The notes beneath the pieces were generated by a model. That model worked only from the letters and a program-made list of their open reading frames with translations, was not told where the DNA came from and ran no database searches. From Karstenula rhodostoma CBS 690.94 (taxonomy: Eukaryota > Ascomycota > Dothideomycetes > Pleosporales > Didymosphaeriaceae): DNA of 64,000 nt. Position 1 is the first letter of the stretch. Each line of letters opens with the position of its first letter. Location: NCBI GenBank assembly GCA_010093485.1, contig MU001496.1, forward strand, positions 462,685 to 526,684, read 5' to 3'. Shown one piece after another: positions 1 to 64,000 of this stretch. The position numbers and the translations under genes were made by a program.

Positions 1-2
1 GC

Positions 3-524
3 GAGAGAACGAATGTGCCCAACCAAGGAAGCCCGCAAACCAACCGGAGACCTGCCGATGTCCCCTCTACTGTCTACTCAGTCACAGAGGCTGCGCCAGC
101 TCCTGTTCGTAGCCGATCGAATTCCGCAAACAAGACTGGGTCGAGGCGCAAGGAACCTGGCAGCCACGAGGGCACGCCACGTTCTGATGCACAACGTTTC
201 ACAGGCGGGACCTCCCAGAACACCACCCCACGTACGAAGCATATCAGCGTTGAGAGCGGAGCCAGCACGACCCCGCGTGCCCCACAAGGGGGACGGTCTC
301 CTGCGACACCTTCAACTGTACGAACTGTACGCCAGCATGGCAGTGGCTCTGCAAAGGGGACACCGGTGATCGGAAAACCAGCACCTGTATCCCCTAGCGC
401 AGCTGCAGTGCGCGCCTCTGACGCCGTTCGAACGTCTCCCAACCTTCGCCGGTCGCCGCCTCTCCGACGCTCACCGCGAGGATCACCTGTGCAAGAGTAT
501 TATTATGACAGGCCGGATCGATGA
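3..524 (+). CDS. 3' end of a disordered Ser/Pro/Arg-rich protein (partial)
   Basis: The frame is already open at the left edge and ends at a TGA at 522-524, so only the C-terminal 173 or so residues are present; the start lies outside the window. The visible part is low complexity, rich in Ser, Pro, Thr and Arg. SP/TP dipeptides are frequent (possible proline-directed phosphorylation sites), and the tail repeats RRSPPLRRSPRGSP before ending YYYDRPDR. No domain or membrane segment can be seen. The coding frame is chosen because it stays open from the edge and has a fungal regulatory-protein-like composition. Two overlapping frames are also open and cannot be fully excluded. Function unknown. 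Confidence 0.5.
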   Translation, partial: ERTNVPNQGSPQTNRRPADVPSTVYSVTEAAPAPVRSRSNSANKTGSRRKEPGSHEGTPRSDAQRFTGGTSQNTTPRTKHISVESGASTTPRAPQGGRSPATPSTVRTVRQHGSGSAKGTPVIGKPAPVSPSAAAVRASDAVRTSPNLRRSPPLRRSPRGSPVQEYYYDRPDR

Positions 525-1594
525 CAATTACAAGGGCGTGGACACGCGGGAAAGATGGATGTGCAGTGGACAATACCTGATGTTGAAGCGCAAATAGTAC
601 TGCGTCCACCAAGCGAATCGCCATCCATTACCACCACGCCCGAGGGTCACTCATACGCAGTCAGACATCCACACGTATAGCATCTCTCATCCTGGACTTA
701 CACGCCTTGTTTCAAAACTTGGATCACGTTGCACCTCGCATAACACCGCCACCGAGCGTTGCCCCTTCCGGAGCAAACTCCCTGTACTATATCGGCGTTT
801 CCAGGCGTATATATTGGACTTTATTTTGGATCTGGACAACTTCTGCCATAGGCGGCTTCGTCCCGTTACAACATTGTTTGGACACAGGGCCATCTTTGCG
901 GCTCCAATTTTGGATTTGGCTAACCTCGAATCATCGTTCATGATACCACTCTGTTGGTCGATTTTACACACGGCGTTTCGGTATATGATTTTGGACCGTT
1001 GCGATACAATGGATTATTTGGACACGTCACAACTTACATGCCCTGGCCTGTCTTGCATGAATCGTCTTTCTCGTACATACACTGCCTTGGTATTGAGTAC
1101 TAACCCGCTTTTCTACATCAGAGCTCTGCTTCCGGGACCATATCTCACGATCTAGCTTCCCAACGTGCTGGATCGTGTACAGCATTTCTCGACATGCCTG
1201 TTTTTGCTGCTTATATTGACTTGTCCTTGTTCCTTTGCATCTTCTTCACGCTCATCACTCTTTAGCACAGGTACTATTCTAACCCATTGGCAGCTCTAGT
1301 TTCACAGCTTGATTCGTATGATCTGACTTGCTTCTTTGACCGCAAGCATGGTGTGGGTATGTTGTGCACACTCGAACACTGCGCCTGTCGAACGTAAATG
1401 TCAGTTTCACGGATATAGAACAGCACCGTTTCATGCTCACAGACAACGTGCTAATCAGCAGTATCGATAGCTGTCCATTGTAGGCGACGCGTGTGCGCCC
1501 CTCACAAAACGTATACTCCACCACAAAATTGCGCTCGGTCTCCAATATCCACATGGTATAATACACATCTGCGCCCACTCCTCAAATGCCCATC
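525..1594. other. Intergenic, no gene recognised
   Basis: About 1.07 kb between two convergent genes. It should hold both 3' UTRs. Short open frames exist on both strands but none has family-like composition. On the + strand TTGGA(C/T) recurs about seven times between 718 and 1022, usually inside T-rich context. No tRNA or transposon signal was seen. Confidence 0.5.
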
Positions 1595-3634
1595 TTACTC
1601 CTCCGCCGCCTGCGACTGTGCCTGCGCCTCCTTCTCCTTTTTCCACCGCGCCGCATTCGCCAACAGCCGCGCCATGTTCGCCGCGCTCTTGTCGTCGGCG
1701 GGGAACACGTAGTCGACGTACTCCTCGAAGCTGTCGTCGTCGAGCTTCCTGCGCTTCTTGACCTTGCGCGGCATCTGCTTCTCGATGCGGGCGCGGTCGT
1801 CGGGCCCGCCGACCTCGTCCTCGAACGACTTCCACGCCGTGAGCAGCGCGACGCGCTCCTCCTTGAGCTCGCGGTCCTTGAGGCGCGAGTGCGCGGCATC
1901 GAAGACGGCGCGAGCGCGCGCGATGGCGGCGGGGGCGGGAGGGGCGTCGTCCTCTGGCGGCGGGGCGTCTGGGTCCGGCACGCTGAGCTCGAACTGCGCC
2001 CACGAGGTCCAGACCTTGACGTGGTCTGTTTTGTCGAGGAGGCGCTTGTACAGGGCGCGGGTGCGGGCGTACTCTGCCTCGGCCTCTTCGAAGTCGATGT
2101 AGGCTTTCCAGAGGAGCTCGGGCATGTCGAGCAGGGGCTCGTCGACGGCGAGCTCGAAGATGGCACGGGCGCGGTCGAGGTCGTCGAGCCCGCGCTCGAG
2201 CTCGGCGAACTTGATCCACGTCGACGTGTTGGCGCCGTTGAACTCGATGTACTTTGCGTACAGGGTGCGGCAGCGGCCGAACTCGAAGAGCTTCATCTCG
2301 AGCTCGATGTAGCCCTTGAAGAGCTTGTCTTTGGGACACATGCCTATTGCCTGGCCGAGGAGCTTGCGCGCTTTTGCGAGCGCGTCCTGCCGCAGCTCAA
2401 AGTGCGCGGCCATGAGCCAGACTTTGGCAAAGGTGAAGCGTTTGTGGGGGAGCAGGCGGAGGCATTCCTGATAGATCTGCCGCGTGCGGTCGACGTCGCG
2501 GGAGACGGTCTCTTCGAAGATGGCGTAGAACAGCCACAGGTAGATGTAGCGCCGCCAGTGGCGCTTCTCCTGCGTGGGCGGGATCTGCGCAATGGCGCGC
2601 TCGTAGACGTCGCGCACGCGGTCCGTGTTGCCCGAGGCTTCTTCGAGCCGCGCAAAGTCGATCCACGCGTCGTAGTTTTTGGGGTTCTCTTTGATCTGCT
2701 CTTCGTAGTGGACGCGGCGCTTGGAGAGGATGACGTCCTCGATGCCGTCGCGGTCGCCGTACTGCTTCTCGAACTGGGTGAATGCCTTGTGGAGGGTTGC
2801 GGCTTTGGAGCGGGGCATGCGGTCAAGGGCGAATTTGTAGATTGCGCGTGCGCGCTCGATTTCCTTTAGTTTGGCCTCGAACCGGGCGTAGGCCATGAAA
2901 AGTTTCTCATCCATGAACTCGTCACCCAGCGTCTCGACGGCGGTGCCGAAGACATCTCGGACGAGGTCGCTTGTTCCATTCTCTTCTTCGAATTTTGCCC
3001 ATTTGATCCAGTTCTTTGGCTCTGGGTGCACGACGGTGAACCGCTCGAAGATGGCTCGTGCCTTTTCGAACTCGCCGTGTCTCTTCTCCAGCTTGATGTA
3101 TGCCGACCACGCCGCCTCCTCGGGTTCCCACTGCATCCAGCGCTCAAACACCGATCTTGCACCCTCAATGTTCCCCAGCGTCTCTTCCATGTAAACATAC
3201 TTGTACCACAGCTTATCCACGCGCGGGAGAATCGTGACGGCGCGATCAAAAACGTTCCTCGCATGGTTGATATTCCTATTCCGCATCTCCGCCTCGCAGT
3301 ACCGTATCCACAGCGCCACACTCGTGCTATCCACATCGAGCGCCCTCTCGAAGATGCTGCGCGCGCGGCGGAATTCCTTCTGCTCGAGCTCCCACTGGGC
3401 ATAGCGCATCCAGTTGTTCATGTTTATGCGGTTGCGGCGGACGTAGTCCTCGAACTCCTTGCGCTTGCGGCCCTGGAACTCGTGCAGCTCCTCCATGTCC
3501 GCGAAGCGCTGCGTTGGCGCCTTGAGCTTCTCATCCTGGCGGTCCACGGCTTCGCGGAGGAGTTGTTCGGCGCTGATTTGGATGGGCGCTGCGGCCTTGT
3601 TTTTGACCCGCGGCGGGCCTCGGGAGGACTCCAT
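1595..3634 (-). CDS. clf1: Pre-mRNA-splicing factor Clf1/Syf3 (crooked neck, HAT-repeat protein)
   Basis: Single-exon gene of 679 aa. Clf1/Syf3 is a scaffold of the Prp19-associated (NineTeen) complex and helps assemble the activated spliceosome in the nucleus. The protein is built almost entirely of HAT (half-a-TPR) repeats, seen as recurring units such as [54 protein letters not shown] and [19 protein letters not shown]. The start [22 protein letters not shown] is typical of the family, as is the basic patch [24 protein letters not shown] near the C-terminus. Length matches fungal orthologues (about 670-690 aa). I chose the ATG at 3634 ([10 protein letters not shown]) over one 18 codons upstream because family conservation begins there. 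It is transcribed divergently from prp31, another spliceosome gene. Confidence 0.95.
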
Positions 3635-4038
3635 GATGGATGGCGTTGGGGGTAGGTGTGGGGATGGGAGGGTTGGAGTCGGAAACACGCGTTGCCGTCG
3701 ACGCGCTCGTGGCGCTGCGAAGTCAGTGGAGTGATGGGCGTGGGAGCTGGGGCGCGAAATTCACTGGGCTGGGCGGTGTCGCGCGGCAGAATGGCGACGC
3801 TAAGAATGTAGCCCTGTGCGTCACCTCGGTCGCAACTTCTCTTTTCTCCATCACCAAATAACTTTTACTTCTGCGGCCACACCGCGCTAGAGGTACGTTA
3901 TTGCTGCAGCTCTGCGCCACCACCACTCAACCACTGTTTACTAGGAGGGTTTCTCCGGCCGGTGTCATCTTTGCGACGTATAGACAGCAGGCGTGCCACC
4001 ACTCATTTCACGATTGACGGAAGAAGTGTTGCGCAAAT
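3635..4038. promoter_or_regulatory. Shared divergent promoter of clf1 and prp31
   Basis: 404 bp separate the start codons of two divergently transcribed spliceosome genes, so both promoters must lie here or overlap. No obvious TATA box was found. The segment is moderately GC-rich and has no convincing ORF. Co-regulation is inference from arrangement only. Confidence 0.55.
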
Positions 4039-5754
4039 ATGGCGACCTTGGAGCAGGAGCTTCTCGCGGATTTCGCCGACGTGGGGTCCGATGAAGAGCA
4101 GGTGGATATGGGAGGAGGCTTCGGAGACGACCTGGCCGACCTTGAGAACGACTTTGGTGGCGGCGCATCGGCCGACGAAGATGGAGACGAGGACATGGCA
4201 GACGAGGAAGCCGAGTACGCGTCGAAGCAGAAGAAACAAAAAGGGCCAGCGGATATCCGAGGTGCTGCGAATCTGATTGCGAAACTGAAGCCCATCCTAG
4301 AGCAGATCGAGGCGGTCAAAGACAAGATGGAGGAAGTCATGGACGGAGAGTCGATCGAAGATAATCCCGAGTACCAGCTCCTCAAGGACGCGAACGAGAA
4401 CTCGACCCAGATTGACGACGAGATCATGCTTGTGCACAAGTTCATCCGTGATCACTACTCGCTGCGGTTCCCGTACCTCGAAGAACTCATTAAGAACCCC
4501 GTCGACTACGCGAAGACTGTTGCCATCATCAAGAACGGTCCTCTGGACAACATCAAAGAGATTGCTCAAAGCACAGACAATTTGGTTGGAGTGCCTTTGA
4601 GAAGCATCCTGGAGGGCCCTCAACTGATGGTCGTTACTGTCGAAGCTTCACGAGCAGCAGGCCGAGAACTCAACGACGCCGAGCTTCAAGCCATCTTGGA
4701 CGCTTGCATGATGCTTCTGCATCTCGACAAAGCCAAAGGCATCCTTACCGAATACGTGCAATCCCGCATGGCTGCCTTCGCCCCCAACCTCACCATCCTA
4801 ATCGGCTCTCTGACCGCTGCTCAACTTATCAACTACGCTGGCGGTCTTGCAGGCCTCGCCAAAACCCCAGCCTGCAACATTCCCCCGTTAGGCTCCAACA
4901 AAGCCACCGGCCTCGGCTTCGCAACCAACGTCGGCATCCGCCACCAAGGCTTCCTCTACCACAGCCCCCTGCTCCAAACCGTCCGCCAAGACCTTAAGAA
5001 ACAAGCCATGCGCATCGTCTCGGGGAAGCTCATACTCGCCGCCCGTGTAGACATGGTACATCAATCCCCCGACGGTTCCACCGGACAGGATCTCAAAAAT
5101 GAATGCGAGCGCCGCCTCGACAAGCTCACTGAGCCACCCAAGAACCAGGGTGTAAGAGCGCTCCCCGCGCCTGATGACAAGCCTTCCCGTAAGCGCGGTG
5201 GGCGTCGCGCGAGGAAGGCAAAGGAAGCCACCGCCATGACGGAGATCCGCAAAGCGCAGAACCGCATGGCGTTCGGCAAGGAAGAGAAGGAGGTCGGGTA
5301 CGGCGCGGGCGACTCCACGCGCGGCATGGGCATGATTGGCGCGACGGACACAGGCCGCCTCCGCGCGCACCAGATCGACCCGAAGACACGCGCCAAACTC
5401 TCCAAGAAGAACCCCGGCTGGGGCGGCGACACTTCGCTCAACGGCGCAAACACCTCGCTCAGGGGCTTCGGCGCCGGCGGTACCGCAACCAGCCTGCGCG
5501 CTTCTGGTCTGCGGACAGGCGGTGTGGGGCTTTCCGGTGCGGGAACCAGCTCTATTGCATTTACGCCTGTGCAGGGGCTTGAGCTTGTGGATCCGAAGAT
5601 CAGGGAGGAGATGAATCGGAAGCAGAAAGCGGAAGAGGACAGGTGGTTCAAGGGCGGGACGTTCACGCAGTTGAATGGAACGAGCACCGCAAAGGTGGAT
5701 AGCGGGGGGTTCAAGGTTCCTGCGCTGCCGGTGAAGAAACCAAAGCAGGGATAG
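4039..5754 (+). CDS. prp31: U4/U6 snRNP protein Prp31
   Basis: Single exon, 571 aa. Prp31 binds the U4 snRNA 5' stem-loop together with Snu13/15.5K and is needed to form the U4/U6.U5 tri-snRNP. After an acidic N-terminus (about residues 1-65) comes the NOSIC/Nop region. The Nop core is clearly visible: GGLAGLAKTPACNIPPLGSNK, then HQGFLYHSPLLQ and the basic tail of the domain. The C-terminal Prp31-specific part contains KPSRKRGGRRARKAKEATAMTE and the NRMAFGKEEKEVGYG stretch, both typical of the family. Length is slightly above the human protein (499 aa) but usual for filamentous fungi. The ATG lies just after GCGCAAAT at 4039 and nothing suggests an earlier start. Confidence 0.95.
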   Translation: MATLEQELLADFADVGSDEEQVDMGGGFGDDLADLENDFGGGASADEDGDEDMADEEAEYASKQKKQKGPADIRGAANLIAKLKPILEQIEAVKDKMEEVMDGESIEDNPEYQLLKDANENSTQIDDEIMLVHKFIRDHYSLRFPYLEELIKNPVDYAKTVAIIKNGPLDNIKEIAQSTDNLVGVPLRSILEGPQLMVVTVEASRAAGRELNDAELQAILDACMMLLHLDKAKGILTEYVQSRMAAFAPNLTILIGSLTAAQLINYAGGLAGLAKTPACNIPPLGSNKATGLGFATNVGIRHQGFLYHSPLLQTVRQDLKKQAMRIVSGKLILAARVDMVHQSPDGSTGQDLKNECERRLDKLTEPPKNQGVRALPAPDDKPSRKRGGRRARKAKEATAMTEIRKAQNRMAFGKEEKEVGYGAGDSTRGMGMIGATDTGRLRAHQIDPKTRAKLSKKNPGWGGDTSLNGANTSLRGFGAGGTATSLRASGLRTGGVGLSGAGTSSIAFTPVQGLELVDPKIREEMNRKQKAEEDRWFKGGTFTQLNGTSTAKVDSGGFKVPALPVKKPKQG

Positions 5755-6389
5755 GAGAGGTTATTGTACGAATTAGGGGGCATTCATGGCGCTTGGGTGT
5801 AACAGCGATTGCATTGGGCGGCGTTAGTGGGACGGACGGGAATGGAGGGCCTTGTTACCTCGGTGAGTTTTTTTAGGTGGCTTTTAGCCAGATAGCAAGC
5901 GACATGTTTCCTTAAATATCAGAGAAATGTTATGTTCACGTATGCGCACGAATTTGTACACATATTCCACTATATTCAGATCAAGCGTACTTAATGTAGT
6001 CCAGAGCGTCATTATCGGCCCAAAGGCTGTGCTAGATAGAGCTGATCGCATCCTTCTTTACGCTATGCACAAACTTCCTAATTAGGCAATTCAAGAGTAC
6101 TATCAAGTGTGGTAGTGAAAGTGAAGGCCCAAAGGCTGTGTCAGGCATCCTTCTGCAAGGCACAGACTAACTTCCTAATCGGGTAGTTGGCAAGTACTGT
6201 CGTTCGCAGCAGTGAAAATGAACGCTGAAGGCCAATGGATCGATAGTGAAAGCTACGCCTAGTCAAGTCTAGCACGTTGCCGGAAATCTTGGCACACTGT
6301 TCGCACGCAGCGAAATTCGCGACGACTCCAACACGCCCAAACTGCGCAGCCCCACCACAACGAATCTCCCCCTCTCGACGCCCGACAAC
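5755..6389. other. Intergenic between prp31 and eIF3h
   Basis: 635 bp holding the prp31 3' UTR and the eIF3h promoter. The only structure seen is an imperfect direct duplication at 6017-6235 (separate entry). No ORF of interest. Confidence 0.5.
6017..6235. repeat. Imperfect tandem duplication, unit about 105-110 bp
   Basis: Two copies in direct orientation begin GGCCCAAAGGCTGTG at 6017 and 6126. Both share, in order, GCATCCTTCT, ACTTCCTAAT, a CAAGTACT/AGAGTACT block and AGTGAAAATGAA/AGTGAAAGTGAA, and the second ends in GAAGGCC. Copies differ by substitutions and small indels, so the duplication is not recent. It lies 155-370 bp upstream of the eIF3h start codon and could duplicate promoter elements. 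Confidence 0.7.
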
Positions 6390-7613
6390 ATGGCCGACGC
6401 TCTGAAGGACTCGCCCATCAAGGCGGTGCAGGTCGAAGCCCTGGTATGCCGCCCGCGCACCCTCTGCCGCAGCCCCACCAGCCCCTCTGACTTTCGCAGG
6501 TTGTGATGAAGCTTATCAACCATGCCGCCAAAACCTTCCCCACCGTCGCGACCGGCTCGCTCGTGGGCATGGAGTCGCTCGACCAGCCTGGCCTGCTCGA
6601 GGTCACGTCATGCTTTCCCTTCCCCAACGTCGATGTCCCCGCCAGCGATGACCACCGCGACAACCACCACAACAACAACCACAAGGACCTCGCTGCGGCA
6701 GCACCCCGCGCCAAGGCGAACCTCGCCTACCAGAACGAGATGATCAAGTTCTTGCGGGAGGTCAACGTTGACGCGAACAACATCGGCTGGTACACGAGCA
6801 CGAGCATGGGCAACTTCATCAACCTGAACACCATTGAAAACCAGTTCTTCTACCAGAAAGACCCCAACGAGAAGGCGATCGCCTTGGTGCACGATGTGAG
6901 CAGGAGTTCGCAGGGCAGTTTGAGCCTGCGAGCTTACAGGCTCTCGCCCGCTTTTGTTGCGGCCTACAAGGAGGGCAAATTCACCACCGACAAGTATGAA
7001 AAATCTCCCTTGTTCGCGAGGTCAAGCTAACAACTGCAGCCTGCAAAAGAGCGGCCTCCGATACCATGACATCCTCATCGAGATCCCCGTCACCATCCAC
7101 AACTCCCACCTCCTCACCTCGCTCCTCCATCAGCTCCCCTCAGACGCCCCCAAAGAAGAGCTCTCCTTCCCGCCCAACCTTGCCGCCCTCCTGCAAGACC
7201 CCAATACCCCCGAACCGCCCTTCTTCCCCAACTACGACTCCCTCGACCTCGCCATCGACCCCTTCCTCGAGAAGACGTGCGACCTCCTCCTCGAGAGCAT
7301 CGAGAACCACCACACGGAGCTCAACAACCACCAGTACTACCAGCGCTCGCTTGCGCGCGAGCAAGCAAAGATCACAGCGTGGCAGCAGAAGCGCAAAGCC
7401 GAGAACGCGGCCAGGACGGCATCCAAGCAGCCGCTGCTCCCAGAGGACGAGTGGCAGAGGCTGTTCAAGCTGCCGCAGGAGCCCAGCAGGCTCGAGACGC
7501 TGCTCAACTCACGGCAGGTCGAGCAGTACGCCCGGCAGGTCGATGGCTTCACGGCGGGCGTCACCACCAAGATGTTTGCGGTTAAGAACAACCTGCTGCC
7601 CGGGGAGTCATAG
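6390..7613 (+). CDS. Translation initiation factor eIF3 subunit H (MPN domain)
   Basis: Three exons, 6390-6443, 6500-6993 and 7040-7613, give 373 aa. eIF3h is a cytoplasmic subunit of the eIF3 scaffold that helps recruit mRNA to the 40S subunit. The N-terminus [20 protein letters not shown] is diagnostic, followed by an MPN domain with [24 protein letters not shown]. The metal-binding JAMM signature is absent, as expected for the non-catalytic eIF3h MPN domain. A His/Asn-rich insert ([12 protein letters not shown]) sits in the MPN domain, and [21 protein letters not shown] follows. Intron 1 (56 nt, GTATGC..CAG) and intron 2 (46 nt, GTATGA..CAG) restore a continuous frame; the second splice joins FTTD to [18 protein letters not shown]. 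The subunit is absent from S. cerevisiae but usual in filamentous ascomycetes. Confidence 0.93.
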
Positions 7614-8011
7614 AGGGTTATTTGGCGCGATGTGATGTGATGAGATGATAATGCTTTCTTCGTCATGGCATGGGACCGGCGTTGGGGGTGGTCTGGGTTT
7701 CTGCCAAAATCTGCTGAACTGAACGATTGGGACGGCCCATATAGACGGCGCGAGCTACGGGCTCTTGAATGAATCAATCATGGCACTTGTCTGAAAGCTG
7801 CGAACGCGGGGTCCGTGAGCTCGGCACGCACATGAATTAGTGTGAGCACTTTGCGGGCCAAGTCATGTTATCTGCCACAAAGCTGCGAATTGACACTTAG
7901 ACGCTAGAATTGCGAGACGTAGGAAGAATGCCAATGCACAGCCTGGGCTCCTGATCACAAGTGTGTGACTTCCTTCCAGCCCACGCCTCCCGCCCCGATC
8001 CATCCCCCTCC
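7614..8011. other. Intergenic, convergent 3' ends
   Basis: 398 bp between the convergent eIF3h and carboxylesterase genes. A GTGATGA/CTGA pair in the eIF3h 3' flank was looked at as a snoRNA and not accepted. Nothing else was seen. Confidence 0.5.
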
Positions 8012-10010
8012 CTACGTCGGCACCTCCCCCACCATCCCTTTCCAAAACTCACATCTTTGCCCCCGTCCCCCTTCCCAGTCCCACGCCCCCACAACCCCAA
8101 ACGCATTCTCCACCCCCGGCTCCTCAAACTGCGTCACCTGCACCCCAAACTGCGTCGTCGCCGTATACGCCGTGCCTCCTGTCGTATTCAAATTGAGCAT
8201 CTGCGCACCCTTCCCCGGTACCCACCTCGGCCAGGCCTCCAGTCCCAGTTCACTTGCTACAGAGGGGTTCGTCCGCGTGACGAAGTTCCCCCATATTTTG
8301 CGGAAGGCTCGGGAAAACGAGGGAGACTGCTGGCGCTGGTTGGGGCCGAAGTAGGCGTAGACGTCTTCGAGGTGGGCGGCGAAGGGGACCGAGTATTGGT
8401 AGTGGAAGCTGGGGAGGGAGGAGCGGGTGTAGGACGTGGAGAGCCAGTACGAGGAGCAGATGAAGGTTGCTTCGCCGACGATGGCCTTTGCAATCGAAGT
8501 AGGTATCAGCAAGATGCAGCTTTGTAGTAGGGCGGGGAGTGCTGCGGGGGAAGACGTACATTTGCGCGCTGGAGGTGCCCCGTGGCAACTTGGCTCATGT
8601 TTGTGTTCGTCGCGCCGGTGAGTCCGTTCGTTGCGAATTTCACCGCGCTCGGGTTGTCTGAGGCGTCGGTGTTGGGATATATGGCGAGCACTTTGTCCAT
8701 GTCCTGCTCACTGAAGAAGGGGTATTTGAGCCGCAGCCACGCTTTCAGACCGTCGAGCGTGCTGATTTCGTCTTGTGGGACGAACAGCGCGCCTTCGTTG
8801 GCGTTGGTGCCGACGAGGATCGCGCGCCCGTTTACCTTTTTCTTGAACAGTGTCTCGCTGGGAAGCCCCGTGATGAAAGTGCCATCTGTCACGGGGTCGA
8901 ATGCCCACGTACGGTACACCTTCCCCGAAGTCGTCACGTTGAAGTTCGCGAGCTGCAGCGTCGCTGCATCTTTGCCGCGGAGACAGTCTAGGACGGGCCC
9001 TGACGACCCACACCCAGCCTGCGCAGCAAAGGCGTAGTACCTCTTGGTCGGTACCTCGCCGTCGTAGGTGTGCTGGCCCGGGAGGTACGGCGATGCCGCG
9101 ATGCTCTGGAACTTCGACTTCAATGTCGGCGCAAGACTAAGATGCAGCACCGCGCCCGCACCCGCAGACTCACCGGACACAGTAATCCTATTCTTGTCAC
9201 CTCCGAATATATAGATGTGCTTCTCGATCCACTCTAGGGCGAAGGCGATATCGAGGAGACCAGCGTTGGGCACGCCCTTGGCCTTGACTTCGCTGGAGGA
9301 GAGAAACCCGAACGGGCCAAGCTGGAAAATACTATATCAGTGACTCGCTCCTCACACGGGACACACCTTGCGTACTCTGTACTGGATCGAGACGCCGATG
9401 AAAGCGTTGTCGTTGTCGTTGATCATGGCACTCATGTCTGTCCGTCCATCGCCCCAGCCGTACCCGCCGCCGTGGATCCACATCAATACGGGGAGCTTCT
9501 TCGCGCGCGAACCAGACGGCGCGTACACGTTTAGGAACAAGCAGTCTTCATCGCCTGGTGGCAATCAGCGGAATGATACCTACACAAAGATGTTCTGTGT
9601 CATGCTCACCTTCCGGCATCGGCGGCGCGCCAGCGATAACAGGATACGACTGGAAGCAGACGGAGCCGTACTCGGTGGCATCCTGCACTTTTCGATTCGT
9701 TGCTGGTGTCTGCGGCCGTTTCCAGCGGAGCGCAGCGCGCGGCGGCTCAGCGAAGCGGATTCTGGAGGTGTAAGCTACCAGTATATGTCCGAGCTGCTGG
9801 TGAGTCTTCTACGCACCCTAACCAGACATTGAGGTCTGTGGTGGCGTCGTGGTATCCTTTGTACAGAGCATAGTCCAGGTCAACGACATGCTCCTGCGCG
9901 GCTAGAGACCTCTGGGATTCAGCCGTACGCTCGATATCGCTCAGCTCAACAGCTGTGGCACCGAGGAGTGTCGCAGTGAGCGAGGATATCAAGACGAGCG
10001 AGTGCCACAT
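8012..10010 (-). CDS. Secreted type-B carboxylesterase/lipase
   Basis: Five exons on the minus strand: 9817-10010, 9610-9761, 9367-9554, 8560-9321 and 8012-8485; 589 aa. An alpha/beta-hydrolase that should cleave carboxylic esters outside the cell; substrate not predictable. The start MWHSLVLISSLTATLLGATA is a clear signal peptide, so I prefer it to an ATG 15 codons upstream. Catalytic elements are all present: oxyanion motif HGGGYGWG, nucleophile elbow GESAGAG, acid in GTNANEGA and a His in AAHLEDVYAYFG. After splicing, NVWLG continues into IRFAEPPRAALRWKRPQ, the family's standard opening, which fixes the first acceptor at CTCCAG rather than the nearer TAG. Introns are 55, 55, 45 and 74 nt; the last has an AAG acceptor. 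Confidence 0.9.
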
Positions 10011-10664
10011 TGTGTTCGACAGATGGGAGCAGCTGATATCGGGATCGCACCGCAAGTTCCTTACCTCTACACATATACATGTCGCAGATTAACGTTAAGA
10101 TGTGGCGCTTGCCTTACGGCCGCAAATGGAACACAATTCACATCGCGCGCGTGTTGGTTCTGACTGAATCCGTCCCTCTAGACCGCCACGATACGAAGGA
10201 GTCAATTGGCCAGATCACGTAGCGTAAGTATACTCGCCGGCACGGCTCAGACAACATCTGCAATATTGCGCGCCGCGTCTTCGTATAGCCCACTTTCGAG
10301 GGCTCGCCTGAGGTTCAAGCTTTCGTTAGCATGGCCGCGTTCAGGTGCAAGGATCGTTCGGGGTCCGATGGAGACGCCGAGGAAGACTGTAGCGGGAAGG
10401 CGATACGAGAGGTGAGAGGTGCCGAGACGTGTTTTCGCTATCCGGTGGGCATGTTCAGGTATACGACGTCCTTGGGGAAGACCTGTAGATGTGGCGTAGA
10501 TGGGTATAATCCTCTAGTCGAACTTCCGCCGCCACGTGGCGTCCACCCACATTCAACATCAGTCCAACACCAAGCACCGAGCAAAGTATGTGGGATGTAA
10601 TCATATTGACATAGAATAAAGGTGTTCGGAAGAGCAGCAATCCGTTAGTCGGGTTCTACGCGTT
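10011..10664. other. Intergenic between carboxylesterase and TilS-like gene
   Basis: 654 bp that should hold the esterase promoter and the 3' end of the next minus-strand gene. Short ORFs on both strands show no family-like composition. No repeat or RNA gene seen. Confidence 0.5.
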
Positions 10665-12905
10665 TCAGTTTCGCTTCGTGACTGGTGTCATCTTTTTCCA
10701 CCGTATATGTTTGCCATTGTCATCGTGCTCACGCACCAAGTCGACGTCCTGCACCCACGCAATCGATCCTCCCTCTGCAGACATCTGCAACAAGTCGCGC
10801 ATATCGCTGGTCAGCACCACACCATCCTGGCCTTGCCCCGGTTGCTTCGCCTTGGAACCCTGTTCCCATTCTTCCCGTACATTTTTCAAAGCCTTCCTCA
10901 CCTTCAGCTTTTTCTTCTCCACGGGTTTAGTTCCGAGAAGCGCATCCAGTTGTGCTTTGATAGCCTTTTGCTCCAGCGTTAGAGCATCGGCCTCCAGGGG
11001 GTGCCACACGGGCTGGCGGACTACATCGGAGAGAGACCGCCCCGCACCGGGTTCGACCTTCTTGTATTTGATTTCCCACCCGCATTCCCAGTGGTCCTGA
11101 CCGTCGTGGTTCAGGTCAGGGTTGGACTGGAGCGTGGGGAGGGCGAGGAGCATGGGTTCTTGCTGTGGATCCGCGGGCTCCAAGAATAGCGCTGGGAGAT
11201 GGCGTCGTAGTTGGTGCGGTTGGATGGTATCGAGCGCGATACGCATCTGTTTGCGGCGGTCGAATGTTCGCGCGTCTGGATCCAGGGGATTGAGGTGTCC
11301 TTCGGGATCGACCTGCATTAGCTTCTCAAGTTGCGCGCTGGTGAGAAAACCCATGACGATGGGCCGATCTGTGAGGTTCTGCACGCGGACCCAGTAGCGG
11401 CCGTCAAAGAATTGCCAGTCTGACGTTTGTTTTGGCGGGAACTGGAGGATAATTTTCTCGAACTGAGACCTCGCGGGTGGCTGTCGAGAGATTAGCCATG
11501 GGCCGAGGTGCTTGGTCGTAGGGTCGTTGGTTTCCTCTTGTACTTGGGAAAACAAGCAGTCATTGGCATTACGCAATGTCGTGGGTCCTGGAAGACCGTC
11601 CGGGGCGAGGGTGGGGTAAATCCAACAAATGGCATTGGCGATAGTTTCCAGCACAAGACGTTCCCTGGGAGAAACAAGTTTTAAAACTTCTGCGATGAGG
11701 AATTGAGCCGTGGCGCGGGCTTGCAGCTTCTCCGACGGCGACGGAAGAGGGTTAGAGTTTGCGAAGAAAGCCTCCACAGGTGGAAATCGTATGACGAGGG
11801 ACGCCGTTTGGATGTCGAGTTTGAAGAAGCAAGAGCTGTAAAGCGCTGCTGCTGCGGCATCGTGCTTCTCAAGCCGAGATCGAACTTTATGGGTGGCAGC
11901 TACGAGGGAGTCTCTTGAAAGAGCCTCGGGAAGCTTGTAGTTTTGGAAGATATGGCGAACAGCATTTCGTGTTGTGAGTGTTCTATCCTGATTTGTCTCG
12001 TCTTCTGCCCAACGTGTGCCGTGCATCTCGCACGTCGCGATCAGCCTGCTCTTTTCAAAGTCTAGCAATGGTCGCAGAACATGCGTGCCACCATGCTCAA
12101 AATATGATGATACAGGGCTTTTGTCCGATGCAGGACTACCACTGTGATGCACGCCGTGAACACCATAGCACTCTGGTATCCATCCGATGCGCCTCATGGC
12201 CATGAGCCCGGACCTGTGGCGTTTCTTGCACAAGCGCATCAAGACTGTCTCTGCTTGATCGTCTTTATGCTGGGCCACTAACAATGACCTGATGCCATTG
12301 TCCTTGCAGGCCTTTCCCAGCGCTTGATATCGCCGAAGTCGTGCTTCCGCTTCGAATCTTGTGGAGGTATCGAGGTTCAAGCCTTCAGGCCAAACGATTG
12401 GAATGATAGTAGACTCTACGCCCACTGCACCACGTTAGCAACGTGAGACGAAGATGAAGTGTTGGCAAGATATCGTACGGGTCGAAAGCTGCCCTGCAAC
12501 CCACTCCGCTTCTTCACTACTTCCGGGCCTCGCCTTGTGGTCGACAATGATTCCATGCAAGCCGGGTAGCTGATGGGACCGCTTGCATTTTGAATACAGT
12601 GTCGCAAGCGCCATTGAATCGACACCCCCACTGACAGCAATGCCAACGGCATGGGACGTTGGCTGAAGCTTTTCCAACGGCAACACCTGGCGTAGCGCTT
12701 CAAGAAACTCATCATCTCCAATGGCACCCTCGGCCTTCACCGGTACGTCCTGTGTATGTGCAAACCGTCGAAGGATGCCATATGAGGACCCAATGGCGTC
12801 GCGAACGCGTCGACTGGGCTCATCTGCTCTCCACGCCCGCCCATGGCCGGCGAGTGCAGAGGAGCAGCCCCTCAAGCAGGCGGCATTTCTCTTCCACATA
12901 AACAC
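10665..12905 (-). CDS. tRNA(Ile)-lysidine synthetase-like PP-loop ATPase, probably mitochondrial
   Basis: Two exons, 12479-12905 and 10665-12424, 728 aa. TilS enzymes convert C34 of tRNA-Ile(CAU) to lysidine so that it reads AUA instead of AUG, using ATP and lysine. The PP-loop SGGVDSMALA is intact, followed by the family-typical GIIVDHKARPGSSEEA and by LLVAQHKDDQAETVLMRL (the HHxxDQAET motif of TilS). The first 50 or so residues are Arg/Ala-rich with few acids and look like a mitochondrial presequence. The 54-nt intron (GTACGA..CAG) joins QLST to LGVESTIIPIVWPEG. The C-terminal 300 residues are fungal-specific in appearance. It is divergent from hsp10, another mitochondrial gene, with 275 bp between starts. 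Confidence 0.85.
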
Positions 12906-13180
12906 GACCTGAGCCGCAGCATCGACCGCTCAGCAACGGCGCGCAAAAGAAAATACGTGATAGTGTACAAGAGTATATAAGGTTACAGAAAGCGCGACGC
13001 AGTTCCGAGGTCTGAGGAGCTTCGGAAAGCGCACGGGCCCCCCGACGCTTCCCATCTAGAATTTTCCAGAGCTTCAAAACATCTCTCCCGTCCTTCTCAA
13101 AGCCCGTCCTCAATTCAATTCATTTTTTTCAGCCTCGCTTTCTAGATACCCCTTTCTATCTCCTGCACGCTTTCTTCACA
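12906..13180. promoter_or_regulatory. Divergent promoter of TilS-like gene and hsp10, with TATA box
   Basis: 275 bp between the two start codons. A TATA-like TATATAAG lies at 12974-12981 on the + strand, about 200 bp before the hsp10 ATG. A heat-shock-element-like motif is listed separately. The last 40 bp before the hsp10 ATG are pyrimidine-rich, as is common at highly expressed fungal genes. Confidence 0.5.
13058..13072 (+). promoter_or_regulatory. Heat-shock-element-like motif upstream of hsp10
   Basis: AGAATTTTCCAGAGC reads as three adjacent 5-bp units nGAAn-nTTCn-nGAgn, with the third deviating at one base. This is the arrangement bound by trimeric Hsf1. It lies 109 bp upstream of the hsp10 start codon, where such a site is expected. 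Function is inferred from motif and position. Confidence 0.5.
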
Positions 13181-13821
13181 ATGGTAAGCACCCCTCGTAG
13201 TATTTTCACCCCAGTGTAGCATCCATCCTTCACCCCCGATGCGCTCCGCATCATCCGCGTTCTTCCCGCATCACCGCAGCTAGCTAACGGTCGTTGCAGT
13301 CTGCCATCAAGTCCATCCGCAGCATCGCGCCGCTCCTTGACCGCATCCTCGTGCAGCGCATCAAGCCCGAGGCCAAGACCGCAACCGGCATCTTCCTGCC
13401 GGACAGCGCCGTCAAGGAGCTCAACGAGGCAAAGGTACTCGCCGTCGGCCCCGGCGCCTACGACAGGGAGGGCAAGCGCGTTGCGCCCAGCGTCCAGCCC
13501 GGCGACAAGGTCTTGATTCCCCAGGTACGTGGATGACATGTCACACCTCCACTTCAAGTGAGGAGGAGAAGAACGGACAGAGCGGTGCGATGATGATACC
13601 CACCAACACTATCGACTAGACACGTCTATGCTGTCGAACCGTTAACCATCTTTCGGGACTGATGCGACCGCTCTGCCTAGCACTGCTTGCGAAACAATGA
13701 AGCCTACCAGCGGAACCATCGCTAACGCTTCCAACAGTTCGGCGGCTCGCCCCTCAAGGTCGGCGAGGAGGAGTACTCGCTCTTCCGTGACCACGAGCTG
13801 CTCGCCAAGATCAACGAGTAA
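13181..13821 (+). CDS. hsp10: Mitochondrial 10-kDa chaperonin Hsp10 (GroES family)
   Basis: Three coding exons, 13181-13183, 13300-13524 and 13738-13821, 103 aa. Hsp10 is the lid of the mitochondrial Hsp60 folding chamber. The protein reads SIAPLLDRILVQRIKPEAKT (strand and roof region), the mobile-loop equivalent TATGIFLPDSAVKE, then AVGPGA, PGDKVLIPQFGG and ends LFRDHELLAKINE. This is the full length of the family (yeast 106 aa). The first coding exon is only the ATG: GTAAGC follows directly and the frame resumes at TCTGCCATCAAG. Intron 1 is 116 nt and intron 2 is 213 nt, unusually long here because it hosts a C/D snoRNA. A heat-shock-like element lies upstream. Confidence 0.95.
13578..13675 (+). 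ncRNA. Intron-encoded C/D-box snoRNA, predicted guide for LSU rRNA 2'-O-methylation
   Basis: Lies inside hsp10 intron 2. A perfect 9-bp terminal stem CAGAGCGGT (13578-13586) / ACCGCTCTG (13667-13675) encloses box C ATGATGA (13590-13596) and box D CTGA (13659-13662). The bases before box D, CCATCTTTCGGG plus one A, are complementary over 12 nt to CCCGAAAGATGG, a sequence I recognise as universally conserved in LSU (25S/28S) rRNA. By the box D+5 rule the target base is the G of CCCGAAAG, which from memory corresponds to yeast 25S Gm805 (guided by snR39b). Internal C'/D' boxes are unclear. The RNA would be released by splicing and debranching. Confidence 0.85.
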
Positions 13822-14292
13822 AGCAAGTGCTTTTCGGACGATCGACCAACCGGTACCCACGCCTCCCGCCTCCATTGTAACCTCTACTGTATTGTACCAC
13901 CACCGCGCCCGCCCCACAACACCACACCGCCCTCCATGACCGCTCGCTCGGCCGCTTAGTATACCCGCCGGCGTTCATTTGGTAGCAAGGGAAGGTCTGG
14001 TTTGAACTGACTGGTTGGCATATGGGCATTGTAATTGAATTGAAAGTTAAAGCGACATCTTCCGTTCTCCATGTGTAGTTACGACAAAAGATAGGCGGGG
14101 AAGAGGACATGCATAGGTAGCAATACGAACAGCCAATCTCTGCTCGAAGAATCCTGCGCAAATTGAACCAATCTGGTACGGTCTAGGAAGAGATATTGTC
14201 ATGACAGTTATAACACATAACAATAGGACATTCGTGAGAACACTCCCCTCTACCCCAACTCCAACCCAAACCCACATCCCTCACATCACCCC
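13822..14292. other. Intergenic, convergent 3' ends of hsp10 and het-C
   Basis: 471 bp holding the two 3' UTRs. Nothing recognisable beyond a C-rich tract next to the het-C stop codon. Confidence 0.5.
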
Positions 14293-16912
14293 CTAATACA
14301 TATTATTACCACCCCCAGAACCCCACTGCCTGCCCCCACCCTCACTATGGCCCTGCTGCCCATACCCTCCATACCCACCACCCTGTTGCCCGGCATCATA
14401 GTTCTCGTATCCCTGCTGATACGCCGTCGGCACCGTATAACTCGGCTCCGTTCCCTGCCCACCATGATACTGTCCCTGTGCGCCCCAACCACCGACATCT
14501 CCACCAGGCGGGGCGGCATTGTACTCCGGCGCACCGCCGCCCTGGCCGCCTGCGTACGACGACTGGTACGGCTGGAAGGAGCCCCAGTCGTGCGTAGGTC
14601 CCGGCGAGGGTGAGGGATGGTACGACGCCGCGGAGTGATCGTACGACTGCGCTTGCGGAGCAGCGGCGTCGAAGTCGCCGGGTGCTTCGCGACTCCCGCT
14701 GAACATGTTGAGCGCGGGGCTGAGCTTGCTCCCCAGGCCTCCGGGAAGGTTGCCGGCGAGACTGCCGAGGAAGCCGCCGCCACTGGAGCTCGCGTGGCTC
14801 GACTGCTGGTGCTGCTGGTGCTGCTGGCCGCCGCTGTGGCCGTGGCTCACGAACGACGAGACGCCTGCGGCGCCGTGGCCGGAGCCCTGCGAGTGGTCGT
14901 TGCCGCCGCTGTGGTTCTTGCCTGCTCGAACGCTCTCTGAGCTAAGGACCTGGTTGATGTCGCCGCCGCGGTGGTTTTGTGCCCACTTTTCAACGACGGA
15001 GAACATGTTTCTGTGGATCTCGCTGTTGTGGTTGCGGATTGCGGGGTGGTGGAAGACCTGCATGCAGTCGTTGAGGACCTGGTCGACGGGCACGTCCGGA
15101 TGATCAAAAGCGTAGATCACGCGGGGTGCGACGAACTGTAGTATTACGACTGCGATCTGGCCGGCGGGTGCGTTGAGAACGTTCGAGAAGTGGTCTTTGG
15201 AGAGCATGCTGTGGGTGGGGTCCGACGAGTGTGGGTTGGTCCAGACTTCGAACTGGTGCTTAGCCGCCGAGTCGATGACGGTGGAGGAGCCTTGCTTGAG
15301 AGACTCAGAGGCAGACTTGATGATTGGCATGACGAACGGAGCCAGCAAGGACAGCACGAAGAGCGTCACGCGCTCGGTAATCGTCTCAATGAGCTTCTCC
15401 AGGCCTGGGATCTTTTCGATTATCGCGGAAATGTTCCTGACTACGTTGTCTCGGAACTCCAGGATTGGGTAGATTTTGGGAATGATGGTTGCAGGGTCAG
15501 TGTTTGTACCTGGAATGTTAGGTCCAGGTGGTCCACCGATAGATCCAGGTGGTGCATCAAAGGCAGGGGCTGCGCCTTGATGTTGGCCAGGGCCGCCTGC
15601 TCTCGAGCTGCTGTAATCATCGTAGCCTCCGCTTCGGTATCCATGTCCTGAATTTGCGGCAGCCTGTGCATCAGACATTGCTTGAAGCTGATGAGCCTCC
15701 TTGATTAAGCCACTAGTTCCAGGAACCTTCCCGAGGACGTCCGTAAGAGCCGAGCAGCTGCCTCCACCTCCGCTTCCTTTCGTGTTGCTTGTCAAAGCGT
15801 CTGACAGCGTTGTGTTCATCTCATCAACCTCCGATTGCGTGATATGGTCAGTCGCCTCACCTAGCACAGAATGGAAGAAGTCGACACCTCCAAAAGTTCC
15901 AGTCACGAGCGGATAAACATGTTTGCCGTGGAGATTGATCTGTGTCTGAGTTCCTGTATGCGAGAACACATTCGAGTATCCCAGTTCTCGTAAAGCAAGC
16001 TCAGTGTAATTAGTATGAGCACCAAAATCCTCGAGGCAGTGGAGGCCTTGTCCGAGACACCGCAATGCTTCAGCAAGATTTGCTTCGTTTCCGCTCTCTC
16101 CATTAGGCCCGTGGGTATACATGCGGCCGTAGTGGATGGCTCGAGAGAAAGAGAATTTGACATAGCCTGCAGACGTTGCCCAATTACCTCTCTCATTAGC
16201 AATATAGTTCTTCATTCCAGTCTCCGGGTCGACAGCAAGCTCGATATCTGCAATGGGTCCGCGCAGACGAGGGTCGAACTTCCTGGCATCCTGGTTATCG
16301 GCATAGTCTTTCGGGTTGTCAATGTGCTCTTCTGGCCTGTAAACACCAAGTCGGTCGGCGGTAACCTCAAACTCGCCAGTCGCATATCCGAATGACATAA
16401 AAGCCAGGATCCACACAAGGACGCGAATGGTGTCACCCTCGGCGGCTGTTAGTTCGGATACGCGGCACACCTGCAGATTCAAGACTCACTTGAACTTTGC
16501 TCAAAGTTGCGGTGTCTACAGCCTGTAACTCATTAACTGGGTCCACCTCAGGGAGGAGATAATATGGTACCTGCGAGTAATCTCGGAGCCAGTTGCCAAA
16601 GTACACGCGCTGGCACAGATTAGCTCCTACACCTTTCCATACACGCATGGAGCATACCTTGATCATCATGGACTTCCACTTGTGACCTTTCAAGCACGCA
16701 ACCGTAGCGAGCATGTCCTCGATATCTCCATGGCGCCAATTCTTCCCTTCAACGGCGGAGATGGATCTGCACCATACATCAGCACGTGTCTCTGCCTTTG
16801 TTTTGGTGACAACTCACGCGATGTTGCCGGCGCCAAAAGCATGCGCTTTCGCTGGTAGCAGCACTAACACGGCCAGCGCGATGAGCAGCACGTATTTTGC
16901 CTGGATTGCCAT
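14293..16912 (-). CDS. hetC: Heterokaryon-incompatibility protein HET-C
   Basis: Five exons: 16818-16912, 16658-16766, 16571-16609, 16490-16522 and 14293-16437; 806 aa. In Neurospora, het-c alleles control vegetative incompatibility; the protein is a secreted or plasma-membrane glycine-rich protein. A signal peptide (MAIQAKYVLLIALAVLVLLP.. AHAFGAGNIASI) is followed by the highly conserved block WRHGDIEDML, RVYFGNWLRDYSQ, RVLVWILAFMSFGYATGEFEV, YRPEEHIDNPKDYADNQDAR and LHCLEDFGAHTNYTEL. The last 200 residues are Gly/Gln/His/Ser-rich low complexity, as in Neurospora HET-C. Two internal exons are only 39 and 33 nt, and introns are 48-52 nt. The splice KVQ to GDTIRV uses a GAG acceptor. Next to the UstYa-like gene on the same strand. 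Confidence 0.93.
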
Positions 16913-17388
16913 AGCGAGCAAGTAGTGAGAGAGAGTGTGTGGAGGAGAGGAAAGGAAGCAAGAATGAGCCTTGCTAATAAAGTTATGGGTCACTTGCGCC
17001 TGCCGTCAGCGCAGCTGTACGTGAAGGGTTAGGCCCATGTGGCGATGACGCCACAGGGTGAACGCAAGCCTCAACGCTTCTTAAACCCTTTGCCAGTCAA
17101 TTCATTCCCCCTTGCAGTAAACGCGCATTCCATAGATACTGTCCTTTAGTACACAGCTGCTCAACGCCTCAATTTTGCGAGGCTGTGCGATCGGGAGAGT
17201 TGCCTTAAGCCACTGTTTGCCCCACCTCCTAGCGGGGTTCATCGAAGCTGAGAGAGCCCGAGGCGGGGCAGCGCTAGGACCGCAAAGGCAAACACCATAC
17301 ACAATGTCTCACTCTATCATCAAGGTTTTGCTGGTGCATAGGCACTCAAATTGAATACAGCATCTTTGATGTACATGTATTCAACTCA
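16913..17388. other. Intergenic between HET-C and the UstYa-like gene
   Basis: 476 bp: het-C promoter plus the 3' flank of the UstYa-like gene. No ORF, repeat or RNA seen. Confidence 0.5.
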
Positions 17389-18496
17389 CTACAGATTTGA
17401 GTCTTGGTCTAACGGCAATCCCAAGCCTCCCTCCGAAACCGGTTTGTGGTTCGGGTTGTCATATCCCCAGTACTCGTAATACTTGTCTGCAGCAGGTAGC
17501 TGCTTGATGCCTGGCTTGTCGCCCTCTGGCTGCTTCATCACTTCGACGTACTTGTCCATGTCGATGCTGTTTTCTCTGCGCCAGTCGGTGAATTTGTCGA
17601 AGTTGTGGCACTTCTTGTTGATGGACCTATTACACGGCGTGAGCTACGAAGTGGAAAGAGCGCGGGAAGGGATACTACAACGTACATGTCGGCGAAAGGG
17701 TACTCTTGTGTGTACATCCAGACCAGGGGGATCATGTCCAAGTTGCCCGAGCACTGGATCGATTGGAGCAGGATGTCAAAGCAGTGGTTCATGTGCAGCT
17801 CCCGCTGCATGACTTTGTCCGCTCGAGCTTGGCTCATGTTGTCTATTCAGACACGTTAGTCAAGACCTTCTCTCAAATCTGGCAAGCGAACGCGGTCGAC
17901 TCACAATAACCCCCGTATACGACTTTCCGCAACGAGTTCAAGCAGTGCAGCTGATGATAGACATCAAAAATCGCTGCGTATGCGTTGTCTCCTAAGCCCC
18001 AGTCTTTATCTTCCAGCTTGGTCACAGTCGTGTAGTCCTTGCCCATCTTGGTGAGCTCCTCGCGCGTCACGGGATACACACGCGTCAACTCCCACTCTTC
18101 CCAGATCTTGTCATCCGCAGGGTTGGGCTGATGCCGCATTACACTGCCGCCTTCCTTCGGTGGGAAGAACGTTCCATTGATGATAACATCCTCGAAGTCA
18201 ACTGTGTATTTGTCGTATATGGGACTGTATCCGGATACTCTTCGAAGAGCTGCGTTGCGCACCAGATAGTGGCTGTGGAACCATACGCCGAAAAGGCTGA
18301 TTGAGACAAGGAGGATGGAGAGGTTGATGACTAAAACGAGTATGAGGGCTCGACAGCTTAAGACGAAGTGTCTCTGGTCTTTTGTGTGGGATCCGCTGAT
18401 GAAGCCTTTTGTCTCATCCTCGTCTGATTCTGAGGTAGAGTCGCGGCTGCTGCCCGAGGCCACCGGTTTGTATTCAAGCTTCTCTAACCATTTCAT
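17389..18496 (-). CDS. UstYa-family (DUF3328) membrane oxidase-like protein
   Basis: Three exons, 17905-18496, 17686-17842 and 17389-17626, 328 aa. UstYa proteins are required for oxidative macrocyclisation of fungal RiPPs (ustiloxin, phomopsin, asperipin) and also occur in other secondary-metabolite clusters. An acidic cytosolic N-terminus is followed by one membrane segment at about 49-71, consistent with a secretory-pathway anchor. Both hallmark HxxHC motifs are present: HQLHC at about 181-185 and HMNHC at about 214-218. WEEW and YPVTREELTKMG before motif 1 also fit. Introns are 62 and 59 or so nt and splice KVVYGGY to YNMSQARAD and FADM to SINKKCHNFDKF. Longer than many members because of the N- and C-terminal tails. 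Its 5' end faces the Kex2-repeat precursor at 19911, so it is the likely modifying enzyme. Confidence 0.9.
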
Positions 18497-18856
18497 GATG
18501 AAAGGAAAGAGCGCAACAGAGGGATAGAATGTTCGAAAGTCGTGACCTTGAAGTCAAAGAATAAGCGGTTGGAAGCGGAGTTGGTTGATGCGTCATTTGG
18601 AACATGGTGGGGGCCGCCATACTGTATACATGGAATGGTGGACTATCATCATGCATCGCGTGCTTCTTCACAATGACACCGTAGATAAGGCTAGTGTTGT
18701 CGAGCTGCATCAAGGTGGTTCCTCCGGATCCTTAGATGATGCACGTCTTCCATTATTGGTCAGATCGAATCTCGGACATCTCGCTACCGTGGTTGCGGCC
18801 ATAAGTTTGGGCAGTGGGGCGATGCGCCACCCCGACAGAACAGAATATGCCAGAAC

Positions 18857-18981
18857 CCCCTAGTACTATTAGAATAACGCTAATTATTTCTATACGCGTA
18901 TTTTATATATAAATTAGAAATCCTAGTAATCCCCTCTAGTATTTCTATATATTTTATAGATGACGAATTAATATATCTATC
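18857..18981. repeat. AT-rich island, possible decayed element
   Basis: A sharply bounded run of about 125 bp that is strongly A/T-rich (TATA, TAATTA, ATTTCTATA words; TTTCTATA recurs) inside DNA of ordinary composition. CCTAGTA-type words occur near the left end and again in the middle. Such patches in Dothideomycete genomes are often remnants of RIP-mutated repeats. No terminal repeats or coding remnants can be seen, so identity is unproven. Confidence 0.4.
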
Positions 18982-19820
18982 GCCAAGAAACCGCCAAAAA
19001 CACCCTCCCCGGCGGACCTACTGCCTAAACTTATGGCCGCAACCACAGTATATTCTCAATAACACGATGATACATATTCACCAGGATCTGCCAAGCGTGC
19101 ACACACCTTCCTAGTCAGGAAAAAGCCGTTACGCAAGTCAGAAGAATGCGAGGTAAGCGCCCAGATCACCTGCCTGGTTCGGTCATGTTACAGCACATCA
19201 AATTGTAGGATTCTACATACTACACATAGTATAGCTGCTGGAGCGTAAGGCCCACACTCGATAAGAACCAACTCAAGATGATCAATCTATGGACGCTTCA
19301 AGCACCGCTAGTGCTGCAGTCAATAACGGATCCATCTACTGCCTCACCTTTCCTGACCCTTCAACATCCGACTCGTCCAAAATGCAAGCCAAGTAGCACA
19401 TCTTTGAATCCTCGAGGTCGCCAAGCGGTGAGTGTATGCGTAAGAAATATCACTGTGCAGGCACGCTTCAAAGAATGATAGGCTTGTACTGCCTTGTGGG
19501 ATGCTGTGGAGACGTACTCGCATGTCCTAGTTCGGGTAGGCACCAACGGCGCTGATCACCAGACGTGCTATGGCAATATTGGTGGCCGCATACTTGCCAT
19601 AGGTGCTTTGTGCCCGTGGAAGCCGATCGGCACAGCTCGTCCAGCCGATCTTAAGGTACTGATGTGTCACCGTCCGTAATGGGTCGATGATACGAGCCGT
19701 CCTTGTGATGGCAACAGAATCCTTCTGACGTAAGAGGAAACGGTGTGATGTGGTCGATCAGGCTGCGGTATGATAGCGAATTCGAGTGGCTATCGCCGGG
19801 TGTGCCTGGATTGAACGTGG

Positions 19821-19828
19821 TATATAAG
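19821..19828 (+). promoter_or_regulatory. TATA box of the Kex2-repeat precursor gene
   Basis: TATATAAG lies 83-90 bp before the ATG at 19911, at a normal distance for a fungal TATA promoter. Most other genes in the window lack such a clear box. This fits an inducible, strongly expressed secreted product. Confidence 0.5.
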
Positions 19829-19910
19829 TAATTCAACACCCTCTGGCCACTCGTCAGCCGGCAGGTCACGCCACATTCCGCTACCTATACACCTCGTTGT
19901 CTCTTCCAAG

Positions 19911-20862
19911 ATGCGTTTCGTCGAAGCTCTCAGCGCTGCGGCGCTCTTTTCTACGCTTGGAGCTGCTGCTCCTGTCGCCAAGAGTGAGAAGAGGACCGAG
20001 TTTGCCCCTTGGTACCGTGCGACGAACATCTTGCCCGCCAGCGATGAGAAGCGCTCTGCCGATAAGGTAATTAGTCCAAGTACTTCCAACTGATATGTCG
20101 TATGCTGAAGCAGAGAAGCGCACAGAGTTCGCCCCCTGGTACCGCGCGACTAACATCCTTCCTGCGAGCGATGACAAGAAGCGCGACATTGAAGAGAAGC
20201 GCACAGAGTTTGCCCCCTGGTACCGCGCAACCAACATCCTCCCAGCCAGCGACGAGAAGCGTGAGGTGAAGGAGAAGCGTACCGAATTTGCTCCTTGGTA
20301 TCGCGCAACGAACATCCTTCCAGCCAGCGATGAGAAGCGCGACGTGGAAGCACCCGAGGAGAAGCGCACTGAGTTCGCTCCCTGGTACCGCGCAACGAAT
20401 ATCCTGCCGGCTAGCGACGAGAAGCGCGACGTGGAAGCACCTGAAGAGAAGCGCACTGAGTTTGCTCCCTGGTACCGCGCGACGAATATTCTGCCAGCCA
20501 GCGACGAGAAGCGCGACATGCAAGCACCCGAAGAGAAGCGCACCGAGTTCGCGCCATGGTACCGCGCGACCAACATCCTGCCAGCCAGCGACGAGAAGCG
20601 TGACATTCAGGCACCCGAGGAGAAGCGCACCGAGTTCGCGCCATGGTACCGCGCGACCAACATCCTGCCAGCCAGCGACGAGAAGCGTGACATTCAGGCA
20701 CCCGAGGAGAAGCGCACCGAGTTCGCGCCATGGTACCGCGCGACCAACATCCTGCCAGCCAGCGACGAGAAGCGTGACATTCAGGCACCCGAGGAGAAGC
20801 GCACCGAGTTCGCGCCATGGTACCGCGCGACCAACATTCTCCCTGCCAACGACGAGGAGTAA
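19911..20862 (+). CDS. Secreted Kex2-repeat precursor, candidate dikaritin-type RiPP precursor
   Basis: Two exons, 19911-20066 and 20116-20862, 300 aa. A signal peptide (MRFVEALSAAALFSTLGAAA) is followed by ten copies of the block TEFAPWYRATNILPASDE, each preceded by EKR and nearly all followed by KR. Kexin cleavage after Lys-Arg would release an 18-residue core and a short acidic spacer (DIEE, EVKE, DVEAPEE, DMQAPEE or DIQAPEE). The core is invariant from T to PA in all copies; only the first copy of exon 2 (SDDKKR) and the last (ANDEE) vary at the end. Each core contains a Trp-Tyr pair and a downstream Ile, residues of the kind crosslinked in dikaritins. The 49-nt intron (GTAATT..GCAGAG) must use a GAG acceptor to keep frame. 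Divergent UstYa-like neighbour. Alternative: an unmodified Kex2-processed peptide family (KEP). The core lacks the Cys-containing alpha-pheromone signature. Confidence 0.85.
19984..20859 (+). repeat. Tandem coding repeats, 10 units, up to 87 bp each
   Basis: Unit 1 sits in exon 1 and units 2-10 in exon 2. Early units (1-4) differ at many synonymous sites and have shorter spacers. The last units (starts at 20602, 20689 and 20776 for the spacer) are 87 bp and almost identical in DNA, pointing to recent expansion or gene conversion at the 3' end. The repeat phase is the coding phase, so copy number can change without frameshift. Confidence 0.95.
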
Positions 20863-21815
20863 ATTCTGGAAGACCCACGTCTTAGCCTACGAGGTGAACT
20901 CTCGCACGACTGGTTTGCAGATCATCATCAAGCGTCTTATCGAGGTTGCGTCAGCCGAGGAACCCATACAGTATTCAAACTTTGCAGCGAGATTGTCAAG
21001 CAGCAATCCATCGGTCTTTGTGTTTGTGTGGGTCGTCGCATTAACGAGCGTTCTCTGGCTAAGACGAATCCGAATTTGTCCCACATATCTCTTTCTGGAA
21101 CCACAGATAACCACTCTTTTGCACCTTATGCTTTGCATCACCTCACTCTTGGTAAGAATCGGGGGATGGGCTGACGCTGAATGGAATATTCTGCATCGCA
21201 ATGATACATTACCTTAGCTTAATCGAACCGATTCCCAAGTAAAGTTCAAAAACTGCATGTTGATATAAGCATCAAGCGTGACTGGGCATCGTCGAACCCC
21301 ACTGTTTCCTGAAATTGTCTGCGGGAAGGGCCCGCGTTCAGAGCTTGCCACAGCTTTGACAAGTTGCACGGAGGCTTGTGTAGCCATGCGTAGGGTGACC
21401 GAAGGTCAAGATCACTCTGCCACACATTCTACGATCGCCACATCAGATGAGAGGCGCAGTGTTCGATGTAGGTATTTGTTTCGGTGATAAGCGGCTCGCC
21501 CGGAGTCGGAAGAATTGCGTGACTGGTGTGAGGGGTTGACGTGCCCGCCAGAAAAACCATGGTTGCCCTACGCTGAAGCTGCTATCGTACATCTGTAGTG
21601 CCGCATCAGATAAGATGGCCAAGATCACCGACATACATCCGGAAGACTGGTGAATTGTCGTACACGTGAAGGGTGGAGACATTGGAGGAAATCGTGGGAG
21701 ATGTGGTGACGTGGGTACTTTAGGGTCCGTGCTGATCTCGGCAGGGAAATCGCAATGACAGGGTAAACGAGATGCCAACCTCGAATTTCCTCATTATACA
21801 TCTTCGTCTTCATTC
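20863..21815. other. Intergenic, no gene recognised
   Basis: 953 bp between the precursor stop and the mitochondrial carrier start. An out-of-frame extension of the repeat ORF runs to 21217, but its composition is not protein-like past 20862. No transporter, reductase or second UstYa gene is present here. Confidence 0.5.
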
Positions 21816-22975
21816 ATGTCCGGCAATACCAACAGCGACATCCTGCTGGCCGGCGCAGTTGCAGCGTTCACTGTTGATCTCCTTGTGTATCCACTCGATA
21901 CCCTGAAAACGCGATTACAGTCTCCCAACTATGCAAAAGTATATACCAATGCCGCGACTCAAAAGCCGAACTCGGCCATGTTTCGTGGCTTGTACCAAGG
22001 GGTCGGAAGTGTCATCATAGCGACACTACCTTCATGTAAAGTGCCATTTTCTTCTCCAATGACAGAATATTTTCAATGCGGAATGACACGTTTGCATGAA
22101 GTCACATTACTAACAACTGGACAGCTGGTGCATTCTTCACGACGTATGAGCGGACGAAGGCTTTCTTCAATCACATCAACCCTCCAACATCATCACATCC
22201 CAATGGTCTCATTCCAACACCCATCGTACATGCAGGCGCTTCTTCAATCGCGGAATTGGTCTCCTGCGCAATACTTACCCCCGCTGAAGTCATCAAGCAA
22301 AATGCGCAGATGGTCTCTGCAGGCTCGCCCACGAACGCCACCGTACAGACTCTTGCAAAATTCAAGTCAAACCCACTGGCGCTATGGAGGGGCTACACCG
22401 CGCTAGCGGGAAGAAACCTACCTTTTACAGCTTTGCAATTTCCTATGTTCGAGAAGATGAAAGAGGCTATCAAGGAACATCGCAACCGCAAGGGTATAAG
22501 AACAGGCACAATTGTTGAGAGTGCATGGATCACGGCTGTTAGTGCTGGTGCCGCAGGCTCAGTTGCCGCTGTCGTCACAACGCCGATCGATGTAGTCAAG
22601 ACCAGAATTATGCTCTCTGCTGTCGACGACGCAGCACATGAGGTTTCGTCCCAGAAGAAGAATGCCAAAGTGAGCTCAGAAGGTCTTGTTGATGCCTTTG
22701 GCAAGACTGTCGAGTCTTCCAAGCCCACCGCGAAGAGCACCGTACAAAACTTAAACCCTTTGACCAGCCCGGAAAAGAAGGGTAAGAAGAGTGCGTGGAA
22801 GATCGGGCAAGAGATTGTGCATGACAAAGGTTTCAAAGGGTTGTGGAGAGGTGGTGCGTTAAGAGCAGTATGGACCTTCGTCGGAAGCGGGCTGTATTTA
22901 GGAGTCTATGAGAGTGGAAGAGTGTACCTGGCGAGCAGGAGAGGGGAATACGTGGATGAGGCAGACTTGGCTTGA
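21816..22975 (+). CDS. Mitochondrial carrier family protein, S-adenosylmethionine-carrier-like (Pet8/SLC25A26)
   Basis: Two exons, 21816-22035 and 22125-22975, 356 aa. Mitochondrial carriers exchange small metabolites across the inner membrane using three repeats of two helices. All three signature motifs are present: PLDTLKTRLQ, PAEVIKQNAQM and PIDVVKTRIML. The splice (89-nt intron, GTAAAG..CAG) joins TLPS to SGAFFTTYERTKAFF. The early start of repeat 1 and the ILTPAEVIKQ motif resemble the SAM-carrier subfamily, but substrate cannot be settled by eye. A low-complexity insert (about residues 255-310, with VQNLNPLTSPEKKGKKSAW) expands repeat 3 beyond the usual 280-300 aa family length. Proximity to the RiPP-like pair is probably incidental. 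Confidence 0.85.
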
Positions 22976-23484
22976 TGTAGAATTGTAAGTTGTTATGATA
23001 CTTCCCCTGCAGCCATATTGTCTGTTGACTCGTGGGGATTAGCTGGTATGTTTGGGAACCAATAGAATTGGTTGGGCTGCGATAAAGCGGTGTTCCTAAC
23101 ATGTTCGTGTTGCTTACGTTGACAGGATATAGTATTGTACATCGCGGATCACACAACTATGAGATAAGTCCAAGAATGACCGCGACTACCGTCTGGAATG
23201 GCATGACAACTACTTGAGGTTCATGATGCGATACAAATGGACTGACCTGGACTTCACCGAGTAAATCGGTTCTCGTCCCCATTTGGCGCAATTCCAAAGG
23301 CTGCCTTCACTTTCCGCACGCGACGGTCACCTAGACAACACAGACAACACAATGGAAAACACGTACGAGCGCGTTTGCAATGCGTTTGTCAAAATACAGC
23401 CTTACATGTCTCCAACTTCTCCAAGTGAACCTGCGACTACACAATCACACCAACTAAAATTCAACCACCTGTGTCGCATCCGCA
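22976..23484. other. Intergenic
   Basis: 509 bp between two + strand genes; carrier 3' UTR and promoter of the next gene. Nothing recognisable. Confidence 0.45.
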
Positions 23485-25203
23485 ATGGACTCTTTGAAAG
23501 GCCGCCAGTACGGCAGGTCTGTTTCCATGCCGCTGTTGCCAGGCTACACGGAGGGTGAGGCAGAACAAGACCACGCAATGGAGTCATCGTGGGAGCAAGT
23601 GCTGCAGGACATTCAACTCTCACCAGGATACCAGCTTCTATTCAGCCAAAGCGGACCCGCATCACACGCTCGTCGCAAGACAGGTGACCAATCTGCGAGT
23701 TCACCCACGAGTTTTCAATCAGCACCAGAGCGCGGCGAGAGCTCAACGAGTTCGCCGGGATCAGACGACACGATCAGGCCGGGGGATATCTTGGAGTCGG
23801 GTGGCATCGCAGTTACGCCAACGCGACCGGAGCCTCAGCTAGGCGGGTCAACGCCCCCAGTTGAGAAGACGGTTCGTACTTCGGTACCGCAACTCAGCCC
23901 ACATGCTCTCGTCTTCCAACCCACGGTTCATCCAGGCAGCATCGCTACCCCAGAGCGTCCAGACACGCCCCAAGAAGACATCAACGCATATCGCACAGCC
24001 CAATCGGACCCGCGGTCAGACGTAAAGGCGCACTGCTACACCCCCGATAACTACTCCAAGCCTTCGCTATCGCATCCAGTCGGCGTTTCCGACATGGGGT
24101 CTCCCCTCAAGAACGAGCCCGTTGGAGACATGACGCACCGCTTCAGCCTCGCTGAAGCCGCCCAGAGCGTTCCCCAAACCACACCAACCACACAAGGGAC
24201 CATCCACCACCGCCGGGTATCCAGTAAATTCTCCTTCGTACCCACGCTCCCGTCTCCCCTCGGCCCAGGCCACTACACCGACGACTTAGGCTCCGACATC
24301 TCCGGTCTGGTGTCTCCCGAGACGAAGCCAGCCCCGTTGCCACGTACCCACACCGCGCAACAGAGCAACCTACCAGCCCTATCCCTAGCCCCAGCCCCAC
24401 GGATTGCGGCGCTGACACCCGCAGCCGTGCCCTTCTCCTGGACACAAAACACGACACCGGACATCTACTCCCCCTTCGACACAAGTCCCGCCAGCGACCC
24501 CTTCGTCGAGCGCGACCCCCCACCCACAAGCACACCCGCCGGCTTCGCCCCCGTCAAGCGCAAAAACCCCACGCCACCGACCCCGTACGTTCCACGCACC
24601 GAGCCAGACAACACACGTACCCTCCGCCACCCCGTAACCGGCCTCTCGACGCACTCCTCCATCCCACCCCCCTCTTTCACCGCCTCCCTCGCCCTCGCAC
24701 TCCCCCAACCCTCCCCCACCGCCCGCGCCCGCCTCACCGCACAGAAACCCCAGAGGAAAACCTGGATCGAGACGACAGCCGCGCATCTCGCCACCGCCGC
24801 GCACAACGCCGCCCGCGCAAAGCACGCGTTTGAAAGCTCGCGCCGACCCGCAGACTACGCCGCCTTCCTCGCGGCGCAGGCTGTCTTTCTCGCAACGTGG
24901 GATCTCGACGCGCTGGTCGCGCAGCGGCGGGAGTTGACGATGCCGGAGGGGATGCGTGCGCTGAGGGCGGAGGAGGCGGGGGATGGGCTGGGGGAGGGGG
25001 AGGGGAGGGTGTTGGGGGGTGGGATGGCGGTTATGGAGAGGGTTTGTGCGGAGGTTGTTGGGAGGGAGGATGCGTGGTGGGTTGGGGTGGGGGAGTTGAG
25101 TTGGGAGGAGAAGAGGGCGGTGAGGGGCGCTGTGGTGAGGGATATTAGGAGGGGGGTTGAGAGGAGGGTCGGATGGAAGGGTGGTGTTGGGTATCAGCCT
25201 TGA
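23485..25203 (+). CDS. Hypothetical disordered protein with a C-terminal helical region
   Basis: Single exon, 572 aa, family not recognised. Residues 1-420 or so are Pro/Ser/Thr-rich and look disordered, with a short ordered-looking start (WEQVLQDIQLSPGYQLLFSQSG). From about residue 425 the sequence becomes Ala/Arg-rich and helical: KTWIETTAAHLATAAHNAAR, ADYAAFLAAQAVFLATWDLDAL and later WWVGVGELSWEEKRAVRGAVVRDIRRGVERR. The coding strand changes composition sharply, from C-rich in the first 80 percent to G-rich from about 24930. No membrane segment or signal peptide. The frame is supported by length and consistent composition. Start at 23485 (MDSLKGRQYG) is the first in-frame ATG with fungal-like context; upstream exons cannot be excluded. 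Confidence 0.6.
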   Translation: MDSLKGRQYGRSVSMPLLPGYTEGEAEQDHAMESSWEQVLQDIQLSPGYQLLFSQSGPASHARRKTGDQSASSPTSFQSAPERGESSTSSPGSDDTIRPGDILESGGIAVTPTRPEPQLGGSTPPVEKTVRTSVPQLSPHALVFQPTVHPGSIATPERPDTPQEDINAYRTAQSDPRSDVKAHCYTPDNYSKPSLSHPVGVSDMGSPLKNEPVGDMTHRFSLAEAAQSVPQTTPTTQGTIHHRRVSSKFSFVPTLPSPLGPGHYTDDLGSDISGLVSPETKPAPLPRTHTAQQSNLPALSLAPAPRIAALTPAAVPFSWTQNTTPDIYSPFDTSPASDPFVERDPPPTSTPAGFAPVKRKNPTPPTPYVPRTEPDNTRTLRHPVTGLSTHSSIPPPSFTASLALALPQPSPTARARLTAQKPQRKTWIETTAAHLATAAHNAARAKHAFESSRRPADYAAFLAAQAVFLATWDLDALVAQRRELTMPEGMRALRAEEAGDGLGEGEGRVLGGGMAVMERVCAEVVGREDAWWVGVGELSWEEKRAVRGAVVRDIRRGVERRVGWKGGVGYQP

Positions 25204-25754
25204 GGTTGTGGGTTGGTGGAAGTTGGATGGGTTGGGTTCGTCTGGGGACAAGAATTGCACTGAAGCTTGGTCTTGCTGGTGGGTGAACACGCGGGTTTGC
25301 ATCGCTGGGCAGTGGCTGGTGCGTTGGCTTGGTTGGATGGTGTGAGGGGAACACTATAGCTTCAAGCTGTGTACAGCACTGCGTTGAAAGTCTGAGTACT
25401 GCATTGCTCATCCCGCCGGAACACAGTGTATTAGACTCTTGGCCAGGCGTTGTAGGTCTGGATACTTGTGGAGGAGCAGTTCCAGTAGTCAAGCCCTCGT
25501 GGCACCCGTCAAGATTTCACCAAGAAGGCAATGCCACCCTTACATACCCCTGTTTTACAGCTTTATCGAGAGAACTATAATTCACTCCGCTAGTCGCTTT
25601 GACCATGAGGCAACTGTACATATGGAGTACTTGCATCACTTCACACAGGCCGTACAGTGGAAGTGCGCGCCATTGTGGGCAAGGAGCCGCACACACACAC
25701 AGTCCCGTCGCCATACCTCCCTCTCCACACCACGATACCCGTCCTGCATCCCCA
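25204..25754. other. Intergenic, convergent 3' ends
   Basis: 551 bp between convergent genes, including a short CA repeat at about 25689-25701. No gene or RNA recognised. Confidence 0.5.
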
Positions 25755-26794
25755 CTACGCGAGCTTCCCCGGAACAAAAGGGTGCCCCGCCGACAACCCC
25801 CCATCCACGGCCCACGCCTGCCCATTCACATAACTCGCCTCATCGCTCCCCAAAAACAACACGGCCCTCGCAATCTCATCCGCCACACCCCCTCTCCTTA
25901 GCGGATTCAGCTGCCCAATCTTCCCCGTGCTGCCTCTTGCCCGTGCCGCATCGTACGTCGCCCTCGTCATGCCCGTCTCGATGAGCCCGGGACACACGGC
26001 ATTACACCGTATGCCCGTGCCCGCGAGCTGGAACGCGCACGTCTGCATCAAGCTCACGACGGCGGCTTTGCTCGCGGCGTAGTCCGTGGGGCCGGCGTTG
26101 GAGCGCAGGCCTGCAACGGAGGCGGTCGCGATGATGGAGCCCTGGGGGTAAGGTTTCGCGTCCGATATCTTGAGCATGGCGCGGGAGGCGTATTTGGCTG
26201 CCAGGAAAACGGAGAGCGTGTTCGTGCGCATCATCTTCATGAAGCCCTCCGTGTCCTCCTCCCAGAAGACCTTCGCGCTGCTGATGCCCGCGTTCGCGAA
26301 GAAGATGTCGAGCCTGCCATACGTGTCGACTGCCTCGGCGACGACGGCCTTGACCGCGGCCTCATCCGCGGCGTCGAAGACGCGGGTGTGGACGTCTACA
26401 TCTGGGTAGAGGGATGCGAGTTCGCGCTTGTGCGTGGGGAGGTGGGTGTCCGCGAAGTCGCAGATGTATATGGCTTTTGCGCCGTTGCGGGCGAATTGGT
26501 GGGCGGAGGCGCGACCGATTCCAATGGGGGAGTTTGTGCCGGTGATGATCACGACTTTGTCTTTCACGCGTCTTTCGTCCCGTTAGCTTCGTGTGCTTTG
26601 CTTGGGCTTGGGCTGGGGAATGCGAAGGGAAAGGAAGGGGATAACCCAAGGGAAACGCACCTATCACCGAGATTCCCCGCTATTTCCCTCACTCGCGGTA
26701 TATCCTCAAACGTCCCCGGGTCTTGCGGACCCTCGGAGAGCTCTCTGCTGAGCCCTTGCTGTTTTACCTTGGGGATTTTCGGATCGGATGGCAT
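25755..26794 (-). CDS. Short-chain dehydrogenase/reductase (SDR)
   Basis: Two exons, 26661-26794 and 25755-26571, 316 aa. A classical SDR oxidoreductase using NAD(P)H; substrate unknown. The Rossmann motif TGTNSPIGIG is a slight variant of TGxxxGIG with one extra residue, then NAGIS, the catalytic Ser in IIATASVAG, YAASK (catalytic Tyr and Lys) and CPGLIETGM. The tail DEASYVNGQAWAVDGGLS is typical of the classical family. The 89-nt intron (GTGCGT..AAAG, branch GCTAACG) joins IAGNLGD to RRVKDKVVIITG. The N-terminal 45 residues encoded mainly by exon 1 are polar and lack a targeting signal. Asp in CDFAD after strand 2 suggests a preference for NAD(H). It lies about 5 kb from the RiPP-like pair, separated by two other genes, so a shared pathway is not supported. 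Confidence 0.9.
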
Positions 26795-27451
26795 TGTTAC
26801 TTCTTATTCTCTAGTTTTACTCTGGAGTATGCGGAATGGTGAGTTTTACTATGTGCAGTAGTTGGGAAAGGTACGTGGACAGGGCGAGGGAGAAGCGTAC
26901 GTGTGTTGCTGGGGAGGGGTGTGGGAAGCGGAGTTGGAGCTGCGGAGGTTCCTAGTGCAGTGGAATCTGGGGTAGGTGCCGAGGTTCGTTTGGCGGGAGC
27001 CGAATGGGACGGGAACTAAGTGGTTTGCGCCCAGCGTGCTTGATCGGCGACACCGAATGCATGGTATTCAAATTTTGAGATGTACAAGTTCTTCATTGTA
27101 GATGTTGTAGCTTTTTTTCGCCGACACGGGCCCCTAGAGTCGCTCAAAATGCAACATGATTCTGCCCTTCTGCTGTCCATGGTACTTCAGATGCCTGTTG
27201 CAAGGCCGCACGATACGGCCGCGTCGTCATGCAAGCTTGACCAGTCGCTGGCTCTCCCCTGTCGACCTCGGGCTAGATTTCTCCTCCCCTTGATCTGCGA
27301 ATTGACAATGTAGCTGGCGTTGGGTGCCGCCTTGCGACGGAAGGTGTCACGCAGAGCGACCATTGCCTCGTGACGCACCCAACGTGTCTCAGCAGAATGT
27401 GTCTCCCTCTCGGAGATCTGATTGATTCCAGGCTCACAACGCCACGCCGCT
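26795..27451. other. Intergenic
   Basis: 657 bp between the SDR start and the Sen54 stop, both on the minus strand. Should hold the SDR promoter. Nothing else was recognised. Confidence 0.5.
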
Positions 27452-28801
27452 TCATCTCCCCCGGCCGCGCCCCCTTCCCCTGCCCCTGCCCCCTCTTCCT
27501 CGACCACCCTTTCCACCTCGAGGCGCCGTCCGCTCATAGACCTTCTCCCTCCCGAAATCTACATCCGCAACGCGAATGTAACTCGGGATGCCGTTGTCCA
27601 CCACGGCGAGCAGCACATTCCTGCTCCCATACTTAAGCTTGTTCATGATATGCGCACTCTCCTTGGGCCCATCATCCGGCACGGTCGCCAACAGATCGTT
27701 CAGTTCCGCAGCGGTAGGAATAGACGTGGCGCGCGCGTCGATGACGCAGATGCAGAAGTCAGGGGGCGGGCGCGCAGACTTGCGGAAGCGTTGGGAGCCG
27801 GATGTCTTCCAGATGTCGAAGTGGATGCGGAACGGGTTGTGGGGATTTGGCGGGAGCGTGAAGGCGGGAGGTTGCGTGTGGTCGCGCAAGGGGACAAGGG
27901 CGAGCGCGCGGTAGATGTCTGCGTAGGAGCGGTAGAGCCCGGGGCGTACCAGGGGGCCGTATGCCAGACTCTCTGGGGACGCGGCGTGCGAAGGCTGGGA
28001 TATACGGCGCCAGACGTCACTCCAGAAACTGCTCCAGTATCCTTGTTTGTTCGCGTTCTGGTCGGTGGAGTTAGGTGTGAGGGATTGCACGGGCGCGCGC
28101 TCGTCGTCCCAGCTGCCGTGCCGGAAGACGACGTAGCCTGAGCGCTTGAGGCCCGCATACACGGTGTACATCTCCATGGTCAGCTTCCCCCCCACGCCAG
28201 CCTCAAAGCCTAGAAACGCTGCAAACGCGGCTTGCAGACTCATCGGCGCGCCCTCCAGCATCTTTCCGCCGTTGTCCTCGTCCCTGACCGGCCACCGACA
28301 ATCCACGCTCCCTCTTTCAATCAAGAACAGCGCTTCTTCGGGCAACAACCACTCTTTTCCTCCCTTGCTCCTCCCCATGGTCAAGAACATGCTCGTCTTG
28401 GGCTTGTTCACGTACGCCATGTTCGTGTCTGGATCGTACATGGCAGGAATATGGCCCTTGTGCGTGTGTGTGCGCTGCCAGGAAAGCACATTGTGCATGG
28501 CCAGTCGCGAGGCATCGAGCTTGGAGAGCTGGAGGTTCGTCTCGTGCGATTCGAAGTCTTTTTCGCCGCGTTTGGGAAGGTGGAGCGCATTGCCGCTGTT
28601 TCTGCAACCGTGTTAGTATTGCTGCGACACCTGCGAATCGCATGCGCTTTGCGCCGCCAGGAAAGCGAAGGAGAAAGATGCATACGCTATTTTCGCAAAG
28701 GCAGCGCCGTAGTCGAGTGTTTCTTCTTCGGGGTCTTCGTCGGCAGCGGGGTCGGGGTTTGGATTGTGCAGGTGCGAGAGGTCTTCGTCTTCGTCGGCCA
28801 T
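27452..28801 (-). CDS. sen54: tRNA-splicing endonuclease subunit Sen54
   Basis: Two exons, 28686-28801 and 27452-28601, 421 aa. Sen54 is a structural subunit of the SEN complex that cuts introns from pre-tRNAs. The N-terminal Sen54 domain is recognisable: LPKRGEKDFESHETNLQLSK, then WQRTHTHKGHIPAMYDPD and TMGRSKGGKEWLLPEEALFLIERGSVDC. Further on come YTVYAGLKRSGYVVFRHGSW and the C-terminal RIHFDIWKTSGSQRFRKSARPPPDFCICVIDAR. The 84-nt intron has a perfect TACTAAC branch and joins FAKIA to NSGNALHLP. The protein ends in an uninterrupted Arg/Gly tail (RGGKGGRGRGGRGRGRGRGR), an RGG-like RNA-binding feature I do not associate with Sen54. Confidence 0.9.
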
Positions 28802-29340
28802 TGTGGAAGGTGGGGTGGGCGCTTCTCAATGCGTCGTGGTGGGACTGTTCGGCGGAGGAATCGAGGTAAGAAAGTTTGGAGCTATGACATGACTCTTCTC
28901 GGCTAAAGTTGCCTGGATCAGATGGCCCCACGTCTCAAAGGGATCCTACCATCCATTCTTAATTGGCCCCAACGATGCGGACTACTACCTCGTCATCCGA
29001 ATTTGTCGAAGACAGCATTATCACAATATCCCCGGAGTCTGCTGCACAGCCGGGACTCACCTCTGAGGCCCTTCGTGGCTGGGAGACGGAACTCTAGGAT
29101 GCGTGAAAATGCGAGACTGAACTGAGATGTTGTAATGCACCTTGGAACATTGTGAATACTTTGAAGCGCTTTCATACGAGCTAACTTGAATCCAGTCACG
29201 ATGCCCACAAGCTAAATGGCCTTACACAAGATGATGGCTCAATCCCTCACATTTACCGCAACCTCACACACATCTGGTATTGTGCCCCTAAGGCTCTCCC
29301 TTCCAGGCAATCCATCGCCTAGTTTCACCTCGTCCAGCAT
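28802..29340. other. Intergenic
   Basis: 539 bp: Sen54 promoter and 3' flank of lysyl-tRNA synthetase. Nothing recognisable. Confidence 0.5.
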
Positions 29341-31490
29341 TTATTTATGAGCTACCACAAATTAGCTATTACTGAATACAGCGCAGATCGAACAACATCG
29401 AAATACGTACGGATTCCTTCCTCGGGCTTCGGCTCGATGCCGACAACCTCCGCCGCCGTCTTCTCGCCTGCCTTCTTCTGATCCTCAACATCTGGACAAG
29501 GTTAGCGACGTATATTGTGAGTGGCATATGCCTCTTACCCTTCATGAACGGGAAGGTAAGAACCTCCTTGATCGAGTAGTGATCAGTGAGGAACATGACC
29601 AGTCGGTCGATACCCATTCCCCAGCCACCAGTAGGCGGCAAGCCGTATTCGAGGGCCTGGCAGAACGTCTCGTCGATGAGCTGCGCCTCGTCGTCACCCT
29701 GGGCCTTCTGGCTGGCCTGCTCCTCGAACCGCATGCGCTGGTCGAAGGGGTCGTTCAACTCGGTGTAGGCGTTGCAGATCTCCTTTTTGCACACGAAGGC
29801 CTCGAAGCGCTCGCAGAGACCAGGGATCGATCGGTGGTACTTGGCCAGGGGAGACATGATTTCGGGGTGGCCCATGATGAATGTGGGGCTGATGGCGGTC
29901 TCCTCGATGAACTCTCCGACGAGCTTGTCGATCATACGGCTGGCTGTCAGAGGTGGCGAGCACTCGACTTTCATCTTCTTCAACACGTTCCGCAGGAACT
30001 GGTTCGCCTCGTCGGTATCTGGCTCTGTTAGCTTTTGGTCCTCGCTTTGAAAGGACATCACTTACGAAGCGTGTCCGCAGGAGGGAACTTCTCTCCCGTT
30101 GCCTTCTCCAACTCGGGTATCATCTCGACACGACGCCAGGGCCTCTCCCAGTTGACCTCGAATACCTCACCGCTCTGAGTGTGGTACTGCGTCTTGTACG
30201 ACCCCTTGATCGAGTATACAAGCTCACTGACAAGCTCTTCGGTCATGTCCATCGTATCGTACATGTCTGCGAACGCCTGGTAGAACTCGCATGTAGTGAA
30301 TTCGGGGTTGTGGGTCAGGTCGATGCCTTCGTTTCGGAATTGACGGCCGATTTCGTAGACCCTCTCCAAGCCTGCAAGGAATCAGTAAGCTTCCTCAAAA
30401 TGGGTTAATTGCCATCTCACCTCCTACCACGAGCTCCTTCAAGTACAGTTCCGGTGCGATTCTCATGAATAGTTCCATTCCTAGCTCGTTGTGGAAGGTC
30501 TTAAACGGTCTCGCCGTAGCGCCACCAGCGATCTTGTTCATCATAGGAGTTTGAACCTCCAGGAAATCCCTGGTATCAAAGTAATTCCTGATGTACTTGA
30601 CAATCTTGGTTCTCGTGATCAATGTCTCCCGGGTAGTATCGTTTATGGCAAGGTCAAGGAACCGTTGTCGGTACCGCTGCTCCTGGTCCTTGAATCCGTA
30701 GTACTCGGTCGGCAGCTGGCGCAAGCAGGGCGACAGAAGCAGAATCTCCTTTGCGAAGATACTGAGCTCTCCGTCGCCTCCCTTCTTGGGCGCTGTTCGG
30801 CCTGGGAAGCCTACCACGCCGACCCAGTCGCCGCGACGCAGCAACTCGTGGGGCTGCTGGTCCCATGGTGCAGCGTCGCTGGCATTCTCCTTCTGACACA
30901 TGATCTGAAGCGTAACGCCTTCGGCCTTGCACACGTAGAAGCGCAAGGAGGTGGACGAGACTCTCATTGACATGATTCTGACACCGACACGGACCTCCTT
31001 GTCCTCTTCAACCTGACCCCTTGTCAAGTGCTTAAAGTCCTCCACATATTGCGGGAGCTTGTAGTTGACATGGAACTTGTGCGGGTACGGGTTTGGCTGC
31101 TTCGTCTGGCGCAATTGGTTTATGGCTCGGCTGCGGATCTCGAAGTATTGGTTGGGGTTCAGGTCCTCTTCTCCTGCTCCGGCAGCGGCTGCCTTCTCCT
31201 TCTTGGGTTGAACGGGCAGCGTAGCCTGCTTCGCGGCCTTTGCCTTCTTCTTCTCCTCTGCATCGCGCTGTTGGCTCGCTTTAGTATTTATATTTGGGGG
31301 GATAGTCGCAGCAACGGACCTGCTTCTGGCGGCGCTTGACTGGGATGGATTAGCGAAATCTGGAGTCAATTGGGAGCATCTTCTTACGTTCAGACTTGGA
31401 GATCTTCTCGCCAGTGACGGGGTCTTCGTGCAAGTTCTCTGCAGCTGTAGGAGCAGCGGCGGGCTGCTCGGCGGGCTGTTGGTCGGCCAT
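29341..31490 (-). CDS. krs1: Lysyl-tRNA synthetase (class II), cytosolic type
   Basis: Seven coding exons: 31388-31490, 31320-31339, 30421-31267, 30066-30371, 29539-30018, 29411-29491 and 29341-29351; 615 aa. Charges tRNA-Lys with lysine. The basic N-terminal extension ([20 protein letters not shown]) is typical of eukaryotic cytosolic LysRS and is followed by the OB-fold anticodon-binding domain ([18 protein letters not shown]). The class II core has [21 protein letters not shown], motif 2 [13 protein letters not shown] with [19 protein letters not shown], and motif 3 [16 protein letters not shown]. Exon 2 is a 20-nt microexon and exon 7 encodes only the last residues and stop. Introns are 47-59 nt. 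Phase holds throughout. The last intron is the least certain; reading through it would add a short different tail. Confidence 0.93.
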
Positions 31491-32201
31491 GGTTGCTACA
31501 GCCGGTAATTGTGTTGCGGTCGTGTGCTTCCTCTTTGACTCTTTGGGCGAAATAAATTTGGTGGGGGAGTCAGTCACACCCCGCCAGATGCCAAGCCTGG
31601 TAAAAATGATGAGTCAGGCCCCACAAAACGCAAATCGTACCGGAGAGACGGGATCAAGCCTAAACTATCAAGCTTCAGTTGCGGTTTTCTGGTTTCTATC
31701 TGGCTTGTACTGAAGACGAATCGAAGCATGGAGATTTGGGTCTGACACAAACCCAGCGCTGTATCGCAGATGGTTAAAGCCTTGTACTAACGGAGAGTCC
31801 GGTAGGCTACATCTCCAACAGTTATGAATGTCGGTCGGTTGAGGCCACAAACACTTTCATAATATAATACTTCGAACTAGAGCTTTGAGGAAGATCGATC
31901 GAGAAATCTGGGACGAGTGAAGCACAACTGAAAGCAGACATGTTTCGGATCGACTGATAGACGGGCTCTGGTGAATAATGTCACTTTCTTCACAACACTG
32001 GCACCTCAGCGTGTGTAACATTTTCGTCAAAACCCTCTCTGCGTAACGTAATTTCAAATATTACAAGCTAGTAATTAGAAGTTCTTTACTTTTTTTTCTT
32101 TTCCGTCCATCAGTTTGTCTTTGTAGAAAAGGAGAGACAGTACGTAGAGACAGTGATCTACAAGTTGGATAGACATCGACATTGCGGGGTGCAAAAGTTT
32201 C
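31491..32201. other. Intergenic, LysRS upstream region
   Basis: 711 bp upstream of the LysRS start. No gene, repeat or RNA recognised. A T-rich run lies near 32090. Confidence 0.45.
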
Positions 32202-32702
32202 TTACCAGTCATAGAAATAAGTTCGTTTCCAATAGTCGAACTCGAGCCCAGCGTCTTCCCCCTTTTCCAAATCCACATATTCCGGCAAAGCAACGCGTGA
32301 AAAACCCTCATTGCAGGACCGATCTCGAAACTTCATTTTATCTGTTACGGTGACAAGTCTCGGTCCCAGTTTGGAATCTTTCATGTCGCCAAAACAAGCA
32401 TGCTGCCACGACGGAAAAGGACTCTCCATCTCGGTGCACCGCCAATGCGCCACCCTTCTACTTCTCCTTTTTGTGTTCAGGCAGATATACAGAAACCGTT
32501 CCCAATCCCCCAGGACAACAGTATAGATGTTAGTTCTGAGCTCTGCACTAAGCTTCCCGGAACCAGGGGATTGAAACTGGTTTTTTATCTTGAGGGCGTC
32601 GCATTCTTCTTGGAGCGGCCAGGCGGCAGTTGGTATAGACCGTAGTCCCACCGCCTGCAGGACCCTAACGCCGAGTTTTCGAAGCCTGGACGATTGATGC
32701 AT
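32202..32702 (-). CDS. Hypothetical protein, DUF7730/2EXR-like, probably truncated
   Basis: A 166-aa ORF on the minus strand. The stretch QSPGSGKLSAELRTNIYTVVLGDWERFLYI resembles the LPxELRxxIYxxVLG opening of fungal DUF7730 or 2EXR/F-box-like proteins, and RRVAHWRCTE fits the part that follows. Those proteins are normally 250-400 aa, so this is about the N-terminal half. A donor-like GTAAGA follows at the end of the frame, so a further exon is possible, but the nearest acceptor produces an immediate stop. It may be a decayed family member. Function unknown. Confidence 0.4.
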   Translation of the reverse strand: MHQSSRLRKLGVRVLQAVGLRSIPTAAWPLQEECDALKIKNQFQSPGSGKLSAELRTNIYTVVLGDWERFLYICLNTKRRSRRVAHWRCTEMESPFPSWQHACFGDMKDSKLGPRLVTVTDKMKFRDRSCNEGFSRVALPEYVDLEKGEDAGLEFDYWKRTYFYDW

Positions 32703-33158
32703 CTTGCTTGCGTCGGGATCGAATTGTTGGAGGTTCCAGGCTTTTGGCTCGCGGAATTCATGGCGAGGAGGCTTTCTAGGCAGCTGCGGAGGAGTCGGGC
32801 TGAGAAAGGCTGGTCACTGTGCCTCAGTTGTACATTAGCTTACAGGGCAACACCCTCACCTGTCAATGTACTAGGGTGGCGGTGTAAAAGGTGCGGGCAC
32901 GAGTGGCATGACTGCCCGAAATCCTGGGGAACATGTTGAAGGTATGGAGTGAAGTGTATCAGTGTGGCATCATTTGGGTGAGATGCAACAATTCTCTGCG
33001 GCTAGTACGCACCTTCAGTACGCTCCGGAAATGCCTTCCAAAGAAGCAATCATGTGAGGTCATATCGTATTCGTGTCATGACAATGCTATCCCTACTCCT
33101 AACCCCGATCCCGAACCGAACCCTTTCCCAGTTTTTACAGCCAAATTCGTTCATCAAG
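32703..33158. other. Intergenic
   Basis: 456 bp between the DUF7730-like ORF and the 3' end of the UCS chaperone gene. Short frames on the + strand look non-coding. Confidence 0.45.
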
Positions 33159-35674
33159 TTACGTCTGCCCAAGAAGAATCTTCAAAGTCTCCACGCCCAG
33201 CCCCAGCACAACCTGGCTTCTACTCTCCTTGAGCAGCGTTTTGAGCGCGCCCTCGCCGCCCTTCGCCTTCACAGCATCGATGCCCTTCGGTCCGATAGCA
33301 ACGACTTCGCGCACGCAGGCGACGCCGCGGTGGCGAATGTCTTCGTTCTCGTCGCGGCAGAGTCCTGTCCGCGGTATCAGTACCACTCTTGAACAATACG
33401 ATAAGAAAGTGAGGAGGAAGAAGGAAGCTTACCAAGCAAGAAATCGACTCCTCTATCCAACTTCAGCAGCTCCAAGACCGCCAGATCAATCGACAATAGC
33501 ATCGCCAGCGCGCCTCCCGCTGCACTTCGCGTCGGCGCATCCTCGACATCCGTCAGCGCGCAAAGCAGATGCAGCCTCTTCCCCGCGCGGGGGCTCCCGT
33601 CCGCAAACTTCTCCGCGCACACCGGGCTCGCCATAAGATTGCACAGCAGTTCCGTGCTTGCGCGGCGCAGCATTGCGTTCGTGTTCAGTAGGAGGTCGTC
33701 GACGACGATGTCGAAGGCGCCGCGGATGATGGCGTCCTGCGTTGGTGTGTCCATGGAGGCGAGGTTTGTGAGCGCGAGGAGGGACTCGAAGGCGTGGAGT
33801 TGCCATGTTGAGGACTCGCTTTGGGAGAGGAGAGATATGAGGGGGCGGAGGACGGAGTGGGAGGGGAAGGTTGGAGTGAAGATGTGGAGGGGGTTGGTGG
33901 AAATGAGGATGCGGGAGAGGGCTTGCGCGGCTTGGGGCGCGGCTGTTTGAGGGTATTTGTCTTTGTGGGGGGAGGAGGTGATGGTGTCGTAGATCTGCAC
34001 GAGTAGTTTTATCGCGCCTTGTTGTGCGAGTGTGGGGCGGGATTTGGTATCTTTGGAGAGGGAGAGGAGGATAGATGTTGTGTGTGAGAGGGCGGCGGGT
34101 GAGGCCTTCTTGGCGATGCCGACAAGGAGAGGGACGATGCCCGCTTCAAGGACGCGTTTACAGCGCACGGTGGTGTGAGCTTCATCCAGTAATGGATCGG
34201 GTGCACTAGGCTTCTGCACATTTGCGTATGCTTTGAGCTGCGCCATGCGCTTCTCTTCTTCAGATTGGATGGGCGGGTACGCGGTCAGGTTTACGAAGAT
34301 GTTAAGTCCGCCAAAGACGATGTTCGGAGACGTAGAGGCATCCTTCATGCTGTCGATGAGGCGCTTGAGAAACTTTGGGGATTTGGAGAGGTCCTCGCGT
34401 GCTTTGGGCTGTAGAGACGCATACGCAAGGCCTTCGATACTATCTTGCTTGCCAGAGGCGTCAGAAGAAATGACCATACTCTTGAAGCTCGCTATGAGGT
34501 CCTCTTGGTCCACCTTTCCTGGCGTCACGATTTGGGGACCGTCGGCAGTCACCTGTTCCTCGCCGAGCTTGACGAGAACGAGAGCGGCGAGATTGGCACG
34601 CTTTTTGTCGGGGCAGCTAGCGACATGATCTTCGAGCCATGACCTGCAGTGCCGATTGATGGCTTCGCGGCAGTTCTTGTCGATGCATGCGGCACTGACG
34701 AGTTCTAGCGCTGACTGTTCGAGCTTCGTGCTGTTTTTGCCTTCGACAAGAGGGACGAGTGTACTGACGAAGCCTTCTGATAAGAATAGTTGTGCGGCCG
34801 CCTGCACTGTGATTGGAAATATGGCGGCTGCAGCTGAGAAGGCGATGACCAGCTCATCAGCGATAGACTTCTGGACCCGATTGATGACGAATTTGGAGAC
34901 GAGATCCTGCGCAGTGGTGGGTGCCAGTTCGAAGAGCTTGATCGTAGCCAACGTCGCCTGGCTGCGCAAGCTATTAGGGAGCCGGATGTCGAGACTCGCG
35001 AGGATAACATCGAAGCTGTCCGCATCAATGATTCCATGCAGGTCCTGCGCATGATGGGCCAACAGTTGCGCGACGCCTTTCATAGCGCGCTCTGGATGCT
35101 CGAGGGCTTCCTCCATCATCATAGCCAAACTGAGCATGAAGACATCCCGATGGCCCTGAACAAAAGCCTCATCGCTCTCCCAAGTGGCACGATTGAGAAG
35201 CACCTTGAGCAAGCCATCGATACTGTCGTCCCCGCGCTCAAACAGCTCATAGTACGCCTGCGTGGGATGCTCCTTCACGAAGGCTGCGAGCCACCGCTGC
35301 GCCCCCACATGCACTAACAGCTCCCCGGTGACCTGATCCAAGAGATCATCCTCACCCTTGAAATCGTACAGAATCTCCATCGCCTGCTCCGCCTCTTTCT
35401 CACCCAGGCCTTTGGCCCTGATGAGCTTCAACGCGTCATCGCCATCCGCCTCATCCCTACTCTTGACCCAAGCTTTACACACACCTAACAATTCGCTTTT
35501 CTCTTCCTCTTCCTTGAGCGCAACCCACGTTTGCTTAATGAGCGGATGTTCCGGCGCGATGGTCGTGGCTTCTCGTAGCTGGCGTGCCGCGTCGGACAAT
35601 TTACCGGAATTAATGCTCGCTCTAGCCAGCTGCGCAAGCTGTACCGCCCGCTCTGCCTCGGAGGTCGAGGACAT
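33159..35674 (-). CDS. UCS-domain myosin chaperone (She4/Rng3/UNC-45 family)
   Basis: Two exons, 33433-35674 and 33159-33364, 815 aa. UCS proteins fold and stabilise myosin motor domains and are needed for actin-based transport, endocytosis and the cytokinetic ring. The N-terminus (LAQLARASINSGKLSDAARQLREATTIAPEH) looks like a degenerate TPR. The rest is armadillo-like helices, including the UNC-45/Cro1/She4 central region (AQLLAHHAQDLHGIIDADSF, SALELVSAACIDKNCREAIN) and the C-terminal UCS part (CKRVLEAGIVPLLVGIAKKA, LAQQGAIKLLVQIYD, TELLCNLMASPVCAEKF). The 68-nt intron joins DFLLG to LCRDENEDIRHRGVACV. Start at 35674 (MSSTSEAERAV) is preferred to one 23 codons upstream whose extra residues look non-coding. 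Length fits fungal She4/Rng3 (about 750-800 aa). Confidence 0.88.
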
Positions 35675-36177
35675 GGTGGGCGAATGGGTTGTGTGATGAC
35701 ATGTTAAGAGGAGAGAGGAGAGACGACGTTGTTCCAATGCCAACGGATGATGCTCAATGTGGACCCGCGCGGAAGCGCACGGGCGCCTCGCCTAGAAACC
35801 GACTAGAAGGTACGACGTTTTACCATGCCGCAACCGTACGCCTTCGACGTTGCTGTTTCACGAGGGAGCAGTATGTGCCAACTGCATTTGCCAAAGAGAT
35901 CCTGCAAGCATGCAATGTCTTTTCTCATTATTAATGCACTTCGTGAGAATATCCTTGCGTCTAACGCCCACCCCACGCTAAAATGTACACCTAAAATGCT
36001 CATGTATCCCATACTCCGCGCTACCCATGTTCGAAAAGCAAGCAACGCAAAACGCGAAAACGCCCAACAAGTATTTGAGCAGACCGCACCTTCTGTTCGC
36101 GAAACAAACCCCGCGAGGCGCGCTCTATCTTTTTCCCAGCGCTGCTGGAGCTCTCAAAAGTAATCTCATTAACATCA
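35675..36177. other. Intergenic
   Basis: 503 bp: UCS chaperone promoter and cdc11-like 3' flank. Nothing recognisable. Confidence 0.5.
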
Positions 36178-39100
36178 TTAGTCGGTAATTTCGTCAGTGG
36201 TGTCTGGCTGCTTTCGTTGAATAACTCCAAGGTAAAGTAGCCGCTCCCAGACATCGTCTTTCACTAGGACGCGGGCTTTTTCGAAGGGAAGCCCATCCAG
36301 ATCGCGTAGGTTTCTGCAGAAGTTTGCGAGCATCATTTCCGTTACTCTTCGCCTGATACGTGTCTCATAATCCAATCGCGATAGGTACTGATCGTCTTCT
36401 TCTACGTCGCCCGGTGGAAGCACGAAACGGTCTGTACTCTGCTCGTCCGAGGACTTTCGTCGCAATGACATGATGCGGTTCTCAGAAGCCGGGGCATAGA
36501 AGCGAACCGTGAGAGGGTTGTCCCGCCAGTCCAGCTTTGTCAAGGTAGTCAGCTTTCCGAGAACCATCGCATTTGTTCGCAGACGCGCCAATTTGTTGCC
36601 AACCAGTAGAAGCTCATTCAGCCTCTTGATGTTCAACAGTGGCCGAAGGTCTTTGATGGAATTGAAGTTGAGATTGATGGATCGAATATTGGGCGTTAGC
36701 TGTCCAAAGTCGTCTGGTAGTTCTTTGAGGCCCATGGAAGCCAGTTCCAGCCGCTGGAGGTTGAGCAGATGTTGCGAAAGCTCAATGCCTCGAGTGATGT
36801 TGAGCGATATGTATAGATTGCGAACATCTGAATTCCTCAGAAAGTTGCCGACACAGGTCTCTGCATTCGAATCGGGCTGTGAAGATTGATCACGCGCCGA
36901 AAAAGTCCGCAAGCGGTGTAACTTCTCCAGGCCAACCACATCTATAAGCGAGTTGCGATCGGCATAGAGTGACTCCAGTTTGGGGAAGTGGTTGTTCACA
37001 TCAAGCGAGATCATGCCGTTCCCGCAGATGCGAAGAGAACGTAGCGCCTTGCAGCGTTCAAAAGTCTCATCGAAAATTGGAAACTCTTCAATAGAGTTGT
37101 CATCTACGATCTGTTAGCCAGTGCGAGCGAATTCTGATCTGGGAAACCGTACCAAGATCGAGATGCTGCAGCTGAGGCAAGCGGTGCACGTTGCGAACTT
37201 CTATAAGCTGGTTTCCACGCAGATTGAGGTCCGTCAGAGATTTACTAATAACACATTAGTGTTGACAAAAATGGGTTCGCATTGTGGAAACCTACAGATT
37301 CGCTTGCGCAAAGTCTACGACTTCAATCTCGTTTCTCGCTGCGCTCAGCTCCATCAGTCCGTCCAGATAGCTGATGCCTTGGAGCGATTGGATCTTGTTG
37401 TCATCGACCTTGAGGGTTCGAAGATGGACTAGTTCACCGAGACCGTCTAGACTGTCAATTTCGTTGGCTGAGATGTCTAGGTGCTGTAGGTTCGAAAGGT
37501 CCACCCATGAGGTCAATCCAGTAAGACAGTTGTTCTGTGCCCAGAGCCTTCGCATTGTATACGGGATGCCCTTCACTTGGTTGATCTTGTTGTCCGATAC
37601 GTTCAACTCTTCCAGTCGGTAGCAGAAATCGTCCAGCCGGTGCAAGTTCTCAAGGCCCTTATTGTGCAGGTCGACCTCCCGAAGGTCCTCCCAGTACGGC
37701 TCGTTTGGTTCGACATCTTGCAGTGCTTTGACCAAATCTGCAGTGCCGAGTGCGTATCGATCCTCGAGTGCTTTGGAAAATTTGTAACCATCATGTTTGA
37801 CCACGACCCTATCTGGTATTTCGCACTCGTCAACCTGATTAAGCGTGAAATCAGGCAGGTCGCTAAGCATGAATGTTACGTCTCCTTTAACCGGCGACGA
37901 TGGTGCAGGCACAAGAGCATCGGTCTTGCTCATTACTGGGGCTGAGACGCTCATCGAGAGTTGCATGCGGTAGTTCTTTGGTGGCCGTTCGTCGAGGATG
38001 GGAAAACCATCTGCGTCTTCAAGCATAGAATTTCGAACGGGACGATGAGGGAGTGTTTGTGCGCCTTTGTTGTGACGCCAGAGTGCCTTCGGCGGGGAAG
38101 CTTGTTGTCGGTGGTTGATGGTGCTCCATCGTCGGGAAATCTGTTTTTGCGGACTCGCAGTCTGGTCAGCATGCCCACGCAAATCGCTGAAGTTTTGCTC
38201 TGCGATCGAGATAGTGACATTTCGAACTCGAGCATCCCGTACAGGCGACTGTGCCGCGCGACCCTCGAAGTATTTGATCTCGTGCTCTATATCATCTTCG
38301 TCGGATTCAGGAATTGTATAGGTCACTGGAGGGAGTTGGTGAGTCTTTTGCGTGCCGCCTTTCACTGTCTCTTGGTCGCTGTAGGATGTCGCGCGCGTTT
38401 CAGTTTTGGGGAAGCTCCAAGCAAAGTTGGAAACCTTGGAAGGGGCCGAGCTGCTGTCAGTCATGACAGTGCCCGCACCATCTCGGGTGTTTGGACGCGC
38501 CTTATCGTCGAATGCCTGCGGTGTTTCTTCCGAATCTTCGAGGAAGGTCTCTGCTGTAGGTTGTGGTCGTGCCGGCGAAGGTTTGTCCATCATCCGCTCC
38601 GCAGTTTCATCCACGGTGAGGTCGGGAATATTGCCGAACGGGTCCTCCTCGCTCTCGTTGGTTCCACTATGCTCCTCCACGAAGCGGTGCTCTCGGGAGG
38701 GACTCTTCTGGCGGATCCATATGTTCTTCTCTGGGTCAAAACTCATGCCCGCTACCTCTTGCGGAATCAAGTGTGCTACAGCTTGAGGTGCTAATGTGTT
38801 CACATGGTCAGATTTTCGCGAAGCACTCGTAGCAACTGTATTCCCCATCGAAGACATCATGGACGGATGATTCGTCCTTCCTTGGGAGTGGCCATGTTGG
38901 CTTTCGGGGGCTGGCTCCATATCTCTATTGAAGTTGTCGATGATGCGAACGCCGTCCTGCTCCACGATAACACTGTTTTCCTCCTGTCCCGATACACCTC
39001 TCATGCGTGAGACCCTGAAAGAGCGGAATGAAGAGTCCGCAAACTCGTCAGACTCCTTTTCTTGATACTTGCGAAGATGGCTCATCTTCTGAGAGTCGAA

Positions 39101-41704
39101 TTCAGGCTTGTTGGGGTCCTTCCAAGCTGACTCGCGCCCTTCTCGGCTAGGGGGTTTATCGAACGTGAACGAGCTTGACGGGTAGTCGGGCTGATCGAAA
39201 GCTGCAGGATTCTCAGATTCGGACTCTTCCAGACTACCTAATCCACCTGCTGGTTTTCCTTTGGCTCGGATAAAATCCATGATTTTCACGGCTTCCGCTA
39301 GAAAATCCTGGGTTGTGACAGAGCGCTTCCGGCTCTCATCTCGCATCCCTTGCTGCATTTCGAGGCTGAAAGCGGCCACTTCTTCGGCGACAATGACCGC
39401 ACGATCCTCATCCGCTAGCGAATGCTCTTCTTTTGTAGGTTTTATGTGCTCCCGAATGGTATTCATCTTAGGCGATGATTGTATGAAAGCTTCGGTCGCC
39501 TCCAGGATATCGGCTTGAAGTTCCTCTAGTCGCCGCTGACTAGGGGTAGGGTTTCGGGGTCTCAGAATATGTCGACGTGCTAGGATTTCTGGACCTGCAA
39601 CATTATTCGAGGTTTCTTGACGAGTATCTTTGCGTTTTCGCCCAATGGCTGATGGTGTTGCTGCACGAGGAACGTTCACATGCTGGAGGTCAACGTCCGG
39701 AATGAAGTCTTCGTCATCTTTTTGAATCGTTCTCCGGCGTTTGGGGGTAGGATTCTTGAATGGCGATGTAGGGCCTCGCTTCCCCTCCGCATACTCATGG
39801 GACGCTTCCTCCAAAGCCTCCGGGCTTGTAGAACTGGATGATTGGCGAACTATCTGAGGTATTGAACGACTTGGTGCTCGGTAGTGGCTCGATACACGGG
39901 CCGTTACTGGCCTAAGTGCCCGGGATGGCTCTCGCGAGATGGGAGAGGCGTCGTATTCGAATCTAAGCGGGGGCCGACTACCTGGTGGTGCCACGTTCAT
40001 GGAGGGAGACTCATCGGGTGCACTGTCTTCACCATCGTTTGACGACATGATTGAGAAGTCACCAGAGAATTGGTACTGGTTCAGGTCACCTTCGCCGAAC
40101 GTACTGACCCGGCGCCGTGGCGGAAAGACCGGGCTTGTGCCGCCATTTTGCATGCTGACTTCTTCTACAGATGTTAAGCGCAACTCCTTGTGGATCTTGG
40201 TGACTTCGATCTTGTTCGTCCGCACACTGCTGGTGACAGATGCGTCCAGTTTTTCGGGTTTGTACTCCAATTGACTCAGCCGTCTCTGTAGGCGATTGCT
40301 TGTGAAAGTATCGTGGGCGTCGAAAAGCTTCAAAGGGCTACCGGAACTTTTTGTTCGTTCTGGACTTAAATTGTTGGACTGAGCGCCGCGTCGCGGTGTT
40401 TTCGGAGACACAGCATCTTCTTCGACGGGGCCCTCAGGCGTCACGCTCGCGCTTACACTAACTGTTGGTATGGTTTCAGTGCGCAGTCCACTTGGTTTTT
40501 TTCTTCTCTCTGGAGAAGGGCTCAAGGGCCGTCTGCGGAACGAACCGTCGCTTGAATAACCCCCGCGTTTCATCTCGATAAAGCGCCCCATGCCCTCTGT
40601 GATGTCCGCGATACTAGGAGTACCAGCCGGCAAATCCTCCGGGAGCGAGTCGTCTTGGAGTCGCGCAAATGATGAGTCTTGGTGACTTTGATTGACAGAT
40701 TCCTCCTCAGGAACCGACAAATCGTGCTGCTCGGGCAGTGGGCCGAGGTGTCGCAACCGGTTCGCAAGCTCCGATCCTCTAAAGTTGGGGATAGGATCCC
40801 GTGCAGCACTAACTCCAAAATGCTGGGTCAAAAAGACTGGACTGAAGTTCTCATTTTCGTATTCGATCTGACCGCTTACGGTACGAGGCGGACCCTGCGA
40901 GTTCGTCGAGACGTCTGTACCCTTCAAGACCGAGTCCTCAACGATAGAATCAGAACGCTCCTGCGCGAACGCTTCAGACGCAACATCTCGAGCTGTGTCA
41001 GCGTGCTGGATGACAGAGCCGTCCTGCACAGAGTCTTCCTCTTGCGCAGACCATGACGGTGGACTTGAGGGCATGGCGCTGAGGCCCTTGAGCATGCCGC
41101 CTCTTCGCTTAGGCATTTTCTCGTCTGATGCCGGCCCATTGGGCTTCTGGAAGATGTTTTCGAGGCCCATGGGACTGAACAGGTCCTTCTGGTCGCCATA
41201 TCCAATTTCGCCCTGCAGGAGCCTCCGCCTCCATTCCGGGGTATCATGGGTGGATTTGTCGGTTGAAGATGGTTTCAATATCGGCTTCTGTGCGACTGTT
41301 CCCTCGCAGGCGAATGAATCGAGCGAGAGGGCGGAGAAGGAACGTGACGCGCCGCGGACTGAGGCAATCTGGGACGCGTCGTCGGACGGGATGTTGTTGT
41401 CGCTGAGGCTGCGTTCGACCAGCGCACTCCTTCGTTTCGACGGGCGCAGGTCACTGGCGACATTTCGGACGCGAATCTCAGAGAAGGAGCCGGACGATTG
41501 TCGCATGCGGGGAAGACGGCTCTGCAACTTTGGGGGCACGCTTTGTGATGATTGTGGGGATGATGCATCGGGCGCATCGGGCGCGGTGGGCGGTGTGGGC
41601 TGCGCGATCCACTCTTCAGAGAGGTCCTCGAGCCACGGCTGGCTCATGTTTGCGGTCGACGGCGTGCCACTTGGCGGGGAAGATGCGCGCGCGGTTGTTG
41701 ACAA
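36178..41704 (-). CDS. Septation-initiation-network scaffold Cdc11/Nud1 (LRR protein)
   Basis: Three exons, 37296-41704, 37153-37244 and 36178-37103, 1808 aa. Nud1/Cdc11 (SnaD in Aspergillus) anchors the mitotic-exit or septation signalling cascade at the spindle pole body. The N-terminus carries the conserved PWLEDLSEEWI motif, followed by about 1,250 residues of disordered, Ser/Pro-rich sequence with many phosphorylatable sites. Leucine-rich repeats occupy roughly residues 1380-1720, seen as LHNKGLENLHRLDDFCYRLE, ELNVSDNKINQVKGI, LQHLDISANEIDSLDGLGEL and LRTLKVDDNKIQSLQGISYL. The C-terminal cap includes RRRVTEMMLANFCRNLRDLD. Introns of 51 and 49 nt lie within the LRRs. The second acceptor must be CGTAG because the nearer CAG would create a stop. 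The start could also be 19 codons downstream at MSQPWLEDL. Confidence 0.88.
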
Positions 41705-42309
41705 TTGCGGTGGTGTGAAAAAGACGCGTGGGAGGAGGAATTACGCGAGCGCGTGCAGCTTCATGTGCGCATTGGGATCCAGAATGGCAGTGTTGTGTCG
41801 AGCAACGCGAGGTCGGCTCGAAATACTTGGTTGTATCAATACACAAGGATGCGACCAGGCTCCCCATCAGTGATGTCCGATTAGAGGTCACGTGGTTTAT
41901 CGATTTCCCCGGTATCGCGTCGCATCGCGTCGCTGGAGCAACGAGATGATAGCTCTGCGCAGGCACGGTTCACAGATGACCACGGGCCAGACCTTCCCCA
42001 CCACTAGAGCCGTCACCAAACGCTTTCACGCGAGCCATTTAGGGGTCTGAGCAGAGCTGCTTCCTGCTTTACCGGACCATTACTCCTCGCCGTGCGCGGA
42101 AGCTGCCACTGTCGACCGCGATGCGAGACCGACACCGACGCCCAGGCTCCCCTCACACGACCCCACGGCCGCCGACGCGCACGCAGGAATCCTCCTGTGC
42201 CGTTTGACTGTGCTTATAGAGCTTGCCAACTTTTCAATCAACCTCACAAAATACCTGCGCCACCTCACGCGCTTCCGCAACCGACTGCAGCGGCACGCAC
42301 GCACGCACG
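41705..42309. promoter_or_regulatory. Divergent promoter region
   Basis: 605 bp between the divergent cdc11-like gene and the unknown gene at 42310. A short (CACG)n run abuts the latter's start codon. No other motif could be assigned. Confidence 0.4.
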
Positions 42310-44535
42310 ATGCCCAGAGTCCATGCCCTGCTCAAACATGTGACTGACACCGACCCAATATTCATACTGCCCGAAGACGTCATAGAGCCTCAACCAGATG
42401 AGGACGAAGATGCTGGACGAAGAGCACGGAAACGTCGGCGGATAGAGACCATTGCCAATCAATACATAAAGCTTGGGAGAGTGCCGCTCATCGTGTCCGC
42501 GGGGCTGCGCGGTCCCTTCGACAATGGATGGAAGAATCCTTGGGTGACGGCGCCATCAAAGACGGCCGATAAAGCCGTGCCATCCGATGCGAAAGGGACA
42601 GATGAACAGGAGGACAAAACTGCGAATCCTGCTCGCGCAAGGACAAGACGTGCCAAATCGAATCACGCCCAACCGGCGTCATCTGTTCCGTCTCCTGAGG
42701 CCTCGCGTGCTCTCGATATCACTCAGGATAGCGTTTTGCCCCCAGAAGACCTTCAAGATGAAGACCATGGCTCACCAGATGCGTCAACGGCCCAGCAATA
42801 TGACTCGAATGCTACGGAGTTCTTCAGCGTTGACCCGGGCCCCTCCGTCACCTCTGGTTTTCCCGAAAGCAATCCCTTCTGGTTAAGACGCCCACAATTC
42901 AAGTCGGCGGCCTTTCGCGATTCGATCAACGGCACCCACGATCCTTCGCCGACACGTGCTCGTCTGGGACATAGGCCGGTAGATCGGAACGGACGACTGC
43001 TACTTGTTACACCAAGACAACCTGTTAGCATGTTGCAGTCTGACCCTGGCGGAAACCCGAGCCCAGAGCCAGATTGGCTGTCAGCCGCTTCCGCCTCGAT
43101 GATTATAACATCACCCGCAAAGCCTACCCAAGAAAACATGTCGTCTATACTTTCGACGAGAAAGAAGCGGACCTACTCCAAGTTTGAAAGAAGCAGTACC
43201 AGAGGAGACCAGAGTGTAGCCCAAGCAGCTGCGGACACGTCACCGCCGGACCAAGTCACTGGATATGACGCATCGTTGGAACGTTCTTCTCAGCATTCAA
43301 GAGATGTCGATGACTATAGCGCGCCCACTCACAGTGAGCGCACTATTCATCATGCCTCGGGGTTCACTCCTATCAATAGACTATCGCGAAGTGCCAAGCC
43401 CTCTCAAGTCAAAGAGGATAAACCACGGACATCCCAGGGCCAGGAGATTGATTCGGCACGTGCTCAGCAAACGTCCATGTCGGTTCCGAACACTGAGACA
43501 TGCAATCCAAACAAAGACATGCCCGATTCTGCGGGACCACATCTTCCAACGTCTTCGTCGCGTTCAACACGCACCAGTCAGAAGAAGAAAAAGGCCAAGG
43601 GAGCCACACCTTCTCTACGCCACGACCATATCACGTCACCAACATTGGCCTCGTCGACTGGCTTCAAGTACAGAAAAGTCGGAGAGGGGAGACGAGCAAA
43701 GACTACCGACAAGCCGAAACCACGGCCTGTAACATTGAGCTCTCCGGCTATCATCGACCAAATCCCTGCGGAAATACCTGAGCACGAGATTGAGCCCGTT
43801 GATGAAGGTACGGAGCACGAACCTGTGGCTACAGCAGAAAGTCGAAAGGAACGAGCGGACATATATGACGTACCAGGGAGCCCACAAGAGCAGGAGCAAC
43901 AGAGCTGCAAATCGAGTCGTACCTCAGGCTTCTCAACGCAGGCTGCGTTGATGATGGCTCAGTCGGAATTCCAAGATGACACGATGGCTACTATAGTTGA
44001 AGACGCGCCAACGCCATGGCTACCTAGCACGGCGCACGAGGATCCTATCGTACCCAGTCCGGCATTCACGCCATTTCATAAATTCAATGCAACACTAGAG
44101 GAGCACTACGCACCCGAGCCTGCTATGCAAGACATGCCCATCAGCACACAGGATCTTTTCGCCACAATATCCCCGTTCGCTAACAGCACGGTCAAGAAGT
44201 CTACAAAAGCACCAGCAAGTAACTCGAGGTTCTCGGTTTTTGCGAACAGAGAGCAAGCTACTCCCAGCCACGGTGGTTCTCGGAATCGCGGCCGGAGCCC
44301 TACATGTTCTCAGCGGAAACCACTCCAAGAGAAGAATAGCCGGGTGTCTTTCCTGGGCTCACAGTCCGACAAGGGATCGCAGGGCGAGAAGGCATCTCAG
44401 GAGTCTGTCACGGGCCGGCCATCCAAGGCTCCCATGGTACAAGCTGTGGGACTCCCGCAGTTAAACTTTTGCACTTCAAATAGTGATGTCGATTTCACAG
44501 ATCGCTTCTTGATCAACGTCAACGAGATGACCTGA
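42310..44535 (+). CDS. Hypothetical disordered, probably nuclear protein
   Basis: Single exon, 741 aa from the ATG at 42310 (MPRVHALLKHVTDTDPIF). The frame is open further upstream but that part looks like leader sequence. Near the N-terminus there is an acidic patch and a basic nuclear-localisation-like cluster RRARKRRRIE, followed by an ordered-looking segment LGRVPLIVSAGLRGPFDNGWKNPWV. The remainder is Ser/Pro/Thr-rich and disordered with RTSQKKKKAKG. It ends in an ordered-looking short motif DVDFTDRFLINVNEMT, with LNF shortly before. These terminal motifs suggest a conserved fungal family, perhaps of chromatin or spindle proteins, but I do not recognise it and assign no function. Divergent from the Cdc11-like gene. 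Confidence 0.65.
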   Translation: MPRVHALLKHVTDTDPIFILPEDVIEPQPDEDEDAGRRARKRRRIETIANQYIKLGRVPLIVSAGLRGPFDNGWKNPWVTAPSKTADKAVPSDAKGTDEQEDKTANPARARTRRAKSNHAQPASSVPSPEASRALDITQDSVLPPEDLQDEDHGSPDASTAQQYDSNATEFFSVDPGPSVTSGFPESNPFWLRRPQFKSAAFRDSINGTHDPSPTRARLGHRPVDRNGRLLLVTPRQPVSMLQSDPGGNPSPEPDWLSAASASMIITSPAKPTQENMSSILSTRKKRTYSKFERSSTRGDQSVAQAAADTSPPDQVTGYDASLERSSQHSRDVDDYSAPTHSERTIHHASGFTPINRLSRSAKPSQVKEDKPRTSQGQEIDSARAQQTSMSVPNTETCNPNKDMPDSAGPHLPTSSSRSTRTSQKKKKAKGATPSLRHDHITSPTLASSTGFKYRKVGEGRRAKTTDKPKPRPVTLSSPAIIDQIPAEIPEHEIEPVDEGTEHEPVATAESRKERADIYDVPGSPQEQEQQSCKSSRTSGFSTQAALMMAQSEFQDDTMATIVEDAPTPWLPSTAHEDPIVPSPAFTPFHKFNATLEEHYAPEPAMQDMPISTQDLFATISPFANSTVKKSTKAPASNSRFSVFANREQATPSHGGSRNRGRSPTCSQRKPLQEKNSRVSFLGSQSDKGSQGEKASQESVTGRPSKAPMVQAVGLPQLNFCTSNSDVDFTDRFLINVNEMT

Positions 44536-45518
44536 GCAGTGGGTCACCATGGGTCACCATGTAGATATGGGTAGCAGGGCCGGCAAGCACAGGCTCCTTG
44601 CATGGCGCGGTGGCTCCTGCTTGGGTTGGAGGAGCCCACGTTCCAGATTGATTGGACGATAAGAGGTCGACGGGTGCCGGGTATTCTGCAACTGCAAAGG
44701 CCAGACGTGCTTGCTATCAGATAGGATGGTAGATGGGCGGAGGAGGCAGCGCGGCGGTTTAGGTTGGGCTGAGGCTAGGAAGCAGAAGCGGTAGCCCGAC
44801 GGCAGGCGCTGCCCGATCATGGTGAATCGCAGGTAACGGCGGATGAGCACCCAGGACGCTGCTCAGCGCGCGACGGTTGTGAAGGCGGTCAATGGCGGTG
44901 CATGGCCGTGTCGGCGGGGGCATTCCAGGCTGCACGGCGCGCGTCACGTACACGGTACACGGCGTGTTCGATGATGCCTTCTCGCAGAAGATGCTTGGCA
45001 AGAGCACCCGCTGGCCAGCAGCGCCTTCCCTGCGCGCACAGTACATGTCGGAGCCGAAACAATTTAAACCGCCCAAACACTGCACGTTGGGGACAAGCAA
45101 ACTGTTCTTCGCGCCACCGTGCCCTCCTGCGCCCACGGCTGTCCTGGTAAACGGCCCGCTGCGCTGCAAGGACGTCATCGGCGAGGCTCGCTTGGTGCAA
45201 TCTCAGCGCCACAGTCCACGGCTGCGCGGCCTTGCCTTGTCCACACATTCGGAACGTGGGCTTCGCACGCACCGCCGCTCGCTGGCCGTCTTCCCGCACC
45301 CGCCCTCTGTGTCGCCGTCGACAGCGCACCGCCGTCCCGAGTCCGTCCACCCCGGCTCGCACACGCCCTCGCCTTCAGCCGCCGCGGCACTCGTCCCGCC
45401 GCGCGCCCAGTCCGCGCGCCCAACAACCACCCTGCCGACGCCTCGCCCGCTACCTGCCAAACATTCCACCACGCACCTGCTTCCGTGCCCGCGCTGCGGC
45501 TTGACCAATGTCGTCTCC
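44536..45518. other. Long upstream region of kcs1, partly open in frame
   Basis: 983 bp between genes. It begins with a 10-bp direct repeat GGGTCACCAT x2 (44541-44560) just after the upstream stop. From 44892 the kcs1 frame is open without a stop, adding up to 209 codons, but composition there is not protein-like, so I treat it as 5' leader. Confidence 0.45.
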
Positions 45519-48500
45519 ATGTCACCGCCCTTGCCCGCACCGAGACATTGTACCTCACCCCCCGCATCGGTGAGGTCAAATGCGCCGCAGACCCCCGGTC
45601 GCCATGAAGACCCAACGAGCTCTCCGCCTCCCCGCGACGAGGTGACCCCCAAGAGCCTCGCCCAGACGGGGCGTTCCAAAACAGCGCCCCTGGGCCTGAA
45701 CCATCTGTGGACCCCGTCAATCGACCAGCCCCAGCTGTCGGAACGCGACAGCATCTTCGCTACCACGTACCTGCCATCCGACAGCCCCGCCCCATCTCCA
45801 CGCACGCTCGCTCGTACAGCACACGCAAACGACCATGCTCCTAACGAAGGCCCCTCAAACACGGCAGTCAAGGTGTCGCCGCTGCCGGCATTGAAAGCTG
45901 CTCCAGCCGCCCGCCAGCATCAACACCAACAAAAACAACCCACCCTTAGAGAACACCAGAGCCTCCTTTCTGCACGCTTCAATTCGAGCAGGAAACATAG
46001 ATCAGACATGGCTTCCGACGGCACTGGCGAGAGCCCACCCCCCTTCATGAGTCCGGTCGATTCACCAGTGCATCGGCCTGTCATCCCTCCAGGTGCTGTC
46101 CAGACCACGGCCTCGTTGGACCCTGCGCTTGCCGAACCGGAATATACCGAGGAGCGGTTGAAGAACAGGATGTGGCGTGTTGGTAATGTCGAACCCTACC
46201 TACCCCCTGTAGGACATGGGCACAGAAGGGAAGGTCACGTCGAGAAGAAAATCGAAGCCACGTTAGCAAAGACCGAAGTGCCGGCAGCTGTACGGAGTCG
46301 AAAAGCTAGCCATTACTTGCGAGTCTTCAAGGAAAATGATGCTGCAGAAGAGCAGAAGAAGCGCGAGGGTCGTGGGAAAGACCGCCGTCTGGTTGAGAAG
46401 CTCCCCCAACCCATTCAGGAGGATGTTGCACGAACATCTACTAGTGCATTGACAGAGCAGATACAGAGAGCATCCCGTGCCTCATCTGCAGCTCAATCGC
46501 CGTACACTGGTCCTACAAAGTCATACTTCGACTCTACCACCTATGATAGCCACGACGATGGAAGTATCCAGTTCAGCGTCGACGGAGCAGGACAGGCGCA
46601 AGAGCTACCCGCGCGGTTGCTCGAGGAGATCAGAAACTTCCACAATCTTACTCCGGGTGGTCCGCGTGGCTCATCATTCTCGAAAAGTCTACCCACTGCT
46701 GCAGCTGAAAAGCTTCGTTCTCATGTGGCCAAAGCTCGTACGCCCCACCCGCGTGAGCCTTCAGACTATTTTCAGATATCGCGCGAGGGAAGCCCGGACC
46801 GCTCCCCTGGATCAGAGGAAGACGAGTCTGAGAAAGAACATATTTCGTCAGCTCTTTACTTTCCTCATCGGCAACTGAAGTCGCCTGAACCTATTCCAGA
46901 AGAAGAAGAAGAAGAGACGCGGAAAGCGGAAGCGAAATCCGTTCGGAGGCTAAGCACTGTCAATGCAGGCAAAGGGCCCGCGGGATGGGCCAAGGAGGAG
47001 GCTGCAAAGACCCCCCAAGAGGTAGAAATCTCTTTACAGTCACAAGATACAAATGAATGCCTGCATGGTGACATCCGAACGACTTCTTCCCTACGGCAGG
47101 ATGACAGTCCCTCGTTGGCTTCTGCAACTACTGACGCGACCACCTCGGCTGAGTCCGAGTACGATTCGCTCGCGGAATCGTCTCATTCACTCAATGACTA
47201 TGATTCCAGTGCGACTGATGATCTAGGCACTACTCCCACCGCAACACCGCGCAAGCATAACCAAGAGCCCGTTGCACCCGCACAGCCACCTGCGCCCCTA
47301 GGTGCGGTCGAACTTAAACCATTCAACCACCAAGTTGGCGGTCACACGACGGTATATCGCTTCTCCCGGCGAGCGGTGTGTAAGCAACTCAACAATCGAG
47401 AAAACGAGTTCTATGAGACGGTTGAGCGTCAGCATCCGGAGCTGTTGGACTTTCTTCCAAGGTACGATGACTACCAACTTCTGAGTTGTTTGTAGCTGAG
47501 ACCTCAGCAAAGATTTCTCCGCCCCCATTTTGCGTACCCGTGTCTTCAGATCATTTTGCTAATGTTGTGCTGCCAAATTTAGGTACATTGGCGTTCTCAA
47601 CGTCACATACCGCAAAGCGCCGAAACGAAAGAAGACCAAGGACAAGACCAAGGAGGATGCGGTTGCTCAAACAAGCACCGATGCGTCAACGAAGCAGGAC
47701 TCGGAAGGGCACGGCCATGCCAAGCCAAAGGAAGATCAACCTAGAATCGTCAGTCACTCTCAGCAAACTACAGCGGTTCCTCAGGTCGTGTTCGAGAACA
47801 ACCGTCACATCATTCCCGAGAACCTTTTCCGCTTGCCACCACGACGCTCCGCCACACCTGATCCTTGGATCGGCAGCTCGTATTCGCAGTACCACCGAAG
47901 GAACCAAAGCGACATTGGCTTTTCGGCGGTGGATGATAGTCCCAATCGCCCTCCTTTACGACAGCAGAGCAGCTGGGGCGTCACCACCATCAACAGAAAA
48001 CTGCAAGAAGAAGTTCTGCGACAAGTGTTTGCGCCGCCCCCAATCCATCATCGTCATCGCCATCATCATCACAATAGTCTGCCTCATCGATCAAGAGTAG
48101 ATCCACACGCCATAATGAACTCGGTACCTTCGATGCGCAGAAATAGCGCGGATATCTCGGAGATTTCTATGCACGAGGAGTCGACGCGCAAGCAGGTCCT
48201 CAAAGCAGAAGCCCATCGCCATATGGAAAGACCGACCAGTGGCAGTCTACCCCGTGACTCCACTTATTCTTCGCATGATTCACTTGAGACACCTCCGACA
48301 CCAACAAGCTCCCGCCGTCGCCACTCGGGTGGCGGCCTCACGCGTAGACCGTGCGGGGTGGATACGGATCACAGAGCCCCCTTGGAGTACTACGAAGAAG
48401 ACGGGTATGGTGGTGATGGGGAAGAGGAGGTTTTTGCTATGGACGAAGATGCTCGGTTGCAACAAGCCAAGCTCAAGTATGAACAGATGCACAATGGTGA

Positions 48501-49473
48501 TGCCTCAGCACACCAGGGGCCTGCCCCGGAAGCTACGATGCTACCAGCCCCGGTATTGAAGGGAAGAGTTCCAGACACTCCCGCGAATCCGAAAGCGGCC
48601 CAACAGCAACCTGATGAGCGTGTCCAGCATTTCCTGCTGCTCGAAGACTTGACGGCCGGCATGTCGAAGCCATGTGTCCTGGACCTGAAGATGGGGACGC
48701 GGCAGTACGGCATCGAAGCCGACGAGAAGAAGCAACGTTCACAGAGACGCAAATGTCAGATGACCACTAGCCGAGAGCTGGGTGTCCGCGTCTGTGGCAT
48801 GCAGATATGGAACGTCAAAACACAGAGCTACGTCTTCGAAGACAAGTACTACGGCCGCGACTTGAAGGCTGGTAAAGAATTCCAGGATGCTCTCAAGCGC
48901 TTCTTCTGGGACGGCAGCGGTCACAAAGCGGCTCTAAAACAGATCCCCATTATTCTGGAGAAGATCAATGCCCTAGAGAGGATCATACGCGGCCTGCCCG
49001 GATACCGTTTCTACGCCAGCAGTCTGCTTATGCTCTATGACCGGGGCGAAGGCGAGCAGAAAGACAAAAAGCCGGCATCACTGACCAAAGGTCTCTCGAG
49101 CTCAAGCAACGAGGATGTCACGGTAATCTCCTCGGATTCTCCCGCGCCCTCTTCAAGGACCACCTCAGACATTAAGCTCAAGATCGTGGACTTTGCAAAC
49201 TGCGTGACTGCCGAAGACTCGCTTCCAGACACCGTACCCTGTCCACCTCACGACCCGGAAGGCGTGGACAGAGGCTACCTCCGCGGATTGAGGTCGCTGC
49301 GCCTATACTTCCAGCGCATCTGGCGCGATGTTAACGAGAAGGACTGGGTTGAGCGGGGCGACGGGGAGGGCATGGCGAGGGACAGCCACCACGATGGGCC
49401 GGGGATGGGCGTAAATGGCCCAGGGTGGCTAGATGAGGCGGTCAACCACGATACCGGATATGTTAGCTTCTAA
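45519..49473 (+). CDS. kcs1: Inositol hexakisphosphate kinase Kcs1 (IPK family)
   Basis: Two exons, 45519-47461 and 47583-49473, about 1277 aa. Kcs1 phosphorylates InsP6 to 5-InsP7, a signal in phosphate homeostasis, stress response and vacuole biology. The kinase is split by a long disordered insert. Its N-terminal part has ELKPFNHQVGGHTTVYRFS and KQLNNRENEFYETVE, and after the intron LPRYIGVLNVTYRK. The C-terminal part has LLEDLTAGMSKPCVLDLKMG (the PxxxDxKxG signature), YVFEDKYYGRDLKAG, YASSLLMLYD and KIVDFANC. The 121-nt intron (GTACGA..TTTAG) lies exactly at a conserved kinase segment. The start is uncertain: ATGs at 44892, 45519 and 46008 are in frame. I chose the middle one by composition. 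The N-terminal 600 residues are disordered. Confidence 0.9.
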
Positions 49474-50851
49474 AGCACATGTTCCCATGACCGCAATACT
49501 ACACAAGAGGAGGTAGGCTTTTCTCGGACATGTTTGTTGCACGGCGTTTGCGTCTTGGGTGGGTGGCTGGCTGAATCACTTGGGTTACTTTTACTATCGA
49601 TTTCCACTCCGTCCGTCAGCTCCGCATCGGCGTTCTGCGAAGACAAAGTTTGCTTGCCTTTTTTTCATCTTCGGGTCTTGCTGGGAGGGTCGGTCAGATT
49701 GTGAGCGTCAGGTTGGATCTGGGCATGGGAATGGCGTTTTTTCTTTTGCTTTTGTTTGGTGAGGTTTATGGAGCTGGGGGATTGTGGGGAGGTTGTACGT
49801 GTATGTTTGGCGTGGGGAGGTAGTGCATGGTTTTTTTTTTTATACCGAGTAGATTGATTGATTAATTGATTACAAGACTTTTTGTGTTTGGAATGTGTGA
49901 TTGGGTTGGTTTGAGTGCGTGCGTGCGTGCGTATCGCCTCGTAGCTGGCTGGCTGGATATCCTTCACGGGTCGTGGAAGAGAAAGCCGAGGCGCGGGATG
50001 AACGCTCTGATTGGATTAGTAACACCAAAACTTACCCTTTCCTTTCTCTCTCTTCTACTCTTGTCTTTATAAGACGCATCTTCTGTGTCTTGCGTCTTGC
50101 GTCTTGCGTCAGACGGAAGATTTTATATCCAAATCGCCTGTTGCTAACGTGGCGACGGTCACGCAGCAGGTACTCCATGCGTACATACGATAAAAGAAGG
50201 CAGTAATAGCGCTATGAGACGAGACGTCGATCGGGACAGAGATGTGTGTAGCTAGCTTCAGCTTGTACCTCTTTTTCTTTTTTTTTCTCTTTTTGGAGCT
50301 GTCAGTTAGCAAGTAGAAACCACCTTTTGTCCCGTACTCATTTTCCATAATATATACCCCACAACTCCATCTTTGGCATTGTTTTCTGCTGGATATAGGT
50401 GTGAAGGATGTGTGCAAGTAGGCTCTTAATAGTGTTTAGTAGAGGAGAAGATAGTAGTACGGATGGATGTTTGGGGGGAAGTGTAATGATTGCTGGTTCT
50501 GGGATTGGACGCCACGGAGGGGGCATGGATGGGACATGTTGCAGATGGCGGGGTTCTGGCAGTGCTGATGCGGGGACGACGATGATGGGGAGTAGAAGGG
50601 TGGCGGGGGATGTTGTTGTATGGGTCGAGGGCAGGGATGAAGTAGGAGAGCGTTGATTGGATTGGATTGGATGGTAGGGGATATATGTATGTGTGTTTGA
50701 GGAGGGGAGGGGAGTGGAGCACGCGGTTTGCTCTACGATGTGGAGAGCACATGAGGGCTCTGGTCTTGAAATCTTAGGGTTTCGATGTGGTATGATAGCT
50801 ATCTATTAACAAACACGCATGCTAGTCTCTTTCCGCCTCATCGTATAGGGC
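49474..50851. other. Convergent intergenic region rich in simple repeats
   Basis: 1.38 kb between the 3' ends of kcs1 and the G-patch gene. The + strand is G/T-rich and carries several short tandem repeats: a poly-T run near 49832, ATTG/TTGA repeats at about 49851-49870, (GCGT)n at about 49918-49930, a TCTTGCG heptamer x3 at about 50087-50108 and ATTGG repeats at about 50655-50670. No gene recognised. Confidence 0.55.
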
Positions 50852-53017
50852 TCATTCGTCGTCGTCGTCGTCGTCGCCAAAGATAGCCTTGAAAACATCT
50901 TCTGGGGCCCGCTCCTGCGTTAGAGCATCGTTCTTCTCCACATCCACAGTCGCATGAGCTCCCTCTAGCGGGACCGCAGGCGTCGAGGGGGCTTCCAGAG
51001 TCTCCTCCGGCGTCGCACCCATCCACGCGGGCCTCTGCAGCGCCGGCGCCCCCTTGGACAACACCTCGTGCACCATCTTGTCCATGGCAGACTTCGACAC
51101 GGCTTCCTCCGTCCTGCCTCCAAAGCTTGCACCATCGGCGTCTGCGTCAGCGGGGGGCATGTCTGGCGGGGCCTTGATGTTGAAGCGCTTGCAGAGGAGG
51201 CGCGAGGGGTGGAACGGGAAGGTGCTGCGTGTCATGGGGCCGTACATGCCCAGCTTGGCGGCCTGCTCTGCTGGATCTTGCGGCTTGGTTGCTGGTTGGC
51301 GGAGCAGGTTCTCGTTGGGCGTAGCTGTTCCGCTGCCTGGGAGGCTGGTTGACGTTGAAGATGTGAAGCGCGAGGCCATGAGACCTGAGGTGGGCTTAAA
51401 GACTTCGGCAGCGTGTGCGAATTCCTGGAGCTCCTTGGCCCAGTCGGACACGGATGTTTTCTCGGCTCGCTCTGGGAGTTCGGTCTTCAGCCCGGCTCGG
51501 ATTTCGAGAAATCCGACGTAGCGGGCTCGTTTGTTTGCATCTTCTGCGTATGGCATCCAGCCAGTCGCGCCCTTGGCTAAAGCGGCAGCTGCGGTGCCCT
51601 TGTCAAGGATGGGGACGAACGTCCAAAGGTCTTTTGGCTTTGTGCTGTTGGGGTCCTGGTAGCCCTCAGGGGCACCCTCTCCTCGTCCTTGAGGGAGATG
51701 GACCTTGCCGGTCATGGTTGCAAGACGATCTCGAACCTCCTTCGGAATGAAGTCAAACACAGATTTGCCGGGAAGTAGTGTCTCGCCTAAGAGCGATGCT
51801 CGGGCCTTCGCGTCCAGGGTGGAAGACTTCGCAGCATCAGAAACAGACTGATGGCTTTTGGCATCTGCTGGCTTAGTGGTAGATTTAGAAGACCTCCATC
51901 CAGGGGGTATCTTGGGAGGTGGGTATCTCTTCTTGCTCGTTAAGTCGATAATTTGGGTGGCAAGGACAAAGCCCGACAGAGGAGGTTTTCCGTCATATGA
52001 AAGTTGAGGGCGTGCGGATGCCTCTCCGGGCGTTTTTTTCGGCTTGAACACAATCCTTTCTACGCCAGCTTTGGCGAACTTGCTTGGTTTCTTCGGTTTC
52101 TTGTCCTTGCCCAGAGACTTATTGAACTTGATCTTGGGCCCGAGTTCATACGGATCCTCATCGTCCGAGCCCGTGTCATTCAGAACGCCGACTCCAAACG
52201 AGGACTTCTTTGGTGCAGCCTTCTCGGACGCTTTCGTCTTAGACGGGCCTTCCAGCCATGGCAGTGCGAGCATTGGTCGGTCCTCAGGCTCCTTCTCTTC
52301 AGTCACTCCGAGACGCGCCTCCGACTGGTACCCGAGGCCTTTGCGATTAACCTCTTCCCGAGCGGCCGATATCATGCGAGAGTCTTTGGGCGCAAACGCA
52401 TGAGCTGTTGCTCCCGCGGTATCATCCGAGCGAGCAGACCGGCGGACTTTTCGGCCCACACCTTGATCTCGCCGCCACCCCATCTTCTGAGCGATCTTCA
52501 CACCCATCGTCTCCTCCTCCGTCACAAAGAGGCCGAACAGAGCATCATTCTGGCTGTCTCCAACGCGTCCAATCGTTGCGAAAGACTGCGCTGTCTCAAG
52601 CTCTCGAGATTCCGCAGCTGCAGCTTTATCCTCGTCATCCATAAAATCCTCGGCACGTTGGGTGGTATCCTTGTTGCGGTTCGCTCGCGAGGAGACGAAG
52701 GTTTTGGGGGTCCATCCTTCTTTAGATCCAACTGTATTAAAGTATCTTAGCAGAGTCAAGAAGTCAAGCGTTCGTGGCCAAAGTGGCTCTGTAGCTTACC
52801 CTGCACTGAATCCACCAGTGAATGCGCCGTGCAGCCTTCTACGGCCACGCTCGTCGGTCACGGTCTGCTTCCAGACTGGCACGAACGTCCCATCGTCGCC
52901 ATCTTCGTCTGGGGGCAGTTCTGTGCCTAATGTTATCGTGCTCGGGGTTGCGCCTGCACCACGAGGGCGCTTCTGGGCGCCGGACGGCGAGGTCGCTCGC
53001 GGGCGTTTGTAGGACAT
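50852..53017 (-). CDS. G-patch domain protein, GPATCH1-like (DUF1604)
   Basis: Two exons, 52800-53017 and 50852-52745, 703 aa. GPATCH1-type proteins associate with late spliceosomes; G-patch domains activate DEAH helicases. The N-terminal DUF1604 block is clear: [39 protein letters not shown] and [12 protein letters not shown]. The G-patch follows: [19 protein letters not shown], with KGLGYQSEA further on. The C-terminal half is basic and disordered and the protein ends in an acidic run of Asp. The 54-nt intron (GTAAGC..TGCTAAG) requires the AAG acceptor, because the later ACAG would put a stop in frame; the chosen splice gives the conserved SAGYFNTVG. Confidence 0.9.
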
Positions 53018-54235
53018 GGCGGCTGCGAATAGGTGTGAGCGGAAGAAGGGTTTCTTATGGCACAATCATATCGCAGAACTGGCGTATTGGAGTCTCACTG
53101 ATTGTGAAGTTCAAGATATTGGCTTGGCATGATGTCTGTCCGCGCCTGTGGACTTTTAGTATTACATAAGCGAACCATGATCTGAATACAGCATTCCAAA
53201 CAGACAATGGGGGAACGGGCTTGTTCTCACACAGTTAACCCAAGTACGTGCTACTAGGATTGTTCAAAGGACAGATGAAAATATCGCAATCTGATCACAC
53301 CGATCACAGCAGGTTACTATTTCGGTCTTTCAAATCAGCGGCAGACGAGGAAATGAACGGACGCACATTGTTACACGTGCAAGACTTGGAGCTGCCAACG
53401 AACTCGACAGCAGCGACACGCTGAGAACCTTCACACGGCTGGCTGGTGCACGAGTGTGTTTGCCTCAGGCCGCGATGATGTATGCCAATATTCTGGACGC
53501 CGTACCTGGGTTAGCCTGATGGCGGCTTGCAGCAACCAGGTTGCGCTCGAGGTGCACGCTGCAGAGACCCTGAGCGTGCGAGTCGAGTGCAGAGCGGCTG
53601 CATGCACAGCAAGCACAGCAGGCAGACAATGGGCGTGAAAAGCGCCTGGCAGCTGTGTGTCTACATACACGTTGGAAGCAGGACACAGATTGGGCTCATT
53701 GCATCGGAACGACCCCACTGGACGGGTATGTATGCTGGATGGAACGGCTGGCTAGAAGCGCCATCGGCTTGGTAGTCAGCGAGGGAAGCGACGACCGACG
53801 ACCGGCGACCGCTGTTGTGACCTCGTATCAACCCAACGTCGCATCTGGCCTCTCCTCCTGCTGCCTCGCTGCCTCTCTGCCTCTGCCTCGCACTCTGCAC
53901 CCATCATTGCTTACCTTGCTGCGCGCCCGCCGTCACCGTCGCGCCGCTGCTACTGACTGGAGCTCCGCTGGCGTCGCCTAAGAGGCTCCCTGCCGTCATG
54001 CGCGTCTGAGCGCCCTGCCCCCTCGAACTCCGCCAGCTCAGTCGCGGTGCCAAGGTCGCCGGCAGCGAACGCGCACGTCTTGGAGCTCTTCCAGCACTGC
54101 GATCACACCCGTCGCATCTTTTGAGCAGTCGACTCGCCGTCCTTTGGCTGCCCCTCGCTATACACGCGGCGCTCAGCGCGCCAATCTGCAACCTGACCTC
54201 ACGCTGCTCCTTGCGCACCAGCCTAGCCGACAACC
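53018..54235. promoter_or_regulatory. Divergent intergenic region of the G-patch and Kin1 genes
   Basis: 1.22 kb between divergent start codons. The half next to kin1 is C/T-rich on the + strand and probably a long 5' leader. No gene, RNA or repeat recognised. Confidence 0.45.
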
Positions 54236-57200
54236 ATGTCAACGGCTGCACCTTCGTCGCCCGCCGTGGTGCGCTCCCAGTCCTCTGCCCGCCGTCCTCA
54301 CGCCGCGAACAGCCCCTCGGACCGCCCGCCTCGCTCGCAGTCGACGACAACTCGCACGAGCGGTCAACCCGTGCCGCATTCGCACCCTCGCGCCCCGCCC
54401 CAGCAGCCCAACCTTGCCAACGCCGCCCGCCGTGACTTTGAGCAGTCCAACCTGGCCAACGCCCCAGCTACCCGTCGCAGCGAGTCGAGGGACAGGGCAG
54501 CCCCGACACCAACGCGCGCCGAGTTTACAAGGAGAGGTCATCAACGGTATGCGTCGGACGCGTCCACAGCTTCTGCGATGCCCATCAACGGCGTAGCGAC
54601 TGATGCTTCGAGGTCTGCCGCCCAGGCCACCCAACCAAGGCGCCGAACAAGCATCAGTGCACCCAGTACCGGACAATGGATTCTGGGCAAGACGATTGGA
54701 GCTGGCAGTATGGGCAAAGTCAAGCTTGCGAAGCATGCTGAGTCTGGAGAGTCGGTACGTCAGGTTTCACTTGCCTGGTGCGGCCTTATGAGGGGTGTTG
54801 CCATGCCTATACGACAAGATGCTAACCGTCACAGGTCGCCGTAAAGATCGTACCTCGCCAGTCAACAGATCAGCACAACAGCCAAGCCGACCGGGAGCGC
54901 GCAGACCATTCGAAGGAGGTGAGGACAGCACGTGAGGCTGCTATCGTCAGCCTACTGAACCACCCCTACATCTGCGGCATGCGCGATGTCGTTCGGACAA
55001 ACTACCATTGGTACATGCTTTTCGAATACGTAAATGGCGGACAGATGCTGGACTACATCATTTCGCACGGCCGCCTTAAGGAGAAGCAGGCTCGCAAGTT
55101 CGCCCGCCAGATCGCGAGTGCCCTGGACTACTGCCACCGAAACAGTATCGTGCACAGGGACCTGAAGATTGAGAACATACTAATCAGCAAGACTGGTGAT
55201 ATCAAGATCATCGACTTCGGGTTGAGCAACCTCTTCTCGCCAAAGAACTTGCTGAAGACTTTCTGCGGTAGCTTGTACTTTGCAGCCCCAGAGCTGTTGC
55301 AGGCCAAACAATACACCGGTCCGGAGGTCGACATCTGGAGCTTTGGAATCGTCCTCTATGTTTTGGTGTGCGGAAAAGTCCCCTTTGACGACCAGAGTAT
55401 GCCACAGCTACATGCCAAGATCAAAAAGGGCTATGTTGATTATCCTCCTTGGCTTTCCACCGGTAAGTCCGCCCACTTTGTCTGCACAGTTGGTATTGAC
55501 TTATCTAGAATGTCGAAACTTGATTCACCGGATGCTGCAAACCGACCCTGCTCAACGAATTACCTTGTCAGAAATCATGACCCATCCCTGGTTGACGAAA
55601 GGATTCAACACGCCGCCCGAGAACTATCTGCCCCTCCGCGAGCCTTTGCAGCTCCCACTAGACGATGACATAATCGAAAGAATGACTGGCTTTGATTTTG
55701 GCTCCGCTGAGTATATCAAGACACAGCTTACTCAAGTCTTGTCATCTGACGAGTACAATCGCGCAGTGCGCCTCGCTGCCCGGAAGACGACTGCACAGAC
55801 CCCTGAGATGGAGAAGAAGAGAGGAATGTTCGACTTCTACAAGCGCCGGAACTCAATCTCGAGCAGGGAACAATTGCCAATGTCATCCTCAGAAGACCTT
55901 GGGCGTGGTCTCGACCCCGTCAATGCGTACAATCCTCTCATATCTGTTTACTACCTGGTTCGAGAGAAGAGGGAACGTGAGCAACTGGAAGCCAATCCGG
56001 GTGCATTAGCTGTGCCTCAAAGTCCTGGAGAGAAGCCATTGAAGATTCCGGATCTTCCCGCGCCGGAAGCTGCCTACACAAACAGTTCAACGTACGAAAT
56101 GCAAGGCGAGAAGACTGGCGGCAGATCTCGGCCCAGGGCACGAACGCACGGAGAAGACGAGGTGACGGACACTTTACAAAAGCTCAATTTGAAAGAGCCA
56201 TCGAACGCCTCGCCGGCAGTTATCGCTCCACCCCCGGAGCACCCTAGGAAGGAAAGTGCCGCTGTTGGGCTCCTCCGTCGCTTTAGTACTAGGAAGTACC
56301 GAAACCCCGATCGTGATCGTACAGAGGCGCCGCCGACACCAGCTGTCGCCGTATCCGGACCTGGGGAATCTGCTAGCGTACCAAAGAGGGGCTTCAGTGT
56401 TAGGCGCACTCGAGACAGAGACAACCAGTCGGCCTCGCATTTGCATCCGAGCGACGCGAACCAGCCGGAACTCCTTTCTCCACCTCCCGCGGACAGTTCC
56501 AGTAGCACCACTAAGAAGTTCAAAGCTCTTGGCCGCTCTACCAGTGTGAACGGCGCCGACCTGCGTAGGAGACTGAGTCGCAGAGGACGATCGTCTGAGG
56601 ACCCCGGAAACCCTCCCCCTACCAGCGGGTCTGATCGTTCGAGCATCAACACACAACAGAAGCCTACAAATGATGCTGCTTCGGAAGATTTGACTGGAAG
56701 CCCTCGTCGGACCGCAGCATCTCGAACCAAGAGTCTTGGCCACGCTCGTCGAGAGAGTATACAAGCTCGGCGGGCACGACGGGAGCAAACGAGGGAAGCA
56801 AACGTGCCCGAGGAGACCGATGCAGAGCTGGCTGAAGACAAGCCGGAGGCGAACCGCAGCCCTGATGTTAAACCGGTGTTCCTGAAGGGCTTGTTCAGCG
56901 TTTCAACGACTAGCAGCAAGCCTCTTTCGTTCATCCAAACTGACATCATCCGGGTCCTCGATCAACTTGGAGTCACGTTTACAGAGATCAAAGGTGGTTT
57001 CAAGTGTCGTCACGTGCCAAGTATTGACACCAAGAAAGGCGTCGATTCGCCATCCTCAGCCAATCCTCCCTCAAGTGTTTCGCATCGTAGGAGGAGCTTC
57101 GCAGGAGGGATGTTTAACCGAGACCGTGACCGGGACGAGTTTAGAGAACAGCAAAAGCAGCCTCAGACCCCGAAGTCCATGCGAGGCCGACCCTCAATCA

Positions 57201-57472
57201 CAGATCGCAGCTACACCAATACCGATGAATCCGATGCTAGTGGCGAGGACAAGGAGGATCGCCAGCCACGACCTGGACGCGCATATCCCCCAGGCGAGAC
57301 CTCGACGCATGTACAAAACGACTATGGCGGCAGCATGGTTCTTGTGTTTGAGATTCTTATTGTCAAAGTGCCTCTTTTGCAGTTGCATGGCATTCAGTTC
57401 AAGAAGGTGGATGGAGGAACGTGGCAGTACAAGACAATGGCGCAGACGATACTTTCTGAGCTGCGACTGTAA
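54236..57472 (+). CDS. kin1: Serine/threonine kinase Kin1/Kin2 (PAR-1/MARK family)
   Basis: Three exons, 54236-54754, 54835-55462 and 55509-57472, 1036 aa. Kin1-type kinases act at the cell cortex in polarity, exocytosis and septum formation. A disordered N-terminus of about 145 residues precedes the kinase domain: glycine loop [25 protein letters not shown] with catalytic Lys, [20 protein letters not shown], the activation segment [12 protein letters not shown] and [22 protein letters not shown]. After the kinase and MTHPWL comes a long basic/Ser-rich linker. The C-terminus is a KA1 domain ([20 protein letters not shown] then [21 protein letters not shown]) that binds acidic phospholipids. 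Introns are 80 and 46 nt; the second joins WLST to [10 protein letters not shown]. Length agrees with Kin1 (about 1,060 aa in yeast). Confidence 0.94.
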
Positions 57473-58153
57473 GTTATGTAGCAGGTGCACAGGCAACGAG
57501 CGAGGCGTTTTCGGGATCCGGCATTATATGGGAGAAGCGGTAATTTTTTGAGCGGCAGTACTCTTCTACGTTTCCGTTTGGCTTGTAGTCAGTCTGGGCA
57601 GTGAGAGGTGTGCAGGACACAAACATGAAGAACGATTCTCATTTGTACTATTCTTTGAGACGGGCCTGGCTTTGATGGTCCATTCTGTCGGAGCAATAAG
57701 ACAGGTGTTGTAATGTGGTGATCTTCGAGTACCAGTATTAAAATGCCTGTCAATTGTATTTGGTTGTTATCTTGGGAGGCAATCGCGGGCATGTAAATTA
57801 CTCCTGATATTACAAAGTTTGAGCACTGCATTGCCCCGCCTGGGGTATTACGGCATACTCAAGCTTGCGACCCATTATTGTATAATTTCACTTCCCTGAA
57901 TCGGGCGCCAAGAGCGTGCACGTGCCCGCGGGGCCACGTCCAGTCGTCTCCAACTCACCTGTGTGTGCTCGAGTGCGAAGGGCAGCGTTACACCTTTACT
58001 TTGCCCACCAACCCGTGCCCCGCGCCTTACAGATACCCACCGCCTTTCGATCCGCTGTCCTTTCGCCTCGAAAACTCTCGCCCACAGCTTCCATTCTATT
58101 CTACCAAACACAGCACAACTACCGCCGCGACATCGGAGCGCAATTGCTTGCAA
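57473..58153. other. Intergenic between kin1 and caf40
   Basis: 681 bp: kin1 3' UTR and caf40 promoter and leader. The caf40 frame is open upstream to 57878, but those codons do not look like protein. Nothing else recognised. Confidence 0.5.
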
Positions 58154-59441
58154 ATGCAGCACGTCTACCCGCACCAGCAGCAGTACCCTGGCGAGTGGTC
58201 GCAGCAGCACCACCAGCAGCACCCGACTCACCATGTAGCCCACCAGCAGCAAGGCCAGCTCCAGGCGCATCAGGCGCAGGCTCAGGCTGCTGCGGTCGCC
58301 GCGGCTGCCGCGCAGCAACAGCACTTTGCACGCATGGCTGGCAACAACGGCAACTCTGTACCTGGAGGCGGCATCGTCCCACGTGGACCGGCGAACGATG
58401 TCCAAGGCAACAACCAGGCCGTCATGTCCGAGGAGAATCAGCGCGTCTTGGAGTGGATTGCGCAGCTTATGAAGCCCAACACGCGCGAGACCGCCCTTCT
58501 CGAATTGAGCAAGAAGCGCGAGCAGGTGCCAGAGCTTGCTTTGATCCTGTGGCATTCTTTCGGTACGTCGCAAGCATACAATCTCGCGAACATGTTTCCT
58601 GATAGCGCATAGGTGTCATGGCGTCTCTGCTCCAAGAGATCATCTCCGTCTACCCGCTGTTGAACCCGTCGCAGTTGACCGCTGCAGCCAGCAACCGCGT
58701 CTGTAATGCTCTTGCATTGCTCCAATGCGTTGCCTCTCATACTGAAACGCGCGGACTCTTCCTGGGTGGTGAGTTTTGAATGTTACATGCGCACCTGGAT
58801 TATGCTGACTCGACAAGCGCACATCCCGCTGTTCCTCTACCCGTTCCTTAACACGACGTCAAAGAGTAGACCGTTCGAATATCTTCGCCTCACATCGCTG
58901 GGAGTCATTGGCGCCCTCGTCAAGAACGATTCTTCCGAAGTCATCAACTTCCTTCTTACTACGGAGATAATTCCGCTGTGTTTGCGCATCATGGAGACTG
59001 GCTCCGAGCTGAGTAAGACCGTCGCCATATTCATCGTACAGAAGATCCTACTTGATGACACCGGTCTTGCCTATATCTGCCAGACCTACGAGCGCTTCTA
59101 CGCCGTGGGCACTGTGCTGAGTAACATGGTGAACCAGCTCGTTGAGCAGCAGACCGTGCGCCTGCTCAAGCACGTCGTTCGTTGCTTCCTTCGGTAAGGC
59201 TCGCCAACACGGTCTCGTACTATCAGTGTGCATTGAAGTCCACTAACACACAGCCAGCCTAAGCGACAACGCCCGTGCCCGCGAAGCTCTTCGTCAATGC
59301 CTTCCAGAGCCCCTCCGCGACGCCACCTTCTCCTCCGTGCTCCGCGACGATGCAGCAACTAAGCGATGCCTGGCCCAATTGCTCATCAACCTCTCGGACA
59401 ACGTTGCCGAAGTTGGAGGCAACCAGCAACTTCTCCATTAG
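58154..59441 (+). CDS. caf40: CCR4-NOT complex subunit Caf40 (CNOT9/Rcd1)
   Basis: Four exons, 58154-58562, 58613-58768, 58818-59193 and 59258-59441, 374 aa. Caf40 is an armadillo-repeat subunit of the CCR4-NOT deadenylase. A Gln/His/Ala-rich N-terminus (about 90 residues) precedes the highly conserved domain: [115 protein letters not shown] and [18 protein letters not shown]. Introns are 50, 49 and 64 nt, all in phase. The start at 58154 ([13 protein letters not shown]) matches other fungal orthologues. The protein ends [13 protein letters not shown]. Confidence 0.95.
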
Positions 59442-60437
59442 GCTTGGAGAACGGTTCGCACTTACACCAAGAAACTCCAACCGAACTACCAGACATGTCA
59501 AAATCGAGCACTGTTTCTACGAATCCCTTGGGAAAATTGGTACAAGGCGTTCCATAACGGAACAATGCGCTCCTTGCGAAAGCAGGCTCTAGAGAAGTCT
59601 TGGCAATGGACGCTTCGGCTGTCGAATCCAAGCTCGCACACTGACATCTGGACGGTGAGGTGTCCTCAGCTCCCTGAATTCATATTCCTGCCTCGGCAGG
59701 ATTTGTCTGTCGGCCTTCATTTCAGGCCTTTACAGCCCAGCGGTCTGCATTTCGAATACCCTTTCCTTTCTTGAATTGGTCCGTGTAGTAGGACCGGTGT
59801 ACCGGCACGGCGTTGGGCACCTCTGATGCGATACCCGGTGCAGCTGTATTCTGGGATGTTCTTTTGTCTCTTTCTTCTATTCCGGCTGCATGAAACGACA
59901 TGTGACTATGGATCGGTCTTGTTTGTCTTTGATCATGGCATGGAGTCTGGGTTTCTCTGCATGGACTGGTGCAATGGATGGGTGGCCGGATATCTACACG
60001 ACTGTTATCGGCTGGGATGCGGAAAAGTCGGATTCTTGTTTGCGAAGTGTACAATAGCGATATGCGCAAGGTCGTGAAGCGATGTAGGAGTACTGAATAT
60101 ACTGTTTCTGCAGTTTGAACTGGGTTGCTATGCGTAGTTGGGTAACATTGCGGAGGGAGAACACTACTCCCCACAATGATTGCTCCCTGCGAACTCGTCC
60201 ACGCGCTGTGCAATATCACGCTTACCTTTACCCCACTGCATAGCTTTCTCGAAGTCACCGCCATCAGGCGCGCTCCGCTCCCATTGGTCGAGATGCGCCA
60301 AGACGCTTATGTCACCAAGCGAAGCGATTTTGGCCTCCCACTGACCGCCGCCACTGTGACTCCGAACTTTTCTTTAACCACATCGCAACAGAGCCCACCA
60401 AAGGAAATCAACAGATAACCTTTGGGAGACAGCAAAA
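59442..60437. other. Intergenic between caf40 and rpl1
   Basis: 996 bp: caf40 3' UTR and the rpl1 promoter. No second gene, RNA or repeat was recognised. Confidence 0.5.
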
Positions 60438-61258
60438 ATGTCGAAAATCTCGTACGTTGCCATGTTACCTGGATAGCCGCAATCGACAGAGTTGCCCCGC
60501 GCGGCAGCAACGTTGAGACGCGACGAAGACGGGGAGACGAGTGTGGGATGAAGACTGACAGGACGCAGCGTTGCCGGCGTTCGCTCCAACGTCAAGGAGC
60601 TCCTTGAGTACTCCAATGAGACCAAGAAGAGGAACTTCCTCGAGACCGTCGAGCTCCAGATCGGTCTCAAGAACTACGACCCCCAGCGTGACAAGCGTTT
60701 CTCTGGAACCATCAAGCTCCCCACCGTCCCGCGCCCCAACATGGTCAGTACACTAGATTTTCAGTTTCTCGAGACACGTACTGACTTGCATAGGCCATCT
60801 GCGTCCTCGGTGACCAGCACGACATTGACCGTGCTAAGCACCACGGCGTCGACGCCATGTCCGCGGACGACTTGAAGAAGCTCAACAAGAACAAGAAGCT
60901 CATCAAGAAGCTCGCCCGCAAGTACGATGCGTTCATCTCTTCCGATGCTCTCATCAAGCAGATCCCGCGTCTCCTCGGCCCCGGTCTTTCCAAGGCCGGA
61001 AAGTTCCCCACGCCCGTCTCCCACGCTGAGGACCTCGCCAACAAGATCACCGAGGTCAAGTCCACCATCAAGTTCCAGCTGAAGAAGGTGCTCTGCATGG
61101 GTGTCGCTGTCGGTAACGTCGGCATGAGCGAGGACGAGCTCATCTCCAACATCATGTTGTCCATCAATTACCTCGTCTCGCTGCTCAAGAAGGGCTGGCA
61201 GAACGTCGGTAGCCTTACCATCAAGGCTACCATGAGCCCGCCCAAGCGTCTGTACTAG
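60438..61258 (+). CDS. rpl1: 60S ribosomal protein uL1 (L10a/Rpl1)
   Basis: Three exons, 60438-60451, 60569-60743 and 60794-61258, 217 aa, exactly the family length. uL1 forms the mobile L1 stalk of the large subunit. The sequence is unmistakable: [74 protein letters not shown] and [20 protein letters not shown]. Exon 1 is only 14 nt, encoding the first four residues plus two bases, as is common in fungal ribosomal protein genes. Intron 1 is 117 nt and intron 2 is 50 nt (GTCAGT donor). I checked intron 1 for a snoRNA and found no convincing box C. Confidence 0.96.
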
Positions 61259-62470
61259 AGGATGTGTTGGATCTGCTGGAGGATACTGGGCTGGACACTT
61301 AGCTGTGTCTGGCCATGGTCATTTGAAGGAATCCAACCGTCGTCTGGATACGAACATGGACAGTAGTGTAGCTATCAATGAGACATGAAGTTCATGACCC
61401 ACGCGTTCCACATGCCGTGACACAAAATAGTTCTCTCGCGCCTGTATGCATGCGACATTAAAATCATGCAACAGAGCATTATGCGTACTTTCTTGCGTAC
61501 TTTCGCCTGTACCGCTGCATGTCCTTTTACTTCGCGTGAGAAACTCCGAAACCCGTCCCAAACCTCCCAGCATCTGCACCACAAGATCCAGCCACCTAAA
61601 CATCCCGCCCGCCACCATTCGCGCCTCCCAGCACGAACGCCAAGCCCCACCGCTTACCTAACCCCCTAGCGCCCCACGCACCCTATAAAAGCCCTTCCAC
61701 CCCTCGCACCCTCTTCCGTTCCTCATCATCAGTTGGTAATCTACATACCTAACACTCGTGGCTTCGCTACGGCGACTTGCTGAGGGTTATCCCATGCGAT
61801 GGATAGTCTTCCGTTCCCGGCCCCGTAGAGCAACATCCAACCGTTCTTTCCTACCAATTGTCGCTCCGTGAAAAGATGGAGGGGAGTTGTGGGATGGGTG
61901 GGACATACTATACCGCCTCTGGGCTTTTGCTGCCGCGTGGTGCAGCATCGTGCCGAGGGTGGTGGAGCGAGAATGAGAATCGTTTTGCGCTTTGAATGCG
62001 GAGGGCGCGATGCGTCTGGCGTGTGCAAGGTGTGGGTGGTGTTCGGAGTCGCGTGCAGGGCTTGGTGCTGGGTCTACAGGAGGGAAGCTGGCGCGTTAGC
62101 TATGCGCGCGAAATACTGTTATGTTGGTTTTTCTGCGCTCCTCGGTGCATTCGTGCTGTTGCGGATGTCGATTTGAAGACCGTGCGAGTTGTAGGGCTTT
62201 TACAAACAAATATGAATATTGTTCGCGAGGGAACGTCTGCGTAGACCGTGCGCACCTGTGCTTCTTGAGGCTCTATAAAATACAATAACAACTAATACAG
62301 CCGTATGAATGGCTTCCCTAATTACTCCAAAAATGCTATGCGTGCATGTATGCGTGTTCGCTCTGCATTGCGCCAAATGGAGTGGAATGACCGCTTTGTA
62401 CCGCCTGCTCTTCTGCCCTTATATCAATTCAACAGCATATTCGTACACTCCACACGGACCCCAAACTCAC
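61259..62470. other. Intergenic with an orphan TATA-like promoter
   Basis: 1.21 kb between convergent rpl1 and MIX23 genes. A consensus TATAAAAG stands at about 61685-61692, followed by pyrimidine-rich sequence, and another TATAAAAT at about 62273. No ORF with recognisable content follows either, and no known snRNA, RNase P or SRP core motif was found. Confidence 0.4.
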
Positions 62471-63112
62471 TCACTCCCCTCTCTGCCTCTGCCCAGCTCT
62501 CCACTTCCCAAAGGCCTCTTCCGCCGTCTCGCTACTAACCCCACACCTCTCCCCAACAACGCTCCACGTCCTACTCCGTATAATCTTCTCCACCGCCCTC
62601 TCATTCCGCATCAGCATCGCCAGACTCTCCGTCCGCGCCTCCTTCGGAAAAAACCGCCCGCTGTATGGATCCAACCGCTCGTCGACGACCCTCTCGCGCA
62701 TCTTGTCGTCCTCAATCTGCCGCAGCACCGAGTCCGGGTCGTCGGGGTCCGGCGCCGTCGCGACGCCTGCGCAGTAGTCCAGGACGTCTGAGCGGACGGC
62801 CCACGAGGGGAAGAGCACACGCTGCTTAAAGGTATCGCACTGGGACGCGGGTATCGAGCGGTCTGGCGCGGCCAGGCTGCGCGAGGAGGTCGATGCAGGG
62901 TCGAAGCCACGCGTGGCGGGGACGAGGAGCGCGTTGAGGTTCTGCGTTATGCTGTCGTCTATTGTGCTGCGGGATATGCGGAGGAAGTCTAGGGCGAGGA
63001 GGCTGATTAGTTAGTTATTGGCAGGGTGGGCGCGGGACGAGGTACCTCGGAGGGCCGTCTGGTTGAAGCAGAACTGCGGCGTTAGGGGTGGGAGGGAGGA
63101 GGGCTGCGACAT
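62471..63112 (-). CDS. MIX23 / caffeine-induced death protein 2 (Cid2) family
   Basis: Two exons, 63046-63112 and 62471-62988, 194 aa. MIX23 is a conserved mitochondrial intermembrane-space protein in yeast; the S. pombe relative is Cid2. Molecular function is unclear, with a link to mitochondrial import and stress. The conserved features are the N-terminal LTPQFCFNQTALRDFLRISR, the alternating short helix STIDDSITQNLNAL, a CDTFKQ segment and WAVRSDVLDYC, and the C-terminal RRFFPKE-like GRFFPKEARTESLAMLMRNE and VEKIIRSRTWSVV. Cysteines in QFC, QCDTF and DYC could serve oxidative import. The 57-nt intron (GTACCT..CTAG) joins TALR to DFLRIS. Divergent from the ligase-like gene. Confidence 0.85.
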
Positions 63113-63629
63113 TGTGGTAGGTGGAGGTGGAGGGGAAGGCTCGCGGGGAGCTTGCTGCCAGAGGAGATGCGCCAGGGCGGATGGTGTATTGCCGTGGAGG
63201 TGTAGAGTGGCGTGAATGGCGAGAAGGATGAGTGGTTCAAATGAGTTCCGGTCTCAAAGTATAAATTCTTGGGTATGAGCGATTCGATGCACGGAAGACG
63301 CGAAGATTGCCGCAAGTCACAATCTAATGTATGGATGATTCGATGATGAACGCGGGCGAAATAGTTACAAGCGCATCCCTGCAACATGATGTCAGCACGT
63401 CCTCACGTGCGCGCGACTTTACGCGCTCGAAAGGCGCGCTCAGACGCGTAGCTGCCTATTAACGAGTCCGTGTCCGAACCATCGCAACACCTCTCTGATG
63501 CTTCCCCGCTTCAATGCCTTACCAAACCCTTCTTCAATAGTCAACAAACGTTTGCTTTTGTCTCTACGCTGCCCTCCCTCTTACACCTTTTTACGGCGCA
63601 GCGAGCGTGCTTTTTGTCGACTCGTAGCC
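63113..63629. promoter_or_regulatory. Divergent promoter of MIX23 and the ligase-like gene
   Basis: 517 bp between divergent starts. ACGCG-type words (the MCB element, ACGCGT-like) occur near 63419-63449, e.g. TTTACGCGC and AGACGCGTA; MCB sites control S-phase genes in fungi. The assignment to regulation is inference. Confidence 0.4.
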
Positions 63630-64000
63630 ATGCCGCCCAAGCAGGCTACCCTTGGGTATGTGCGGCCTTCTCAGACTACGTTAACGTGGGCATCTCGCAT
63701 TCTCATGGTCTTTTGACTGGGCTAACGTGTTTGCGATTGTAGAAAGTTCTTTGGGAAGAACGGAACCGCGCCGAAGACGCAGCAGTCGAAGCTTTCGTTT
63801 GCGACAAAGGCAAAGCCGGAGAAGAAAGATGCTGAGCTGAAATACGAACCGGAATCCTCGCCGGAGGAGGTGAAGAAGGACGTCGAGCCGAAAGAAGAAC
63901 CAAAGTCATCGGCGGTGGCGGCCGAAAAGGAGAATGGCGACACCGCTACCGGTGCAGATGTGAAGGAGGAGGCGAACGGAGATGCTATGGAGGTTGATAG
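63630..64000 (+). CDS. 5' end of a PCNA-binding protein, probably DNA ligase I (partial)
   Basis: Two exons visible, 63630-63655 and 63743 to the right edge, where the frame stays open. The first residues MPPKQATLGKFFG contain a PIP box (Q-x-x-L-x-x-F-F) that recruits PCNA, followed by KTQQSKLSFATKAKPEKK and a long Lys/Glu/Pro-rich disordered stretch ending, as far as visible, in GDAMEVD. This arrangement is that of the N-terminal regulatory tail of DNA ligase I (Cdc9), which seals Okazaki fragments. The catalytic domain lies outside the window, so other PIP-box proteins are possible. The 87-nt intron cuts inside the PIP box. ACGCG words in the promoter would fit an S-phase gene. Confidence 0.55.

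Follow-up and report, generated by a model that had tools for sequence, protein, structure and literature searches.

Ustiloxin, phomopsin and asperipin-2a are the closest described systems, and the products of all three are Tyr ether macrocycles according to the available text of PMC7329392. A tyrosinase is absent from the four-gene asperipin-2a cluster of Aspergillus flavus (aprA/aprY/aprT/aprR), and AprY, the only UstYa homologue in it, was proposed as the maker of both asperipin-2a rings (available part of PMC6514808). The ustiloxin and phomopsin systems include a tyrosinase, a methyltransferase and several UstYa genes, and their precursors combine a signal-like leader with Kex2-separated repeats of the cores YAIG, YVIG or YVIP. 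In the portion of PMC7329392 that was available, 30.1% of the repeat precursors from Ascomycota have a UstYa gene nearby, and 78% of repeat precursors are without one. Two definitions of dikaritins are reported in the accessible part of PMC12048977. In Ding's definition, several DUF3328 proteins are accompanied by a tyrosinase, a methyltransferase and either a peptidase or a transporter, while the later and looser definition of Montalban-Lopez asks for a DUF3328 protein with two HxxHC motifs.

The window is the whole 64,000-nucleotide stretch of Karstenula rhodostoma CBS 690.94 DNA that was analysed. It contains a Kex2-processed repeat precursor gene divergent from a UstYa-like gene, an arrangement proposed in a preliminary description and confirmed here with exact coordinates (Table 1). 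The locus shares with the ustiloxin and phomopsin systems the signal-like leader, the Kex2-separated repeats, the UstYa-family oxidase and a core in which Tyr is followed by Ile (in phomopsin also by Pro), and with asperipin-2a the KR repeat precursor and the single UstYa homologue without tyrosinase. The entire precursor layout is also that of the KEX2-processed repeat proteins (Le Marquer 2019, Umemura 2020).

Table 1. Features of the precursor/UstYa locus in the window.
Feature	Position	Strand	Remarks
UstYa/DUF3328 (PF11807) oxidase gene	17389..18496	-	328 aa, three exons, complete
UstYa exons	18496-17905, 17842-17686, 17626-17389	-	
UstYa HxxHC motifs			HQLHC, residues 181-185; HMNHC, residues 214-218
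Region between the divergent start codons	18497..19910	.	1,414 bp, upstream of both genes
Kex2-processed repeat precursor gene	19911-20862	+	299 aa; homologues P0001-P0006
Precursor exons	19911-20066 and 20119-20862	+	one intron
Signal-peptide-like N-terminal segment	19911..19973	+	MRFVEALSAAALFSTLGAAAP; judged by eye
Precursor intron	20067..20118	+	GT..AG; acceptor chosen by comparison with P. minitans
Ten cores	19995..20859	+	TEFAPWYRATNILPA[S/N]D; first in exon 1, other nine in exon 2
Spacers between cores			KR sites and short acidic stretches: SADKR, DIEEKR, EVKEKR, D[V/M/I][E/Q]APEEKR

The acceptor at 20118 was preferred because it results in SADKR, which resembles SVDKR of the P. minitans precursor P0002; an acceptor at 20115 is in frame too and would give a precursor of 300 aa. 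The combination of donor 20067 with acceptor 20113 loses the frame and was ruled out, and donor 20080 with acceptor 20113, in frame but with an intron of only 34 bases, was dropped. The N-terminus of the precursor is hydrophobic by eye and ends with AAAP, and the leader residues M-R and A-A-P are invariant in all six precursor homologues.

The precursor shows the hallmark of KEX2-processed repeat proteins, repeated cores parted by Kex2 sites, with ten cores and 19 KR sites. The count of ten in the preliminary description stands, but the copies are near-identical rather than identical: TEFAPWYRATNILPA is common to all ten and eight read TEFAPWYRATNILPASDE-KR, whereas copy 2 ends with SDDKKR and copy 10 with NDEE, without a KR site. 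The monoisotopic mass of the linear core, previously given as about 2080.0, was recalculated as 2079.99; linear WYRATNILP has a mass of 1132.60. Tandem Repeats Finder reports an array of period 87 with score 859, and the array is thus not due to chance. This precursor is the only ORF in the window found by a Kex2-repeat detector. Hits were kept from three shared pieces upwards, a level reached by 0 of 150 base shuffles (5 each for 30 loci); a looser version with two shared 4-mers was dropped, as it responded at numerous loci, and shuffled sequence gave up to 2 pieces.

The core codons of copies 7 to 9 are identical, as a recent duplication or an assembly error could give, and the array might accordingly be read as a non-functional repeat or an assembly artefact. 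The frame and the Kex2 sites are intact, however, and homologues exist in P. minitans, Byssothecium and others. The copies diverge almost only silently: 24 of the 25 variant core codons are synonymous and 1 is non-synonymous, whereas by expectation 119/153 would be non-synonymous (binomial p = 4e-15, presuming equal mutation rates and independent changes). The near-silent divergence and the homologues rule out an artefact or junk repeat with near certainty. Judged from the sequences, strong purifying selection acts on the WYRATNI[LI]P core.

The two HxxHC motifs noticed earlier in the UstYa-like neighbour were both recovered. Matched to PF11807 (cut-off 25), its exons reach 68.4 and 36.6 bits, and the P. 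minitans orthologue P0007, which is 94% identical to the gene model over the full length, scores 147.3 bits. Among 48 aligned UstYa relatives, of 120 found, H181, H184, C185, H214 and C218 are invariant and H217 is nearly so. An AlphaFold monomer model of this orthologue (pLDDT 82.6) places the motifs on two neighbouring helices (178-193 and 205-229), and one long helix, hydrophobic by eye, spans about residues 48-78 of P0007. Comparison of this model with PDB folds gave no match at E <= 0.001, and no sequence relatives were found in PDB at E <= 0.01. The arrangement resembles CctR, the DUF3328 hydroxylase of cyclochlorotine, in its HxxHC(x)nHxxHC pattern, long N-terminal helix and motif-bearing helical domain, although CctR hydroxylates a nonribosomal cyclic peptide (available part of PMC12435403). 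The neighbour is a probable copper enzyme that could modify the peptide.

The pairing recurs in P. minitans: its UstYa, PMIN03_007070, is 94% identical and has a tag consecutive with that of a related precursor, PMIN03_007071, on contigs of equal stated size. The check on co-occurrence suggested earlier is thereby only partly answered: the pair is present in P. minitans, and no partner was found for Byssothecium or for the Pleosporales with UstYa relatives. The core-bearing Byssothecium was absent from the UstYa search result, and no WYRATN precursor was found among the listed candidates, within the protein-length bounds, from Pleosporales having a related UstYa. These UstYa relatives (55-64% identity) come from Ascochyta, Clathrospora, Neocucurbitaria and others; that of Pyrenophora is a partial sequence. 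Both precursor searches were limited by protein length, the first covered only the listed candidates, and annotation of small genes is patchy. The pairing is therefore seen in two close species only. P. minitans is a mycoparasite employed in biocontrol, and the host falls within its genus or close to it.

Across seven precursors (window, P. minitans, Byssothecium CC80DRAFT_594887 and four more), all 27 core copies read W-Y-R-A-T-N-I-[LI]-P, while the core flanks and spacers drift and the aromatic residue at -3 of the core is F or Y. This invariance points to a single fixed target or receptor and away from a diversifying toxin. An invariant core would equally be predicted for a ligand whose receptor is fixed, were the peptide an unmodified linear signal that is secreted (pheromone-like or effector-like) and the UstYa gene coincidental or in the service of another substrate; that UstYa is missing near most repeat precursors fits this as well. 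We regard such a peptide as improbable, since with about 42 UstYa genes in the 44.3 Mb genome chance adjacency would be rare, and the pair is seen again in P. minitans. Filamentous alpha-pheromones have a Trp-Cys motif in a WCxxxGQxC-like core. The core here lacks this motif, contains no Cys and adjoins a UstYa gene, and an alpha-pheromone precursor was rejected. A genome scan matched the alpha-pheromone motif 8 times, compared with 4 times for the reversed control; 0 of 6 fetched hits held a repeat precursor, and the scan thus did not locate the genuine pheromone gene. In the available text of PMC7329392, UstYa is near only 3 of 216 putative fungal pheromone precursors.

The locus appears as minimal as was first described. 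On the contig that carries the window there are 0 of the 33 genome matches to tyrosinase and 0 of the 5 to S41 peptidase, and the nearest other UstYa match lies 403 kb off. A Pfam scan of 39 window stretches, in which short exons could be missed, revealed no methyltransferase and no transporter besides a mitochondrial carrier (21.8-23.0 kb), which was discounted as a cluster transporter. The transporter and isoflavone-reductase-like gene described for asperipin-2a in the available part of PMC6514808 have no counterpart seen at the locus. An SDR gene is located 4.9 kb beyond the precursor, with two other genes between. The proposal of a dikaritin-type locus consequently stands under the Montalban-Lopez definition, a DUF3328 protein with two HxxHC motifs being present, and fails under Ding's, as the tyrosinase, additional DUF3328 proteins, methyltransferase and transporter or peptidase were not found. 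Our reading of the locus is a two-gene ust-RiPS/dikaritin-like module whose core is strongly constrained.

The closest UstYa paralogue in the same genome (C4) is 40-50% identical by exon and also diverges from a Kex2-repeat gene. Its start codon is separated by 1.16 kb from that of a precursor with a signal-like exon, a short intron and Tyr cores. The two pairs are alike in these features and differ in the core (TYAPLVYTGGL), in copy number (4) and in the UstYa sequence. At least six other repeat precursors lie beside UstYa genes: 6 of the 28 UstYa genes with fetched flanks have one within 1.5 kb, or 8 of 28 counting the window and C4. This neighbourhood is common in Ascomycota and in this genome, and the locus is thus a good new member and no surprise.

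The complete UstYa with both motifs and a CctR-like helix layout, the P. minitans pair, the invariant core, the silent codon variation, the C4 pair, the 8 of 28 UstYa genes with a precursor and the asperipin-2a precedent favour a two-gene module that probably yields a ribosomal, secreted and oxidatively modified peptide. The precursor would enter the ER and, once in the Golgi, be cut by Kex2 at the 19 KR sites, after which a carboxypeptidase would remove KR; ten peptides, mostly of 18 residues, would be released along with the acidic spacers. Membrane-anchored UstYa with a lumenal copper site would oxidise the conserved W-Y-R-A-T-N-I-[LI]-P. The likeliest reaction is a cross-link from the invariant Tyr, or from Trp, to a carbon in a neighbouring side chain, each link lowering the mass by 2 Da; the acidic flanks may be trimmed afterwards.

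The ether macrocycle assigned earlier to UstYa is unsupported as stated; UstYa relatives hydroxylate and chlorinate as well. The reactions of DUF3328 enzymes also include transacylation, and this range counts against the favoured reading. UstYa could instead hydroxylate the peptide, or oxidise a C-H bond of it in another way, and leave a linear, oxidised product without a macrocycle. CctR, a copper hydroxylase of the same family (available part of PMC12435403), offers a precedent, neither a tyrosinase nor a second UstYa is nearby, and the -3 residue, being F or Y, does not offer a constant phenol for cross-linking. The Tyr ether macrocycles of all three known products, the role proposed for AprY and the invariant core Tyr and Trp speak against a linear product, which we consider unlikely. 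Cross-linking by the two-gene module might further serve a peptide hormone or signal, with the core frozen across Massarineae by receptor binding, unlike the known UstYa-pathway toxins, and with the paralogous pair re-tuned to another core; this proposal is speculative and rather doubtful.

The core was described as unlike the known YAIG, YVIP and FYYTGY, which agrees with the literature: core strings had no match in open-access article texts, although the supplementary tables of PMC7329392 and PMC6339444 could list the precursor. The asperipin-2a core FYYTGY (PMC6514808, available part) differs from WYRATNI[LI]P, and none of the motifs EDYXI, DADAATXYV, YVWG, SPPHKT, QKLKVD and XSDW in the available part of PMC6339444, supplementary tables apart, fits. 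Fungal ribosomal peptides thereby gain a compact core type unmatched in open-access article texts. The two-gene system is a test bed for whether one enzyme without tyrosinase suffices for cross-linking, and the paralogous pairs, WYRATNILP versus TYAPLVYTGGL, are a clean one for substrate choice by UstYa copper enzymes. DNA coding for WYRATNI on viral contigs (11 stretches, seven WYRATNI translations) was set aside, with 0 in a Kex2-repeat frame. In the host genome, the exact WYRATNI sites number ten, every one inside the precursor, and sites with two mismatches occur at 31 places versus 13 for the reversed control.

The Kex2-processed repeat precursor and the UstYa-family (PF11807/DUF3328) gene with two HxxHC motifs were both found as the preliminary description had placed them, in divergent orientation with 1,414 bp between them. 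The genome is 44.3 Mb in 29 contigs, and the window corresponds to C5:462685-526684. The sequence itself shows both genes, how they are arranged, which motifs they carry, and that the core is constrained. The locus is a Kex2-repeat precursor plus UstYa, a known kind of system. It is not a dikaritin in Ding's sense, as reported in PMC12048977.

Features of the window and related loci in the same genome (coordinates without a contig name are window positions)
Feature	Position	Strand	Description
Precursor gene	19911-20862	+	two exons, 299 residues, signal-like N-terminus, 19 KR sites
UstYa-family gene	18496-17389	-	three exons, 328 residues, HQLHC and HMNHC motifs
Carboxylesterase	8512-9333	-	Pfam
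Het-C heterokaryon incompatibility gene	14293-16813	-	directly downstream of UstYa gene
Short-chain dehydrogenase (SDR)	25761-26579	-	4.9 kb past precursor
Nearest UstYa paralogue	C4:1248384-1249283 (likely start codon 1249394)	-	40-50% identity by exon
C4 repeat precursor	C4:1250557-1250948	+	signal-like exon, short intron, four TYAPLVY[TV]GGL units
Repeat precursor (L009/L022)	C18 about 125-130 kb		units such as KADPQWYDITYVDKR; flanked by two UstYa genes
Repeat precursor (L010)	C5 about 65 kb		units such as IFESDGALQV...DASSYA; adjoining UstYa gene
Repeat precursor (L014)	C5 about 77 kb		units such as VDQAFVNVAYYGLKER; adjoining UstYa gene
Repeat precursor (L016)	C1 about 220 kb		unit GESIWT (Trp, without Tyr); adjoining UstYa gene
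Repeat precursor (L020)	C12 about 770 kb		unit DSDDVWLWKKR (Trp, without Tyr); adjoining UstYa gene

The precursor cores are represented as TEFAPWYRATNILPA[S/N]D, with the spacers SADKR, DIEEKR, EVKEKR, and D[V/M/I][E/Q]APEEKR. Ten copies with KR sites are present as described, but only eight are identical across TEFAPWYRATNILPASDE. Third positions vary in 15 of 17 codons among the ten cores. The distinct variant codons are 24 silent and 1 non-silent, the single protein-altering change being an S-to-N replacement in copy 10; a p value on this count presupposes equal mutation rates and independent changes. Copies 7-9 have identical core codons, and therefore the exact copy number rests on the assembly. 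The Paraphaeosphaeria minitans precursor has 3 cores versus 10 here.

At least six precursor relatives were revealed by two protein searches, both restricted to proteins 0.55 to 1.75 times the query length, the first scoring the best 7,996 candidates. They include P0002 from P. minitans (PMIN03_007071) and P0004 from Byssothecium circinans, both species belonging to Massarineae in Pleosporales. Among the 27 core copies from the window precursor and these relatives, W, Y, R, A, T, N, and I are the same in every copy, as is the P at the second position after I, and the position between I and P is L in 22 and I in 5. The five residues preceding W are variable (TEFAP, AVYQA, and KVYHA, among others), and the tail is acidic. 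The residue at -3 is F in 19 copies and Y in 8; without a fixed phenol there, this position is unlikely to carry an obligatory Tyr ether. An additional leader piece, KR[LM]PTPEEF, is seen in P0004, P0005, and P0006 and is absent from the window precursor.

One search with UstYa yielded 120 relatives. The top match, P0007 (PMIN03_007070), shows 94% identity over all 328 residues, which supports the splice model. The tags of P0007 and the P. minitans precursor are consecutive and their contigs have the same stated size (100,935); thus, the two genes very probably lie side by side in P. minitans as well, in one orientation or another. This closeness points to Paraphaeosphaeria or a closely related fungus as the probable source of the window. 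No Byssothecium UstYa was found among the 120 matches, though Byssothecium has a WYRATN precursor. Conversely, UstYa relatives occur in Ascochyta, Clathrospora, and other species (in Pyrenophora as a partial sequence) from which the two length-bounded searches returned no WYRATN precursor. The expected co-occurrence is supported in the window genome and P. minitans; for other species, sequences and tags establish neither the pairing nor a lack of it.

H181, H184, C185, H214, and C218 are invariant in 48 aligned UstYa relatives, and H217 is nearly so. For P0007, AlphaFold (mean pLDDT 82.6) predicts a disordered start, a single long helix (48-78), and the two HxxHC motifs on helices 178-193 and 205-229. 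This predicted layout matches the description of the cyclochlorotine hydroxylase CctR, also a DUF3328 protein. CctR is reported to be copper-dependent with a 2:1 copper content, to lose activity in His/Cys mutants, and to be located in Golgi, endosome, and vacuole membranes (PMC12435403). Neither sequence nor fold comparison gave a relative in the PDB. Kex2 cuts such repeat precursors in the Golgi (PMC7329392). UstYa would oxidize the invariant Tyr or Trp of WYRATNI[LI]P, most likely to form a cross-link; the acidic tail would be trimmed and the peptide secreted. AprY, the UstYa homologue of asperipin-2a, is the proposed maker of both rings, in a cluster without tyrosinase (PMC6514808). UstYa relatives also catalyze hydroxylation and chlorination, which counts against this reading.

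The neighbors are mostly housekeeping-like (PP-loop ATPase, Het-C, mitochondrial carrier, SDR, tRNA-splicing endonuclease subunit, and class II tRNA synthetase). The Pfam scan covered 39 window stretches and P0007. The locus is minimal, as had been proposed: mitochondrial carrier aside, no tyrosinase, MFS/ABC transporter, methyltransferase, or S41 peptidase was detected in the 39 stretches, from which short exons could escape, and C5 has 0 of 33 genome-wide tyrosinase matches and 0 of 5 S41 matches. Asperipin has a reductase, and the SDR is, weakly, a candidate accessory reductase. On C17, in contrast, UstYa matches adjoin tyrosinase matches (C17:36929-39129), perhaps representing a fuller ustiloxin/phomopsin-like locus.

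Across the genome, 59 PF11807 matches were found, and merging them leaves about 42 genes; at this density of roughly one per megabase, chance is unlikely to have placed a UstYa next to the precursor. A repeat detector (at least three KR-separated pieces with a common 5-mer in one open frame) was positive in 6 of 30 UstYa loci with 1.5 kb flanks (L009, L022, L010, L014, L016, and L020). L009 and L022 have one precursor in common, so the positives amount to five precursors, found at 6 of the 28 UstYa genes covered; the other 14 genes lie outside this count. Addition of the window (L030) and C4 (L024) loci, whose flanks were not long enough for the detector to catch the precursor, raises this to 8 of 28. 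Over the 64 kb window, the detector recovered the window precursor alone; it found no repeat precursor in six loci chosen for another reason (L043-L048), and none of 150 shuffles reached three common pieces at a looser setting. The L016 and L020 precursors are possible UstYa substrates without a phenol. DUF3328 genes lie within 15 genes of 22% of such precursors (30.1% in Ascomycota), most commonly adjacent, and almost never near putative fungal pheromone precursors (3/216) (PMC7329392). By these base rates, the pairing is ordinary in kind. The core strings had no match in 5.39 million open-access papers, a scope outside which the supplementary tables of genome surveys lie; those tables may already include the precursor.

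On C4, the UstYa paralogue and the repeat precursor are also divergent, with start codons 1.16 kb apart (L049, C4:1244500-1253000), and three of the four repeat units have KR directly after. Thus, the divergent arrangement of enzyme and substrate genes is seen again around another core, through either common descent of the pair or independent assembly. The UstYa tree has 50 rows (the window UstYa, its C4 paralogue, and 48 of the 120 relatives), with shorter matches excluded. The C4 UstYa groups with P0109, outside the supported group of 22 in which the window UstYa and P0007 sit together. The remaining 20 of this group show 55-64% identity to P0007 and include Melanomma, Clathrospora, Ascochyta, Neodidymelliopsis, and Neocucurbitaria, all Pleosporales. 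Among the shorter matches, P0032 from Cytospora schulzeri, a member of a sordariomycete genus, shows 66% identity over 76% of the query, closer to the window UstYa than expected outside Pleosporales.
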